The notes under the pieces: generated by a model
Database searches by the model: none
The model's input: only the letters and a program-made list of their open reading frames with translations
What the model was told of the DNA's origin: nothing
Source of the DNA: an uncultured Pelagibacteraceae bacterium
GTDB lineage: Bacteria > Pseudomonadota > Alphaproteobacteria > Pelagibacterales > Pelagibacteraceae
Assembly: GCA_902620465.1 (NCBI GenBank)
Contig: CACNIF010000005.1
Span: forward strand, 30,656-94,655
DNA length: 64,000 nt
Direction of reading: 5' to 3'
Made by a program: the position numbers and the translations under genes
Shown here: piece after piece, positions 1 through 64,000 of the stretch
How positions within the stretch are numbered: position 1 is the first letter of the stretch
Layout: every line of letters starts with the position of its first letter

Positions 1-879
1 AATAAATACTATAACCAATTTAATATATTATCTATATCATTAGTTGCTATTTCTTTATTATTTTTAATATTTAAGGGATTAAATTTTGGAATTGATTTTA
101 AAGGAGGTATTTTAATTGAACTTAGGTCTACAGACTCAAAAGTTAACGTATCATCTTTAAGAGATAGATTTAATCAAATGGATTTAGGAGATGTTTCAGT
201 TAAAAAATTTGGTAATGAAACTGATTATTTAATTAAGTTTGAAAATAAAGATAATAAAAAGAATATTATTGAAGACATTAAAAAAAATTTAGATAAATCA
301 TTTGGAAACAATATAGATTTTAGAAGAGTTGAGAATGTTGGCCCTAAAGTAAGTGCTGAATTATTAAAGTCAGGTGTAATTGCTATTTCAGTAGCATTAG
401 CTCTTATGCTAATTTATATTTGGATAAGATTTGAATGGCAATTTAGTCTTGGTGCAATTTGTGCATTATTTCATGATGTAATTGTTACGCTTGGTCTGTT
501 TTCGTTACTAGGTTTGGAAATCAATTTATCAATAATAGCTGCTGTTTTAACAATAGTTGGCTATTCAATGAATGATACAGTAGTTATTTTTGACCGTGTT
601 CGTGAAAATTTAAGAAAATATGCTGATATTAAAATATTTGAATTAACTAATATCTCAATTAATGAAACTTTATCAAGAACCTTAATCACATCAATAACGA
701 CACTTTTAGCATTAGTTTCAATTTTTATTTTTGGTGGAGAAATTTTAAAAGGTTTTTCATTGGCGATGATTTTCGGTGTTATTTTTGGAACTTATTCTTC
801 AATTTATATAGCGAACACAATTCTTGTAAGATTAAATGTTTCCCAAAAAACTATTCTAAAAGATGAGGAAAAAAATTAA
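1..879 (+). CDS. secF: Protein translocase subunit SecF, C-terminal part (5' cut by window)
   Basis: The frame is open from base 1, so the ORF-track start at 178 is only an internal Met and the true start lies upstream of the window. Visible are the SecD/SecF signature GIDFKGG just after the first membrane segment, a periplasmic stretch, then a block of five hydrophobic segments with the conserved VGYSMNDTVVIFDRVREN region typical of SecF. SecF works with SecD and SecYEG in the inner membrane and couples the proton gradient to late stages of protein export. secD is expected immediately upstream but is not visible. The stop overlaps the stop of the convergent minus-strand gene by 4 bases. Confidence 0.96.
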   Translation, partial: NKYYNQFNILSISLVAISLLFLIFKGLNFGIDFKGGILIELRSTDSKVNVSSLRDRFNQMDLGDVSVKKFGNETDYLIKFENKDNKKNIIEDIKKNLDKSFGNNIDFRRVENVGPKVSAELLKSGVIAISVALALMLIYIWIRFEWQFSLGAICALFHDVIVTLGLFSLLGLEINLSIIAAVLTIVGYSMNDTVVIFDRVRENLRKYADIKIFELTNISINETLSRTLITSITTLLALVSIFIFGGEILKGFSLAMIFGVIFGTYSSIYIANTILVRLNVSQKTILKDEEKN

Positions 880-1478
880 TATAAATTTTGAGCTATGACC
901 ATCGTTAGCAACATTGGTATAGACAATAAAGTGTTTGTTCTTGAGAATAACATTGCAATCTTAGCTGATTTAGCCTTTAACTCTGGATCTGCATCAACAA
1001 TACCCAAAGCTCTTTTTTGATTGGGCCAGATAACAAACCAAACATTAAATGCCATTATTAAACCAAGCCACATACCAATACCTATAGCTGTATGTTTTGG
1101 AACACCTGATCCAATACTTAAGGTCATGGCATCATGTAAGTACCCATTAAGTCCTGCTAGGATTAATCCAGAGATTACAGTAAATGCAGCAGCCCATCTA
1201 AAGTAAAATAATGCTGCGGGAGCAATAACTTTTCCAATAGCTGGCTTCTGTTCATCGGGTATTTTTCCCATATTTGGAATTTGAACAAAGTTAAAGTACC
1301 ATAATAAACCAATCCACATAATCCCAACTAAAACATGAGTATATCGAGCTACCCAACTCCAAAAAAGAGCATCAAAACTAAATCCTCCATTTTGATAAAA
1401 TAAACCAAGAAACAAAATTATAGCTATGGCAATTGATGTATGAACTGTCTTAGATAATGATGATAGTAAATTAATCAC
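876..1478 (-). CDS. PuuD/urate-oxidase-N-like membrane protein
   Basis: A 200-aa protein with about five hydrophobic segments resembling the membrane domain (Urate_ox_N type) found at the N-terminus of urate hydroxylase PuuD; the blocks HVLVGIMWIGLLWYFNFVQ and FRWAAAFTVISGL are characteristic of that family. Full-length PuuD carries a C-terminal cytochrome c domain; there is no CxxCH here, so a redox role in urate oxidation is doubtful. No purine-degradation neighbours are present. The short, cytochrome-free form may do something else in the membrane. Family assignment is fairly secure; function is not. Confidence 0.7.
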   Translation of the reverse strand: MINLLSSLSKTVHTSIAIAIILFLGLFYQNGGFSFDALFWSWVARYTHVLVGIMWIGLLWYFNFVQIPNMGKIPDEQKPAIGKVIAPAALFYFRWAAAFTVISGLILAGLNGYLHDAMTLSIGSGVPKHTAIGIGMWLGLIMAFNVWFVIWPNQKRALGIVDADPELKAKSAKIAMLFSRTNTLLSIPMLLTMVIAQNLY

Positions 1479-1525
1479 AATAAACTATTTATATCAAATT
1501 CAACTGAAATTTACTAATATTTTTT

Positions 1526-4381
1526 CTAGTTCAAAAGAGGCTTTAAAAATTTTCCTGTATAACTACTGTCTACTTTACAAATTTCCTCAGGTTTTCCTTC
1601 TGCGATGATTTTACCTCCTTTTACTCCACCCTCTGGACCCATATCAACAATATAATCAGCTGTTTTTATTACATCAAGATTATGTTCGATTACAACGACA
1701 GTATTCCCAAGAGCAACAAATGTATGGAGAATTTCTAACAATTTTTTTATATCGTGTTGGTGTAAGCCAGTAGTAGGTTCATCGAGTATATACATTGTAC
1801 GTCCAGTAGATCTTTTTGATAATTCTTTTGCGAGCTTTATTCTTTGCGCTTCTCCGCCTGAGAGTGTAGTAGCTTGCTGACCAATTTTTATATAACCTAA
1901 TCCAACTTTTTTTAGAGTAAGTAATTTGGTCTTTATATTTGTTATATTTTCAAAATATTCACATCCTTCATCAACTGTCATATTTAAAACATCCGCAATA
2001 CTTTTATCTTTAAATTTTATTTCTAGAGTCTCACGATTATATCTTGTACCTTTACATTCATCACATTGAATATATACATCAGGGAGAAAGTGCATTTCAT
2101 ATGTAATAACTCCGTCACCTTCACAAGCTTCACATCTTCCGCCCTTAACATTAAAAGAAAATCTACCAGGTTTATAACCTCGTGATTTAGATTCAGGTAA
2201 TGATGTAAACCAGTCTCTTATTGGTCCAAAAGCACCAGTGTATGTTGCTGGATTTGATCTTGGAGTACGACCAATAGGTGATTGATCAATATCAATAACT
2301 TTATCTATTAATTCAGTTCCTTTAAAATTTTTAAATGGTTTGGGAATTTTTCTAGATTTATTATTATTTAAAGTTAGGTTCAGGGCATTATAAAGCGTTT
2401 GTAAAACTAATGTAGACTTTCCACTTCCAGATACTCCAGTTACACATGTTAAACTTCCTAAGGGTATCTTTAAATTTACGTTATCTAAATTATTTCCTGT
2501 AGCACCAGTAATTTCTAAAAATCTTCCATTCTTAGCTAATCTTCTTTTTGGTGGAACTATGATTTTGAGTTTATTTGATAAATATTTTCCAGTAATACTG
2601 TCTTTGTTCTGACCTATTTCTTTAAAAGTTCCTTGCGCTACAACTTGGCCACCATTATTACCGGCTTCTGGACCTAGATCAATTATATGATCAGCATTTT
2701 CCATTGTCTCTGTATCATGTTCAACAACAATAACAGTATTTCCTAAATCTCTTAATCGTTTTAAAGCATTAATTAATTTTACATTATCTTTTTGATGAAG
2801 ACCTATAGATGGTTCATCTAAAACGTAGAGAACACCTGTTAAACCCGATCCTATTTGTGATGCAAGCCTTATCCTCTGTGACTCACCACCCGACAATGTT
2901 CCTGACTCTCTTGATAGTGTCAAATAATCAAGACCAACGTTTAACAAAAAATCTAATCTTTCATTTATTTCTTTTAAAATATGTTCAGCAATTTTAAATT
3001 GTTTTTTATTTAGGTTTGTCTGAAGTTCCTTAAACCATTTCGAGGCCTCTAAAATTGATTTTTCAGTTACTTCACTGATATGTAAACCATCTATTTTTAC
3101 ACACAAAGCCTCATCTTTAAGTCTATGACCATTACATCTTTCACATTTAGTATCTGATTGATACTGAGATATCTCCTCTCTTTTCCAATCACTATCAGTT
3201 TCTAGATACCTTCGCTCAAGATTGTTTATGACACCTTCAAATGTCTTTTTATGTGAATATTTTTCATATCCATCATCGTAAGTAAATTTTATTTCTTCAT
3301 CATCAGAACCATAAAGTATTATATCTTTTATTTTTTTTGGTAATTTATTCCATCTTTCATTAAGAGAGAAATCGTAGTGTTTTGCCAGGGAAGATAGTGT
3401 TTGGGCATAATATAAAGTAGTGGTTTTAGCCCATGGTTCGATAGCACCATCAATAATAGATTTTTTTTCATTCGGTATAACTAAGTTAGGGTCGACATTA
3501 AGTTTTATTCCTATACCCTCACATTCCTCACAGGCACCAAACGGACTATTGAAAGAAAATAATCTTGGTTCAATTTCCTCAATTGTAAAACCACTTTCAG
3601 GACAAGCAAATTTAGTTGAAAATATTAATTTCTCTAATTTTCTAAACTTTTTGGGTAAGGTTTCATTTTCATACTCAACAAAAACTAAACCATTTGCTAA
3701 ATTTATTGATGTTTCAATTCCCTCTGCTAACCGATTACCTAAAGATGAATTTAATATAATCCTATCAACTAAGACATATATATCGTGTTTTATCTTTTTA
3801 TTAAGTTCAGGAACATTATCTATATCATAAAGTTTATCATCTATTTTAATTTTTCTAAATCCACGCTTTTTAAAGCCCAATATTTCTTTTTTGTATTCCC
3901 CTTTACGTCCTCTTACTACCGGAGCAAATAAATAAATCGTTGACTTCTTCGGTAATTCTTTAATTTTATCTACAATTTGAGTAATTGTTTGAGATACTAT
4001 TGGTTTACCGGTGAAAGGTGAATACGGAATTCCTGCTCTTGCATAGAGAACTCTCATATAATCATAAATTTCAGTAACTGTTGCGACAGTAGATCTAGGA
4101 TTTTTTGAAGTATTCTTTTGCTCAATAGAAATAGCAGGGCTCAAACCTTCAATTAAATCAACATTAGGTTTTTTCATTTTGTCTAAGAACTGACGTGCAT
4201 AAGCTGATAAACTTTCAACGTACCTTCTTTGACCTTCTGCATAAACGGTATCGAACGCTAGCGAAGATTTTCCAGAGCCAGATAGGCCTGTTATAACCAC
4301 AAATTTGTCTTTAGGAATTTCTAATGAAATATTTTTTAGATTGTGCTCTTTAGCCCCCTTAATAAGTATCTTTTTCATCAT
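1526..4381 (-). CDS. uvrA: Excinuclease ABC subunit A
   Basis: At 951 aa this is full-length UvrA, the damage-recognition ATPase of nucleotide excision repair that acts as a dimer with UvrB in the cytoplasm. Two ABC modules are visible: Walker A GLSGSGKS near residue 32 and GVSGSGKST in the second half, each with its own signature ([12 protein letters not shown] and [12 protein letters not shown]), plus the Cys pairs of the zinc modules ([23 protein letters not shown]). It is divergent from ssb with 90 bases between starts. The start has two adjacent Met codons and either is possible. I saw no alphaproteobacterial LexA box (GTTC-N7-GTTC) in the shared promoter region. Confidence 0.98.
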
Positions 4382-4471
4382 AATTCTTATTGCTTTGACT
4401 TAATAAAATTAATATTCAGAGTAAATTGTGATATAAATCTAATTAATTAATAATACAAATATTAAAATATT

Positions 4472-4924
4472 ATGGCTGGAAGTTTAAATAAAGTACTTTT
4501 AATTGGTCGTTTGGGCGCAGATCCTGAAATTAAGCAAATGGTAAATGGAAAAAATGTTGCAAGACTTAGTCTTGCTACAAGTCAATCCTGGAAAGATAAA
4601 AATTCTGGAGAAAAAAAAGAAAAAACTGAATGGCACCGTGTAGTTGTATTTAATGAGGGTCTTGTAAATGTTGTTCAACAATATCTTAAAAAGGGAGCTC
4701 AAATATATGTTGAGGGACAACTATCTACAAGAAAATGGAAAGACGAACAATCAGGCCAAGATAAATTTTCTACTGAGATAATTATTCAAGGATATAATTC
4801 CTCACTTACAATGTTGGGTGGAGGTAATTCGGGTGGCAGTATTGCAAATGATAATAAATCATTAAATAATAATGATGATATGTCTCAGATTTCTAACGAA
4901 ATGGATGACGAAATTCCATTTTAG
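4472..4924 (+). CDS. ssb: Single-stranded DNA-binding protein
   Basis: A 150-aa protein with an N-terminal OB fold ([42 protein letters not shown]), a low-complexity Gly/Asn linker and the acidic tail DDEIPF that binds partner repair and replication proteins. It coats single-stranded DNA in replication, recombination and repair. It lies divergent to uvrA and 5 bases upstream of gyrA, so ssb and gyrA are probably co-transcribed. Confidence 0.98.
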
Positions 4925-4929
4925 CAATT

Positions 4930-7506
4930 ATGCAAAATTCTGAAAATCAAAACGATAAGAATATTAAGTTGATATCCATGCATGACGAGATGAGCTCGTC
5001 ATATCTATCTTATGCAATGAGCGTTATCGTCAGCCGTGCTCTACCTGATATCAGAGATGGATTAAAACCTGTTCATAGAAGAATTTTATATGCAATGTAC
5101 AAAGGAGGTTATGACTGGTCAAAACAATTTAGAAAATCAGCTAGAATAGTCGGTGATGTAATTGGTAAATATCACCCACATGGAGATCAATCTGTATATG
5201 ACGCATTAGTTCGGATGGTTCAAGATTTTTCAATGAGTTTACCTCTGGTTGAAGGGCAAGGAAATTTTGGTTCTATAGACGGAGATCCAGCAGCGGCAAT
5301 GAGATATACTGAGACAAGACTCTCAAAAGTATCTCAGTTTCTTATAGATGATATTGAAAAGAACACTATTGATTTTAAAAGCAATTATGATGAAACGGAA
5401 AAAGAACCAAGCGTTCTTCCTGCTCAATATCCAAATCTTTTAGTTAATGGTGCCGGCGGTATAGCAGTTGGAATGGCAACAAGTATTCCACCTCATAATT
5501 TGGGAGAAATAATAGATGGAACTTTAGCATTAATTGAAAATAAGGACATTACTGTTAAGCAATTAATGAAATTTATACCTGGTCCTGATTTTCCAACGGG
5601 CGGAGTAATCATAGGAAAAGATATGATTAAAGAGGGTTACACTAAAGGAAGAGGGTCTTTTAAAGTCCGTGGTCAAATTTCTATTGAACAAGTGAAGAAT
5701 GGTAGGGAGAGATTAGTAATAACTTCTATTCCGTATCAAGTTAATAAGTCGGTTTTAAATGAGAGAATAGCTCAATTGGTAAGAGAAAAAAAAATAGAAG
5801 GCATAAGAGATATAAGAGATGAGTCCAACAGGGAAGGGATAAGAGTATCTATAGATTTAAGAACTGGTGTTGAACCGGAGACAGTCAAAAGACAATTATA
5901 TAAAAATACTCAAATAGAAAGCTCTTTTGGTTTTAATACTTTAGCAATAGTTGAGGGAAAACCTATTACATGTAATTTAAAAGATTTTTTATCCCATTTT
6001 TTAAATTTTAGAGAAAGTGTAGTAATCAAAAAAACAAAATTTGATTTGAATAAAGCTGAAGAAAGAGCACATATATTGATTGGTTTATCTGTTTCAGTTG
6101 AAAATTTAGATAAAGTTATAAAAATTATAAGATCATCAAAAAATCCTGAAGAAGCAAAAAGCTCACTTCTTAAAATTAAATGGAAAATAAATAAATCATT
6201 AAGGATGATAAATTTAATTGAAAACAAAACTTCTAAAGGAATGTATTCTTTATCTGAAATTCAAGTTAATTCAATTTTAGAATTAAGATTACAAAAACTA
6301 ACTGCACTGGGTATCAATGAAATAGAAATTGAAATAAAAAAACTTTCTGAATTGATAAAAAAATATAAAAAAATTATTTCTTCAAAAAAAGAATTGTTAA
6401 ATGTAATTAGCAATGAGTTAAATGATATAAAAGAAAAATTTTCGGTTAAAAGAAGAACAGATATTATTGATGCTGTTTTAAATTATGATATTGAGGAAAC
6501 TATTCAAAAAGAGTCTGTAATAATTACTGTTACTCTTCAAGGCTATATTAAAAGAGGATCTTTAAATAATATAAAACAACAAAAAAGAGGAGGAAAAGGA
6601 AAAACTGGTATTACAACGAGAAATGAGGACTCTGTTGTCCAAACACTATCAGTTAACACCCATACATCTGTTTTGTTTTTTTCAACCGAAGGTCTTGTTT
6701 ACAGAATTAAAGCTTGGAAAATACCGGTTGGATCTTCATCCTCTAAAGGAAAATCTTTATTCAACATTTTACCTCTCAAAAGTCATCAATCTATAAGCTC
6801 TATAATGCCATTTCCTGAGGATTCTGAGTTAAAGAATTACCAGATAGTATTTGCCACGGCTAATGGAAAGATAAGAAAAAATAGTTTAGAGGATTTTTCT
6901 TCAATAAATACGGCAGGTAAAATTGCGATGAAATTGGACAACAATGATAAAATTGTTGGAGTAAAGATTTGTAAAGAAGATCAAGACATAATACTAAGCA
7001 CCAAATTTGGAAAGTGCATTAGATTTGAATCAAAAAAATTGAGAGTTTTTAAAGGTAGATCTTCAAAGGGGATTAAGGGTATTGTTTTATCACCAAATGA
7101 TCAAATTGTATCATTATCTATCATTGATAACGACAAATATAGTAAAAATGGAAAAAAGAGCAAAGATGAAAAATCTGAAATTAAAGCAAAAGAAAAATTT
7201 ATTTTATCAATTACACAAAATGGGTTTGGAAAAAAAACATTGCATACTGATTACAGAGTTACGAATAGAGGTGGTAAGGGTATAATAGGAATTGTTAATT
7301 CACCAAGAAATGGTGATATTTCATCATCTTTTCCTGTATTTGAAGGAGATGAAATTCTTATATCAACAAACAAAGGTAGAGTTATAAGAGTAGCTGTGAA
7401 AGAAATTAGAACCGCTGGAAGAAATACACAAGGTGTAAAAATAATTAAATTATCAGGTGAGGAAAAAGTAGTTTCAGCAAATAAAATTGATGATAATTTA
7501 ATTTAA
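4930..7506 (+). CDS. gyrA: DNA gyrase subunit A
   Basis: At 858 aa this is the breakage-reunion subunit of DNA gyrase, which introduces negative supercoils with GyrB. The N-terminal domain shows [20 protein letters not shown], the quinolone-pocket region [17 protein letters not shown] and the catalytic tyrosine (Tyr126) in [13 protein letters not shown] long coiled-coil segment follows, then the C-terminal beta-pinwheel with a GyrA box ([10 protein letters not shown]), supporting gyrase rather than topoisomerase IV. The residue at the E. coli Ser83 position is Gln87. The stop overlaps the coaD start by one base. Confidence 0.97.
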
Positions 7507-8000
7507 TGACTAAAATTTCAATTTATCCAGGAACCTTTGATCCGATTACTTATGGTCATATAGACGTTATAAAGAAAGGATTAAAACTTTTTAATAAAAT
7601 AATAGTTGCTGTTTCTGATGTTGATAATAAAGATTATTTATTTGATATTAATGAAAGAATAGAGATTGTTAAAAAAGCACTTTTTTTTGATTTAAAACTT
7701 AATAAAAATAAAATTAATGTAATCCCTTTTAATACTCTAACAACGGATTTATGTAAAAAAAATAAAGCCAGCATTATACTAAGAGGGCTTAGAGCAGCCT
7801 CAGATTTTGAATATGAATTCCAACTTGCTGGAATGAATAGAAAACTTAATAATAGTATAGAAACTGTTTTTTTAATGTCCGATGTTGAAAATCAAATTAT
7901 TTCGTCAAAATTTGTTAAAGAAATTGTAAAATTAAAAGGTAATATAAAAAAATTTACAACAAAAAGTACTATAAAAGCTTTAGAAAAAAAATATGTTTAA
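7506..8000 (+). CDS. coaD: Phosphopantetheine adenylyltransferase
   Basis: A 164-aa nucleotidyltransferase that transfers AMP from ATP to 4'-phosphopantetheine in the penultimate step of coenzyme A synthesis. The N-terminal YPGTFDPITYGHIDVI carries the T/HxGH-type motif, LRGLRAASDFEYEFQLAGMNR is the conserved CoaD central block, and ISSKFVKEIV matches the ISSTxVR block. Its ATG overlaps the gyrA TAA by one base, and its end overlaps the next gene by 8 bases. Confidence 0.97.
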   Translation: MTKISIYPGTFDPITYGHIDVIKKGLKLFNKIIVAVSDVDNKDYLFDINERIEIVKKALFFDLKLNKNKINVIPFNTLTTDLCKKNKASIILRGLRAASDFEYEFQLAGMNRKLNNSIETVFLMSDVENQIISSKFVKEIVKLKGNIKKFTTKSTIKALEKKYV

Positions 8001-8547
8001 AATAATCTTAAAATTATTTTTTTTATTTTTTATATTAATTAATCAGTCAATATCGGAGGAAAATATAATGATCTTAAAACTTAAAGATGGTGATGTTAAA
8101 ATTGAATTATTTGATGATGTTGCCCCAAATCATGTAAAACGAATTAAAGAATTAGCTGCAGCTGGTAAATATGATGGAGTTGTCTTTCATAGAGTAATAG
8201 ATGGTTTTATGGCACAAACAGGCGATGTAAAGTTTGGAAACTCAAATTCTAAAGATTTTAATTTAAGTATGGCTGGAATGGGTGGATCAGATTTACCAGA
8301 CCTAAATCAAGAATTTAGTAATCTCCCGCATGATAGAGGAACTTTATCAATGGCTAGATCCTCAAATCCAAACAGTGCCAACAGTCAATTTTTTATATGT
8401 TTTAAGCCCGCACCTTTTCTAGATAAGCAATATACAGTTTTTGGAAAAGTTATTGAAGGTATGGAATTTGTAGACAAAATTAAAAGAGGAGATGAAAATA
8501 ATAACGGGGCGGTTAGTGATCCAGATAAGATTATAAGTTTTAAATAG
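7993..8547 (+). CDS. Secreted cyclophilin-type peptidyl-prolyl isomerase
   Basis: A 184-aa protein with a hydrophobic signal peptide over about residues 1-21 and a full cyclophilin domain: GVVFHRVIDGFMAQTGD, NSQFFICF and FGKVIEGMEFVDKI. It should catalyse proline cis-trans isomerisation to help fold proteins in the periplasm. Another Met at residue 25 (MILKLKDGDV) could give a cytoplasmic form, but the longer start is well placed and gives a plausible leader. It overlaps coaD by 8 bases and sits 13 bases before tgt. Confidence 0.93.
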   Translation: MFKIILKLFFLFFILINQSISEENIMILKLKDGDVKIELFDDVAPNHVKRIKELAAAGKYDGVVFHRVIDGFMAQTGDVKFGNSNSKDFNLSMAGMGGSDLPDLNQEFSNLPHDRGTLSMARSSNPNSANSQFFICFKPAPFLDKQYTVFGKVIEGMEFVDKIKRGDENNNGAVSDPDKIISFK

Positions 8548-8560
8548 TCATAATTTTTAA

Positions 8561-9673
<1,113 letters not shown>

Positions 9674-9717
9674 TTAATTAACTTTTTTGTCTCACAAATT
9701 GCCATTTGAAATATTCT

Positions 9718-9723
9718 TATAAT
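9718..9723 (+). promoter_or_regulatory. Possible -10 box for tRNA-Lys
   Basis: A perfect TATAAT lies 32 bases upstream of the tRNA-Lys 5' end. No convincing -35 hexamer is placed at 16-18 bases from it, and such boxes occur by chance in A+T-rich DNA. Confidence 0.3.
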
Positions 9724-9755
9724 TATGTATATACATCCCAATCAATAATATATAT

Positions 9756-9831
<76 letters not shown>

Positions 9832-9835
9832 CATC

Positions 9836-10663
9836 TTAAGAAATTTTAAGTGGTGGGTATTCTAAAAGTATTTGATTTGTCCACTCGTTAATTTTTTTAA
9901 TTCTATTCTCAGCAGAAGGATGAGTACTCATAAATTCTGGAGGTGTCTGACCTTTATTATATTCTTTCATTCTTTCCCAAATTTTTGGAGTTTCCCTGAT
10001 ATCATAACCAGATAAAGACGAAAATATCATACCTAAATAATCAGCTTCACTTTCTTGTTTTCTATTAAAAGGGTTCATTATTCCTAATTGAGATAATAGT
10101 CCTACAGTATCCATACCTGTAGTTCTGTTGATGTCAGACAATACACCTCCACTTGCAATATCTATAATTTTTGTGCCAAAATTCAATAATGTTCCTCTAC
10201 TTGCTCTTTCTACAGAATGCTTAGCTACTGCGTGAGCAATTTCGTGACCCATTACTGCTGCCAGACCATTCGTATTTTTGGTAACATCTAATATGCCTGT
10301 GTAAACTGCAATTTTCCCACCTGGCATACACCAGGCATTTCTAATTTTTTTATTTTCGATTAATATATACTCCCAATCAAAATATTTTGTAGGGTCATCT
10401 AGTTTAGATTGATAGAAATATTCACTAATCGAATCTTCCATCTTTTTTCCAATATCTTTTATTAGATTGAGTGTTTTAGTATCTTTGCTTAATTTTTCTT
10501 TTTTCTTTACTTTTTCATAGATTTTTGCTGCTTGAGCATTCAATTTTGCTTCGGGAATTATACTTAACTGTTTTCTTTCAGTAATAGGTGCTGTTGCGCA
10601 CGAATTGAGAATAAAACCACTACAACTGCAGCCAACATATGATAAAAATTTTCTTCTATTCAT
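9836..10663 (-). CDS. M48 family metallopeptidase, probable Tat/lipoprotein
   Basis: A 275-aa zinc metallopeptidase with HEIAH at residues 140-144 and the downstream ESEADYLG block providing the third ligand, as in periplasmic M48 proteases of the LoiP/BepA type. The N-terminus NRRKFLSYVG looks like a twin-arginine signal and ends in a lipobox-like LNSC at residue 22, so it is probably a lipoprotein facing the periplasm with a role in envelope protein quality control. The protein is short and has no TPR region. It is convergent with tRNA-Lys. Confidence 0.9.
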   Translation of the reverse strand: MNRRKFLSYVGCSCSGFILNSCATAPITERKQLSIIPEAKLNAQAAKIYEKVKKKEKLSKDTKTLNLIKDIGKKMEDSISEYFYQSKLDDPTKYFDWEYILIENKKIRNAWCMPGGKIAVYTGILDVTKNTNGLAAVMGHEIAHAVAKHSVERASRGTLLNFGTKIIDIASGGVLSDINRTTGMDTVGLLSQLGIMNPFNRKQESEADYLGMIFSSLSGYDIRETPKIWERMKEYNKGQTPPEFMSTHPSAENRIKKINEWTNQILLEYPPLKIS

Positions 10664-10693
10664 TTTTCTTTAACATTGATATTATATATATGA

Positions 10694-10771
10694 ATGAATC
10701 TAAATAACAAAATTTTATTAGTGTTATTTATAATTGCAATTATTTTTGTTATTTATTCAAGTTTTAATTAA
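10694..10771 (+). CDS. Possible 25-aa single-span membrane microprotein
   Basis: A short ATG-started frame (MNLNNKILLVLF... ending YSSFN) forms one continuous hydrophobic helix and stops 2 bases before the DUF502 start codon. That arrangement would suit translational coupling with another inner-membrane protein. T-rich DNA readily encodes hydrophobic residues by chance and there is no clear Shine-Dalgarno sequence, so this is a candidate only. Confidence 0.25.
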   Translation: MNLNNKILLVLFIIAIIFVIYSSFN

Positions 10772-10773
10772 CT

Positions 10774-11385
10774 ATGTCAAAAAAGAAAAAATCAATAACT
10801 TTAATTTTAAGAAATTATTTCATTACTGGGGTAGTTGTTCTTATTCCAATAGGATTTACCCTATACCTTAGTAAAGTTTTAATTGGTCTTTCTTCTAAGA
10901 TTTTACCTGAAAATATCAACCCAAACAGTTATTTGCCATTCGAAATTCCAGGTATAGAAATTTTAATCTCACTAATATTTATAACTATTGTTGGTGGTTT
11001 ATCATTATCATTTTTAGGAAAACGAATTTTAAAACTCATTGATGATCTTTTTAAGAGAATTCCATTTTTAAGAACTATCTATTCTGCCATAGTTCAAATG
11101 ACTGAAACATTTTCAAAAAAAGATAACGATAAAAAAAGTGTAGTTTTGATTGAATATCCTAGAAAAGGTGTGTGGGCCGTAGGTTTTGCAACAAAAGAAA
11201 ACACTGGTGAAATGGCAAAAAAAACAAATAAAAAATTAATTAATGTTTTTGTTCCGACAACCCCAAATCCAACAAGTGGATTTTTATTAATGTTTCCCAT
11301 AGAGGATGTAATCTATCTAGATATGACTTTTGAGGAAGCGTCTAAATTTATTGTTTCTGCAGGAACATCTTCAGGTAAAAATTAG
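10774..11385 (+). CDS. DUF502 family membrane protein
   Basis: A 203-aa protein with two N-terminal hydrophobic segments (LRNYFITGVVVLIPIGFTLYL and a second around residues 60-80) followed by the soluble DUF502 blocks LFKRIPFLRTIYSAIVQMTE, VVLIEYPRKGVWAVGF and VFVPTTPNPTSGFLLMFP. The biochemical role of the family is unknown. It is convergent with recG, overlapping its 3' end by 4 bases. Confidence 0.9.
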   Translation: MSKKKKSITLILRNYFITGVVVLIPIGFTLYLSKVLIGLSSKILPENINPNSYLPFEIPGIEILISLIFITIVGGLSLSFLGKRILKLIDDLFKRIPFLRTIYSAIVQMTETFSKKDNDKKSVVLIEYPRKGVWAVGFATKENTGEMAKKTNKKLINVFVPTTPNPTSGFLLMFPIEDVIYLDMTFEEASKFIVSAGTSSGKN

Positions 11386-13433
11386 GCAATATCATTTATT
11401 ATATCTGCTCGATCATATAATTTTATTAATGGTTTAAATTTCCCTATGTCTTCTTTTTCATTTTCTATTCTTTTAATTTCTTTTTCTGCTAAAATAAAAA
11501 GATTATGATTATGTATTGGATCTGCTAATTTAAAGTTTTTTATTCCACTTTGTTTAAAACCAAGAATATCTCCAAAACCTCTCAACTTCATATCCTCCTC
11601 AGATATTTCAAATCCGTCATTTGAGGTTTTTAGTATATTAATTCTTTTTTTTGCATTTTCGCTTAGATTTGACTTAAACATTAATATACATGAAGATTCC
11701 TTGTTGCCTCTTCCCACTCTTCCTCTAAGTTGATGCAATTGAGACAAACCAAATTTATTTGCATTTTCTATTATAATCACATTTGCATTAGGAAAATCTA
11801 TACCAACTTCAATGATTGTAGTTGAAACTAAAATCTTAAATTCATTTTTTAAAAATTTGTTTAGGATTTTTTCTTTTTCCTCAATCGTTGTTTTTCCATG
11901 GAGTAAATAAACCTCATTAGGAAATATTTTTCTTAAATATTCAGATTTTTTGACTGCAGAAGAATGATCAATTTTTTTAGACTCTTCTATAAGAGGGCAT
12001 ACCCAAAAAATTTGATTTCCAAGTCGTATTTCTTTCTTAATGAATTTAATAACATCCTCAATCTTACTCTCAATTTTACTATAAGTTTTAACAGGTTTTC
12101 GGCTATTTGGTTTTTCTCGTATAATTGAAAGATCCATATCTCCGTAGATAGTCATTGTTAAAGTACGTGGTATTGGTGTTGCTGTCATTAAAAGAACATC
12201 ACAATCTTTCCCAGCTTTATCAGATAGTTTTTTTCTTTGACTAACCCCAAATTTATGCTGTTCATCAATTATTATTAAACCTAGTTTTTTGAATTCTACT
12301 TTTTTTTGAAATAAGGCATGCGTTCCAAAAACAATATCAATCTCTTTTTTAATAAGTTTATCTAAAATTTTTTTTTTATCTTTGTATGATGATTTTCCAG
12401 AGAGTAACTCTATTTTAATAATTTTGGGAAATATTTTTTTTGCTAATAAAAAATGCTGTCTTGCTAATATTTCGGTAGGAGCCATTACTGCTACTTGAAA
12501 ATCAGAACTGATGGTATTGAATGCAGATAATAACGCTACTATTGTTTTGCCACTACCAACATCACCCTGAAGTAATCTAAACATTTTGTTATCTGAGCGC
12601 AAATCATCGTTAATCTCATTTAATGTTTTAGTTTGATCACTAGTTAAGGAAAAATCTAACTTGGATATTATTCCACTTTGTTTTTTAGTATCAAATTTTT
12701 TCTTTGTTTTTTTTATTTTTTTTATCTTTTTTCTAATTTCTGAATTTACCAAAAAAGTTGAAAAAATTTCATCAAAAGCAAGTCTTTGATAAAAGTTTTC
12801 TTTAAATTTACCAATATTTTCAGGTTCATGTAGCTTTTTGATTGAGTCATTCCATCCAATGTTGTCAAATTTCTTTAATATGTTTTTTGAGTGCCATTCA
12901 TCAATTTTAGGCAAATTTTTAATTATTTGTAACATTATTTTATTATAAACTTTTTCACTAATACCATCAGTCAATGAATAATTATTATGTTTTTGTTTTA
13001 TAATTGAGGAGTCCTCTGAAACATATTTTGGATTTGTTAATTGGTATTTGTTCCTAAAATATTTGATTTTCCCACTGATTGTTACTTCTTTTCCAATGGG
13101 TAATATCTTTTTTATATATCCCTCGTAGCTATTAAAAAAAACACAATCTATATTACCAGTTTCATCTTTACATAAAACTCGATTTGGTAAGTTTCTTACC
13201 CTAGGAAATAAATATTTTTGAGGGATTATCGTTATAGTTTGTAATTCATCTATTTTTAAATCTTTAATTTTCGAAGATAAACTTCGATCTGTATAGGATT
13301 TTGGTAATTTCCATAATAGATCGAAAATAGTATTAATTTTTTTCTTTTTTAATAAATTTGATGTTTTTACTCCTACACCTTTTAGAGAACTTATATCAGA
13401 CAATAAATATTCATAATTTCTTTTAATATCCAT
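11382..13433 (-). CDS. recG: ATP-dependent DNA helicase RecG
   Basis: At 683 aa this is the branch-migration helicase that remodels stalled forks and recombination intermediates. An N-terminal wedge/OB region is followed by helicase motifs in order: Walker A LLQGDVGSGKTIVAL, motif II IDEQHKFG (the DEQH form typical of RecG), MTATPIPRTL, and C-terminal STTIIEVGIDFPNA and HQLRGRVGRGNKES. The start is 22 bases from the divergent sdhE start, a pairing common in alphaproteobacteria. Confidence 0.97.
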   Translation of the reverse strand: MDIKRNYEYLLSDISSLKGVGVKTSNLLKKKKINTIFDLLWKLPKSYTDRSLSSKIKDLKIDELQTITIIPQKYLFPRVRNLPNRVLCKDETGNIDCVFFNSYEGYIKKILPIGKEVTISGKIKYFRNKYQLTNPKYVSEDSSIIKQKHNNYSLTDGISEKVYNKIMLQIIKNLPKIDEWHSKNILKKFDNIGWNDSIKKLHEPENIGKFKENFYQRLAFDEIFSTFLVNSEIRKKIKKIKKTKKKFDTKKQSGIISKLDFSLTSDQTKTLNEINDDLRSDNKMFRLLQGDVGSGKTIVALLSAFNTISSDFQVAVMAPTEILARQHFLLAKKIFPKIIKIELLSGKSSYKDKKKILDKLIKKEIDIVFGTHALFQKKVEFKKLGLIIIDEQHKFGVSQRKKLSDKAGKDCDVLLMTATPIPRTLTMTIYGDMDLSIIREKPNSRKPVKTYSKIESKIEDVIKFIKKEIRLGNQIFWVCPLIEESKKIDHSSAVKKSEYLRKIFPNEVYLLHGKTTIEEKEKILNKFLKNEFKILVSTTIIEVGIDFPNANVIIIENANKFGLSQLHQLRGRVGRGNKESSCILMFKSNLSENAKKRINILKTSNDGFEISEEDMKLRGFGDILGFKQSGIKNFKLADPIHNHNLFILAEKEIKRIENEKEDIGKFKPLIKLYDRADIINDIA

Positions 13434-13455
13434 AAACTAATATTATATTCTTATT

Positions 13456-13716
13456 ATGACCACTGATATAGAACAAATAAAAAAAAAAATAATTTACAGA
13501 TCAAATTATCGTGGCACTAAAGAAATGGATAAACTATTAGGAGCTTTCACCAATAAATACTTAAATGAATTAGATTTTAATGACTTAAATGAATTATTAA
13601 AGCTCTTGGAAGTAGATGATAACAATCTTTATAATTTTTATAATGGTTTAAAAACTGATTTAGAATTTGAAAACAATAAAATTAACAACTTATTTAAAAA
13701 TTTTAAATATTTATAA
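13456..13716 (+). CDS. sdhE: FAD assembly factor SdhE
   Basis: An 86-aa protein with the SdhE/DUF339 signature RGTKEMD at residues 19-25. SdhE promotes covalent attachment of FAD to the succinate dehydrogenase flavoprotein. The length and acidic helical character match the family. It is divergent from recG and followed 6 bases later by the 3' end of the minus-strand tRNA-Ser. Confidence 0.9.
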   Translation: MTTDIEQIKKKIIYRSNYRGTKEMDKLLGAFTNKYLNELDFNDLNELLKLLEVDDNNLYNFYNGLKTDLEFENNKINNLFKNFKYL

Positions 13717-13722
13717 TTATGA

Positions 13723-13812
13723 TGGCGGAGAGACTGGGATTCGAACCCAGGAAAGAGTTGCCCCTTTGCCGGTTTTCAAGACCGGTGCTTTCAACCGCTC
13801 AGCCATCTCTCC
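13723..13812 (-). tRNA. tRNA-Ser (anticodon TGA)
   Basis: A 90-nt class II tRNA on the minus strand: acceptor GGAGAGA pairs with TCTCTCC, anticodon stem CCGGT/ACCGG closes loop CTTGAAA with anticodon TGA, a long variable arm follows, the T arm CTGGG-TTCGAAT-CCCAG is intact, and CCA is encoded. Confidence 0.98.
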
Positions 13813-13896
13813 ATGTAGAAGCTTTTATAATTAAAAATATTTAATTCAACAATAAAATAGTCTAATTAGTCTTGATATTTTGTTCATTTAATTAAT

Positions 13897-14775
13897 ATGA
13901 AAAATAATTTTAATAAAGGTTTGATTTTAACTTCACTGGGTTCATTTTGGTGGGGATTTATTGGGGTTATATATTTTGAGTCCGTATCTTTTATCGGTCA
14001 TACTGAATTAGTCGTGCATAGATGTTTATGGACTGCAATCATGTTAGTTTTTACCACTACTTTTTTGTCTAAATGGCAAATGTTCCTAAAAGAAATAAAA
14101 GATAGAAAAAAATTAATCGCATTATTTGTATCTGGTTTTTTGATTTTTATTAATTGGTCTATATGGATTTATGCTGTAGCTTCTGAAAGAATTATAGATG
14201 CTAGTTTTGGATATTTTATTATGCCAATTATTAGTGTGCTTTTAGGATATATTTTTTTTAGAGAAAAACTTAATAAAAAAAGAATTTTTTCAATCCTTTT
14301 AGTTTTAATATCAATTATAATATTAATTTTATTTAATCTTAAATCCTTACCTTGGGTTGGTCTTGTCGTAGCTTTTAGTTGGGCATTTTACAACTTAGTA
14401 AGAAAAAAAATTAAAATAGATACCGACATTGGATTATTAATTGAAAGCTTGTATATTTTTCCGTTTGCTCTTGTTGCATTTTATATTATTGCAGATAACA
14501 ACTTTAATGATTTTAGTTTGAATAACCCAGAACTAAGTCTCTATTTGCTTTTAGCCGGTCCAATGACAGTGATTCCTTTGTTCCTTTATGTAAGAGGAGT
14601 TGAGTTAATTGGTTTAGGTCCGACTGGAATGATATTTTACATTACGCCAACTTTACAGTTCATTTTAGGTTATTTTTATTATGGAGAGGATTTTTCATTA
14701 GTGAAATTTCTAAGTTTTATTATCATTTGGATTGCTGTAATTATATATTTAAACGATTTATATGAACAAAATTAA
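13897..14775 (+). CDS. rarD: RarD-like EamA/DMT permease
   Basis: A 292-aa inner-membrane protein with about ten hydrophobic segments forming two EamA halves. The stretch FWWGFIGVIYFESVSFIGHTELVVHR with the later NWSIWIYAVASERIIDASFGYFIMP block matches the RarD subgroup of the drug/metabolite transporter superfamily. The substrate is not known. Its end overlaps mltB by 14 bases, so it probably leads the following operon. Confidence 0.88.
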   Translation: MKNNFNKGLILTSLGSFWWGFIGVIYFESVSFIGHTELVVHRCLWTAIMLVFTTTFLSKWQMFLKEIKDRKKLIALFVSGFLIFINWSIWIYAVASERIIDASFGYFIMPIISVLLGYIFFREKLNKKRIFSILLVLISIIILILFNLKSLPWVGLVVAFSWAFYNLVRKKIKIDTDIGLLIESLYIFPFALVAFYIIADNNFNDFSLNNPELSLYLLLAGPMTVIPLFLYVRGVELIGLGPTGMIFYITPTLQFILGYFYYGEDFSLVKFLSFIIIWIAVIIYLNDLYEQN

Positions 14776-15763
14776 GATTTTTTTTTTAATTGTATTTTTT
14801 TTCCAGTCTAATTCCTTTGCTAATGAAATTAAAAGCTTTGAAAATTGGAAAAAAAATTTTAAACAAAGAGCTTTAGCCAATAATATTTCTGAGCAAACTT
14901 TTGATCTTGTGATGACTGATGCTAAGTTTCTATCCAATGTAATAAAATATGATAGATATCAGCCTGAGTTTTATGAAGATACTAAGACTTATATCTCAAA
15001 AAGATCCTCTTCTAAAAAATTGAGTAAAGGTGTTGACTTTTATTCAAATAATAAAGAGTTGATAAATATTGTTGAAAATAAGTTTGAGGTTGAAAAAGAA
15101 CTTTTACTATCACTAATGGGAATAGAAACAAACTATGGAACTTATGTTGGTAAAATGGACATCATTTCTTCACTAGCAACATTAAGTTACGATAAAAGAA
15201 GATCTGAATTTTTTACTAAAGAACTTCTAATTTTACTGAAATTAATAGATGAAAATCAAATAGATTATAAATCTTTATATGGTTCATGGGCAGGAGCATT
15301 TGGTTTTTTTCAGTTTATGCCTTCAACTATAAAAAACCATGCTATTGATTTTAATACTGATAATCACATAAATTTAAAAAATTCTCATGATGCTTACGCG
15401 TCTGCAGCAAACTATCTAAAAAAGATCGGTTGGAAAAAAAATTCTCCTTGCTTTTACCGAATAGATCTTAAAGAAAACACGCCAAAAAAATATTTAAATG
15501 TTTCTGCTAAAAAACTTCATAATAAAAAAAGATTAAGTTTTTTTAAAAAATATATAGAGAATTATGATGAATTAAGTTTTTTAAAATCTAACTATAATGT
15601 TGCAATAATTACTCCTGATAAAGATATTATCCCAGGGGCAGATACTTTAAACCCTGCTTATATTGTGTTTGATAATTATGAAATAATTCTTCAATGGAAT
15701 AGATCTTTGAGATTTGCTTTAGCTGTTTGTACCTTAAAGGATAAATTTAAAAATGAACTATAA
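14762..15763 (+). CDS. mltB: Lytic murein transglycosylase B-like protein
   Basis: A 333-aa exported protein with signal peptide over about residues 1-20. The SLT_2/GH103 domain shows the catalytic region LSLMGIETNYGTYVG (Glu) and the GSWAGAFGFFQFMPST block. It cleaves peptidoglycan glycan strands to 1,6-anhydro products in the periplasm. There is no obvious lipobox. It is embedded between rarD and an RlpA-like lipoprotein, with overlaps on both sides. Confidence 0.93.
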   Translation: MNKIKIFFLIVFFFQSNSFANEIKSFENWKKNFKQRALANNISEQTFDLVMTDAKFLSNVIKYDRYQPEFYEDTKTYISKRSSSKKLSKGVDFYSNNKELINIVENKFEVEKELLLSLMGIETNYGTYVGKMDIISSLATLSYDKRRSEFFTKELLILLKLIDENQIDYKSLYGSWAGAFGFFQFMPSTIKNHAIDFNTDNHINLKNSHDAYASAANYLKKIGWKKNSPCFYRIDLKENTPKKYLNVSAKKLHNKKRLSFFKKYIENYDELSFLKSNYNVAIITPDKDIIPGADTLNPAYIVFDNYEIILQWNRSLRFALAVCTLKDKFKNEL

Positions 15764-16499
15764 AATTTTACTTATATTGCTCTCCTTTTTTCTGATAGGT
15801 TGTGTCGAAGTCCCCAAACAATTAGATAAGACCGAAATAAAATTAGAAAAAAAATATGCTAATAGTGGATTTGCTTTAATTTTTGACGAAAGTTTAAATA
15901 AAATAAAGAAATTAGATGATAGATCATTAATGATTTATCACAAATCTTTAAAAAGAAAATCAACTGTCAAGATTACAAATCCAAAAAATGGTAAGTCTTT
16001 GATTGCAGAAGTGAAATCTAATAATCAAAAATTTTCAGATTTTTATAATTCTGTTATATCTAAAAGAATAGCTGAAGATTTGGATCTTGATTTTAGTGAA
16101 CCACTGCTCGAGATAAAATTAGTCTCAAGAAACTCCGCTTTTATTGCAAAAAAAAGTAAGACATTCGAAGAAGAAAAAAAAGTTGCTGAAAAAGCTCCTG
16201 TTGATGGTATTCAAATAAAAGATCTTAATTCAAAACCTAAAAAGAAAAAGAAAAATACAAACCCTAAATTTTCCTATTCAATAAAATTAGCTGATTTTTA
16301 TTATAAAAGTTCAGCAAAGTTGATGATTTCACGTATTAAAAACGAAACAAATATAAAAAATTCTAAAATACAACAACTCTCAAAAACAAAATTTAGAGTA
16401 CTAATAGGCCCCTTTAATGATATAAAAAGTCTAAAAGAGTCCTATGAAAAACTCGGACCAATGAATTTTGAAAATTTAGAAATACTAAACAATGTTTAA
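15753..16499 (+). CDS. rlpA: RlpA-like lipoprotein with SPOR domain
   Basis: A 248-aa lipoprotein: hydrophobic leader ending in lipobox LIGC (Cys17). The middle (about 60-130) is a divergent RlpA double-psi-barrel region, recognisable by VKITNPKNGKSLIAEV and SKRIAEDLDL. A Lys-rich linker leads to a C-terminal SPOR-type domain (about 175-245) that binds denuded glycans at division sites. The catalytic RlpA residues are not clearly preserved. The position between mltB and dacA is the classic rlpA place. It may be a septal peptidoglycan-binding protein with weak or no lytic activity. Confidence 0.8.
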   Translation: MNYKILLILLSFFLIGCVEVPKQLDKTEIKLEKKYANSGFALIFDESLNKIKKLDDRSLMIYHKSLKRKSTVKITNPKNGKSLIAEVKSNNQKFSDFYNSVISKRIAEDLDLDFSEPLLEIKLVSRNSAFIAKKSKTFEEEKKVAEKAPVDGIQIKDLNSKPKKKKKNTNPKFSYSIKLADFYYKSSAKLMISRIKNETNIKNSKIQQLSKTKFRVLIGPFNDIKSLKESYEKLGPMNFENLEILNNV

Positions 16500-17643
16500 A
16501 AAGATTTTTATAATAAATTTAACAATATTATTTCTGTCAAGTTACTTAAGTGCGAATATACAAATAAAGGCTAGAACTGCAATTTTGCAAGATTTTTTGT
16601 CTGGTGAGATTCTTTATGAAAAAGATCCCGATAGATCAATTTATCCAGCTTCAATGACTAAGATTATGACATCTATAATTGCATTTGATCTAATTAAGTC
16701 TGGTGATTTAAGTTTAGAGGATAAATTTATAATATCAGAAAAAGCATGGAGATTATCTACTGCTGGATACTCATCAATGTTTATAATGGTTGGTGATGAA
16801 GTTACTGTAGAAAATTTACTTAGAGGGATTATTGTTGCTTCTGGAAACGATGCATGCATTGCTTTAGCAGAAGGTATTGCTGGGACTGAAGAAGAATTTT
16901 CAATTCTAATGACAATGAAGGCCAAAGAATTAGGTATGGAAAATACAAATTTTACCAATTCTTCTGGAATTAATGATCCAGACAATTACTCGACTGTTAG
17001 GGATATTCTTATAATGTCTAATTACCTTATTAAAGAACACCCTGAATATTATAAACTTTTTAGTGAGACAGAGTTTACGTGGGAAAGGACAGGTGGTGAC
17101 CCCATAACTCAGGGAAACCGTAATCCACTTCTTTATAAAAACCTTGGAGCGGATGGAATCAAAACTGGGTATTTAGCTGTTGAAAAATATTCTCTAGCCT
17201 CATCATTAGAAAAAAATGGACGAAGATTAATAGCCGTTGGGAGTGGATTTGAAACAAAAAATAGTAGATCTAGAGAGAGCACTAAGTTGTTAACTTATGG
17301 TATCACAAATTTTGATCTCATCGAAATAGCTAAAGCAAACAAATCTTTGGATAAAGTTGATGTATGGCTGGGAAAAGAAAAACAAGTGAATGTATATGTG
17401 AATGAGGACATATATAAAACTATAAAAAAAGCACAAAAAAGATTATTAAAAGTGTCAATTAACTATATTGGACCGGTTGAAGCACCAATTAAAAAAGATC
17501 AAATAATTGGAAAATTAAATATTTCTTATAATGACAATATGATTGGAGAATATGATTTGTTAGCTGCCAATGAAGTTAAAAAAGTTAATATGTTCTCAAG
17601 GCTGATGAAGTCTATTAATTATTTGATTTGGGGTGATGTCTAA
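16492..17643 (+). CDS. dacA: D-alanyl-D-alanine carboxypeptidase (PBP5/6 type)
   Basis: A 383-aa exported penicillin-binding protein with all three active-site motifs: SMTK at residues 54-57 (nucleophile Ser54), SGN at 117-119 and KTG at 224-226. It trims the terminal D-Ala from peptidoglycan stem peptides. The C-terminal region after about residue 275 fits the PBP5_C beta domain, with a final hydrophobic stretch likely to anchor it to the membrane. It overlaps rlpA and tmk. Confidence 0.95.
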   Translation: MFKKIFIINLTILFLSSYLSANIQIKARTAILQDFLSGEILYEKDPDRSIYPASMTKIMTSIIAFDLIKSGDLSLEDKFIISEKAWRLSTAGYSSMFIMVGDEVTVENLLRGIIVASGNDACIALAEGIAGTEEEFSILMTMKAKELGMENTNFTNSSGINDPDNYSTVRDILIMSNYLIKEHPEYYKLFSETEFTWERTGGDPITQGNRNPLLYKNLGADGIKTGYLAVEKYSLASSLEKNGRRLIAVGSGFETKNSRSRESTKLLTYGITNFDLIEIAKANKSLDKVDVWLGKEKQVNVYVNEDIYKTIKKAQKRLLKVSINYIGPVEAPIKKDQIIGKLNISYNDNMIGEYDLLAANEVKKVNMFSRLMKSINYLIWGDV

Positions 17644-18250
17644 TAAGCCTGTTATTGTTTTTGAAGGTATTGAATGTAGTGGAAAATCTCTTCATATTAA
17701 GAATGTATGTAAATTTTTAAAAAAAAAAAAGATTCCATATATATATTTAAGAGAACCTGGTGGAAGTAAAAATTCAGAAATTATTAGAAGATTAATTCTT
17801 AATAAAAAATCAAATTTTAATCGAAACACTGATCTATTTTTATATTCAGCCTCAAGGAGCGAAAATATACAAAAATTAAAAAGATTTCATAAAAAAAAGA
17901 TTATACTTATTGATAGATTTATAGACTCCACTATAGCTTATCAACATTTTGGATTAGGTGTTGACTTAAATCTAATTAAAAAAATTCACAGTGTGATTCT
18001 AAATGGTTTTAAAATTGATTTTACCTTTTTAAACATTGTAAATAATAAAAATATGTTATCAAGATTAAGAAAAAGAAATAAACTGAATCGATATGATAAA
18101 TTTAGCAGTAAATTTTATGAAAAGGTACAAAAAGGCTTTCTAAAAATCGTTAGAAATAAAAAGAATAAACACTTAATAATTAACTCAAATCTAGAATTAA
18201 AAAAAAATAAAGAAATTATAATTAGAAAGATTAATGATCTTATCAAATGA
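17636..18250 (+). CDS. tmk: Thymidylate kinase
   Basis: dTMP kinase of about 204 aa, making dTDP. P-loop FEGIECSGKSLH is a variant of the usual GxDGxGKST; the DR motif LIDRFIDSTIAYQ and LREPGGS are present. The ORF track starts at a GTG (17633), but the next codon is ATG at 17636 and is preferred. The start overlaps the dacA end by 8 bases and the stop overlaps holB by 4 bases. Confidence 0.94.
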   Translation: MSNKPVIVFEGIECSGKSLHIKNVCKFLKKKKIPYIYLREPGGSKNSEIIRRLILNKKSNFNRNTDLFLYSASRSENIQKLKRFHKKKIILIDRFIDSTIAYQHFGLGVDLNLIKKIHSVILNGFKIDFTFLNIVNNKNMLSRLRKRNKLNRYDKFSSKFYEKVQKGFLKIVRNKKNKHLIINSNLELKKNKEIIIRKINDLIK

Positions 18251-19167
18251 AATTGAATCCTTCAAATCAACTAGAATTACTTATTCATGGAAATATATTA
18301 AAAAAACTTATTGTTTTGTATCAAGAAGACAAACTTCCAAATAAAATTTTGTTAAAAGGACAGAAGGGGATCGGTAAGTCTACATTGGCTTACCATTTAA
18401 TAAATTTTGTTCTCTCAATAAATGAGGATTTTCCATATGATATTGATCATTTTAAAATTGATGAAAAGAATAGATCATTTAAATTAATTAACAATGGATC
18501 AAGTCCAAATTTTTTTTTAATAGATATACAGGCAGATAAAAAGAATATCAATATTGATCAGATCAGAAATATAATACAAGATTTGAATAAATCATCACTT
18601 AACAATAAACCTAAATTTGTTTTAATAGACAATAGCGAGTACCTTAATAAAAATAGTATAAACGTTTTATTAAAAGAGATTGAAGAACCGAATGACAATG
18701 TCTATTTTTTACTTATTCAAAATCAAAAAACCTTATTATCTACATTAACTTCTAGATTTATAAAATTTAACATTAATTTAACTAATAAAGAATCTATTTT
18801 TGTAATTAATAAATTAATTAATGAAGACATTCATCATTCAGTCAATAGTGATTTTATCAATTATTATTTTTCTCCAGGTAATATTTATAGAATGATACAG
18901 TTTTGCGGTGAAAATAATATAGATTTAAAAAATATTGAATTGAAAGATTTCATTGATATCTTAATTCAAAATAATCATATCAAAAAACATAAAGACCTAA
19001 GATATATCTTCTATGAAGTAATCGAGTATTTGTTAAAAAAAAAATCAATATTATTTAACATGGACTACTATAATTATTTTGTTAAAAAAATAGAAAAAAT
19101 TAATAGATTTAACCTTGATGAGGAGTCTTTTTTTATAGAATTAAATGATAAAATCTTGAATGGCTAA
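18247..19167 (+). CDS. holB: DNA polymerase III delta' subunit
   Basis: A 306-aa clamp-loader subunit of the AAA+ family with P-loop GQKGIGKSTLA around residue 40 and the segment KPKFVLIDNSEYLNKNSINVLLKEIEEPNDN, which corresponds to the Walker B/sensor part of HolB. The zinc-binding cysteines of the E. coli protein are absent, as in many alphaproteobacteria. The tmk-holB-metG-tatD order supports the assignment. Confidence 0.92.
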   Translation: MKLNPSNQLELLIHGNILKKLIVLYQEDKLPNKILLKGQKGIGKSTLAYHLINFVLSINEDFPYDIDHFKIDEKNRSFKLINNGSSPNFFLIDIQADKKNINIDQIRNIIQDLNKSSLNNKPKFVLIDNSEYLNKNSINVLLKEIEEPNDNVYFLLIQNQKTLLSTLTSRFIKFNINLTNKESIFVINKLINEDIHHSVNSDFINYYFSPGNIYRMIQFCGENNIDLKNIELKDFIDILIQNNHIKKHKDLRYIFYEVIEYLLKKKSILFNMDYYNYFVKKIEKINRFNLDEESFFIELNDKILNG

Positions 19168-20701
19168 AAATTTTTATATTACCACCCCAATTTATTATCC
19201 GTCTGCAAAACCACATATGGGTCATGCTTATTCAAGTATAATAGCAGATTTTTTTGCTAGATTTAAAAGGATGGACGGCTTTAATGTTCATTTTCTTACA
19301 GGTACTGATGAACACGGATTAAAAATACAAAGAGCAGCTGAAAAAAAAGGAGTTAAAACCTTAGAATTTTGTGATGAATTAAGCAAAACATTCAAAGATT
19401 TATCAAAAACTTTAAATTTAACAAATAACGATTTTATAAGAACAACAGAAGATCGTCATAAAAAATCAGTTCAATTTTTATGGAATGAATTAAAAAAAAA
19501 CGGAGAAATATATTTATCAAAATATTCGGGTTGGTATTCAGTTTCTGATGAAGCTTTTTATAATGATGATGAAATTGAAGATTTAGATAATAAAAAAGTA
19601 GCGATTTCATCCAAATCTTTAGTAGAGTGGGTTGATGAAGAATCTTATTTTTTTAAACTTTCAAAATGGGAAAAACCATTACTAAAATTCTACAAAGATA
19701 ATCCAGATTTTATATCCCCTAAATCTCGTAAAAATGAAGTAATCAGTTTTGTTAAAAGTGGTTTGAAAGATTTATCTGTAAGTAGAAAAAGTTTTTCTTG
19801 GGGTATAAAAGTACCTCATGATGATAATCATGTGATTTATGTATGGTTAGATGCTCTCACAAATTATATGAGTGCATTAAATTATCCTCGAGTAGACGAT
19901 GAATTATTTAAAAAATTTTGGCCAGCAAGTGTACATTTAATTGGTAAAGATATATTAAGATTTCATGCAATTTATTGGCCAGCTTTTTTACTTGCAGCCA
20001 AAATAACTCCACCAAAAAAAGTATTTGGTCATGGATGGATACTTTCTAACGAAGAAAAAATGTCAAAATCAAAAGGAAATATTTTAGATCCAATTGAAAT
20101 TATAGATCAATATGGTCTAGATCCATTAAGATACTATCTTATAAAAGAAGTTTCTTTTGGAAACGATGGCAATATATCGCAAGATAAATTAGAGGATTGT
20201 ATAAATAGTGATTTGGCTAATAATTTTGGTAATTTATGTCAACGTGTTATTTCTTTCACAATTAAAAATTGTTCAGGTAAAATTCCAGAAAAAATTAATT
20301 TTGAAAAAGAAGATTTAGATATTTTAAATAAATATAAAGAAAATCTAAGTAAAATTAGACTTGAAATTGATAATCAAAATATCAATTTTTATATTGACTA
20401 CATAATTAATTCTTTATTTGAAGCAAATAAATATTTTAATGACCAAGAGCCTTGGAAAAAAAAAGATAACCCTTTAAGACTGAATACAATTGTATACTCG
20501 ACACTTGAAATCGTAAGAAAGGTAAGTTTCTTGCTTTATCCGATTATACCTCAATCATCTTTAAAAGCTTTAAAGATTTTCAACTTAAATGAAAAAGATA
20601 TTGATTTTGCATCAATAGGAGATAATACTTTTTTAAAACAAGGAAATTCAATTAATAAGATAAACATTCTTTTTAATAAAATAGAAAAAAAAAATGATTG
20701 A
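19160..20701 (+). CDS. metG: Methionyl-tRNA synthetase
   Basis: A 513-aa class I synthetase: HIGH-type motif HMGH at residues 19-22, the WLDALTNYMSALN block and KMSKS near residue 300. The zinc knuckle cysteines of the MetG1 type are not seen between the CP1 strands (GWYSVSDEAFYNDDEIED), placing it in the zinc-less group, and there is no C-terminal tRNA-binding domain. It charges initiator and elongator tRNA-Met. It overlaps holB and tatD by 8 bases each. Confidence 0.97.
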   Translation: MAKNFYITTPIYYPSAKPHMGHAYSSIIADFFARFKRMDGFNVHFLTGTDEHGLKIQRAAEKKGVKTLEFCDELSKTFKDLSKTLNLTNNDFIRTTEDRHKKSVQFLWNELKKNGEIYLSKYSGWYSVSDEAFYNDDEIEDLDNKKVAISSKSLVEWVDEESYFFKLSKWEKPLLKFYKDNPDFISPKSRKNEVISFVKSGLKDLSVSRKSFSWGIKVPHDDNHVIYVWLDALTNYMSALNYPRVDDELFKKFWPASVHLIGKDILRFHAIYWPAFLLAAKITPPKKVFGHGWILSNEEKMSKSKGNILDPIEIIDQYGLDPLRYYLIKEVSFGNDGNISQDKLEDCINSDLANNFGNLCQRVISFTIKNCSGKIPEKINFEKEDLDILNKYKENLSKIRLEIDNQNINFYIDYIINSLFEANKYFNDQEPWKKKDNPLRLNTIVYSTLEIVRKVSFLLYPIIPQSSLKALKIFNLNEKDIDFASIGDNTFLKQGNSINKINILFNKIEKKND

Positions 20702-21455
20702 TTCACACTGCCATTTAGACCATGAGCCTTTATTAAGTAACTTGGATGGTATTATTCAAAGATCAAAAGATGCTGGCATTGAAAAGATACTAACAATATC
20801 AACATCTATAGAGAGTTTTTCAAGAGTTAAAGAAATAGTAAAAAAAGACGATATAATTTATGGTTCTATTGGAATTCATCCTCACGAAGCAGATAAAAAT
20901 TTTGTCGACTCAGGATTTTTTAACAAAAATTTAAGGGAAAATAAGAAAATTATTGGTATAGGTGAAACAGGTCTTGATTATTATTACGATAATTCTGACA
21001 GAAAAAAACAAATTGAAAGTTTTAAGATTCATATAAACGCTGCTATAGAAAATAATCTTCCGTTGATTGTTCATTCTAGAAATGCAGAGGAAAATACATT
21101 CAATATTTTAAATGAATACAAAGATACAGAACTTAAAATTTTAATGCACTGTTTCACTGGTTCACAAAAATTTGCAGAAGATCTACTTAATCTAAATACG
21201 TATTTTTCAGCAAGCGGCATTATAACATTTAAAAATTCTATAGAATTACAAAAAACATTTAAATTTTTACCTTTAGATAGAATTTTAATTGAAACAGATA
21301 GTCCCTTTTTAGCTCCAGTTCCTTATCGTGGAAAAAAAAATGAACCTTCTTTTATTGATTTTACCTCTAAAAAACTTGCAGAAATTAAAGATATTGAAAA
21401 ATCAAAACTTGATAAAATAACTACTAAAAATTTTGATAATCTTTTTTTTAAATAG
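20694..21455 (+). CDS. tatD: TatD family metal-dependent hydrolase
   Basis: A 253-aa TIM-barrel nuclease-like hydrolase with metal ligands in order: DSHCHLD at the N-terminus, GIHPHEAD, GETGLDYYY, HSRNAEE, MHCFTG and ETDSPFLAP. TatD proteins act as 3'-5' DNases in vitro. It sits in the conserved metG-tatD-MBL order of alphaproteobacteria. Confidence 0.95.
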   Translation: MIDSHCHLDHEPLLSNLDGIIQRSKDAGIEKILTISTSIESFSRVKEIVKKDDIIYGSIGIHPHEADKNFVDSGFFNKNLRENKKIIGIGETGLDYYYDNSDRKKQIESFKIHINAAIENNLPLIVHSRNAEENTFNILNEYKDTELKILMHCFTGSQKFAEDLLNLNTYFSASGIITFKNSIELQKTFKFLPLDRILIETDSPFLAPVPYRGKKNEPSFIDFTSKKLAEIKDIEKSKLDKITTKNFDNLFFK

Positions 21456-21461
21456 TTTAAC

Positions 21462-22232
21462 ATGAAGTTTATTATACTTGGATGCGGTAGTTCTATGGGT
21501 GTTCCTAGACCCGATGGCTTTTTTGGTAATTGTGATCCAAACAATGAAAAAAATTACAGGACAAGATGTTCCGCCTTATTAAAAACTTCAAACGAGAATA
21601 TTTTATTTGATACATCTCCTGATTTACGTCAACAGTTATTAAGACATAATATTAAGAAAATTGATAAAGTGTTTTATTCTCATATGCATGGAGATCAAAC
21701 GCACGGTATTAATGATTTGAGACCTTTCTATCTTAGTAGCAAAAAACAGATAAACGTTTATGCAGACCAGATTACTTCAAAATATTTAAAAAAAAGTTTT
21801 TCATATATATTTAATAGTTACTCGAAAGAATATCCTGCTACCCTTAAATTAAATAAACTAACAAAGAATTTTTTTATGAAGAATAATCACAAGAAAATTA
21901 ATATTAGATCAGTTATTGTTAATCATGGTAATGTAAAATCAAATTGTTTTATAATCAATAAGAAGATAGCCTACATTAGCGATGTTAGTAAAATTTATAA
22001 AAAAGATTATAAATATTTTCGTAAATTAAAATATATAATTATTGATTGTTTGTGGTACGATCATCATCCATCTCATTTCAATTTAGAAAAATCATTATTA
22101 ATGGTGAAAGAATTTAAACCAAAGAAGGCTATTTTAACAAATCTGTCTCCTGTTTTAGATTATGCTGAACTTAAAAAGATTTTACCTAAAAATGTTATTC
22201 CTGCTCATGATGGTCTTTTGTTGAAATTATAG
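21462..22232 (+). CDS. MBL-fold metallohydrolase (PhnP-like)
   Basis: A 256-aa metallo-beta-lactamase-fold protein. LGCGSSMGVPRPDG and the metal motif SHMHGDQTHGINDLRPF match the small phosphodiesterase-like group seen downstream of tatD in alphaproteobacteria; in that subgroup Gln replacing the usual His after Asp is normal. Later ligands are likely His in VNHGNV, Asp in YISDVS and the C-terminal PAHDG. The substrate is unknown, probably a phosphodiester. The stop overlaps the convergent gpx stop by 6 bases. Confidence 0.88.
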   Translation: MKFIILGCGSSMGVPRPDGFFGNCDPNNEKNYRTRCSALLKTSNENILFDTSPDLRQQLLRHNIKKIDKVFYSHMHGDQTHGINDLRPFYLSSKKQINVYADQITSKYLKKSFSYIFNSYSKEYPATLKLNKLTKNFFMKNNHKKINIRSVIVNHGNVKSNCFIINKKIAYISDVSKIYKKDYKYFRKLKYIIIDCLWYDHHPSHFNLEKSLLMVKEFKPKKAILTNLSPVLDYAELKKILPKNVIPAHDGLLLKL

Positions 22233-22772
22233 AATACTTTCTATTTTCTTTATTATCTTATTTGATAGTGGTTTTGTAAAAGATGAATAAGTATCCTCAA
22301 CTTTACCTTCCTTATTTATTAAAATTTTATAGAAATTCCACTTTGGTATAGCTGATTTACCATGGTTATCAGCAGCCCATTTAAATAATTCATGTGCATT
22401 TTCTCCCTTAACTTCTGTTATACTTGACAATGGAAAACTGATATCAAAATTAACTTCACAGAACTTCTTTACATCCTCATCTTTTTTTTTTTCCTGATTG
22501 AATGAGTTAGAAGGCACACCAAATACAACAAGACCTTTAGATTTATATTGATCCCAAAGTTCTTGTAATTCACCATACTGTTTTGTAAAACCACAGTAGC
22601 TTGCTGTATTAACAATCAAGATGACTTTATTTTTATATTTACCAAAGTCGATAATCTCACCTGAAATACTTTCTATTTTGAAATCATAAAAAACTTTTTC
22701 ATAATTTCCAGCAGTTGCATTTTTGAAAAACAGCATAAATATTGTTAAGGCTACAAATAATTTTATTTTCAT
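22227..22772 (-). CDS. Exported glutathione peroxidase-family protein
   Basis: A 181-aa thiol peroxidase with a probable signal peptide (about residues 1-21). The peroxidatic Cys is in VNTASYCGFTKQYGELQ, with the later PSNSFNQE (a variant of the NQFGxQEP box) and WNFYKILINKEG blocks that carry the catalytic Gln/Trp. It should reduce peroxides using thioredoxin-like or glutathione donors in the periplasm. It overlaps nhaA by 4 bases, suggesting co-transcription. Confidence 0.92.
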   Translation of the reverse strand: MKIKLFVALTIFMLFFKNATAGNYEKVFYDFKIESISGEIIDFGKYKNKVILIVNTASYCGFTKQYGELQELWDQYKSKGLVVFGVPSNSFNQEKKKDEDVKKFCEVNFDISFPLSSITEVKGENAHELFKWAADNHGKSAIPKWNFYKILINKEGKVEDTYSSFTKPLSNKIIKKIESIL

Positions 22773-23941
22773 TTATTTGGTGTAAGTAATATTAAAAAAT
22801 AACCAAATAAAGTGGATAAAAGTGACCCAGTTAAAACACCTATTTTTACACCATCCATATATTGCATATTTTCAACAAAAGCTAAATTTCCAACAAATAA
22901 ACTCATTGTAAAACCTATTCCTGTTAATACACCAACACCATAAAAATTATACCAATTAGAGTTATTTGGCATTTGTGCTATTTTTGTTTTAATAGCTACA
23001 TAAGAAAAGACAAAGACCCCAAGTTGTTTTCCAACAAATAATCCTAACAATATTCCAAGAGGAACTTTATCCAGTAATGAGTTTATGGATAGGCCTTCTA
23101 GCGAAACACCCGCGTTAGCAAATGCAAATAAAGGCATTATACCAAAGGCAACATAGGGACTAATTGTATGCTCAACTTTGATTAATAAAGAAAAATCTTT
23201 TTCTTTTTTTCTGTGAGGTATAGTCATCGCTAACAATACCCCTGCGATTGTTGCGTGTATTCCAGAGTTATGAGTAAAATCCCATAGAAAAATTCCTATT
23301 ATCAAGTAAGGTAAAAATTTTTTAATATTAAATTTATTTATAATTAATAAAACCAAAAAAGCTAAAAGCATCAAGCTTAAGTATTTGATGCTCAAGTCTC
23401 CAGAGTAAAATAGAGCAATAATCACAATTGCACCCAAATCGTCAATAATGGCAAGAGCCGTCAAAAAAACTTTTAACGACAATGGAACTCTTTTTCCTAA
23501 TAATGAAAGGACACCAAGAGAAAAAGCTATATCAGTAGCTGAAGGAATAGCCCAACCATTGAGAGTTTCACTATCACCAAAGTTTATAAAAACATAAAAT
23601 AACGCAGGAACAAGCATTCCTCCAACTGCAGCAATAATAGGAAGTAAAGCTTGCTTAATATTAGAGAGTTCTCCTTGTAAAAATTCTCTCTTTATTTCTA
23701 GAGTAACAAAAAAAAAGAATATGGCCATTAAAGCGTCGTTAATCCAATGTAAGACACTCAATTTAATTCCAAAATTGTTAACACCTAAAAAAATATATTT
23801 TTCTAAAGTAGAAAAGTATGTTTCTGATAAATTTGAATTACTTATAAATAAAGCAATTATAGCAGCAAATAACAAAACCAAACCACTTGCTGCTTCTAAT
23901 TTGAAAAACCATTTAAAAGGTTTAGAAATGTAATTAATCAT
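22769..23941 (-). CDS. nhaA: Na+/H+ antiporter NhaA
   Basis: A 390-aa membrane protein with about twelve hydrophobic segments and NhaA landmarks: PSATDIAFSLGVLSLLGKRVP, ALAIIDDLGAIVIIALFYSG (the two adjacent Asp transport residues) and FGIMPLFAFANAGV. It exchanges sodium for protons across the inner membrane, which fits a marine cell. The first residues MINYISKPFKWFFKLEAASGLVLL are typical of the family. Confidence 0.97.
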   Translation of the reverse strand: MINYISKPFKWFFKLEAASGLVLLFAAIIALFISNSNLSETYFSTLEKYIFLGVNNFGIKLSVLHWINDALMAIFFFFVTLEIKREFLQGELSNIKQALLPIIAAVGGMLVPALFYVFINFGDSETLNGWAIPSATDIAFSLGVLSLLGKRVPLSLKVFLTALAIIDDLGAIVIIALFYSGDLSIKYLSLMLLAFLVLLIINKFNIKKFLPYLIIGIFLWDFTHNSGIHATIAGVLLAMTIPHRKKEKDFSLLIKVEHTISPYVAFGIMPLFAFANAGVSLEGLSINSLLDKVPLGILLGLFVGKQLGVFVFSYVAIKTKIAQMPNNSNWYNFYGVGVLTGIGFTMSLFVGNLAFVENMQYMDGVKIGVLTGSLLSTLFGYFLILLTPNK

Positions 23942-23942
23942 C

Positions 23943-24416
23943 TTATTTAATCAAATCTTTTATAAAAAGATATATATCTATTAAAGTTTCGTAAAAATTA
24001 AATAAAATTAATTCAAGATTTGGAAATATTGGTAATAATAGGGCCTGAAATGTATCCAAAACGATCAATAGTGCGAGAAATGACAGAATTAATACAAAAA
24101 AATAACCTATAAAATTAAAAAAATTTAACTTTGTTTTTTTTTCGTACTTGACTAAAGCTTTATCTTTTTGTTTGCCAACATTATCTTTCTTCTTGTTAGG
24201 AATATCTTTGTTTACGTCAGTTAAAATTTCTCTTTTATTAACATCTTCATGAAAATCTTTTATTGTATCTTGAATTCTTAAATTTGAAACATTTTGCTCA
24301 AATTTATAAAACCAAACCTTTGAACATGATCCACATTGTAAATTACGCCCCTCTGAAGGTATCAAATTTGCATCAATTTCAAAATTTTTTTTCCCACAAG
24401 GACATGAAATAATCAT
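23943..24416 (-). CDS. Zinc-ribbon membrane protein (MJ0042-type)
   Basis: A 157-aa protein beginning MIISCPCGKKNFEID and continuing LQCGSCSKVWFY, a CxC/CxxC zinc ribbon of the MJ0042 type found at the N-terminus of many alphaproteobacterial hypothetical membrane proteins. A charged linker leads to one or two C-terminal hydrophobic segments (about residues 105-150). Function is unknown; the topology suggests a cytoplasmic ribbon tethered to the inner membrane. It is 1 base from nhaA and probably in the same transcript. Confidence 0.75.
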   Translation of the reverse strand: MIISCPCGKKNFEIDANLIPSEGRNLQCGSCSKVWFYKFEQNVSNLRIQDTIKDFHEDVNKREILTDVNKDIPNKKKDNVGKQKDKALVKYEKKTKLNFFNFIGYFFVLILSFLALLIVLDTFQALLLPIFPNLELILFNFYETLIDIYLFIKDLIK

Positions 24417-24472
24417 GTATCCTTATATATCAGATTTTGATTAAAATTCCTCATATTTGGCAGCTTTATCCA

Positions 24473-24500
24473 TTGAAAATATTAATAACTACTGTATTAG
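24473..24500 (+). promoter_or_regulatory. Probable sigma-70 promoter of tRNA-Pro
   Basis: TTGAAA and TATTAG are separated by 16 bases, and the -10 box ends 9 bases before the tRNA 5' end, so transcription would begin almost at the mature tRNA. The -10 is not consensus. Confidence 0.4.
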
Positions 24501-24509
24501 TACATCATT

Positions 24510-24586
<77 letters not shown>

Positions 24587-24592
24587 TCAATT

Positions 24593-24874
24593 ATGAAAAA
24601 AGCAAAAATTTACATACCAAATAAAAGTGCAATGCAGTCAGGTTTGGGTAAATCTATAAAATGGATTTTAGAATTTGAAACAAAAGATCCAACTAAGAAT
24701 CCTTTAATGGGTTGGGAGAGTTCTTCTGACACTTTAAGTGAGTTAAAATTAGAATTTTCATCGAAAGCAAGTGCGATTGATTATGCAAAAAAAAAAAGAA
24801 TTGATTATGAGTTAATCGAACCGAAAAAAAGAAAGATTGTTAAAAAATCTTATGCGGATAATTTTTTAAAATAA
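24593..24874 (+). CDS. NDUFS4-like complex I subunit
   Basis: A 93-aa protein matching the ETC complex I conserved region (mitochondrial NDUFS4/18 kDa-like, present in alphaproteobacteria): KSAMQSGLG, WILEFETKDPTKNPLMGWESSSDTL and the helix with SKASAIDYAKKKRIDYELIEP. It is probably a peripheral accessory subunit of NADH dehydrogenase I. The nuo operon is not in the window. One base separates its stop from the next gene start (adjacent TAA-ATG). Confidence 0.9.
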   Translation: MKKAKIYIPNKSAMQSGLGKSIKWILEFETKDPTKNPLMGWESSSDTLSELKLEFSSKASAIDYAKKKRIDYELIEPKKRKIVKKSYADNFLK

Positions 24875-25867
24875 ATGTTTAAATTTTTTAGTCAAAAAAA
24901 ATGGTTTCCTTGGAGTATAGGTGGCACTATATTAATTCTGCTTGCTACTTGGTACCAAGTACAATTAGACGTAAGAATTAACGAATGGTTTGGTGAATTT
25001 TATGACACTTTGCAAAAAGCTTTGACTGAACCAAATTCAGTTTCAGAAAAAGAATTTATTAATTATCTTTTTACTTTTGCCAAAATTGCTGCTGTTTATA
25101 TTCTTGTGGTTATTTTTAGTGACTATTTTACTAGTCATTGGACTTTCAGGTGGAGAACAGCAATGGCTGATTTTTATCATGATAAATGGGACGATGCTTC
25201 ATCTATAGAGGGTGCTTCTCAAAGAGTTCAGGAAGATACTCTTAAATTTGCAAGAATTATGGAGGGCTTAGGTGCAGAACTTTTAAGAAGTTTAATGACT
25301 CTTATAGCATTTACTCCTATTTTATGGGGCCTTTCCAAAAGTATTACGGTATTACCTTGGGTTGGTGAAGTAGAACATGCTTTAGTTTGGGTTGCTGTAC
25401 TCTCTGCTTTGGGCGGTACAATATTATTAGCAAGTGTTGGAATAAAATTACCTGGAATAGAATATGATATACAAAAAGAAGAAGCTGCATATAGAAAAGA
25501 ACTTGTCTTGGGTGAAGATTTTAAAGAAAGTGCAAAACCTGAAAAAATAACTGATCTTTACGGGGGAGTTCGAAAAATACATTATAAAATGTATTTTCAT
25601 TATCTTTACTTTAATGCAGTAAAATGGAGTTATTTACAAGGAATGGTTATAGTTCCTTACTTGGCGTTGGCACCAACAATTGTAACTGGTGCAATTACAT
25701 TAGGGTTTGTTCAACAAATAATAAGAGCTTTTGGAAGAGTTGAAACTTCACTTCAATATCTGGTAAGAAGCTGGCCTATAATTGTTGAATTAATATCTGT
25801 TTGGAAACGATTAAGAGAATTTGAGGCAAAATTAGAAAAAAATACATCTTTAGAAACTGTTAGGTAA
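24875..25867 (+). CDS. SbmA/BacA-like inner-membrane transporter
   Basis: A 330-aa polytopic protein without an ATPase domain. FTSHWTFRWRTAMADFYHDKW and the QRVQEDTLKFARIMEGLG block are characteristic of SbmA/BacA, which import peptides and are related to ABC transporter membrane domains but are powered by the proton gradient. The slightly shortened length (SbmA is about 400 aa) is noted. A role in uptake of peptides or modified lipids is plausible. The stop overlaps the glpX ATG by one base. Confidence 0.88.
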   Translation: MFKFFSQKKWFPWSIGGTILILLATWYQVQLDVRINEWFGEFYDTLQKALTEPNSVSEKEFINYLFTFAKIAAVYILVVIFSDYFTSHWTFRWRTAMADFYHDKWDDASSIEGASQRVQEDTLKFARIMEGLGAELLRSLMTLIAFTPILWGLSKSITVLPWVGEVEHALVWVAVLSALGGTILLASVGIKLPGIEYDIQKEEAAYRKELVLGEDFKESAKPEKITDLYGGVRKIHYKMYFHYLYFNAVKWSYLQGMVIVPYLALAPTIVTGAITLGFVQQIIRAFGRVETSLQYLVRSWPIIVELISVWKRLREFEAKLEKNTSLETVR

Positions 25868-26808
25868 TGTATTTAGATAAGAAATTTGAAAAACTTTTTT
25901 TAAATGTTTCAAACAGAGCTGCACTATCCTCATATTACTTTATAGGAAAAAAAGACAAAATATCTGCTGATAAAGCAGCGGTAGATGCAATGAGAAATGA
26001 ATTAAACAAAATTGATATGAATGGAGAAATTGTAATAGGTGAGGGGGAATTGGACAAAGCACCAATGCTTTATATTGGGGAAAAAGTTGGCAATAAAAAT
26101 GGACCAGATTTAGATATAGCTGTTGACCCATTAGAGGGAACTAATTTTGTTGCTAATAATTTATCCGGGGCTCTTTCAGTAATTGCTGTTTCTAACAAAT
26201 CTGATCTATTTAATGCTCCTGAGACATACATGGACAAATTATCTGTTAATTTTTCTGAACCTAATGTTGTAGATCTAGATTATTCAGTAAAAAAAAATAT
26301 TTTTAATTTATCAGAATTTAAAAATAAGCGACCTGAGGACTTGACTGCTTGTATTTTAGATCGACCAAGGCACAAAGCAATTATAGACGAATTGATAAAA
26401 TTGAAGGTCCAATTAAAGTTAATAACTGATGGAGATATTGCTGGAGCTTTAATGGTTATAGATAAAAAATACTCAGTAGATATTTTTTTAGGAGTCGGTG
26501 GAGGGCCAGAGGGAGTTTTAGCTGCTACTGCGCTAGATGCATATAATTGTAATTTTCAGGGAAGATTTTTATTTAATTCAAACAAAGATAAAGAGAGAGC
26601 AAAAAAAATGGGTATTAAAGATTTTGATAAAAAATATCAGCTAAATGAAATTGTAAAAGGTGATAGTATATTTTGTGCTACTGGAATTACATCTGGAGAT
26701 ATTGTTTCAGGGATTGAGGTAGTTAATGACGAATTTGTTTCTGAGACACTTATTACACACAAATCCTCTGGATTAAAAAAAATAATAAAAACTAAACAAT
26801 TAATTTAA
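25867..26808 (+). CDS. glpX: Class II fructose-1,6-bisphosphatase
   Basis: A 313-aa GlpX-type phosphatase: GEGELDKAPMLYIGE and VDPLEGTNFVANNLSGALSV carry the metal/phosphate ligands, with LGVGGGPEGVLAATAL in the C-terminal half. It converts fructose-1,6-bisphosphate to fructose-6-phosphate in gluconeogenesis. It overlaps the SbmA-like gene by one base. Confidence 0.96.
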   Translation: MYLDKKFEKLFLNVSNRAALSSYYFIGKKDKISADKAAVDAMRNELNKIDMNGEIVIGEGELDKAPMLYIGEKVGNKNGPDLDIAVDPLEGTNFVANNLSGALSVIAVSNKSDLFNAPETYMDKLSVNFSEPNVVDLDYSVKKNIFNLSEFKNKRPEDLTACILDRPRHKAIIDELIKLKVQLKLITDGDIAGALMVIDKKYSVDIFLGVGGGPEGVLAATALDAYNCNFQGRFLFNSNKDKERAKKMGIKDFDKKYQLNEIVKGDSIFCATGITSGDIVSGIEVVNDEFVSETLITHKSSGLKKIIKTKQLI

Positions 26809-26867
26809 TAAATTCATATTATAAACACTTGATAAATGTTTTATTATACAATAAAAAGCAGCTCTTC

Positions 26868-26942
26868 GGTCCCTTCGTCTATCGGTTAGGACACGTGGTT
26901 TTCATCCTCGAAAGAGGGGTTCGATTCCCCTAGGGACCGCCA
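26868..26942 (+). tRNA. tRNA-Glu (anticodon TTC)
   Basis: 75 nt: acceptor GGTCCCT/AGGGACC, D arm GTCT-ATCGGTTA-GGAC, anticodon loop TTTTCAT with TTC at 26901-26903, T arm AGGGG-TTCGATT-CCCCT, CCA encoded. The anticodon stem CGTGG/CCTCG contains a T-T mismatch at its third pair (26896 with 26908). Confidence 0.96.
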
Positions 26943-26959
26943 AAATAAAATTAATCTAT

Positions 26960-27223
26960 ATGCTTTTTTATGTTTATCTTATAAAAACCATAAAAGGGTT
27001 TAAAAATAAATCTTATGTTGGATTTACAAATAATATAAAGAATAGATTAGCAAAACATAATGAAAATAAAGGGGCTAAAGCTACAAAAGGTTATAAGTGG
27101 GAATTGGTTTATAAAAAAAGATTCAAAAATAAATCATCAGCACTTTCATATGAGCATAAATTAAAGAAGGATAGACTTAAAAGAATATCGCTAATTGGTA
27201 TTTATGAAAAAAAAAAATATTAA
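26960..27223 (+). CDS. GIY-YIG domain protein (UPF0213 type)
   Basis: An 87-aa single-domain protein with YVYLIKT, SYVGFTNNIKNRLAKHN, GAKATKGYKWELVY and the C-terminal SALSYEHKLKKDRLKR containing the conserved Glu. This is the stand-alone GIY-YIG layout of bacterial UPF0213 proteins, presumed nucleases of unknown target. It begins 17 bases after the tRNA-Glu CCA and overlaps the next gene. Confidence 0.9.
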   Translation: MLFYVYLIKTIKGFKNKSYVGFTNNIKNRLAKHNENKGAKATKGYKWELVYKKRFKNKSSALSYEHKLKKDRLKRISLIGIYEKKKY

Positions 27224-29324
27224 AATAGCTACAATATTACCCTATAAAGAAAATTACACTTATACAAAAGCCTCCGCAGCTTCTTTATGGGTGAGTGAAT
27301 TCTTCAGAAAATCAAAATTTAAAACATCAAATTATATTTATGGACAGACAAAATATAAAGATTTTCTATCAAAAAATTATATTAATATTGACTTAAAGAA
27401 TATTAAATCAAAATTTAAAAGTGCCACTAAGGAATATTCAAAAAAACTAATTAAGAAATTTAAAAATCAAAAATTTGATTTAATTGAAATACATAATAGG
27501 CCCCTCATTTTAAAAGAAATAGCTAAAAAAATTAATTCTAGATTCATGATCTATTTTCATAACGACCCATTATCAATGAAAGGATCAAAAACTGTCAAAG
27601 AAAGACTCAATATAATTTCTAATGTTGAAAAGATTATTTTTGTTAGTGAATGGACACAAAAAAGATTTTTTATAGATTTAGACAATAAACTAAAAACTAA
27701 ATCTGAAATTGTTTATCCCAGCATAAATCCAAAAAAAAAATTGATGATTAAAAAAAAATATATCACATTTGTAGGAAAACTTAATGAGTCAAAAGGTTAT
27801 GACTTATTTTCAAAATCTATTATAAAAATATTGAATGAGTTTCCTGAATGGAAAGCTTTTTCTCTAGGTGATGAAGATAGAAGAAAAATATTTATAAAGC
27901 ATCGTAACCATATTGAACTAGGTTTTATAAAACATACAAAAGTTCTAAGTTTGTTAGACAAATCTTCAATTTCTGTTGTGCCATCTAAGTGGGATGAACC
28001 TTTTGGTAGAACAGCTTTAGAAGCAACCTCAAGAGGATGTGCAACTATAATTTCTAATAAAGGAGGATTACCTGAAACTACAAAGCAAGCAATTATACTA
28101 AAAAATCTCGATGCTAATAATCTTTATAAACAAATAAAATTTTTAATAAAAAATAAAAAAAAAAGAAAAACAATTCAAAAAGATTCATTTTCTAAGGTTG
28201 AGCATATTATTTCTGAAAATACAAAACTTATTGATAAAATTAGACAGGAATGTCTACCATATAATAATTTTAATTTTATAAAAAACAAATTAAAAATACT
28301 TAACATTTATAATCAAGGTCAAAAATTAGATCATAGACTTTATAATATATCTTTAGGAAAAAAATTTACGAATGGATTTATAAGAAATGGTCATGATGTA
28401 CTCGAGATTAGTGATAGGGACTATATAAAGAATAACAGAACATTTTCTTTTACTCCTGTAAAAGACTCTTTTCAGAAATATCTAATTGAATCTTTTAAAA
28501 ATTATAATCCAGATCTTCTATTTTTTGGTCACACTAAGAATATTGATAGAGAAACTATAGATACGCTTAAATCATTAAATAAAAATTTAATTATTTCGCA
28601 ATGGAATGAGGATCCTATAATGCCAAGTTTAAATTATTCAAAAAATAATATTAATAATATTCAAAAATATTCAAAATTAGTTGATCATAATTTTATAACT
28701 ACTAACCCGAGTGAATTAAAAAAACAGAATATAAATATTGGTAATTTTCATTTTTTCTTTGTCCCAGTTGATAAGAATATAGAATTTTTTGATGTATATA
28801 AGCTGAGGCCACAAAAAGATCTTTTTTACGCTATGAGTCATGGAGTAAATAGAGCGACGTTAAAAGAGGGGATTGAAGATGATCGCATTATTTTTTTAAA
28901 TAATTTAGTAAAAAAGATACCTAACATTAAATATGACTTTTATGGTTTTGCGAACAAACAGCCAATTTGGGGGAATAATTTTTTTCATTCACTAATTAAC
29001 TCCAAAATGGGTCTAAATCTTAGTAGGGGGAAGCCAACCAAATATTACTCCAGCAATAGAATAGCATCAATTATGGGTAATGGTTTACTGACTTTTATTG
29101 ATAAAAAAGTACAAATGGATCATTTTTTTAATACTAGGGAGATAGTTTTTTATAATAACATCAATGATCTAGCTGATAAAATAAATTTCTATTCAAAAAA
29201 TGACAAGCTTCGAAAAAAAATTGCAATGAATGGTCAAAAAAAATATTTTAAATTATTTAATGAAAAACGTATTACCGAATATTTTGTAAATATTTCTGTA
29301 GGTAAAAACTATAAATTATTTTAA
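27204..29324 (+). CDS. Two-domain glycosyltransferase (tandem GT4-like)
   Basis: About 706 aa from the ATG at 27204; the ORF-track start at 27195 is a TTG and is less likely. The first half (to about 355) is a GT4-type transferase with the donor-binding VVPSKWDEPFGRTALEATSRG and GGLPETT blocks. The second half is another GT-B-like domain of the DUF3880/Glyco_trans_1_2 kind (FGHTKNIDRET, SQWNEDPIMPS, GLNLSRGKPTKYYSSNRI, NGLLTFIDK). Such fusions build surface polysaccharide or glycolipid; donor and acceptor are unknown. It lies with an unrecognised gene between tRNA-Glu and an integrase. Confidence 0.85.
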   Translation: MKKKNIKIATILPYKENYTYTKASAASLWVSEFFRKSKFKTSNYIYGQTKYKDFLSKNYINIDLKNIKSKFKSATKEYSKKLIKKFKNQKFDLIEIHNRPLILKEIAKKINSRFMIYFHNDPLSMKGSKTVKERLNIISNVEKIIFVSEWTQKRFFIDLDNKLKTKSEIVYPSINPKKKLMIKKKYITFVGKLNESKGYDLFSKSIIKILNEFPEWKAFSLGDEDRRKIFIKHRNHIELGFIKHTKVLSLLDKSSISVVPSKWDEPFGRTALEATSRGCATIISNKGGLPETTKQAIILKNLDANNLYKQIKFLIKNKKKRKTIQKDSFSKVEHIISENTKLIDKIRQECLPYNNFNFIKNKLKILNIYNQGQKLDHRLYNISLGKKFTNGFIRNGHDVLEISDRDYIKNNRTFSFTPVKDSFQKYLIESFKNYNPDLLFFGHTKNIDRETIDTLKSLNKNLIISQWNEDPIMPSLNYSKNNINNIQKYSKLVDHNFITTNPSELKKQNINIGNFHFFFVPVDKNIEFFDVYKLRPQKDLFYAMSHGVNRATLKEGIEDDRIIFLNNLVKKIPNIKYDFYGFANKQPIWGNNFFHSLINSKMGLNLSRGKPTKYYSSNRIASIMGNGLLTFIDKKVQMDHFFNTREIVFYNNINDLADKINFYSKNDKLRKKIAMNGQKKYFKLFNEKRITEYFVNISVGKNYKLF

Positions 29325-29329
29325 CAAAG

Positions 29330-30046
29330 ATGAAAATACTTGTATACACTCATAGCGATTATTCTTGGGTATGGAAATATTGGCATCAACAAACTGATAA
29401 ATTTTTACAAAATTTCGATAAGATTTGTATATTAAATTCAGACTCATCATTTAGAGAAGATTATATTGAAATCAAATATAATGACGAACTAACCTATAAA
29501 AATAGAGTTCTTTCCTGTTTAAATGATATAGATGATGACGAAATTGTACTTTTTTGTCATGAAGATATGTTTTTATATAAGAAACCTAATTTTGAAATAA
29601 TTGATGAATATATAAATTTAATTAAAAATGATAATTGCGAACTAATTAAATTAATAAGAGCCTTTGAAAATTTAGATAAGTCAAATTTACACGAAAAGTT
29701 ATTTAAAAATCCTGATAAACAATTATTTTCAATCCAGCCAACAATTATCAAAGTTAAAAATCTTAAACATATCTATAATAATGTTCCAGGTGATAATATA
29801 TGGGAATTTGAAGCTAATACTTCAAAAAAATATCTTAAAGATATAATTTCACTTTGTTCATTTGATTTAAATAAAGATAAAAAAAGAGGGAAATTTCATT
29901 ATGATAGTTCTGTATATCCCTATATTTGTACTGCTGTAATTAAAGGAAAATGGAATTTTAATGAATATAAAAAAGAACTATTTGAAATTTTTTATAATAG
30001 AAAATTTAATGTTTTTTCTTATTATTTGTCAAAAATTAAATTTTAA
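29330..30046 (+). CDS. Hypothetical protein, possible glycan-related
   Basis: A 238-aa soluble protein I do not recognise. It starts KILVYTHSDYSWVWKYWHQQ and contains IDDDEIVLFCHEDMFLYKKP, a pattern like the DxD-containing strand of a GT-A transferase, and the late block KRGKFHYDSSVYPYICTAVIKGKWN. It starts 5 bases after the two-domain glycosyltransferase, so a role in the same glycan is a reasonable inference from position only. It is convergent with the integrase, with an 11-base overlap. Confidence 0.7.
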   Translation: MKILVYTHSDYSWVWKYWHQQTDKFLQNFDKICILNSDSSFREDYIEIKYNDELTYKNRVLSCLNDIDDDEIVLFCHEDMFLYKKPNFEIIDEYINLIKNDNCELIKLIRAFENLDKSNLHEKLFKNPDKQLFSIQPTIIKVKNLKHIYNNVPGDNIWEFEANTSKKYLKDIISLCSFDLNKDKKRGKFHYDSSVYPYICTAVIKGKWNFNEYKKELFEIFYNRKFNVFSYYLSKIKF

Positions 30047-30989
30047 TTTTATTTAATGCATTATTTTTAAATATATTTGCTTCTCTGATATATCTTCTAA
30101 CCATTTGTGTTGTTTTATGACCTGTCATAGCCATTATGCTTCGCTCATCAGCGCCTGAATCAGCAGCTACTGTTGCAAAACCCGATCTTAAACTATGACC
30201 TGCATAATTTTTGTTTTCGATGCCTGCTATCTTTAAATACTCTTTCATTAATAAAACTACAGATTGGTCAGTTAATCTTTTGTTTGTTAGAGATAAACCC
30301 TTAGAAAATCTTCTAAAAATAGGTCCAGACTTAATTTTAGAAATTTCTAACCATTTTTTTAGATTTGTAACGGGACAATAAATTTCACTATCGAAGTAGG
30401 GTAGTCCTTTGATCATTCCTTCACCAAATTGATCTGTTTTTGATCTTTTAATGGTGATTTTAACACCCTCAGGTACAAATTCTAAGTCTTCATGATCGAT
30501 TGAAATAAGTTCATTTCGTCTAAATCCACCTCCAAAGCCAATTAAGATTATTGACTTGTCTCTAAATTTCTTAATAGCATCAATTTTTTGTTCATCTATT
30601 ACATTAATTATAGATTTTAAATGACTGATTAATATAGGTTTTTTACCTTTTTGAATACTTCCTTTCACCCTTTTTATTCCCATTAAGTTTTCAACAATGA
30701 TTGGATGTTTGGTGTCTAAATAATGCCCTTTTAGTTTATGCACCATGCTAATTGACACTAAACGTCTCCTTAAAGTGCTTATTTTTGAATTTTTAGAAAG
30801 GTGTGTAAGGTATAATGAAACTATTTTTGGCTCTGATGGCAAAGAGTTCAAACTATGCTTGGCACAAAATGCTCCAAAATCTTTAAAGTCTGACTTATAT
30901 GCTCTTAAGGTATTATTTGCTTTTGAGCTTTTGAGGTTATTTAAAGTTGCCTCATGAAGCGATTTTAGGTCTGTTGTCAGTTCATTCAT
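30036..30989 (-). CDS. Tyrosine recombinase / phage-type integrase
   Basis: A 317-aa recombinase with an N-terminal SAM-like core-binding domain (about 15-100) and a catalytic domain with the full residue set: Arg157/158 in GGGFRRNELIS, Lys184 in KRSKTD, His265-x-x-Arg268 in HSLRSGFAT, His291 in MTGHKTTQ and the nucleophile Tyr300 in VRRYIREA. It should cut and rejoin DNA at a specific site. It is not an obvious XerC/XerD by context, and no phage structural genes are nearby. A 19-bp inverted repeat lies 12 bases upstream of the start. Confidence 0.93.
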   Translation of the reverse strand: MNELTTDLKSLHEATLNNLKSSKANNTLRAYKSDFKDFGAFCAKHSLNSLPSEPKIVSLYLTHLSKNSKISTLRRRLVSISMVHKLKGHYLDTKHPIIVENLMGIKRVKGSIQKGKKPILISHLKSIINVIDEQKIDAIKKFRDKSIILIGFGGGFRRNELISIDHEDLEFVPEGVKITIKRSKTDQFGEGMIKGLPYFDSEIYCPVTNLKKWLEISKIKSGPIFRRFSKGLSLTNKRLTDQSVVLLMKEYLKIAGIENKNYAGHSLRSGFATVAADSGADERSIMAMTGHKTTQMVRRYIREANIFKNNALNKIKI

Positions 30990-31000
30990 ACAATTACTAT

Positions 31001-31019
31001 TGATAACAATTAATTATCA
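31001..31019. repeat. Inverted repeat upstream of integrase, TGATAA-N7-TTATCA
   Basis: TGATAACAATTAATTATCA is a near-perfect dyad centred 21 bases upstream of the integrase start codon, a position suiting an operator or a recombinase binding site. Its left part TGATAACAATT recurs exactly 300 bases away at 31301, inside the promoter of the structured RNA. Confidence 0.45.
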
Positions 31020-31070
31020 TTAGTAATATATCAAGTGATTTTTAATGTCAATAGTTTAAATTAAAAATAT

Positions 31071-31244
31071 ATGGGTTCAATTGATGGAGAAATTCCTGCG
31101 GTATGGTTTTTAATAAGTTCGATTGGATTTATTATTTTAAGTGTTATTCAGTATAAAAATACTGGTAAAAGTATAAATACAATATTTCTTTCAAGTATGG
31201 CGATTATATTCTTTGCAAGTTACCTAATATTGCTAACAAAATAG
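31071..31244 (+). CDS. Small membrane protein, 57 aa
   Basis: Too short for the ORF track. The frame starts MGSIDGEIPAVWFLISSIGF and has two hydrophobic segments (about residues 11-28 and 40-55) separated by a short polar turn (QYKNTGKS), i.e. a small hairpin membrane protein. It sits alone between the divergent integrase and the structured RNA. No family is recognised. The polar turn and clean start make it more credible than a chance T-rich frame. Confidence 0.5.
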   Translation: MGSIDGEIPAVWFLISSIGFIILSVIQYKNTGKSINTIFLSSMAIIFFASYLILLTK

Positions 31245-31302
31245 AGGTTATCCCCGAAATTCACAGAAAAATCATTTAATTATAAAAAACAACTATTTAG
31301 TG

Positions 31303-31332
31303 ATAACAATTTAAATTTCAGTCTGGTATAGT
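31303..31332 (+). promoter_or_regulatory. Extended -10 promoter of the structured RNA
   Basis: TGG-TATAGT at 31324-31332 is an extended -10 element; ATAACA lies 18 bases upstream as a 4/6 match to the -35 consensus. Predicted start is about 31338-31340, right before the first RNA hairpin. The -35 overlaps one copy of the TGATAACAATT repeat. Confidence 0.55.
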
Positions 31333-31338
31333 GAATTT

Positions 31339-31525
31339 AACTTAAGAGGCAACTCTTAACTGGCCAGCCAGAGAAAGGCCGAGAGGTTTAAGTCTGGAGG
31401 GCAGAAAGCCCTGTAAAGCAGCGCTTAACATACAGGGTGGTCGGTTCGGCGGTAGCGCATAAAACGACGAGCCATAAACTTCTGATCTTTGCACTGTAAA
31501 AAGTGTAAAGTATCAGGGTTTTTTT
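31339..31525 (+). ncRNA. Unclassified structured RNA (sRNA or leader of ogt)
   Basis: A GC-richer 187-nt island in A+T-rich DNA with no ORF. Helices seen directly: TTAAGAG-GCAA-CTCTTAA (31342-31359, GNRA tetraloop); CCAGA/TCTGG (31368-31372 with 31393-31397); AGGGC-AGAAA-GCCCT (31398-31412) or, instead, GCCCTGTA/TACAGGGT (31408-31415 with 31431-31438) enclosing AAGC/GCTT; GGTTCG/CGAGCC (31443-31448 with 31468-31473) enclosing GCG-GTAG-CGC; then a terminator. GCGCT (31421-31425) could also pair AGCGC (31454-31458). It has its own promoter. I compared it by eye with RNase P, tmRNA, SRP RNA, 6S and common riboswitches and found no match. The ogt start codon follows 4 bases after the terminator. 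Confidence 0.75.
31482..31525 (+). terminator. Strong rho-independent terminator
   Basis: CTGATCTTTGCACT pairs with AGTGTAAAG-T-ATCAG: 14 base pairs (one G-T) with a single bulged T and a GTAAAA loop, followed by GGG and seven T residues. It ends 4 bases before the ogt ATG. Confidence 0.88.
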
Positions 31526-31529
31526 CTTT

Positions 31530-31808
31530 ATGAAACCCCTACTTGGTACAAAATTTCAATTAAAGGTTTGGAAATATCTTATTTCTATACCAAAAGGTAG
31601 TGTAAAAACATACAAACAAGTAGCAATTGCCATTAAAAGCCCTAAATCAGCCCGTGCAGTTGCAAATGCCTGTGCTAAAAACCCTTATGCCCCAAAAATA
31701 CCTTGTCATAGAGTGATTAGGTCGGATGGAGGTCTTGGTGGCTATTCTGGAAAAGGTGGAGTAAGGCAAAAGCTCAAATTACTTAGATCTGAAAAAGTAT
31801 CTATTTAA
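31530..31808 (+). CDS. ogt: Minimal O6-alkylguanine-DNA alkyltransferase
   Basis: A 92-aa protein that is only the C-terminal DNA-binding/active-site domain of Ogt/MGMT: FQLKVWKYLISIPKGSVKTYKQVA, the Arg-finger region SARAVANACAKNP and the active-site PCHRVI with acceptor Cys59, then GGLGGYSGG-like residues. The N-terminal domain is missing altogether, as in alkyltransferase-like proteins, but unlike those the reactive Cys is kept, so suicide repair of O6-alkylguanine is possible. The gene begins 4 bases after an intrinsic terminator, implying read-through, anti-termination or an internal promoter. Confidence 0.9.
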   Translation: MKPLLGTKFQLKVWKYLISIPKGSVKTYKQVAIAIKSPKSARAVANACAKNPYAPKIPCHRVIRSDGGLGGYSGKGGVRQKLKLLRSEKVSI

Positions 31809-32273
31809 TGCTATTTTTGACCTTTTTTAAGTTAAAAAAGTAAGTAAAATCAACCTTTTTTAACCCTTTTACGTGATTTCTTCCTAAATAACATAATTCA
31901 CCCTTTAGTTGTATCATATATTAGCCTATACTAAAAATAGACCCCTCTACGGGCGTTTAAATGCTATATTCAATTAGTGCATCGCTCTACTATTCAGCTA
32001 TATCAATGCTTTTAGACTGCCCTATTTTTAGATAATTTTTATTACCACAATCGAAAAAAAGTCTCTATTTTAAAGTGTTATTTGATGTTTTTCATAATTT
32101 GCTACAAATCTCTATTCTTGCTCAGCATATTAATGAAATTTTAACATTAAATAATTAAAAGTATTCAAAAAATTATAAATTACTATATTAATAAAATAAT
32201 TTAAATACAATAGTTTACAAGTAATACTTAATGTAATACTTTAGATAATAGTAAATAAATAATACCTATTATT
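31809..32273. other. 465-base intergenic region, longest non-coding gap
   Basis: No ORF of useful length on either strand. It holds the T-rich repeats just after ogt, a GC-richer core at about 31941-32021, and very A+T-rich DNA (32110-32273) before the 3' end of the minus-strand EamA gene. A perfect 10-bp inverted repeat CTAAAAATAG (31931-31940) / CTATTTTTAG (32022-32031) encloses the GC-richer core, and GCTATAT-CAAT motifs recur inside. A second small RNA is possible but not demonstrated. Confidence 0.5.
31821..31864 (+). repeat. CCTTTTTTAA repeats forming alternative hairpins after ogt
   Basis: CCTTTTTTAA occurs at 31821-31830 and 31854-31863, with the complementary GTTAAAAAAG at 31831-31840 between them, which can pair with either copy (10 bp with the second). 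It may act as a weak terminator for ogt, though it lacks G-C pairs. Confidence 0.3.
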
Positions 32274-33119
32274 TTACTTTTTTATTAAGTTTTCTCTTTT
32301 TGAAATATAGATACCACTTAATACAATAATAAATAAACCCAAGAAAGTCCAATTATCGGGGAAATCAATAAAGAAATAATAACCTATAATTATGTTTGTA
32401 ATAATTTCAAAGTAACTCAATGGAGCTAATTTAGAGGCATCAGCATATTTAAGGGACAATATAAGAAAAAAATGGCCTAAACATGCAAAAATACCTATCG
32501 CAGCCATTATAGACCACTGATTAAAATTAGGTTTAACCCAAACAAATGGCATCACAAAAGATATAATTATGGCCCCTACTACACCAGTTAATAATAAAGT
32601 TAATAAAGGATTGTCTGACGTGCTCAATTTACGAGTAATAATTAGATAAAAGCCATACATTACACCTGTTCCAAGCGCAGCAATACTTGCTAAATTTATT
32701 TCAACAAAACCAGGCCTTATAACTACTAATGAACCTATAAACCCTATAATAACTGCAGACCATCTCCTAACTCCAACTCTCTCACCTAAAAAAATTGGAG
32801 AAAAAGCAGTTACAATTAAAGGAGCAACAAAAGCCAAAGTTAGTGCTTTAGCTAAAGAAATAATCGAAATTGCATAAAAGAAACAAATATTAGCTGTTAA
32901 AAGAATTATCCCTCTCGTAATTTGTAATTTTGGTTTATCAGACCACACAAGATTTTTTCTAAAAAATAAGAACATAATTGGAAAAACAAATACAACGGTA
33001 AAAAAATATCTTGCCCAAGTTATTTGTAAGACTGGAAGATCAGCACTTAAATATTTTGCAAATCCATCCATAATTGGAAGCATTACCCAGGCCAATAGAT
33101 TGAAAGTTATAGCCTTCAT
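32274..33119 (-). CDS. EamA/DMT family permease
   Basis: A 281-aa inner-membrane protein with about ten hydrophobic segments in two EamA repeats; FYAISIISLAKALTLAFVAPLIVTAFSP and AIGIFACLGHFFLILSLKYADASKLAPLSYFEIITN are typical of the family. The substrate is not predictable. It is 18 bases downstream of the AEC permease on the same strand. Confidence 0.88.
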   Translation of the reverse strand: MKAITFNLLAWVMLPIMDGFAKYLSADLPVLQITWARYFFTVVFVFPIMFLFFRKNLVWSDKPKLQITRGIILLTANICFFYAISIISLAKALTLAFVAPLIVTAFSPIFLGERVGVRRWSAVIIGFIGSLVVIRPGFVEINLASIAALGTGVMYGFYLIITRKLSTSDNPLLTLLLTGVVGAIIISFVMPFVWVKPNFNQWSIMAAIGIFACLGHFFLILSLKYADASKLAPLSYFEIITNIIIGYYFFIDFPDNWTFLGLFIIVLSGIYISKRENLIKK

Positions 33120-33137
33120 CTGTTAAGAGGATATATA

Positions 33138-34040
33138 TTAATTAAAGTATTTTAAAGCAAAGAATACTACTATTGGAACGGTTATAAACGACATCAGTGT
33201 CGAAACAACAATAGTACTAGCAACACTATCAACAATCTTTTTAGGAGAATATATAGAAGCAACAAGATAATTAAGAACAGCACTTGGCATTGAACATTGA
33301 ATTAGTAAAACACCTGCCGCAAATCCCTCTAGATTAAAATATAAAATCAATAGATATCCAATTATAGGGCCAATGATTACTCGTCCTATAGAGGAAAATA
33401 TTGCTTTATTAAGTGAAAAAACCTTTAGTCTTGTTAGAGCAATTCCTAAAGACATTAAAATTAAAAATATTGTAGCATACATTAATAGAAAGGTGGTATT
33501 CTCAACAAACCCTGGAAGTTCAAAATCGTAATAAAGCAAAAACACGGAAATTATTATTGCGTAAAATGGAGGGCTTTTAAGTATAACGTCTAAACTAAAT
33601 TTTCTATCAGCAAGAAATACACCTAGTGTAAAATGGCATAAAATAATTAAAGCAGATATTGCGGCTGAAACTCCAAGTCCTTGCGAACCATAAGCAAACA
33701 AACATATAGGCAAGCCCATATTTCCAGTATTTGGCATTGTTAGTGGAGGTAATTCTCTTATAATATCTTTAGTGTTTAGTAGAAATAGTATTATAACTCC
33801 AGTAATCATAAAACCAACAATAGCTAGCGCGTAATACCAAAAATAATTTAAAAAAATATTGAAAGAGATATTAACTGGATTTAACGCATAAATAATCATT
33901 GCTGGAGTTCCAACGTTAGCTGCAAAATTGGTAATGAAAGTTGTATCTATTTTAGGATTTTTTTTACCTAAATAATATCCAATACCAACTACAAAAAATA
34001 CTGGGAATAAAACCTCAAAAAGTTTTATATAAATATCCAT
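33138..34040 (-). CDS. AEC family (auxin-efflux-carrier-like) transporter
   Basis: A 300-aa protein of about ten hydrophobic segments with the AEC features NFAANVGTPAMIIYALNP and PNTGNMGLPICLFAYG (discontinuous helix motif) and QCSMPSAVLNYLVAS. Bacterial members export or import organic anions such as malonate or malate. Its start overlaps the hom stop by one base, so it is read with the amino-acid genes upstream. Confidence 0.88.
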   Translation of the reverse strand: MDIYIKLFEVLFPVFFVVGIGYYLGKKNPKIDTTFITNFAANVGTPAMIIYALNPVNISFNIFLNYFWYYALAIVGFMITGVIILFLLNTKDIIRELPPLTMPNTGNMGLPICLFAYGSQGLGVSAAISALIILCHFTLGVFLADRKFSLDVILKSPPFYAIIISVFLLYYDFELPGFVENTTFLLMYATIFLILMSLGIALTRLKVFSLNKAIFSSIGRVIIGPIIGYLLILYFNLEGFAAGVLLIQCSMPSAVLNYLVASIYSPKKIVDSVASTIVVSTLMSFITVPIVVFFALKYFN

Positions 34041-35332
34041 TAATTATATAATCGAATTAATGTTGGAGCTCTAAGAATATTCTTGTTTTTTCTAAATATA
34101 GTCAAGCAATTACTAGCATTCTTCTCAGAAGTTTTGTGGGTAATAATGACTATTGTCGCCTTTTTATTTTTTTTATCTGGTGTCTGAATTATTCTTTTTA
34201 CAGAAATCTTATACTTAGCTAATCTGTTTGTTATAAGAGAAAGAACGCCTTGTTTGTCATTTACCTCAAATCTAAGATACAAAGAATTAGTATAATTATC
34301 ATTATTAAATGATTTAAGAGATTTTCTTTTTTTTGAGGATAAACCAAAAGGATACTTAATATTTCCTCTCAAAATTGACAATAAATCAGACAATAAAGAA
34401 GATGATGTTGGACCCGGGCCAGCACCCTCGCCTTGCAGGACACTCTCACCTATTGGTTTACCCTCTATAATAACAGCATTCATAACCCCATTAACATTTC
34501 CAATATAAGTATTCTTACTGACTAAACATGGATGCACAGTTTCAAATAATCTATTATTAATTATTTGAGAGATACCAAGAAGTTTAACTCTTAATCCTAA
34601 TTGACCAGCGATCTTAATGTCCTTTAAATCAATATTTTCAATACCTTGCATTATACATTTATGTTTAGAAATTTTTGTATTAAACGAAAGTGCAGATAAA
34701 ATTCTTACTTTTGCAAACGCATCAAATCCATTTAGATCAAGTTTTGGGTTTCCTGGCTCTGCATAGCCAAGTTGTTGTGCTTTTTGTAAAACTTTATTAA
34801 AGTTTTCGTTACTATTTTCCATTTCAGATAAGATATAGTTGGTTGTTCCATTTAAAATTCCGTAAACTTTATCGATTTTATTTGTTGCTAAACCTTCCTT
34901 AATCGTTCTTAAGATTGGGATCCCTCCTGCAACAGAGGCTTCAAATTCTAAATTTACATTATTTTTTTCAGCAAGTTTTGCTAAACGATCCCCATGTTTT
35001 GCAATTAAAGCTTTGTTAGGTGTTATGACGTGTATTTTATTTTTAAGAGCAGTTTCGACGATCTTTTTTGAAATACCGTCAGATTGACCTATGCATTCAA
35101 ATAATACATCTATTTTTTTATCTCTAAAAATTTGAATTGGTTTCTTAAAAAAGATATTTTTTTGAATTTGAAATCTTCTTTTTTTGTTCCTATTTCTTGC
35201 TGATATAGCAGCAATATTAATTTTTTTTCCAGTTTTTCTCTCAATTTCTTTTTTTTTGGACCTCAACTCATTGTAAAGGTAAATACCTATTTGTCCTAAA
35301 CCAATTATTGCAATATTTACTAAATTTTTCAT
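34040..35332 (-). CDS. hom: Homoserine dehydrogenase
   Basis: A 430-aa NAD(P)-dependent enzyme making homoserine for threonine and methionine. N-terminal Rossmann motif GLGQIGIYLYNEL, the catalytic domain with GILNGTTNYILSEM and GYAEPGNPKLDLNGFDAFAKVRIL, and a C-terminal ACT domain (about 345-430, YLRFEVNDKQGVLSLITNRLAKYKISVKRI) for feedback control. It overlaps the small lipoprotein gene by 4 bases. Confidence 0.96.
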   Translation of the reverse strand: MKNLVNIAIIGLGQIGIYLYNELRSKKKEIERKTGKKINIAAISARNRNKKRRFQIQKNIFFKKPIQIFRDKKIDVLFECIGQSDGISKKIVETALKNKIHVITPNKALIAKHGDRLAKLAEKNNVNLEFEASVAGGIPILRTIKEGLATNKIDKVYGILNGTTNYILSEMENSNENFNKVLQKAQQLGYAEPGNPKLDLNGFDAFAKVRILSALSFNTKISKHKCIMQGIENIDLKDIKIAGQLGLRVKLLGISQIINNRLFETVHPCLVSKNTYIGNVNGVMNAVIIEGKPIGESVLQGEGAGPGPTSSSLLSDLLSILRGNIKYPFGLSSKKRKSLKSFNNDNYTNSLYLRFEVNDKQGVLSLITNRLAKYKISVKRIIQTPDKKNKKATIVIITHKTSEKNASNCLTIFRKNKNILRAPTLIRLYN

Positions 35333-35556
35333 CTTGTTATATCAGGATATTTACTTTTTTTAATATAATCATCTATATAAATCTTGTACTCATCTAGAGA
35401 CATTAATGTAATATCATTTGATTTTTTAATTATTTTAGCCAAGTTTTTTTGTTCTTTAACTTTTTTTTTGTTGTGTTCATTCCAATAAGCAGAATCATTA
35501 TTAAAAGAACATGATTGGAAGATGATTAAAATTAAAATTAGATTTATTTTTTTCAT
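35329..35556 (-). CDS. Small lipoprotein, 75 aa
   Basis: The leader MKKINLILILIIFQSC ends in a lipobox-like FQSC (Cys16); the rest is short, charged and helical (NEHNKKKVKEQKNLAKIIKK) with no recognised domain. It overlaps argC and hom by 4 bases each (ATGA type), so it is translated within their operon. Function is unknown. Confidence 0.75.
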   Translation of the reverse strand: MKKINLILILIIFQSCSFNNDSAYWNEHNKKKVKEQKNLAKIIKKSNDITLMSLDEYKIYIDDYIKKSKYPDITR

Positions 35557-36575
35557 ATAAGTCCAGTTTTTAAAGGAAATCCAAACTTTAAATTCATGTT
35601 TTGTATACCTTGACCAGATCCACCCTTGATAAGATTATCTATTGTTGAAAGAATAATTAACTTATTTTTATATTTTGTCTTACATACTGATATATGACAT
35701 TTGTTAGTATTTATTACATCATTAGTACTTATTAAAGTATCATTTTTTAGAATTTTGATAAAAATATCATTCTTATAATAATTTTCTAAAACTTTTTTGA
35801 TTTTGTTTTGAGAAACATTTTTGTTGACCTCAACATAAATTGTACTCAAGATTCCTCTAAACATTGGTGTTAGGTGTGGAGTGAAATTAAATTCAATTTT
35901 TTTGTTTGAATATTCTTTTAAAGTTTGCCCTATTTCTGAATTGTGTCTATGGAACCCAACTCCATAAGCACTAATTGACTCATATAAATTTTGATCTTTA
36001 TATTTTTTGTGAACTCCTCTACCTGCACCTGAATAACCTGATTTAGAATCAATTATAATGTTCTTTAATTGTATCATTTTTTTTTGAACTAATGGAATTA
36101 AAGGTAACAAGATAGATGTTGGGTAACATCCAGGACAAGCAATTATATTAAATTTTTTAACCTCTTGTTTTGAAATTTCTGGTAAGGAATAAATACTTTT
36201 TTTAATATTTTGAATTGATTTATGTTTTTGTTTATACCACTTATAATACTCAGAAGCTTTTTTTAGTCTAAAATCTGCAGCTAAATCAATTAACACATTA
36301 TTTTTTTTTAAATAATTTGAAATTTCCTGAGCTTCACCATTGGGAAGTGCTGTAAAAATTATGTCAATTTCATTAAGATATTTTTTATTAAATTTTACAA
36401 TTTTTGGTAATTTTTTATCAATTAAAGATTTATCAAAATATGAAATCTTTTTTCCAACAGAAGAATTTCCACAAAGATATTTAATTTTTACATATCTATG
36501 TTTGACTAACAATTTAATTAATTGAATACCAATATATCCAGTCGATCCAGAAATTAATACATTAAGCTTAGGCAT
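35553..36575 (-). CDS. argC: N-acetyl-gamma-glutamyl-phosphate reductase
   Basis: A 340-aa reductase of arginine synthesis that makes N-acetylglutamate semialdehyde. Rossmann motif SGSTGYIGIQLIKLL, the catalytic region IACPGCYPTSILLPL (Cys) and GFHRHNSEIGQTL are clear, along with DSKSGYSGAGRG. It precedes the lipoprotein and hom and follows the S9/L13 genes on the same strand. Confidence 0.96.
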   Translation of the reverse strand: MPKLNVLISGSTGYIGIQLIKLLVKHRYVKIKYLCGNSSVGKKISYFDKSLIDKKLPKIVKFNKKYLNEIDIIFTALPNGEAQEISNYLKKNNVLIDLAADFRLKKASEYYKWYKQKHKSIQNIKKSIYSLPEISKQEVKKFNIIACPGCYPTSILLPLIPLVQKKMIQLKNIIIDSKSGYSGAGRGVHKKYKDQNLYESISAYGVGFHRHNSEIGQTLKEYSNKKIEFNFTPHLTPMFRGILSTIYVEVNKNVSQNKIKKVLENYYKNDIFIKILKNDTLISTNDVINTNKCHISVCKTKYKNKLIILSTIDNLIKGGSGQGIQNMNLKFGFPLKTGLI

Positions 36576-36608
36576 TTTTTATTATAACAGTTAATTATTA
36601 AAAGAAAA

Positions 36609-37046
36609 TTATCTTTTAGAAAACTGGAAACTTCTTCTCGCTTTTTTTCTTCCAGGTTTTTTTCTTTCAACGGCACGAGAATCACGTGTGGTTAATTTCT
36701 CAGTTCTAAGTGATGTTTTGAAATTTTCATCAAATAAAACTAAAGCTTTAGAAATTCCATGAACCATTGCTCCAGCTTGACCTGTTGGTCCCCCACCCTT
36801 TACATTACATCTAACATCAAAATCAGTAGGTTGTTTAATCATTTCAAAGGGTTTTGTTATTTGCATTTTATGATTATCGCTTGAAAAATATTCGCTATAA
36901 AGTTTTCCATTAACATAAATTTTACCAGAACCTTTTTTAAGCCAAACTTTTGCAATTGAAGTTTTTCTTCTGCCAGTAGCATATTTGCTATCTTTAAAAT
37001 CTAATTTTAACTTTATTTTTTTTTGATTTTGTTGAACACTTTCCAT
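36609..37046 (-). CDS. rpsI: 30S ribosomal protein S9
   Basis: 145 aa with YATGRRKTSIAKVWLKKGSGKIYVNG, QAGAMVHGISKALV and the C-terminal KKPGRKKARRSFQFSKR tail whose end reaches the P-site tRNA. It starts 1 base after the rplM stop, the standard L13-S9 pair. Confidence 0.98.
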   Translation of the reverse strand: MESVQQNQKKIKLKLDFKDSKYATGRRKTSIAKVWLKKGSGKIYVNGKLYSEYFSSDNHKMQITKPFEMIKQPTDFDVRCNVKGGGPTGQAGAMVHGISKALVLFDENFKTSLRTEKLTTRDSRAVERKKPGRKKARRSFQFSKR

Positions 37047-37047
37047 A

Positions 37048-37506
37048 TTAATTTCTTACAATATTCTTATTATTCAGCTTATTTAGTTCTATTACTTTAG
37101 GATTTTGAGCACTATGTGGATGACTTTCACCAGTGTAAATTTTTAACTTGGAAAGCTGCTCTCTACCTAGTACTCCAGTAGGTAGCATTCTTTTTACAGC
37201 CAATTTTAAAATCTCACCTGGTTTTTTTTGTCTAAGTTTTTCAGGGGTAGTTTCTTTGATTCCGCCAGGATGACCGGTGTGTTTGTAGTATTTTTTATTC
37301 TGAAATTTTTTTCCTGTAAATCTTATTTGTTCAATATTTTTAACAACAACAAAATCCCCACTATTCATATGTGGTGTATAAGTAGTTTTATTTTTTCCTC
37401 TTATAATTTTTGATATTACTGTAGCGAGTCTACCTACAACTGCATTAGTTGCATCGATCTCATACCATGATGGTGATAATTGCTCTTTTTTGATAAATTT
37501 AGTCAT
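37048..37506 (-). CDS. rplM: 50S ribosomal protein L13
   Basis: About 152 aa from the ATG at 37506 (MTKFIKKEQLSPSWYEIDA); the ORF-track start 39 bases upstream adds MTISHLSVLIRQF, which is not seen in L13 and is probably leader. The core blocks VGRLATVISKIIRGK, HTGHPGGIKE and GMLPxGVLGRE-like residues (RMLPTGVLGREQLSKLKIY) are intact. It is divergent from metY. Confidence 0.97.
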   Translation of the reverse strand: MTKFIKKEQLSPSWYEIDATNAVVGRLATVISKIIRGKNKTTYTPHMNSGDFVVVKNIEQIRFTGKKFQNKKYYKHTGHPGGIKETTPEKLRQKKPGEILKLAVKRMLPTGVLGREQLSKLKIYTGESHPHSAQNPKVIELNKLNNKNIVRN

Positions 37507-37597
37507 GAATTGCCGGATTAATACTGATAAATGTGATATTGTCAATTTATATTAATATTGATAGTTAGTTATTAATATTTAAAATCAAGGAAAATTT

Positions 37598-38932
37598 ATG
37601 ACCGACAAAAAAAAGAAAAGCACAGATCCTAAAACTTATAAATTTGACACATTAAGTCTCCATGCTGGCTATCAACCTCAAAAAAATGCTGGTTCGAGAC
37701 AAGTACCAATTTATCAAACTACATCATATTTGTTTGATGATGTTGATCATGCTGCAGCACTTTTTAATTTGGAAAGAGGTGGTCATATCTATAGCAGAAT
37801 TTCTAATCCTACAGTTGCTGTCTTAGAGGAAAGGGTTGCGGCCCTAGAAGGAGGTACAGCAGCCTTAGCAACCTCATCTGGAATGAGTGCAATTTTTTTA
37901 ACAATAATGACTTTATGTGAAGCTGGAGATCATTTAGTAGTTTCGTCTCAGCTTTATGGTGGAACTGTAAATTTGTTTAGGCTTACTTTGCCAAAATTTG
38001 GTGTCAAATGTACATTTGTAAAACCAAGAGATACTGAGGGTTTTAAAAAAGCAATTCAAAAAAATACTAAAGGTATTTTCGGTGAGCTTGTTGGAAATCC
38101 TGGAAACGAAATTATGAATATGCCTGAAATAGCTAAGATTGCTCATGATGCTGGAGTTCCTTTAATTATAGATGCAACTTATCAAACACCATATCTTTGC
38201 AAACCAATTGATCATGGTGCCGATATAGTAGTTCACTCACTTACTAAATGGATGGCAGGTCATGGTTCATCAATGGCAGGTATTTTAGTTGAAGGTGGAA
38301 AATTTGACTGGATGCAAAATGATAAATTTCCAACTATGACTAAACCTTATGAAGGTTATCATGGACTTTCATTTGCAGAAGAGTTTGGGCCTACAGCTTT
38401 TACAATGAAAGCAAGAGCTGAAGGTATGAGAGATTTTGGACCATGTTTGAGTCCACAAAATGCATGGAATGTTTTACAAGGTATTGAAACTTTATCTGTT
38501 AGAATGCAAAAGCATTGTTCTAACGCAGAAAAAATGGTTGAATATTTATTAAGCCATGAGAGTGTTGCTTGGGTTTCTCATCCAAGTGTTCCTGATCATC
38601 CGGATCACGATTTAGCAAAAAAACTTTTACCACATGGTAAGGGTTCTATGATAGCATTTGGTATCAAAGGTGGTAAAGAAGCAGGAGAAGCATTTATAAA
38701 TAATGTTAAACTTGCATCACATCTCGCCAATGTTGGTGATACTAGAACCTTAGTAATTCATCCAGCATCTTCTACGCACTCTCAAATGGATGAGGCTACA
38801 TTAAAATTTGCTGGATTATCTCAAGATATGATTAGATTGTCTGTGGGGATAGAAGATTTTGATGACATTAGAAATGACTTTGAGACAGGTTTTAGAGCTG
38901 CAAGAAGACCAAGACTTGTTTCCAATCAATGA
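37598..38932 (+). CDS. metY: O-acetylhomoserine sulfhydrylase-type PLP enzyme
   Basis: A 444-aa Cys/Met-metabolism PLP enzyme. YSRISNPTVAVLEERVAALEGG and SSGMSAIF at the N-terminus, IDATYQTPYLCKPIDHGADIVVHSLTKWMAGHG with the PLP lysine, and HPASSTHSQMDEATLKFAGLSQDMIRLSVGIEDF near the end fit the MetY group, which forms homocysteine from O-acetylhomoserine and sulfide. A good AAGG Shine-Dalgarno lies before the ATG. No SAM-II or SAM-V riboswitch core is visible in the short leader. Its end overlaps the next gene by 4 bases. Confidence 0.93.
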   Translation: MTDKKKKSTDPKTYKFDTLSLHAGYQPQKNAGSRQVPIYQTTSYLFDDVDHAAALFNLERGGHIYSRISNPTVAVLEERVAALEGGTAALATSSGMSAIFLTIMTLCEAGDHLVVSSQLYGGTVNLFRLTLPKFGVKCTFVKPRDTEGFKKAIQKNTKGIFGELVGNPGNEIMNMPEIAKIAHDAGVPLIIDATYQTPYLCKPIDHGADIVVHSLTKWMAGHGSSMAGILVEGGKFDWMQNDKFPTMTKPYEGYHGLSFAEEFGPTAFTMKARAEGMRDFGPCLSPQNAWNVLQGIETLSVRMQKHCSNAEKMVEYLLSHESVAWVSHPSVPDHPDHDLAKKLLPHGKGSMIAFGIKGGKEAGEAFINNVKLASHLANVGDTRTLVIHPASSTHSQMDEATLKFAGLSQDMIRLSVGIEDFDDIRNDFETGFRAARRPRLVSNQ

Positions 38933-39747
38933 AATTTCAAGTTAATGGTGTAGAAGTTTTTGCTTCTACAGGTGGACGACCTTTCGACAAAAAAAAACCA
39001 CTGATTATTTTTGTTCATGGTAGTGGATTAACACATATGACTTGGGTACTCCAAACTAGGTATTTTGCTTTTCATGGTTATAGTGTTTTAGCTTTAGATA
39101 TGCCTGGACATGGTCTTTCAGGAGGTGAAAGTTTGAAAACAATAGAGGATATGGCTGATTGGATTAGTGATGTTATAGATGCAGTAGGTTATAAAGAGGC
39201 ATCTCTAGTTGGTCATTCTCAAGGATGCTTGGTTATTTTAGAATGTGCATTTAGGTTTCCCAAAAAAATAAAAACACTAAGTTTAATGGGTGGTGCTGGC
39301 GCCATTCCTATGAACCCAGAATTATTGTCTCTAGCAGAAAAAGATGATCCAAAAGCTGTTGATTTAATGATGGACTGGGCACACGGTCCAGCTGGACACT
39401 TTGGTGGACACCCAGTTCCAGGTTTATATCACATCAATACAGGTGGAATGCTAGCTAAATCCAGAACAATTAAAAATACATTAGGAATAGATTTTAGAGC
39501 TTGTGATAATTACAAGAATGGTTTTAAGGCTGCTAAAGAAATAAAGATCCCTACTTTATCTATTCTGGCAAATGGAGACAAGATGTGTCCTGTAAAGGAA
39601 GGAAAGAAATTAGCAGATTTGATAGATGGAAGTAAAATTGAAATAATTGACAATTGCGGACACATGATGCTCTTAGAAGAAGCTGATAAAGTCTTGAATG
39701 TACTGAAAAAATTTATTCTTACTTATTTTCCTATAAAAAAGAATTAA
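38929..39747 (+). CDS. Alpha/beta hydrolase
   Basis: A 272-aa alpha/beta-hydrolase fold protein with oxyanion region VHGSGLTHMTWVLQ, nucleophile elbow GHSQGCLV and late catalytic His in DNCGHMMLLEEAD, and Asp in LANGDKMCP. Substrate unknown. The ATGA overlap with metY means the two are translated together, so a substrate linked to homoserine esters or sulfur compounds is a reasonable guess from context only. The 3' end overlaps convergent ctaA by 17 bases. Confidence 0.88.
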   Translation: MKFQVNGVEVFASTGGRPFDKKKPLIIFVHGSGLTHMTWVLQTRYFAFHGYSVLALDMPGHGLSGGESLKTIEDMADWISDVIDAVGYKEASLVGHSQGCLVILECAFRFPKKIKTLSLMGGAGAIPMNPELLSLAEKDDPKAVDLMMDWAHGPAGHFGGHPVPGLYHINTGGMLAKSRTIKNTLGIDFRACDNYKNGFKAAKEIKIPTLSILANGDKMCPVKEGKKLADLIDGSKIEIIDNCGHMMLLEEADKVLNVLKKFILTYFPIKKN

Positions 39748-40756
39748 TTCTTCTATTGAGATATAAAAAATAGACTGATGCACTAACAAGAAAAACTGAA
39801 CTCAATTGATGCATTGATGCTAAAACTATTTGAGCTCCATTTATTAAAGTGAATATTCCAAGAATGACTTGAGTAAGTAAGAAAAAACCAACCAAATTAA
39901 TTGCATAAAAACAATTTTTTACTCGATTTTTATAAATTTTAAATAAAATCCAAAAATAATAAAAAATTATTACATAAGCTAAATTTCTATGAAGAAATTG
40001 AACTAATGATGCATCACTAAATGCAGCTAAATTAAATAAATTTTCCAATTTATTATCATCCGGAAAGTAAGTATTTCCCATCATAGGCCATGAATTATAG
40101 ATTAAACCAGCGTCCATACCTGAAACAAAAGCACCAATAATTATTTGCAAAAAAACCAGAAATAAAAAGACTACAGGAAAAAAAATATTTAATTGTGATT
40201 GCTCTTTTATATCAAGATTCAATTTAAAATAATTCCATAAAATCAAAGACAAAATTAAAAATGCTATTGCTAAATGAATTGATAGTCGAAAATGACTTAC
40301 ATCTAATCTATCAACTAACCCACTTGAAACCATATACCAGCCAATAAAACCTTGAAAACATATAAGGAAAAAAATTGAATAAAGATTTAATAATTTTGTT
40401 AACTTAATCTTAAAAGAAAAATATATTAGGGGAATTAAAAATCCTAAACCAATTAGTCTTCCAAGAAAACGATGTGCCCACTCCCACCAAAAAATTACTT
40501 TAAATTCACTCATGGTCATAGAATAATTTTGCATTTTATATTCTGGTATTTTTTTATACTCCTCAAAATAATCTAACCATTTGACATCACTTAGAGGAGG
40601 TAATGTTCCAGAAAATAATTCCCACTTTGTTATTGAGAGACCAGAATCAGTTAGTCTTGTTAGACCGCCCACAACAATCATAAAAGCTACCAAAAAAAAC
40701 ATGAACAATAGCCATGCTGATATGTATTTTTTTATTAAATAATTCTCTATATACAT
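39731..40756 (-). CDS. ctaA: Heme A synthase
   Basis: A 341-aa CtaA of the alphaproteobacterial/mitochondrial Cox15 type: eight hydrophobic segments, VGGLTRLTDSGLSITKWELFSGTLPPLS near the N-terminus, WWEWAHRFLGRLIG and VQFLHRNLAY and ASMHQLSSV with the heme-ligand histidines. It converts heme O to heme A for the aa3-type cytochrome oxidase. It is divergent from the chorismate mutase gene. Confidence 0.96.
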   Translation of the reverse strand: MYIENYLIKKYISAWLLFMFFLVAFMIVVGGLTRLTDSGLSITKWELFSGTLPPLSDVKWLDYFEEYKKIPEYKMQNYSMTMSEFKVIFWWEWAHRFLGRLIGLGFLIPLIYFSFKIKLTKLLNLYSIFFLICFQGFIGWYMVSSGLVDRLDVSHFRLSIHLAIAFLILSLILWNYFKLNLDIKEQSQLNIFFPVVFLFLVFLQIIIGAFVSGMDAGLIYNSWPMMGNTYFPDDNKLENLFNLAAFSDASLVQFLHRNLAYVIIFYYFWILFKIYKNRVKNCFYAINLVGFFLLTQVILGIFTLINGAQIVLASMHQLSSVFLVSASVYFLYLNRRINSFL

Positions 40757-40799
40757 ATAATGATAAATATAATAATTATTAACAAATCCAATTTAATAA

Positions 40800-41090
40800 A
40801 TGTCGCCTTTAAAAATAAAAAAATTGAGTAAAATTAGATCTGAATTAGATAAGCTTGATAATTTACTGATAAAGCTAATTAAAAAGAGAACATTTTTAGT
40901 TAAAAAAGTGCTTTTACTTAAAGAAAGAAAAAGTCAAATAGTTGATAAAAAAAGAATTAAAGAAATTTTGTTAAATATAAAAAAAAAATCTCAAAAAAAT
41001 AATATTGATCCAAAGATTACAAATAAAATCTGGAAAAATATGATTTATGCATATATCGACTACGAAAAGAGAAACTTCAAAAAAAAATAA
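40800..41090 (+). CDS. aroQ: Chorismate mutase, AroQ type
   Basis: A 96-aa all-helical protein with the AroQ pattern: IRSELDKLDNLLIKLIKKRTFLVKKVLLLK (catalytic Arg/Lys on helix 1), then a second and third helix ending in IWKNMIYAYIDYEKRN. It would convert chorismate to prephenate for Phe/Tyr synthesis. The protein is highly basic and diverged, so activity should be considered likely rather than certain. It meets rpmG end-to-end. Confidence 0.82.
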   Translation: MSPLKIKKLSKIRSELDKLDNLLIKLIKKRTFLVKKVLLLKERKSQIVDKKRIKEILLNIKKKSQKNNIDPKITNKIWKNMIYAYIDYEKRNFKKK

Positions 41091-41282
41091 TTACTTACTG
41101 TGTGGTGGAAGTTTTTTTTCCACAAAAATTTCATGCTTTCTAGTAACGGGGTTATACTTTTTTGCTTTAAGTTTTACTTTAGCTTTTTCTCCACCTGTAG
41201 GTTTTTTAACGTAATAAAAAAAAGAGCTATCTGGTTTAGATTCAGGAACAAGCCTTACTTTAACATGAGTTTTTTTAGCCAT
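41091..41282 (-). CDS. rpmG: 50S ribosomal protein L33
   Basis: 63 aa; VKVRLVPESKPDSSFFYYVKKPTGGEKAKVKLKAKKYNPVTRKHEIFVEKK matches L33, of the cysteine-free type, slightly extended at the C-terminus. It starts 1 base from the MerR regulator end. Confidence 0.93.
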   Translation of the reverse strand: MAKKTHVKVRLVPESKPDSSFFYYVKKPTGGEKAKVKLKAKKYNPVTRKHEIFVEKKLPPHSK

Positions 41283-41283
41283 A

Positions 41284-41655
41284 TTATTTATTATCTTTTA
41301 AATTTTTAATTATATCAGAAATCTTAACTAACTTATTTCTTATATCGTAAGCTTTTATAGATTTATTTAAATTTTCGTCAAGTTTTAAAGTATCATCATT
41401 ATCTAAGATCTTTTTAACTCCTTTTATTGTCATTCCTTGATCTTTTAAAAGAAAATGAACTTTTTTTATTAAATCTATATTTTTTTTATCATAATAACGT
41501 CTATTACCATTTAAGATTTTAGGTTTAATTTGTTTAAATTCTTTTTCCCAGTATCTTATTGTATGTGTTGCTGAAGTATCACCTCTTTTAGATTTTAAAC
41601 CAACAATTTCAACTACCTCACCTATAGTTTTATAAGCACTTTCTAATTTACTCAT
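41284..41655 (-). CDS. MerR family transcriptional regulator
   Basis: A 123-aa protein with a MerR winged-helix domain: KTIGEVVEIVGLKSKRGDTSATHTIRYWEKEFKQIKPKI followed by NGNRRYYDKKNIDLIKKVHFLLKDQGMTIKGVKKIL. No C-terminal metal/drug sensor is present. The position directly after ihfA is conserved in alphaproteobacteria; the effector and targets are unknown. It overlaps ihfA by 8 bases. Confidence 0.92.
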   Translation of the reverse strand: MSKLESAYKTIGEVVEIVGLKSKRGDTSATHTIRYWEKEFKQIKPKILNGNRRYYDKKNIDLIKKVHFLLKDQGMTIKGVKKILDNDDTLKLDENLNKSIKAYDIRNKLVKISDIIKNLKDNK

Positions 41656-41944
41656 TTTTAAAATTTATAAATTCCTTAAATTCTTTAGAGGGTTTAAATA
41701 AGACTACATTTCTTTCAGAAATGATCTTATCTTCCTTTGTCTTAGGATTTCTTCCAATTCTAGATTTTTTTGATCTAATAAAAAAAGTACCAAATTTTGA
41801 TAGTTTTAATTTTTTTTCCTTTTTAAGATTTTGTGTTATAAGGGAAAAAAACTCATCTACCAAATGTTCTGATATTTGTTTTGAAAAACCTACTTGCATG
41901 TAAATAATATTAACTAAATCTTTTTTAGTTAAGTTTGTTCTCAT
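41648..41944 (-). CDS. ihfA: Integration host factor alpha subunit
   Basis: 98 aa HU/IHF-fold DNA-bending protein. The fingerprint GRNPKTKEDKIISERNVVLFKPSKEFKE is the DNA-inserting arm with the Pro wedge. The sequence and its place between plsX and merR favour IhfA rather than HU. Confidence 0.94.
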   Translation of the reverse strand: MRTNLTKKDLVNIIYMQVGFSKQISEHLVDEFFSLITQNLKKEKKLKLSKFGTFFIRSKKSRIGRNPKTKEDKIISERNVVLFKPSKEFKEFINFKNE

Positions 41945-42949
41945 TTATTTGATATTATCCTTTATTTTTTCTATCAAATTTCCTTTAATTATTCTATTAC
42001 AAACATCTAAAGAGTTAGAGAACCCAATATAATCTATTCCTCCATGACTTTTAACAACTGGTGTATCCAAACCTACAAATATCGCTCCATTATATAATCT
42101 AGGATCTAATCTTTTTTTAAATTTTTTTAAATTTGATATATTAAGTAAAGAAGATATTTTTCCAAGAAACGATCCACTTAAAGCTTTCTTTAACTCATCT
42201 GTAATAAAATTAGCAGTGCCCTCAGCTGTTTTTAAAGCAACATTTCCAGTAAATCCGTCCGAAACAATTACATTTACTTTACCATTCATTAGTTCATTAC
42301 CCTCTATGTACCCCTCAAAATCAAAGTTTTGATTTTTTCTATCATTTAATAATTGATAAGTTTCTTTTATTATTTCATTACCTTTTAATTCCTCAGAACC
42401 TATATTCAACAAAGCTACTTTTGAAATATCATTAGGATATAAAGATTTGTATAATGAGGCTCCCATAATAGCAAAATCACTTAAATTTTTTGAACTACAC
42501 TCAATATTTGCACCAAGATCTAAAACAACACTCATACCATTTTTGTTCGGCCATAAAGCTGACAAGGCGGGTCTATCAATATTTTGAAGCATTTTTAAAT
42601 TCAATTTTGCAATTACTAACAAAGCTCCAGTATTGCCAGCAGAGATCACAATGTCAGTTTCTTTGTTCTTAACGCTTTCAATTGAAAGCCACATACTTGT
42701 TTTTTTTCCTCTCTTGGCAGCCTCTAATGGGCTATCTGTACTTTTCACAACATCATTAGTGTGTATTATTTCATAAAAATTCTCATTAATCTTATTATCT
42801 ATATGCTTTGAAATTTCGTCCTTGTTTCCAAAAATTTTAAAAAAATTTTCTTTGTTTTTTTTGTGATTATAAATAATTCCGTCAATTACTTTCCTTGGTG
42901 AATTATCTCCTCCCATTGCATCTACTGCAATTTTTATCAAATTTTTCAT
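41945..42949 (-). CDS. plsX: Phosphate acyltransferase PlsX
   Basis: A 334-aa enzyme converting acyl-ACP to acyl-phosphate, the first step of phospholipid synthesis with PlsY. IAVDAMGGDNSPRKVIDGI, SAGNTGALL, LDLGANIECSS and VSDGFTGNVALKTAEGTA are the conserved blocks. It stands in the common rpmF-plsX-ihfA order; fabH is missing between plsX and ihfA, where it lies in many relatives. Confidence 0.97.
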   Translation of the reverse strand: MKNLIKIAVDAMGGDNSPRKVIDGIIYNHKKNKENFFKIFGNKDEISKHIDNKINENFYEIIHTNDVVKSTDSPLEAAKRGKKTSMWLSIESVKNKETDIVISAGNTGALLVIAKLNLKMLQNIDRPALSALWPNKNGMSVVLDLGANIECSSKNLSDFAIMGASLYKSLYPNDISKVALLNIGSEELKGNEIIKETYQLLNDRKNQNFDFEGYIEGNELMNGKVNVIVSDGFTGNVALKTAEGTANFITDELKKALSGSFLGKISSLLNISNLKKFKKRLDPRLYNGAIFVGLDTPVVKSHGGIDYIGFSNSLDVCNRIIKGNLIEKIKDNIK

Positions 42950-42965
42950 TTTAAAATCTTAAAAA

Positions 42966-43148
42966 TTATTCTTTAGGGTCTAAAACTTGTCTTCCTTTAT
43001 ACATTCCCGTTTTTAAATCTAAATGATGTGATAATCTGTACTCACCAGTTTTCTTATCCTCAACAACATTTTTTGATGAAAATTTCATATTCTGAGATCT
43101 TCTCATACCAGTCCTAGATGGTGTTTGTTTTCGTTTAGGGACAGCCAT
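42966..43148 (-). CDS. rpmF: 50S ribosomal protein L32
   Basis: 60 aa beginning [20 protein letters not shown], the universal L32 N-terminus, and containing [20 protein letters not shown]. No zinc cysteines, as usual in alphaproteobacteria. It lies 2 bases from the upstream chaperone gene. Confidence 0.97.
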
Positions 43149-43150
43149 AA

Positions 43151-43618
43151 TTAGGAGTTAATTACACCTTTTATTAAATAATTCAAATTTTTTTTTGATA
43201 ATTTATCTCTAAAATCCTCAAAATAATCAACAAATTCATCTATATTTTTAAAATCCTCTAAAAATATTGATAATTTTCCAATTTTTTTTTCTCTATTGAA
43301 ACCATCCCAAAAATGAATTTCGCTCACCATTGAGTGAAATAAATTAATGTAAACCTTCATTTTCTTATTAATTGACTGATCTCCGTAACCGATTTCCCTT
43401 ATACTAAGTTCTAGTTGGCGAAAATTAAAATCATAAATTTTTTGTAAAACTTCTTTATTTTCCTCGTTTTTAAAATTTTTTAAAAAAAAGGCAAAATGTA
43501 ATAAAAAAAGGGTTAATCTATCAGAAAAATTATCATTTCTATCTAATGATCTGTATAATTTCTCATTTCTAGTGTAATTAATTAAATAATTATAAATATT
43601 AATAAAATTTTTATCCAT
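43151..43618 (-). CDS. Ubiquinol-cytochrome c chaperone family protein (CBP3-like)
   Basis: About 155 aa from the ATG at 43618. [43 protein letters not shown] aligns with the CBP3/Ubiq_cyt_C_chap domain that assists cytochrome bc1 assembly, and [26 protein letters not shown] matches its second half. The ORF-track start is a TTG 69 bases further upstream inside the opposite gene; the ATG fits the family better. That ATG overlaps the divergent bamE ATG (CATG). Confidence 0.82.
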
Positions 43619-44102
43619 GAAAAATATATTATATCTATTTATTATATCTTTAATAGTCACTAATTGTTCTTTTAAAAAAGTTGTCAAACATCATGGTGTT
43701 TCATTTCTTGAAAAAAAACAAAAAGGTTTAGTTATAAACGAATCAAACAAAAATGAAATCGTAGATCTATTAGGAAATCCCTCAACAAGAAGTAAATTTA
43801 ATAATGATGTATGGATATACATTGAAAGGAAACAAACTCAATCTCGATTAAAAAATTTGGGAAAAATGAAAGTTTATAAAAACGATGTATTGGTACTTGA
43901 GATAGATAACTATGGGATCTTAAGGAAAAAAGATTTTTATGATTTAAAAGATATGAAAAAAATAAATATTGTAAAAGAAACTACTCAGGGAAACATAACT
44001 AAAAATTCCTTCATATACGACTTTATGTCCAGCATGAGACAAAAAATTAATGACCCACTTGGTATTAGGGCAAAAAAACGAAAAGAAATTAGCCAGCGAT
44101 AA
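43617..44102 (+). CDS. bamE: BamE/SmpA-like outer membrane assembly lipoprotein
   Basis: A 161-aa lipoprotein: leader ending in lipobox VTNC (Cys17), then a BamE/SmpA_OmlA domain with [33 protein letters not shown] and [18 protein letters not shown]. It is a component of the BAM complex that inserts outer-membrane proteins. The start codon overlaps the divergent bc1-chaperone start by 2 bases; the end overlaps hppA by 14 bases. Confidence 0.9.
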
Positions 44103-46194
44103 CAGCTAACAATAGTAAAGCAACAATATTTGTTATCTTTATCATTGGGTTTACTGCAGGACCAGCTGTATCTTTATAAGGATCTCCAACTGTATCTCCA
44201 GTTACAGCAGCTTTATGGGCCTCTGAGCCTTTTCCACCATGATTACCATCTTCAATATATTTCTTGGCGTTGTCCCATGCGCCACCACCAGCAGTCATGG
44301 AAACTGCCACAAATAATCCAGTAATTATTACACCTAATAACATTGCTCCAACAGAAGCTAATGCCGCAACTTGACCTCCAATCGCAAATATAACAAAGTA
44401 TAAAATAATCGGCGATAGTACCGGTAGTAAAGATGGAATAATCATCTCTTTAATAGCTGCTACTGTTAACAAGTCAACCAACTTAGCATAATCAGGTTTT
44501 TGTTTTCTTTTCATAATTCCTGGGTACTTTTTGAATTGTCTTCTAACTTCTATTACTACAGCACCGCCTGCTCTACCCACAGCCTGCATACCCATTGATC
44601 CAAATAGGTAAGGAAGCATTCCACCTATTAATAAACCTACTACGACATAAGGATTAGATAGATCAAACGTCACCACGATACCCTCTAATTTTGATCCAGC
44701 TTCTTTTGAAAAATGTTTAATATCTTCAGTATAAGCTGCAAATAAAACTAAAGCGCCTAATCCTGCAGAACCTATAGCGTAACCTTTAGTGACAGCTTTA
44801 GTTGTATTTCCCACAGCATCTAAAGCATCAGTTGTTTTTCTAACATTATTTGGTAATTTTGACATTTCTGCAATACCACCAGCATTATCAGTAACTGGTC
44901 CATAAGCATCTAAAGCTACAACCATGCCCGCTAAAGCCAACATAGTTGTTACTGCTATAGCAATTCCATACAGTCCAGCGATATGATTAGTAAGTAAAAT
45001 ACCTGAAACTATAATTAGTGCTGGTATAGCAGTTGCCTCTAATGAAATGGCTAAGCCTTGTATTACATTAGTACCATGACCTGTTGTTGATGAATTCGCA
45101 ACACTTCTTACAGGTCTATAATTAGTTCCTGTGTAATATTCAGTTACCCAAATTAATAAGCCTGTAATTATTAATCCAATTACCCCACAATAATACAAAC
45201 TCATGCCTGTGAAGGACTTGTTATTAAGATCATATGAATTTTCTAAACCCAAAACAAAGTCAGTAACTGGATATAAAAATATTAATGAAGTTAATGCAGA
45301 AACAACGAATCCTTTGTATAAAGCTCCCATAACATTTTTATTACCACCAAGTTTCACAAAAAAAGTTCCTATTATTGATGTAAGAATACATGCACCACCG
45401 ATAGTTAAAGGGTAAATCATCATAGATAAATCACCTGGAAAAAATATTGAGGATAAAACCATTGTTGCAACAATTGTTACAGCATAGGTTTCAAATAAAT
45501 CAGCAGCCATACCTGCACAATCACCAACATTATCACCAACGTTGTCAGCTATGACAGCTGGATTCCTTGGATCATCTTCTGGTATTCCGGCCTCTACTTT
45601 ACCGACTAGATCTGCACCAACATCTGCACCTTTTGTAAAAATCCCTCCACCTAGTCTAGCAAAAATAGATATTAATGATGCACCAAAACCAAGCGCAACA
45701 AGAGCATTTACAATTTCTCTCTCCTCAACATTAAATTTTATTAATAGATAATAATAAACTGCAATAGATAATAAAGCTAAACCAGCAACAAGCATACCTG
45801 TTACAGCACCTGACTTAAAAGCTACAGAAAGACCACTAGCTAGACCTTTTCTTGATGCTTCAGCGGTTCTAACATTTGCTTGAACTGAAACTAACATTCC
45901 TACGTATCCGGCTATACCAGATAATGTTGCGCCAATTAGATAACCCAATCCAACAAGTGTACTAAAAGCAAAACTTACAACAACTAATACCACCGCACCA
46001 ACGATCGCAATCGTCTTATATTGTCTTGCAAGATAAGCCTTTGCGCCAATCTGAATAGCAGATGCAATGTCCTGCATTTTTGAATTTCCCGTACTAGAAT
46101 TTAAAATATTTTTTCCTGTTAGATATCCATAAACAATTGATAATAATCCTGCGCCGATTGTGTACAAAAGAATAGCCTCTATAGTAGAATTCAT
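44089..46194 (-). CDS. hppA: Membrane H+-translocating pyrophosphatase
   Basis: A 701-aa protein with about sixteen hydrophobic segments. The substrate loops [42 protein letters not shown] and [16 protein letters not shown] bind Mg-pyrophosphate. [17 protein letters not shown] has Lys and Thr where potassium-dependent enzymes have Ala and Gly, predicting the K+-independent, H+-pumping type. It pumps protons using pyrophosphate from biosynthesis, an energy-saving feature expected in oligotrophs. Confidence 0.97.
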
Positions 46195-46219
46195 ATAAAC
46201 CTTAATTAAGTTATTACTC

Positions 46220-46273
46220 GTTAGTTATAAAAAGCGGACAATACAAAAAAAGCTATAAAAGGCAATAACTAAC
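46220..46273. repeat. 9-bp inverted repeat in the thiL-hppA gap
   Basis: GTTAGTTAT (46220-46228) and ATAACTAAC (46265-46273) are perfect complements 36 bases apart, filling most of the short intergenic space upstream of hppA. There is no T-run on the minus strand after it, so it looks more like a leader stem of hppA than a terminator. Confidence 0.4.
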
Positions 46274-46275
46274 TT

Positions 46276-47235
46276 TTAAAATTTGTGTAAATACCCTTTG
46301 TTTTTTAAGGTTATTTTATTCCCTTTTTCATCAATAATTTGCGATTTTTGCTTACTTGAACAAATTTTTCCAATTTTCGAAATTTTTATCCCTAAAGATT
46401 TAAATGTTCTTTCAATGATTCTGGCTTTTTTCTTAGATGCAGTAAATAATATTTGATAATCATCACCTTTAGATATTAAGTCAATTTTTTTTAACTTTTT
46501 TTGTAACGTCAAATTTTTTAGTTTTTTGGATATTGGTATATCATTTAGGCTTATTTGGTAAGAAAGTTTCTGTCTATTAATTAATTTGTCTAAATCAGCA
46601 AATAAACCATCAGAAATATCTATGGATGTATTTGCAAAATTAAGTAATTTTTTTGCCAAATCAATATGTAGTTCTGGAAGATAATATTTCGTAATAAAAT
46701 ATTCACTTAAATGTTTGTTTAATGAAATATCTTTTTTTAAAACTTTTAAGCCCACATAACTATCTCCTAAATTGCCTGATACATAAATATCATCGTTTAT
46801 TTTTGCATTATTTCTAAATATTATGTTCTTAGAAAAACCAACAGATACAATTGTAAAGCTTAATTTATTAGAAAAAACTGTATCCCCACCAGATAAATAA
46901 ATTCCAAATTTTTTTTGTTCCTGTTTAAGTGAAAGAGAAATTTTGTTTAAATTAAATTTTGTAAATGTTTTTTTATTTCCAGAACCTGAAATAAAATAAT
47001 ATTTTGGCTTAACACCTTTACATATTAAATCAGAGATAGAGGATCTAAGAATCTTTTTTAATACTAGATTAGGTTTTTTGAAATCAAAAAAATGAGATTT
47101 ATTTATATAAGTATCAACAGAGACAACTAATTTTTTTGATCTGTCAAAAAAAACGTCATCATTCAAATTTAGTGAATTTTTATTATAAGAAGATAATTTA
47201 GAAAAATATTTTTTGATCAGATCAAATTCATGCAT
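46276..47235 (-). CDS. thiL: Thiamine-monophosphate kinase
   Basis: A 319-aa ATP-dependent kinase producing thiamine diphosphate. N-terminal FDLIKKYFSKL, the metal-binding NLNDDVFF and VVSVDTYINKSHF, and the ADIDISDGL-equivalent TSIDISDGLFADL are present, as is SKGDDYQILFT. The usual GDDAA is NDDVF here, a diverged version. It overlaps nusB by 8 bases, the common nusB-thiL pairing. Confidence 0.92.
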   Translation of the reverse strand: MHEFDLIKKYFSKLSSYNKNSLNLNDDVFFDRSKKLVVSVDTYINKSHFFDFKKPNLVLKKILRSSISDLICKGVKPKYYFISGSGNKKTFTKFNLNKISLSLKQEQKKFGIYLSGGDTVFSNKLSFTIVSVGFSKNIIFRNNAKINDDIYVSGNLGDSYVGLKVLKKDISLNKHLSEYFITKYYLPELHIDLAKKLLNFANTSIDISDGLFADLDKLINRQKLSYQISLNDIPISKKLKNLTLQKKLKKIDLISKGDDYQILFTASKKKARIIERTFKSLGIKISKIGKICSSKQKSQIIDEKGNKITLKNKGYLHKF

Positions 47236-47632
47236 TTGAATGTCTTAACCTTTTAGCAGTATTATCTAATAATGCGTTTAGATATTTAGTTTGAGACTCA
47301 TTTAAAAAAAAATTGGATGCATTAAGATACTCTTTAATAATTATTCTTATCGACACATTAGGTTTATACAAAATTTCATATGTCGCTGATTTTAGAATAA
47401 CTTGAAATATTTTATCTAATTTAATTAAATCAAAATTCCCACCAAGATTTTTGTCTAATTCTTCTACGATAATTTCATTTCTTTCAATTGTACCAAGAAC
47501 AATGTCTTTAATAAATTTTTTAAACCTATGTTTTGGAAATTCAATTTTGTCATCATTGTTATACAAAAAACTATATAATTTTTGAATAATTATAACTCTC
47601 GGATTATTTTCTGCAGTATACTTTGGTCTCAT
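47228..47632 (-). CDS. nusB: Transcription antitermination protein NusB
   Basis: 134 aa, all-helical; the C-terminal IRIIIKEYLNASNFFLNESQTKYLNALLDNTAKRL is the NusB signature (VxINEAVELAKxF...FVNGVLD). It binds rRNA boxA with NusE. It overlaps ribH by 4 and thiL by 8 bases. Confidence 0.92.
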   Translation of the reverse strand: MRPKYTAENNPRVIIIQKLYSFLYNNDDKIEFPKHRFKKFIKDIVLGTIERNEIIVEELDKNLGGNFDLIKLDKIFQVILKSATYEILYKPNVSIRIIIKEYLNASNFFLNESQTKYLNALLDNTAKRLRHSNA

Positions 47633-48018
47633 TTTTGGGATAAAACTGAAATAATAGCTTTTGCTGCTTCAGCACCTTTTTTTTTTCTGATTTTTGCTTG
47701 ATTTAAATTTAGACAAGTAAGAATTCCATTTCCTATTGGTTTTTTTGAATTTATCGCTAAGTTCATAATAGCATTAGTTGAAGATTGAGATATAAAATCA
47801 AAATGTGGAGTTTTACCTTTGATAACACATCCAAGAGCGATAAAACCATCAAATTTTTTTAAATATTTTGATATAGTGACAGGTATTTCAAAAACACCAG
47901 GAACTTTTATTATCTTTATCTTAAAAGATCTAGGAAGATTTTTTTTTGCACTATTTAATAAACCTAGAGAAATTTCCTTATAATAATCAGCTATAACAAT
48001 TAAGATTTTTTTTCTCAT
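47629..48018 (-). CDS. ribH: 6,7-dimethyl-8-ribityllumazine synthase
   Basis: 129 aa lumazine synthase, forming the penultimate riboflavin precursor as an icosahedral or pentameric assembly. VPGVFEIPVTISKYLKKFDGFIALGCVIKGKTPHFDFIS and PIGNGILTCLNLNQAKIR are diagnostic. It overlaps nusB and ribBA. Confidence 0.95.
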   Translation of the reverse strand: MRKKILIVIADYYKEISLGLLNSAKKNLPRSFKIKIIKVPGVFEIPVTISKYLKKFDGFIALGCVIKGKTPHFDFISQSSTNAIMNLAINSKKPIGNGILTCLNLNQAKIRKKKGAEAAKAIISVLSQK

Positions 48019-49121
48019 TAAATTAGTTCTTGTTTAGTGATCTTAATATTAAAACCCTCAAGTCCAACAACTTTTTTTGGTGTTTTTGTAATCAATATCA
48101 TTTTGTTTATCTTTAAATCTTTAATGATTTGTGCACCTATACCATAGTTTCTTATAAGATTATCTTTCCCTTTTCCCTTTTTAAAATCTTTATCTTTAAA
48201 ATTTTTTAATGTTTGTGTAACAGATTTTAAGTTAGTATCTTTAATAAATATTAATACACAATTGCCATACTTTCTAAAATAATTTATAGTTTTATCGAAT
48301 GAATTGGGTAATTTTTGACTTATTAAATAATTGTAAACAACATTAGATGAAATAACTCTAACTCTTGGAATAATAGATTTATTTATTGAACCTTTAATAA
48401 GTGCGAAATGTTCTGATCCATCTAATAAATTTTCATATATTTTTATTTTATATTTTTGTTTTTTAATATTAATTTCAGATGTTTTTTTTAGTTTCACTAA
48501 TTTTTCTTTTTTTAAACGATAGGAAATAAGATCCTCAATTTTTCCAATCTTAAGTTTATGTTTGTGTGCAAAATTTAAAAGCTTTTGACCCTTAGCCATA
48601 GTTCCATCTTCATTCATTATTTCACAAATGACCGCTGAGTTATTTTTTTTAGCTAGTTTTGAGATATCAACTGACGCTTCAGTATGGCCAGCCCTAACAA
48701 GTACACCACCATCTTGTGCAATAATTGGAAATACATGACCTGGTGATACAATGTCTTTTTTACTTACATTTTTTTTTGATGCGATCTTGATAGTTTTAGC
48801 CCTATCCTTTGCCGAAATACCAGTTGTAATTCCTTTTTTTGCTTCAATTGAAACTGTAAATGCTGTTTGATTTCTAGATTGATTGACAGGTGACATTAAA
48901 GATAAATTCAATCTTTTAGCTTGAGTACTATCTAATGCTAGACATATTAAACCTCTTCCATGTTTAGCCATAAAATTAATGTTGCGAGCATTAGTATCAG
49001 AGGTTGACATAACTAAGTCACCTTCATTTTCTCTTTTTTCATCATCGACTAAAATGTACATACCTCCTCTTTTTGCAACATTTATTATGGTTTCTATTGA
49101 TGAATAGTTATTTTTTTTCAT
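48018..49121 (-). CDS. ribB: RibBA: DHBP synthase with degenerate GTP cyclohydrolase II half
   Basis: A 367-aa protein. Residues 1-205 are a complete 3,4-dihydroxy-2-butanone-4-phosphate synthase: MYILVDDEKRENEGDLVM, SVDISKLAKKNNSAVICEIMNEDGTMAKG and GHTEAS. The second half lines up with GTP cyclohydrolase II by length and by the C-terminal RNYGIGAQIIKDLKINKMILITKTPKKVVGLEGF, but the zinc motif (C-x2-GD-x8-C-x-C) is absent: that region reads VRVISSNVVYNYLISQKLP with no cysteines. GTP cyclohydrolase activity is therefore unlikely and a separate ribA should exist elsewhere. Confidence 0.92.
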   Translation of the reverse strand: MKKNNYSSIETIINVAKRGGMYILVDDEKRENEGDLVMSTSDTNARNINFMAKHGRGLICLALDSTQAKRLNLSLMSPVNQSRNQTAFTVSIEAKKGITTGISAKDRAKTIKIASKKNVSKKDIVSPGHVFPIIAQDGGVLVRAGHTEASVDISKLAKKNNSAVICEIMNEDGTMAKGQKLLNFAHKHKLKIGKIEDLISYRLKKEKLVKLKKTSEINIKKQKYKIKIYENLLDGSEHFALIKGSINKSIIPRVRVISSNVVYNYLISQKLPNSFDKTINYFRKYGNCVLIFIKDTNLKSVTQTLKNFKDKDFKKGKGKDNLIRNYGIGAQIIKDLKINKMILITKTPKKVVGLEGFNIKITKQELI

Positions 49122-49701
49122 AAAAATAATTCCTAACGTATTTTGAAAGAATATCTATCTCAACATTAACTAAACTATCTTTTTTAAGAGATGATAGATT
49201 TGTTAATTTATATGTGTGAGGAATAATCCAGATTTGAAAACCTTTACTTGTTACCTTTGAAATTGTTAAAGAAATACCATTTATACTAATTGAGGCTTTT
49301 TCAATAATATTTTTTCTCTCTTTTTTACTAATTTGAAAATCAAATAAGTAAGATTTATCAATTTTTTTTATACTTAATATTTTTCCGATAGTATCAACGT
49401 GACCTTGGCAAATATGGCCTGAAATTTTTTGACCGTATTGAAGTGGAAGTTCTAGATTAATCTTATCTTTTAATTTAATAAAATTAAATTTAGAACGATT
49501 AATTGTTTCATCTGAAAGATAGAATTCCATAATCTTTTTTTTAATTGATATAAGAGTAAGGCAAACGCCATCACAAGCTATAGAAATACCTATATCTCTC
49601 AAACTTAATTTTAGATCTGATTTTATAAATATATTAATACCTTTGGGTCTTTTAAGAATCTTTATAATTGAACCTTTGTTAAATATAATTCCGTTAAACA
49701 T
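49108..49701 (-). CDS. ribE: Riboflavin synthase alpha chain
   Basis: 197 aa with two lumazine-binding repeats: MFNGIIFNKGSI with IACDGVCLTLISI in the first, and GQKISGHICQGHVDTIGKI with ASISINGISLTISKV in the second. It dismutates two ribityllumazines to riboflavin. It overlaps ribBA by 14 bases and is 1 base from ribD. Confidence 0.95.
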   Translation of the reverse strand: MFNGIIFNKGSIIKILKRPKGINIFIKSDLKLSLRDIGISIACDGVCLTLISIKKKIMEFYLSDETINRSKFNFIKLKDKINLELPLQYGQKISGHICQGHVDTIGKILSIKKIDKSYLFDFQISKKERKNIIEKASISINGISLTISKVTSKGFQIWIIPHTYKLTNLSSLKKDSLVNVEIDILSKYVRNYFYEKK

Positions 49702-49702
49702 T

Positions 49703-50806
49703 TTAGTTTTTATAAATTGTTACCTTGTCAGTGCCTAATTTAAAATTTGTTTTATATTTATCATATTTGGTATTCAGGATATCAGAAGATGTAAAATTTA
49801 CATATTCATTTTCTTTTAGTAAATTTTTTGAGCTTTTAAACATATAAAATTCATTAAATATTCTTTTTTGAAGAAAACTTTTTGTTAATCTATCACCGCC
49901 CTCTACTAAAAGATTTTTAATTCCTATCATATATAATTTTCTAAGAATTTTTTTTAAATCAAAATTTTTATGTCTTTGGGTAGGTTGATTTATTAAAAGA
50001 GCTCCTTTTTTTATTAAAAAATTTTTTTTTATTCTATTGTTTGAATTATAGAAGATAATAGTATTTCTGTTTTTTATAGACTTTACAACATAACTTTTTA
50101 GATCAATTTTTAAATTTTTATCTAAAATAATTCTTTTTGGAGAATGCTGTGTATATCCTTCTAACCTACAATTAAGTTTTGGGTTATCTTTGTTTAATGT
50201 TTTGCTGGTAATCATTATACCATCACATTTTAGTCTTAGAAAATGAGTTAACTTATCCGATTTTTTGTTAGTAATTTTTTTTGATATATCACTATAGATA
50301 ATCTTATTTTTTGATAATGCTATTTTTCCAATTACATAAGGTAATTTTTTTTTTCTGTTAATGTAATATGAATTATATAAATTTAATGCTTCTTTTCTTA
50401 AAAGACCTTTTTTAACTTTAATATTACTATTTTCTAAAATCAAAGAACTTTTACCTTTCACCTTTAAGTCAATATCTTCAATTGGATAATAAACTTCACG
50501 AATTTGATTTTTTATTATATTCTTAGTACAGGGAGGAGTTTTTCCATAATGATTGCATGGCTCTAAGGTTATATACATTTTAGAGTCTTTTGGATCTTCA
50601 AAACAATTTGAAATAGCATTATGTTCAGCATGAGGTCTGCCTCCATACCCTGTTTGACCTATAGAAATAATCTCCCCTTTTTTAACAATTACACATCCAA
50701 CAGATGGATTATCACCAGTTAGACCTTTTCTAGCCCTTGCTAAATCTAAAGCAAGTTTCATAAATTTCTTATCTTTTGGTGTAAAATTATCTTTTTTTGT
50801 AGACAT
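49703..50806 (-). CDS. ribD: Bifunctional riboflavin deaminase/reductase RibD
   Basis: 367 aa. The N-terminal deaminase shows the zinc motifs PHAEHNAI and [12 protein letters not shown]; the C-terminal reductase (about 150-360) shows [35 protein letters not shown] and [16 protein letters not shown]. It catalyses the second and third steps after GTP opening. It overlaps nrdR by 20 bases. Confidence 0.95.
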
Positions 50807-51245
50807 CTATCTTGTCCACAAATTGTATAAAATCTTTTTCTTCTCTAAAATTTCTATAAACAGATGCAAATCTAACATAAGCAACAGGGTCAAGATCCTT
50901 CAAACCCTCCATAACCATAGTTCCAATTGTATTACTAGAAATTTCATTTTGACCTAACTCCTCCAAAGATCTTGAAATTTTACTGATAAACTTCTCAATA
51001 GTTTCAGTGTCTAACGGTCTTTTCTTAAGTGCTATGTAAATTGATTTTGATAATTTATCTCTATCGAATGAAGATTTTCGTCCATTTTTTTTTACAACCA
51101 TTATTTCACGATGCTGAATTCTCTCAAATGTTGTAAATCTGGTACCACACTCACATAATCTTCTTCTGCGAATTGCTGTTCCATCCTCAGTTGGGCGAGA
51201 ATCTACTACAGAAGTCTCACCTTTCTTTTCGCAAGGACAGATCAT
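50787..51245 (-). CDS. nrdR: Transcriptional repressor NrdR
   Basis: 152 aa; a zinc ribbon followed by an ATP-cone (about 48-138, [28 protein letters not shown]), the layout of NrdR, which represses ribonucleotide reductase genes in response to d[26 protein letters not shown] and RFTTFER are conserved, but the knuckles are CPC (Cys3/Cys5) and CEC (Cys31/Cys33) instead of CPxC and CxxC. The glyA-nrdR-ribD order is standard in alphaproteobacteria. Confidence 0.95.
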
Positions 51246-52555
51246 CTATTGAGATTTTTGTAAATTGGGAAATGAGAGCACAAGTCTATAACTTCGTTTC
51301 TAACTTCCTCTTCAACTTTACTATTATCCTCAGGGTTTTTTGATAAACCTTCTATTACTTTTGTGATTAAATTACCAACTTTCTCAAATTCTTTTAAACC
51401 AAATCCTCTTGTTGTTGCCGCTTGAGAACCAAGTCTAATACCAGATGTGATCATAGGTTTTTCAGTATCAAAAGGAATTCCGTTTTTGTTACAAGTAATG
51501 TTTGCTCTGCAGAGACTTTCAGAGGCAACGTTTCCTTTCACATTGAATGGTCTAAGATCAACTAACATCAAATGGGTATCTGTACCACCAGAGTAAATTT
51601 TAAATCCATTATTTTTCAATGTTTCGGCTAACATTTTAGCATTAGCTAAAACATTTTTTATATAAACTTGAAATTCTGGTTTAAGTGCTTCAAAAAACCC
51701 AGCGGCCTTTGCTGCAATTATATGCATTAACGGTCCACCTTGGTACCCCGGAAAAACTGCTGTATCAAATTTTTTTCCTAGATCAAGATCATTTGATAAA
51801 ATTATACCACCTCTTGCACTTCTAAAAACTTTGTGAGTTGTTGAAGTGACTACATGAGCATAATCACATGGGTTTGGATAACCTTTTCCAGCAACAAGAC
51901 CAGAAAAATGGGCCATATCAACCATTAAGTATGCACCGACCTTATCTGCTATTTCACGAAATCTCTTAAAATCAATTACTCTTGAGTATGCACTTCCTCC
52001 TGCAATAATTAATTTAGGTTTGTGTTCTAAAGCTAATCTTTCTACATTCTCATAATCTATCAACTCTGATTTTTTATCTACGTCATAACTAATCGCGTTG
52101 AACCACTTTCCAGACATTGAAATTTTTAATCCGTGAGTAATATGACCTCCAGAATTTAAGCTCATGCCCATAAATGTATCGTTAGGTTTAAGGAGAGCTA
52201 AAAATACTGCTCCGTTTGCTTGTGCGCCAGAATGTGGTTGTACATTTGCATACTTACAATTAAAAAGTTTTTTAATTCTCTCTAAAGCTAATTTCTCAGC
52301 TACATCCACATGCTCACATCCATTATAATATCTCTTACCCGGATATCCCTCCGCATATTTGTTTGTAAGCACTGAACCTTGTGCTTCAAGCACTGCTTGA
52401 GAAACAATATTCTCAGAAGCTATAAGTTCAATATGATTTTGTTGTCTAACTAATTCATCATTAATAGCTTTGAATAAATCTGGATCAGATTGAGATAAAC
52501 TTTTTTCAAAAAAATCTTTATAATCTGAATTTATATATTTAGTTTCACTTGACAT
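51242..52555 (-). CDS. glyA: Serine hydroxymethyltransferase
   Basis: A 437-aa PLP enzyme interconverting serine and glycine with tetrahydrofolate. [36 protein letters not shown] and the PLP lysine block [17 protein letters not shown] are intact, as is the C-terminal [13 protein letters not shown]. It overlaps nrdR by 4 bases. No glycine riboswitch is visible in the 6-base gap to rpiB. Confidence 0.98.
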
Positions 52556-52561
52556 AATAAC

Positions 52562-52987
52562 CTAAATTTTTTTAACTCTTTTTTTATGTCTTCCGCCTTC
52601 AAAATTTGTATTAAAAAACACAGATATACATTTAAATGCTGTATCTTTTTTTGTCAATCTAGAACCTAATGTAATAATATTCGCATTATTGTGTAATCTG
52701 GATAATTTAGTGTTTCTTATTGAATAACCTAAAGCTGCTCTTATTTTCTTGTGTTTATTAGCCGCCATTGACATTCCCATACCCGATCCACAGACTAAAA
52801 TACCCATATTTACATTATTTTTACTGACTTTCTTACAAAGATTATGTGCATAATCTGGATAATTTACTGAGTTCTTTGAGTCGTAAGTTCCTAAATCGTC
52901 AAATATAAATTTTTTAGAAAATTTTTTTTTAATCTGCTCCTTTAGTTGATATCCAGCATGATCTGATGAAATGAATACTTTTTTCAA
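52562..52987 (-). CDS. rpiB: Ribose-5-phosphate isomerase B
   Basis: 141 aa LacAB/RpiB fold: SSDHAGYQLKEQIKKK, VNYPDYAHNLCKKV and LVCGSGMGMSMAANKHKKIRAAL with the catalytic Cys. It interconverts ribose- and ribulose-5-phosphate. Lies just upstream of glyA, a common pairing in alphaproteobacteria. Confidence 0.95.
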   Translation of the reverse strand: MKKVFISSDHAGYQLKEQIKKKFSKKFIFDDLGTYDSKNSVNYPDYAHNLCKKVSKNNVNMGILVCGSGMGMSMAANKHKKIRAALGYSIRNTKLSRLHNNANIITLGSRLTKKDTAFKCISVFFNTNFEGGRHKKRVKKI

Positions 52988-52988
52988 T

Positions 52989-53579
52989 TTAATTAAATTT
53001 GTAATCTAATACGCAAGCAACTAAATGGATTCTGTCTTCTTCTCCACCGTTAAAGGCGTTATGATACTTTGTGTTGTTAGTTATCCAAACAGAGCCATCG
53101 GCTGGCATATGTTTTGCAACATTATCTATAACCATTATCGATCCTGGATTTGTTATAATTGGAATATGAAGTCTTGGTTCTGGATCTCTATGCCAACTTA
53201 ATGTTGATCTTGGTTCTTTTAATAAAACTCTTACTCTTCCTAACTTATATTTTGATGAAAGAACATCAAAGACTTCTTTAAAATAAGTATTTTTATAATC
53301 ATTGATAAATTCTGAATAAGCAGCTTCATTTATCATTTCATCTCTTCTGGCTTCCTTTCCACTAGAGTCAGGTTTTGTCCAAAACACACCTCTAGCCTTG
53401 TTACCCTTTATAGAGTCTGGATCTCCTGGAATTTGAGTTAATGAAATAGCTCCGAAATTTGATACTCCAGTAACGCCTGTAAAACCTTTTATTGATAATA
53501 CTTGTTTGTAGGCCTCTTGAAGTTTTTTAATGTCAAACTTCAAATCTTGCTTTTGAAAGTCATTAAAATTTAAATTCAT
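52989..53579 (-). CDS. Aspartyl/asparaginyl beta-hydroxylase-like dioxygenase
   Basis: A 196-aa protein whose C-terminal half shows the Fe(II)/2-oxoglutarate dioxygenase pattern of the Asp/Asn beta-hydroxylase family: LSWHRDPEPRLHIPIITNPGS (metal His/Asp region and Arg) and YHNAFNGGEEDRIHLVACVLD (second His and the 2OG-binding Arg). The substrate is unknown; free amino acid, lipid or protein are all possible. It is 1 base from rpiB and first in the minus-strand run divergent from hemB. Confidence 0.82.
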   Translation of the reverse strand: MNLNFNDFQKQDLKFDIKKLQEAYKQVLSIKGFTGVTGVSNFGAISLTQIPGDPDSIKGNKARGVFWTKPDSSGKEARRDEMINEAAYSEFINDYKNTYFKEVFDVLSSKYKLGRVRVLLKEPRSTLSWHRDPEPRLHIPIITNPGSIMVIDNVAKHMPADGSVWITNNTKYHNAFNGGEEDRIHLVACVLDYKFN

Positions 53580-53670
53580 CGTAGCTAATTGTCTCCTAAT
53601 ATTGTTTATTATCTTTTTTAAGATATATTTGTATATAACATTTGTCGCACAATATAAATATAATTAAAGT

Positions 53671-54660
53671 ATGATTACTGGTAATTTTCCTAATTTGAGA
53701 CTTAGAAGAAGTCGTAAAAATGATTGGTCAAGAAGACTAATAGCTGAAAATAATTTAACGCCTAATGATTTTATACTGCCATTGTTTCTTATAGATGGAA
53801 AAAATAAAAAACAAAGTATTAATTCTATGCCAGGAGTACATCGTTATTCAGTAGATAGATTAAGCTCAGTGGTTGATAAAGCACTTAAATTAAAACTGCC
53901 AATGATTGCTCTATTTCCTTATACTAACAAAAAACATAAAGATAAATTTGGAACTGAAGCTTTAAATGAAGATAATTTAGTTTGTAAAGCTTTACAGTTA
54001 ATCAAAAAAAGATATCAAAATGAGATCGGGATTATGTGTGATGTTGCATTGGATCCATATACTTCACATGGACAAGATGGATTGGTTAATAATAGGTATG
54101 TCTTAAATGATGAAACAGTAGAAATTTTAATAAAACAATCATTGTTACAAGCTGAAATGGGATGTGACGTCATAGCACCATCTGATATGATGGATGGAAG
54201 AATAGGTAAAATTAGAAAATCATTAGATAAAAATGGTTTTAAAATGACACAAATTTTATCTTATGCAATTAAATATGCCTCGAGTTTCTATGGTCCATTT
54301 AGAGATGCAGTTGGCTCTAAAAATATCTTAAAGGGTAATAAAAAGAATTATCAAATGGATTTTAGGAATAGCGATGAAGCTTTAAGGGAAGTTGCCTTAG
54401 ATATCAAAGAAGGTGCTGATATGGTAATGGTTAAACCAGGTATGCCATATTTAGATATTATAAAATCTGTAAAAGAAAAATTTAAAATACCAGTATTTGC
54501 CTATCAAGTGTCCGGTGAGTACACTTTAATATCTAATGCTATTGATAAAGGTTTTGTAAATAATAATGCTATCTTAGAAAGTCTTATTTCATTTAAACGA
54601 TCAGGTGCTAACGCAATTGTTAGCTATTATGCAGATAGGATTGATAAAATATTGGATTGA
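53671..54660 (+). CDS. hemB: Delta-aminolevulinic acid dehydratase
   Basis: 329 aa porphobilinogen synthase. MCDVALDPYTSHGQDGLV is the metal-site region (Asp-rich rather than the Cys-rich zinc type, suggesting a Mg-dependent enzyme), and SDMMDGRIGKIRKSLD, FYGPFRDAVGS and DMVMVKPGMPYLDI carry the active-site lysines. It joins two ALA molecules in heme synthesis. It is the only plus-strand gene in its neighbourhood and abuts recO end-to-end. Confidence 0.97.
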   Translation: MITGNFPNLRLRRSRKNDWSRRLIAENNLTPNDFILPLFLIDGKNKKQSINSMPGVHRYSVDRLSSVVDKALKLKLPMIALFPYTNKKHKDKFGTEALNEDNLVCKALQLIKKRYQNEIGIMCDVALDPYTSHGQDGLVNNRYVLNDETVEILIKQSLLQAEMGCDVIAPSDMMDGRIGKIRKSLDKNGFKMTQILSYAIKYASSFYGPFRDAVGSKNILKGNKKNYQMDFRNSDEALREVALDIKEGADMVMVKPGMPYLDIIKSVKEKFKIPVFAYQVSGEYTLISNAIDKGFVNNNAILESLISFKRSGANAIVSYYADRIDKILD

Positions 54661-55341
54661 TTATTTGAATGTGTTTAAAAACCTTAATCTGTTTAATGGA
54701 TAATTGATATTATTAGGTTTCAATATACTTTTTTCTAAATAATCACCAACTAGTCTTAATCCATCAATTAAAATTTCCTCATTTAAAAAATCCTGATTGT
54801 TATCTATTAAGAAATTTGGAACAATTTTATTTTCTTTTGTAGATTTAACAAAATACTTAACTTCATTATTTATAAGTTCTTTTTTAACTAAATTCTTTAA
54901 CTCAAGATCATAACCAATAACTTTAAAGAATTCTAATTCCCAAAAAATATAATTCTTTATCCAATTTTCTTTTTCTAAAAAAGTGTAAAAATTTTTGATT
55001 AAACTGTAAATCTTTAAATTTTTTTGAGACTCAGCAGTTAAAATTTTGATCAATTGAAAAGCGGAAAAAATACATAGTAGTTTTCTATAATTATCAAAAA
55101 ACACAGGTGTGTAAGCCTTAAGTATTTCAATTTTAAAATTACCAATCTTATTTTCTGTTTTAGAGGAATAATTTACATACAATTGATTTCCTAACTGAAG
55201 ATAATTCTTAATTTTCCTCGAGGTTCCTCCAAAAATAATCCCGGACACTTTTCCATAATTTTTAGTAAAAATTTCGACAATTAACGAATTTTCACTATAT
55301 TTATTTTTTGAAATTAAAAAACCTTCATCATCCCAAGTCAT
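54661..55341 (-). CDS. recO: DNA repair protein RecO
   Basis: About 226 aa from MTWDDEGFLISKNKYSENSLIVEIFT, the normal RecO N-terminus; the ORF-track start (24 bases upstream) would overlap rnc and adds an unusual extension. An OB fold (GKVSGIIFGGTSRKIKNYLQ) is followed by a helical domain without the zinc cysteines of some homologues. It loads RecA with RecR. Placed after rnc as in many alphaproteobacteria. Confidence 0.93.
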   Translation of the reverse strand: MTWDDEGFLISKNKYSENSLIVEIFTKNYGKVSGIIFGGTSRKIKNYLQLGNQLYVNYSSKTENKIGNFKIEILKAYTPVFFDNYRKLLCIFSAFQLIKILTAESQKNLKIYSLIKNFYTFLEKENWIKNYIFWELEFFKVIGYDLELKNLVKKELINNEVKYFVKSTKENKIVPNFLIDNNQDFLNEEILIDGLRLVGDYLEKSILKPNNINYPLNRLRFLNTFK

Positions 55342-55343
55342 AA

Positions 55344-56006
55344 TTAAATAATATTCTTTAAACAAAGTATTGCTGCATTTTGTTCAGCGTCTTTTTTCGA
55401 TCTACCTTCAGATATAAATAATTTTGTATTAAATAATTTTACACCGACCTTAAATAGTGGTTTGTGTCTTGGACCAGTATTGGATATTAGCTTATAAGTT
55501 GGTAATTTTTTAAATTTTTTAAGAGATAATTCTTGTAATTTTGTTTTTGCATCGATTTCTGTTATCACACTTCTTTCTAAATGTTTTTTCCATAAATTAA
55601 GAATAGTTTTTTCTACAGTTGTAAAACCTCTATCTAAATAAATTGCACCTATTAGGGCTTCACAACTATCAGCAACAACTTTATCCTCAATGATTGTTTT
55701 CTTATTTCTAGGTCTAAAAATTAATATATATTTTTCTAATTCGATTTCATTTGCAATTTGTAAACAGGTTTTTCTGTTAACAAGTGATGCAAATTTTTTA
55801 TCTAAAATACCCTCCTTCTCATTTGGGTAAATTTCTAAAAGTTTTTTAGCAATAACTAGGCCTAAAACTCTGTCACCCAAAAATTCAATTTTTTCATTAT
55901 TATCCTGATTATCAAAACTTTTATGTGTCAGTGATTTTACCAAGAGATTTTTATCTTTAAAATTTACACCTAATTTCTTTTCAAGACTTGTATAGAGTGT
56001 TTTCAT
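55344..56006 (-). CDS. rnc: Ribonuclease III
   Basis: 220 aa. The nuclease signature NEKIEFLGDRVLGLVIAKKL and DSCEALIGAIYLDRGF carry the metal-binding acids; the C-terminal dsRNA-binding domain (about 150-218) ends in GRSKKDAEQNAAILCLKN. It processes rRNA precursors and double-stranded RNA. Start overlaps the lepB stop by one base. Confidence 0.97.
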   Translation of the reverse strand: MKTLYTSLEKKLGVNFKDKNLLVKSLTHKSFDNQDNNEKIEFLGDRVLGLVIAKKLLEIYPNEKEGILDKKFASLVNRKTCLQIANEIELEKYILIFRPRNKKTIIEDKVVADSCEALIGAIYLDRGFTTVEKTILNLWKKHLERSVITEIDAKTKLQELSLKKFKKLPTYKLISNTGPRHKPLFKVGVKLFNTKLFISEGRSKKDAEQNAAILCLKNII

Positions 56007-56740
56007 TATCTGATCTTTTTAAAAAATCTATCAAATCTAATTGACTGATCCCATTTCCAAAAATAAAAAATACTTCCAAAAGATCTGTCAGAGGAAAAGA
56101 AAATAAATTGTGCCTTGCCAACTAGATTATCTTTGTGAACGTAGCCTACACTTGATAAATATCTGCTATCTTTTGAGCAATCTCTATTGTCTCCTAAAAA
56201 GAAGTAATTATCTTTAGGCACAATAAAAATATCAGAATTTTGAAAAGATCCATTCTTAAAATAAACTGTTTTATAATCATAGCCATTAGGCAATTTCTCT
56301 TTAAAAGAAAAAACATCAACTATTTTTTTTCCACAAAAAATTTTATCATTATTTGATGTTTTATTTTTAAAAATTATATTATCATTTATATATAATTCAG
56401 AATTTATAAACTGAATTTTGTCTCCTGGAAGACCAATTAATCTTTTTATGTAATCAGTTCTGTTATCTGCCGGTGTTTTAAAAACAACTACATCACCTCT
56501 TTTAGGTTCATTAAAAAAAATCCTACCTTTGAAGATTGGTGGACTAAATGGAAAAGAATGTTTGCTGTAACCAAAAGAATATTTACTGACAAACAATCTA
56601 TCTCCAACTAAAAGGTTAGGCTCCATTGACGAGGAGGGTATATAAAATGGTTGAATAATTATAGATCTAATAAAAATAGCTATTATTAGTGCATAAAAAA
56701 ATGTTTTGGTGTTTTCAATTAGAAAATTTTTATTAAACAT
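56006..56740 (-). CDS. lepB: Signal peptidase I
   Basis: 244 aa, one N-terminal membrane helix, then FYIPSSSMEPNLLVGDRLFVSK (catalytic Ser), VVFKTPADNRTDYIKRLIGLPGD (general-base Lys) and FFLGDNRDCSKDSRYLSSVG. It removes signal peptides on the periplasmic face of the inner membrane. It overlaps acpS by one base. Confidence 0.97.
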   Translation of the reverse strand: MFNKNFLIENTKTFFYALIIAIFIRSIIIQPFYIPSSSMEPNLLVGDRLFVSKYSFGYSKHSFPFSPPIFKGRIFFNEPKRGDVVVFKTPADNRTDYIKRLIGLPGDKIQFINSELYINDNIIFKNKTSNNDKIFCGKKIVDVFSFKEKLPNGYDYKTVYFKNGSFQNSDIFIVPKDNYFFLGDNRDCSKDSRYLSSVGYVHKDNLVGKAQFIFFSSDRSFGSIFYFWKWDQSIRFDRFFKKIR

Positions 56741-57126
56741 TATTGTTTTTGAATAATTGTAAATGCTATTGAATAGTCTTTTTCATCAGAAATTGAAAGG
56801 AACAAATGGTAATTTTTAACTTTAAATTTTTTATAAATAAGATTACCAATTTTTTTTGTTTTACGAAAATAAGGCTTGCCGAATTTATCATTTAGAACTT
56901 CAATATCTTTAAAGTTAAGATTATCTCTAATTCCAGTACCTAAAGATTTAGAAAAAGATTCTTTTGCTGCAAATCTTTTTGCAAAAAAAGCTATTTTCAT
57001 ATTTTTTTTTTTTGAAAAATTTATTTCATTTTTACTAAAAGTTCGAAGTATAAAGTTGCCTTTTCTTGTTAGGATCTTAAATCTGTTATTCTTAACTATA
57101 TCTACGCCTACACCTAAAATTTTCAT
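56740..57126 (-). CDS. acpS: Holo-[acyl-carrier-protein] synthase
   Basis: About 128 aa from MKILGVGVDIVKNNRF; the ORF-track start adds MWLKNLRLSLSN, which overlaps pdxJ and is not part of AcpS. KRFAAKESFSKSLGTGI contains the metal-binding Glu, and LFLSISDEKDYSIAFTI the C-terminal block. It attaches 4'-phosphopantetheine to ACP. One base separates it from pdxJ. Confidence 0.94.
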   Translation of the reverse strand: MKILGVGVDIVKNNRFKILTRKGNFILRTFSKNEINFSKKKNMKIAFFAKRFAAKESFSKSLGTGIRDNLNFKDIEVLNDKFGKPYFRKTKKIGNLIYKKFKVKNYHLFLSISDEKDYSIAFTIIQKQ

Positions 57127-57127
57127 G

Positions 57128-57844
57128 TTACTTAATGATAGTCTTAAATTTTTTAACCACATTCTTGAAACCCATAAAAATCGACTCCCCTATTATAAAA
57201 TGTCCAATATTAAACTCTTCTATCTCTTTTATACTAGTTAAAATTTTTGTTGTTTTGTAGTCAAGACCATGTCCAGCATGTACTTCTATTCCCAAATCAT
57301 TTGCGAGATAAGAGCATTCTTTAATTCTCTTTAATTCATTCGAAAAATTTTTTCGTTTTTTTACTAAATTGGATAACTTACCAGTGTGTATTTCAACACA
57401 ATCAGCGCTAATTGCTTTTGATATTTTAATGTCTTTCAAAGAAGGATTAACAAAAAGACTAGTTCTAATATCTAATCGTTTAAATTTTTTAATTATATTT
57501 TGTATTATATTTCTATTTTTAATTAAATCTAAACCACCTTCAGTAGTTATTTCTTTTCTCTTTTCAGGAACAATACAAATAAAATTAGGTTTTATTTTCA
57601 TTGCGTTTTTAACAATATCTGAATTAGTAGAAATTTCTAAATTTACCAGTAATCCTTTTATAGAACATATTCTTTTTGCATCAGCATCATTAATATGTCT
57701 TCTATCTTCTCTTAAATGAATTGTAATTGAATCTACCCCAACTTTTTTAGCAAATTTGGCAGCGTAAACTGGATCGGGATGATTTTCACCTCTAGCATTT
57801 CTTAAAGTTGCTACATGATCTATATTTACCCCTAAACGTTTCAT
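57128..57844 (-). CDS. pdxJ: Pyridoxine 5'-phosphate synthase
   Basis: 238 aa TIM barrel: LGVNIDHVATLRNARGENHPDPVYAA at the N-terminus, HLREDRRHI, EVHAGHGLDYKT and FNIGHFIIGES are PdxJ hallmarks. It condenses aminoacetone phosphate with deoxyxylulose phosphate to PNP. It overlaps pyrE by 4 bases. Confidence 0.97.
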   Translation of the reverse strand: MKRLGVNIDHVATLRNARGENHPDPVYAAKFAKKVGVDSITIHLREDRRHINDADAKRICSIKGLLVNLEISTNSDIVKNAMKIKPNFICIVPEKRKEITTEGGLDLIKNRNIIQNIIKKFKRLDIRTSLFVNPSLKDIKISKAISADCVEIHTGKLSNLVKKRKNFSNELKRIKECSYLANDLGIEVHAGHGLDYKTTKILTSIKEIEEFNIGHFIIGESIFMGFKNVVKKFKTIIK

Positions 57845-58428
57845 TTTGTAAATCTACTCCCTGGAGTTGTTATAGGAATAAGCTTTAAACTATTTGGTAT
57901 TTGTTTTTTATTAAAAACTGGCACATCTATTTTAAGATGAGAAATAATTTTACTTTTTATTTTTAGATTTCTTTTATTTGACCTGTCAATTATAGAGGCA
58001 AATCCTATTAATTTTGCGTTAGCTTTTTTTATTAATTTGACACATTCGATACTGGACTTTCCTGTAGTAATAACATCTTCAATTATTAAAACCTTTGATC
58101 CTTTTCTTATCTTAAATCCTCTTCTTAGTGTAAATTTACCCTTTACTCTTTCACAAAAAATAGTTTCTTTTTTTAAAATTCTACCTATTTCATAACCAAT
58201 TATTATGCCTCCCATTGCTGGAGATAGAATAAGATCAAATTTACTAAAATTTTTTTTAATCTTGCTAGCCAGAGATTTGCATATTTTTTCAGCTAAATGA
58301 GGAAAACTTAAAAGTTTTGCACATTGAATGTATTTTGAAGAATGTAGACCAGATGATAATACAAAATGTCCTTCTAAGAGCGCATCAGTTTTTCTTAAAA
58401 TATTTAAGGATTTTTTGTGTGAAAGCAT
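57841..58428 (-). CDS. pyrE: Orotate phosphoribosyltransferase
   Basis: 195 aa: LLEGHFVLSSGLHSSKYIQC at the N-terminus and the PRPP-binding motif VLIIEDVITTGKSSIECVKLI. It makes OMP in pyrimidine synthesis. The ATG lies 44 bases inside the 3' end of rel, a long overlap; the conserved N-terminal LNILRKTDALLEGHF supports this start. Confidence 0.96.
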   Translation of the reverse strand: MLSHKKSLNILRKTDALLEGHFVLSSGLHSSKYIQCAKLLSFPHLAEKICKSLASKIKKNFSKFDLILSPAMGGIIIGYEIGRILKKETIFCERVKGKFTLRRGFKIRKGSKVLIIEDVITTGKSSIECVKLIKKANAKLIGFASIIDRSNKRNLKIKSKIISHLKIDVPVFNKKQIPNSLKLIPITTPGSRFTK

Positions 58429-60130
58429 TTCTTTTATCTTCGTGTCTGATTATCTTAAATTTTATACCTTTTTGTTTAAGCTCTGCAATAAAATTAGTAA
58501 AATTTTTAAGATCTCTTATTATAAGTTGAAACTTGAAATTAATATAATTAGGGTTTTTTCCAACCATCTCAAGATTTGATATATTTAATTTATGTTGACC
58601 TATGAGTGAACTAACATTACCTAATTGACCTGGTTTATCAGGTAAAGAAATCCAAAGAGTGGTATTGTATTTTTTTACTCTTTCCTGTTTTTTTTCTCCT
58701 TTATCATGCCAATACTTTCTAATAGCAGATCTAGCCTTACCTGTTTTAGTAATTGGTATCCAATGTAGTGATGGAGAATTATTTTTAGATGTTATAATCT
58801 TTACCGTATCTCCGTTTCTTAAAATACTTTGTAATTCTCCTTTGTTACCATTGATCTCACAACCAACAGCCGTATCACCTATTTTTGTGTGTACTGCATA
58901 TGCAAAATCAATTGGTGTTGCATTTTTTGGCAACTTAATCACAGATCCTTTAGGCGTAAAACAAAACACATTTTCTTGGAACATTTGCATTTTAGTATAT
59001 TCATACGAATGTTCAGGATTTTCATTTTTTTCTATAATCTCGACTAAATCTTTTAACCAATCATACTCTTTCCATGTTAAAGAATTAAATTTTTCTGAAG
59101 ATTTATATTGCCAGTGCGATGCTATCCCCCGCTCAGCAAAATCGTGCATTTTTTTTGTTCGTATTTGTATTTCTATTGGTTTTTTATAAGACCCAATTAC
59201 TGCGGTGTGTATTGACTTATACCCGTTAATTTTCGGTGATGATATATAATCTTTGAATTTTCCTGGAATACAATTCCACTTTTTATGAAGTATTCCTAAA
59301 GTTTTATAACAATCATCTATATTATCTAGAATAATTCTAAATCCAATTATATCCGTGATTTGCTCTAACGAGACTCTTTTCTTTTGAACTTTTCTCCAAA
59401 TTGAAAAAGGAGTTTTTTCTCTACCAAAAATTTTTGACTGAATATTATTCTTAAATAATAATATACTAATTTCATTTGATAATGTTTCAAAAATATCTTT
59501 TTTGTCTAATTTTATTTCATCTAATCGTTTTTGAATTAATGACCTTGCATCATTATTCAAAATCTCAAAAGATAAATCTTCTAATTCATCTCTAATTCTA
59601 TGCATACCCATTCTGTCAGCTAGAGGTGCATATATTTCCATTGTTTCCTGAGCTATTCTTTGTCTTTTATCTTTTTTTTTAATTGCTTTAATGGTTCTCA
59701 TATTGTGTAAGCGATCAGCAATTTTAACTAATAAAACTCTAATATCTTTTGATGTAGCTAAAATTAACTTTCTAAAGTTTTCCGCTTTTGAGTTCGGTGA
59801 TGCAGTATTTTCAAATACAGAAATTTTTGTTACTCCATCAACTAAATCAGCCACTTCAATTCCAAACTCTCCTTTGATCGTCTCATAGGTTGCATACGTA
59901 TCCTCGATAGTATCGTGTAATAAACCAGTTGTTATAGTTGCACTATCTAACTTTAAATCTGTTAAAATATTTGCTACTTCAATTGGATGAACCGAATATG
60001 GATCTCCTGATGCTCTTTTTTGATTCTCGTGCGCCTTAACTGCAAAATCGTAAGCTTTATTTAGTTTATCAGGATTCAAAAATTTATTATAATTTTTGAC
60101 CTTATTTATAAGTTCTTCAGAATTTAACAT
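58385..60130 (-). CDS. spoT: Bifunctional (p)ppGpp synthetase/hydrolase (RSH)
   Basis: 581 aa. Hydrolase HD domain (about 30-170) with HPIEVANIL, LLHDTIEDTYATY and HNMRTIKAI-type residues; synthetase domain (about 220-340) with GREKTPFSIWRKVQKK and FKDYISSPKINGYKSIHT; TGS domain (about 375-440, FCFTPKGSVIKLPKNATPIDFAYAVHT); short helical linker; C-terminal ACT domain (about 490-560). The zinc-finger/RIS region found between TGS and ACT in long RSH proteins is missing, which explains the reduced length. Both catalytic halves look intact, so it should make and break the alarmone. Confidence 0.95.
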   Translation of the reverse strand: MLNSEELINKVKNYNKFLNPDKLNKAYDFAVKAHENQKRASGDPYSVHPIEVANILTDLKLDSATITTGLLHDTIEDTYATYETIKGEFGIEVADLVDGVTKISVFENTASPNSKAENFRKLILATSKDIRVLLVKIADRLHNMRTIKAIKKKDKRQRIAQETMEIYAPLADRMGMHRIRDELEDLSFEILNNDARSLIQKRLDEIKLDKKDIFETLSNEISILLFKNNIQSKIFGREKTPFSIWRKVQKKRVSLEQITDIIGFRIILDNIDDCYKTLGILHKKWNCIPGKFKDYISSPKINGYKSIHTAVIGSYKKPIEIQIRTKKMHDFAERGIASHWQYKSSEKFNSLTWKEYDWLKDLVEIIEKNENPEHSYEYTKMQMFQENVFCFTPKGSVIKLPKNATPIDFAYAVHTKIGDTAVGCEINGNKGELQSILRNGDTVKIITSKNNSPSLHWIPITKTGKARSAIRKYWHDKGEKKQERVKKYNTTLWISLPDKPGQLGNVSSLIGQHKLNISNLEMVGKNPNYINFKFQLIIRDLKNFTNFIAELKQKGIKFKIIRHEDKRNAFTQKILKYFKKN

Positions 60131-60149
60131 TCTTAATTATATCATTAAT

Positions 60150-60647
60150 TCAAACAAGTTTAATAGATCTAATGTCACTATTTGACAAAGAAAAAATAAG
60201 ATTTTTTATATATCGTTTGGAATTAGGGTATCTCCAATTCTTTTCTATTTCAAATAATGGTATTAATACAAAGTTTCTAAGGTGCATTCTAGGATGGGGA
60301 ACATTTATGTCATTAACAGTAATTTTTTGATTATAATCAATAATATCAATATCACATGTACGTGGCGAATTTTTAGGAGCCTTTTTTCTTCCTAAAGATG
60401 TTTCTATCTGCTTACAAATTTTAAATAGTTCTAATATTTTCAGATCTGATGAAACTTTTAAGATAATATTATAAAATTTTGGATTGTTTGGATTTGGCCA
60501 AGATAAAGTTTCGTAGTAATTAGAGGATTTAATTATATTTATACCTTTGGAATATAATTTAAATTTAGTTTTTTCTATATTTTTTTTTCTGTTGCCAAGA
60601 TTAGATCCAATACTTAAATAAATAATTTTAGCTTGTTTTTCTGACAT
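60150..60647 (-). CDS. folK: HPPK, folate biosynthesis
   Basis: About 165 aa from [23 protein letters not shown]; the longer ORF-track start runs backwards through smpB and adds unrelated residues. [20 protein letters not shown] holds the metal-binding Asp pair and [19 protein letters not shown] the conserved end. It pyrophosphorylates 6-hydroxymethyl-dihydropterin. It overlaps smpB by 20 bases. Confidence 0.94.
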
Positions 60648-61098
60648 ATCTTGCCTTATCACGATTCCAATCTCTTCTTTTAATCGCAGCTCTTTTATCA
60701 AATTGTTTTTTTCCTTTAGCGACAGCTAACTCAATTTTAGCTTTACCTTTCTTAAAATACATTTTTGTTGGAATTATTGTGAAACCTTCTCTTTGCATTT
60801 TACCTATAAGTTTATTTATTTCTCTTTTATTTAGTAAAAGTTTTCTTTCATCCAGAGGTTTGTGATTTATGTAACTTGCTTCTTTGTAAGATGCTATGTG
60901 AGAATTAATTAAAACAATTTCTCCATTTTTTTCAACAGCGTAAGAATCTGCTATATTAACTTTTCCTTGCCTTAAAGATTTGATCTCCGAACCTTTTAGA
61001 ACAATTCCAGCCTCTAAGAGACTTTCAAAAAAATAATTAAAACTGGCTTTTCTATTTAAACAGATTATTTTTAAACCTTGATTGGTTTTTTTTTTCAT
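60628..61098 (-). CDS. smpB: tmRNA-binding protein SmpB
   Basis: 156 aa: [34 protein letters not shown] and [26 protein letters not shown] are the SmpB core, with a basic C-terminal tail ([19 protein letters not shown]). It delivers tmRNA to stalled ribosomes. The tmRNA gene was not found in this window. It overlaps dapA by one base. Confidence 0.97.
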
Positions 61099-61979
61099 TA
61101 AATCAAGTTAGATGACCGGAGAGCTCTTTCCACAATATCTTTTGTTTTTTCTGTAACTTTAACTAATGGAAGTCTCACATCATCATTGCAAAGATTTAAT
61201 AATTTTGCCGCATATTTAACTGGACTTGGATTGCTCTCAACAAACATTGCACTATGTAAAGGCTGTAATATTTCATCTAATTTTGCAGTTTCTTGAATTG
61301 ATTTGTCATCATTTTTTACAGAATTTTCTTGAAATTCAGAACATAATTTAGGTGCTATATTAGCTGTAACGCTTATAGCTCCAACACCTCCCCTTTTATT
61401 AAAGTCCATTGCATTGTCGTCATTTCCAGTTAATTGAATAAATTCTTTTCCCATTTTTTCCAATGTTTGATTTACTCTATTTAAGTCTCCTGTAGCATCC
61501 TTTACACCAACGATATTTTCTAATTCAAATAATCTTGCCATCGTATCTAAAGACATATCAATTACGGATCTTCCTGGAATATTATAAATCAGTATTGGTA
61601 TCCCACAATTATCATTAATAGCTTTGTAATGTTGATACAAACCTTCTTGTGTTGGTTTATTATAATATGGAGTAACCACGAGAGCTCCATTTGCACCTAT
61701 TTTTTCAGCATGTTTTGTTAGAGAAATTGCCTCCTTTGTGGAATTAGATCCAGTTCCAGCAATAACAGGTAATTTACCATTACTCTCTTTAACGCATAGT
61801 TCAATTACTTTTTGATGCTCTTCATGACTTAAAGTTGGTGACTCCCCAGTTGTACCAGCGGGTACTAGACCATTTGTGCCATTTTCGATGTGAAAATGTA
61901 TTAACTTGATATAATTTTCCTCATCAAGTTGATTATTTTTAAATGGAGTGACTAAAGCAACATTTGAACCTTTAAACAT
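61098..61979 (-). CDS. dapA: 4-hydroxy-tetrahydrodipicolinate synthase
   Basis: 293 aa aldolase-fold enzyme condensing pyruvate and aspartate semialdehyde for lysine/[23 protein letters not shown], the tyrosine block [15 protein letters not shown], and the Schiff-base lysine in [13 protein letters not shown] are present. It is first in the dapA-smpB-folK-rel run and divergent from the transglycosylase gene. Confidence 0.97.
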
Positions 61980-62022
61980 AAATACTTATAACATAGTCTA
62001 AAGATTCATATAGTAAAAGAAT

Positions 62023-64000
62023 ATGTTTAAAAAATTCTTATTAATTATTGGTTTGATTGTAATTTTTAATCAGTCTACTCAAACATTTGCAGAAATAATA
62101 CCATTAAAAAAGCCTATACAAAGTAAAAAGGAAGAAGAAAAGAAACTCCTTGTAGATGTCTTAAAACCATTGAAAAAACCATCAACTAAAAAAGTCATTA
62201 AAAACGAGCAGAAACAGACTGATTACAAAAAGGTTACAGAGAAAAAGGTGAATATAGGTATAATTCTACCTAAAAAAAACCTTTGATAGCAGGGGTAAAA
62301 AAAGACGCTCCAGTTAAAAAATCAAAATATTACAGTAAAAAAGATTTTGCATTAGCAAAAAAAGCTTTAAGTGAAATGAAACAAGCAAAGTGGACCTCTG
62401 CTTTAAAAACTTCAAAAAGAGCTAGGGATAAATCAATTTACAATTTCATACAATGGAGACATCTCTTAACAAAAGGAAATAAAGCCTCATATTATGAATA
62501 TAAAGCATTTATTGATGCTAATGAGGATTACCCGAGAATAGGTAGAATTAAATATTTAGCAGAACATAAACTTTCAACAGATACTGTATCACCAAAAAAG
62601 ATTATAAATTGGTTTGAAACTAACGAACCATTGAGCGGTTTTGGAAAAATGATATTAGGAGAAAGCTATATTCTACTAGGCAATAAGCAAAAGGGAATTT
62701 CTTTTATTAAAAAAGGATGGATCACAGCCGAACTCAACAGATCCGAACTTAAATTTTATAGGAAAAAATTTAAAAAATATCTAAATTCTGACGATTATAT
62801 TAAAAGAGCAGATTACCTTGCCTGGAATAATAAATATTGGGATTTAAAGAGACTTTTAAGATATTTACCAAAAGATTATCAGCTTTTATACACAGCAAGG
62901 CAACTTTTGATGAGTAAGTCATATGGTGTAGATAATGCTATTGCAAAAGTACCTACTAAATTTAAAAATGATGCAGGATTAAATTACGACAGGCTAAAAT
63001 GGAGACGAAAAAGAGGTAGAGTTGATAGTTCTCTGGAAATTTTATTAAAGATCAATAATACAAAAAACTATTTAGTTAGACCTGACAAGTGGTGGATAGA
63101 GAGAGAAATTATTTCAAGATCGCTTATTTATAAAAAAAAGTTTGAATTAGCTTATAAAGTTTCAAGTAATCATGCATTAACTGAAGGACCTGAATATGCA
63201 TCAGCTGAGTGGATGAGTGGATGGATAGCACTAAGTTTTTTAAATGATCCATTATTAGCAAAAGATCATTTTGAAAACTTTTATAATAATGTAGGTTATC
63301 CCATAAGTGTATCTCGTGGTGCTTATTGGTTAGGAAAGACATACCAAAAAATTGGCGAAAAAGACTTGGCTATTGAATGGCTTCAAAAGGCTGCAGGATT
63401 TTTAACTACTTATTATGGTCAATTAGCATTTATGGAGCTAAATCCTGATAAAACTTTTGAACTTACAAAAGATTTGGAGGTTTCGAAAGAATATAAAGAT
63501 TATTTTTTTAAAAAAGAATTAGTAAAAATAATTTATCTTCTCGATGAACTCAATAACGACAAATACACCAAACATATTCTTCGTCATCTAGCTAATGATA
63601 ATATCGAGAATGGAAGTGAAATTTTGGCTGCACAGCTGGCTACTAGTATTGATAGGTTTGATTTTGCGATTCAAATTGCAAAAATAGCTTCATATGAAAA
63701 AAGATTTCATAATAAATTCAATTATCCAATTATAAGTACACCCAAATATATAAATGGAAGAAAAATTCCAGAAACTGCTTTTATTTTATCAATAATAAGA
63801 CAAGAGAGTGAATTTGATTTAAGCGCCAATAGTCATGCAGGTGCAAAAGGTTTAATGCAACTAATGCCATACACTGCAAAAGTGGTTGCCAAACAAGCAA
63901 AGCTTCCTTATTCAAAATCAAGGCTAACAAAGGATGCAGAGTACAATATAAATCTTGGATCACATTATATAGCTGGTTTAATTCTTAATTATGATGGAGC
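62023..64000 (+). CDS. slt: Soluble lytic transglycosylase, frame broken at A_AAA_AAC, 3' cut by window
   Basis: The first frame (62023-62286) encodes a signal peptide (about 1-23) and a Lys/Pro-rich spacer, then stops at tandem TGA TAG. From 62280 the -1 frame is open to the window end and encodes the rest: an alpha-helical repeat superhelix and the GH23 catalytic block FILSIIRQESEFDLSANSHAGAKGLMQLMP with the catalytic Glu. The two frames join exactly by a -1 shift at AAAAAAC (62274-62280). A missing A in the A8 tract (mutation or sequencing error), transcriptional slippage, or programmed frameshifting would each explain it. No other disruption appears in about 1700 bases, so the gene is probably functional. 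Confidence 0.85.
62274..62280 (+). other. Candidate -1 ribosomal frameshift heptamer
   Basis: In the zero frame the codons are ..A AAA AAC CTT TGA TAG, a textbook X_XXY_YYZ site followed one codon later by two stop codons. Slipping back one base gives AAA CCT TTG ATA GCA, entering the open transglycosylase frame. An AGGT lies about 14 bases upstream. The A8 tract also permits RNA polymerase slippage. Confidence 0.45.

Follow-up and report, generated by a model that had tools for sequence, protein, structure and literature searches.

The segment at positions 31339 to 31525 (+) of the window, that is, the whole 64,000-nucleotide stretch of Pelagibacteraceae DNA analyzed here, is almost certainly a member of the IMES-2 RNA family, and comparisons across relatives make it very probable that IMES-2 is a free-standing, single-copy RNA gene that occurs in one SAR11 family and carries a promoter region and terminator of its own. 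The family is already catalogued and is confined to SAR11 ocean bacteria, which are among the most numerous bacterial groups of the ocean and for which few regulatory factors are known. Measured against the Rfam model alone, the useful additions made here are the free-standing nature of the gene, a kissing helix and a set of upstream motifs; together, the kissing fold and the free-standing gene narrow what IMES-2 can do.

Family identity and fold of the RNA

A covariance search against Rfam matched positions 31335 to 31475 (+) to IMES-2 (RF02035) with 148.5 bits and E = 1e-38, compared to a gathering score of 54.7 for this family, and the match covered model positions 1 to 141 of 141. IMES-2 was the sole Rfam match for the segment at gathering threshold, and the matches added by a relaxed search of the window all fell below their own thresholds. 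The original prediction, made from the sequence, described a structured RNA equipped with a promoter and a terminator of its own, found no match for it among RNase P, tmRNA, SRP, 6S RNA or the known riboswitches, and allowed that it might be a catalogued SAR11-specific RNA; an Rfam search and covariation in relatives were proposed as checks. Each of these points held: the Rfam match is above threshold over the full model length and belongs to a SAR11 family, no tRNA or other known class was returned at gathering threshold, homologues keep promoter region, RNA and terminator, and the covariation described below is present. The original description of IMES-2 by Weinberg et al. (2009) reportedly included metatranscriptome reads. 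The window RNA shares all helices of the Rfam model, whose version stops before the terminator and has no kissing helix; the unit runs past the Rfam end through a 14-bp terminator to approximately 31525. The transcript would thus span 31339 to 31525 (+), the 5' end being placed from the -10 element and the 3' end from the T tract.

The predicted fold of the segment had an energy of -73.1 kcal/mol, compared to -48.5 ± 4.2 kcal/mol for 200 dinucleotide shuffles, none of which was as low (z = -5.8), while its reverse strand folded less stably (z = -2.8). As the prediction had stated, the segment is richer in GC than its surroundings (approximately 0.41 to 0.46 versus 0.20 to 0.35 in most adjoining windows) and holds no credible open reading frame (ORF), the sole ORF of at least 50 aa being a 50-aa frame on the reverse strand. 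The predicted four or more helices with a GNRA-capped hairpin were likewise recovered, all on the forward strand: P1 (31342 to 31359) with a GCAA tetraloop, P2/P2a (31360 to 31404) with a GAGA tetraloop, P3 (31408 to 31438) and P4 (31443 to 31473). In addition, GCGCUU in the loop of P3 (31421 to 31426, +) and UAGCGC in the loop of P4 (31453 to 31458, +) form the 5' and 3' halves, respectively, of a predicted kissing helix.

These helices were evaluated in 43 dissimilar sequences, using an alignment built without structure, in which related rows are not independent of one another. When the Rfam helices and the kissing helix were taken together, 94.6% of cells were standard pairs and 32 of the 45 pairs were changed on both sides; compensatory changes in relatives thus keep the pairing of the IMES-2 consensus helices. 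Among the individual helices, pairs changed on both sides numbered 4 of 7 in P1, where 100% of cells were paired, 12 of 15 in P2/P2a and 8 of 8 in P3. The covariation score was 0.441, compared to 0.199 for shuffled alignments, with 0 of 500 shuffles reaching the observed value and slid versions of the structure all scoring about 0.1 or less. RNAalifold, which is blind to pseudoknots, recovered nearly identical nested helices.

The kissing helix between loops L3 and L4 covaries across lineages. It was 95.7% paired, with three of its six pairs changed on both sides, its pairs having been picked by eye after the sequences were viewed. L3/L4 reads GCGCU/AGCGC in most sequences, GCACU/AGUGC in four (L254, L266, L267 and L268), GUGCU/AGCAC in L259 and GUACU/AGUAC in L263, and these changes are spread over several genera. 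The helix lies outside the nested structure line of the Rfam model, since covariance models cannot hold pseudoknots. A homodimer joined at the palindromic loop UAGCGCUA was also considered and dropped: in relatives whose L3 reads GCACU or GUGCU, the palindrome is lost yet the pairing with L4 is kept.

Distribution, genomic settings and transcription signals

The window's genome carries one IMES-2 copy. Of 397 Pelagibacterales genomes, 200 have the RNA, as one copy each; they belong to 6 of 13 genera, all from a single family. The RNA was present in 20 of the 37 genomes of the window's genus and in none of 24 genomes of a sister family. Because many genomes are incomplete assemblies, these counts are lower bounds. 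Absence is nevertheless genuine in some genomes, since the RNA was not found in the single-contig genomes G012, G062, G063, G066, G067 and G070, and because about half of the near-complete genomes lack it (it was present in 75 of 151 genomes at least 90% complete), the order can do without IMES-2. When GTDB contigs were scanned by pattern, at least 80 loci were returned; among the matches listed, all were labeled Pelagibacteraceae or, in one case, Pelagibacterales, except for four chance matches in unrelated genomes (L113, L117, L161 and L168), where the pattern occurs and the RNA's other parts are missing. A phage origin was rejected, as no similar phage record was found, and two pattern matches on viral contigs were GC-rich chance matches that lack the RNA.

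In the window, the RNA sits between a 57-aa membrane-like ORF (31071 to 31244, +) and a gene for a one-domain O6-methylguanine-DNA methyltransferase (MGMT; 31530 to 31808, +) with the PCHRV motif. The gene order in the window's genus is recombinase, one or more small ORFs, IMES-2, MGMT and an EamA transporter. In a second setting, IMES-2 lies directly behind mnmA, in at least eight loci among the matches listed, with a convergent ORF or other genes on the far side within the stretch seen; a genome search placed the mnmA setting with a convergent ORF in genera g8, g9 and g12. Genera g5 and g11 hold two further settings. Every setting combines the same three parts: upstream DNA in which the motifs recur, the RNA itself and a terminator hairpin. 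That IMES-2 is found at unrelated loci, and has a promoter region and terminator of its own at each of them, is the chief reason to regard it as a free-standing RNA gene, and speaks strongly against both an MGMT leader and a component of the recombinase system.

The prediction had placed the RNA in an accessory zone. This is apt insofar as about half of the order's genomes carry the RNA and variable genes adjoin it; it does not describe the window's genus, where the RNA's position at the GC-skew switch is fixed and syntenic. The spacer that separates MGMT from a dif-like site described below (31027 to 31529 and its equivalents) varies in cargo between genomes: it may hold IMES-2, an acetyltransferase-like ORF, a membrane-like ORF of 57 or 157 aa, or next to nothing; the 57-aa ORF is present in some relatives and replaced or missing in others.

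An extended -10 promoter had been part of the prediction, and TGGTATAGT at 31324 to 31332 (+) fits it, with a TGnTAnnnT-like element at the same place in relatives. The window's match (9 of 12 positions, with TG) occurs, taken alone, at a rate no higher than chance. Further upstream, a conserved element, CAAC-N6-GTGATA (31290 to 31305, +), is found in all groups of settings and is a putative factor-binding site. A DnaA-box-like pair, TTATCCCCG and AAATTCACA (31248 to 31265, +), is degenerate in the window, with approximately two mismatches each, and most relatives have an upstream 9-mer matching TTATNCACA with zero or one mismatch. Of 106 homologues, 96 had a 9-mer with at most one mismatch to TTATNCACA in the upstream DNA, within approximately 125 nt of the RNA, compared to about 14% of mononucleotide shuffles; the window's 64 kb contains 51 such 9-mers per strand, a background of about 0.1 per 125 nt. 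TTATNCACA is the E. coli DnaA-box consensus; DnaA binding here is putative, and might tie transcription of the RNA to the replication cycle. Upstream motifs, one of them DnaA-box-like, are common to all IMES-2 settings.

The predicted 14-bp intrinsic terminator with seven Ts is likewise present (31476 to 31525, +; z = -5.8 for the terminator alone), its stem interrupted by one bulge, which is presumably why a simple terminator scan overlooked it. At other loci, different hairpins replace the window's terminator, and the terminator sequence varies.

Possible modes of action

Overall, we consider it probable that IMES-2 is a free-standing, trans-acting RNA gene, most likely a protein-binding one. 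The RNA would be transcribed as its own unit from its own promoter region to its intrinsic terminator, its helices and kissing helix would hold a compact fold, and through this fold it would act in trans, most likely on a protein that it binds and occupies; this is favored over a cis effect on MGMT and over Hfq-aided pairing with messages. That it works by binding a protein is, taken by itself, a tentative proposal. A single copy, strong structure and the expenditure of the best conserved loop bases on the RNA's own fold are features that fit protein binding better than message pairing.

An RNA that regulates messages by base pairing, independently of Hfq, is unlikely. Several conserved unpaired stretches would suit such a role, among them the 3' side of L4 and an AGAAA lying between P2 and P3, whereas the loop bases with the best conservation serve the RNA's own fold, in the kissing helix and the GNRA loops. 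No Hfq (PF17209) was found in 16 SAR11 genomes by a search that detected its control, so that the host factor required by Hfq-dependent small RNAs was missing from these genomes, an absence with which message pairing is still compatible. In a broader picture, which strikes us as improbable, DnaA would control IMES-2 and link it to replication, and the RNA, held in shape by its kissing helix, would regulate SAR11 cells globally in a role that belongs to 6S or Hfq-dependent RNAs in other bacteria.

Even less probable is that IMES-2 works in the manner of 6S RNA, sequestering RNA polymerase in its place. IMES-2 is like 6S RNA (RF00013) in being a free-standing structured RNA of similar length, and no 6S match was found at gathering threshold in the window or in 38 Pelagibacterales genomes, while the control was detected in 5 of 14 named genomes, Caulobacter included; 6S RNA is either absent from the 38 genomes or too diverged to match. 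Against this reading, 6S RNA is a long double-stranded rod that opens into a bubble at its center, whereas IMES-2 consists of separate hairpins joined by a kissing helix, and half of the genomes lack IMES-2. IMES-1 (RF02034), named in the same marine series, gave no match in the 38 genomes in a search that had no positive anywhere to validate it. The candidate structured RNAs described for "Ca. Pelagibacter ubique" are SAR11 specific and intergenic, and the fourth of the weaker candidates was also thought to be separately transcribed (PMC2704228); compared by description only, the genes beside those four motifs differ from the neighbors of IMES-2.

A cis-acting leader of the downstream MGMT gene, an attenuator or riboswitch with the terminator as its switch, is very improbable, and the sequence comparisons have largely refuted it already. 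It would account for the closeness of the terminator to MGMT, which in almost every copy from the window's genus starts just a few bases downstream. A riboswitch or attenuator, however, keeps a constant position upstream of the gene it regulates, and the neighbors of IMES-2 differ between genera, with a convergent next gene in g8, g9 and g12 and other neighbors in g5 and g11. Moreover, a small ORF separates the RNA from MGMT in one copy (L006), MGMT stays in place in genomes that lack the RNA, and no conserved antiterminator was seen.

Hardly credible is that IMES-2 belongs to the recombinase system as a guide RNA or terminus-specific element: it does adjoin the recombinase at the GC-skew switch in window-genus copies with enough flank, but it lies far from it in other genera, and six genomes of the window's genus lack the RNA with recombinase, dif-like palindrome and MGMT still in place (EamA was seen in five of the six, the stretch of G024 ending just past MGMT). 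A terminus-bound RNA is refuted by G061, where IMES-2 is at 303 kb and the recombinase and skew switch are near 774 kb.

The neighboring recombinase and its dif-like site

The gene upstream of the spacer, which is not part of the RNA gene, encodes a Xer-like tyrosine recombinase (30036 to 30989, -). The protein belongs to the Phage_integrase family, scores far below the XerC and XerD cut-offs and has the catalytic motifs GFRRNEL, HSLR, GH and Y. It is usually the sole protein of its kind in genomes of the family, which thus have a recombinase with catalytic motifs and no XerC/XerD pair; extra or partial matches occur in G000, G028, G061, G063, G070 and G328, and four sister-family genomes have two such recombinases each.

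Upstream of the recombinase start lies a dif-like 33-bp palindrome, TTACTATTGATAA-CAATTAA-TTATCATTAGTAA (30994 to 31026). Where the recombinases are just 61 to 66% identical, the palindrome is TTCCGATAA-CCATTAA-TTATCGGAA instead, so that the arms change with the recombinase type (two types; L069, L299 and others). The one exception to a dif-like palindrome at the GC-skew switch is L295 (G064), where the stretch retrieved did not show the core pattern that the other g5 genomes checked have. Cumulative GC skew of the window peaks at 31766. In the single-contig genome G012, sampled over 400 kb, the skew peak near 616 kb coincides with the recombinase position; for G061, the sign change of the sampled skew falls in the interval from 760 to 800 kb, which contains the recombinase (774 kb). 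Among 21 genomes, mostly represented by 20-kb stretches, the peak was at most 2 kb from the gene start in 13; in the others it was further away, often at the stretch's edge.

The recombinase and palindrome are candidates for a Xer/dif system with a single recombinase in this SAR11 family, with putative roles of the dif-like site in dimer resolution and FtsK control. A 2009 survey listed Pelagibacter ubique as lacking a dif/Xer system, together with Legionellales (PMC2731167); subsequent work showed that Legionellales rely on XerL, a single recombinase that has diverged (PMC9765430). A literature search of partial coverage returned no report of a SAR11 Xer/dif locus, and this apparently overlooked locus may be more surprising than IMES-2 itself. 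With it, the question of how chromosome dimers are resolved in bacteria listed as lacking dif/Xer can be put to the test. On the tRNA-Glu side of the recombinase, the genes differ among relatives; the window has there, between tRNA-Glu and the recombinase (26960 to 30046), a GIY-YIG ORF, a two-domain glycosyltransferase and a 238-aa ORF.
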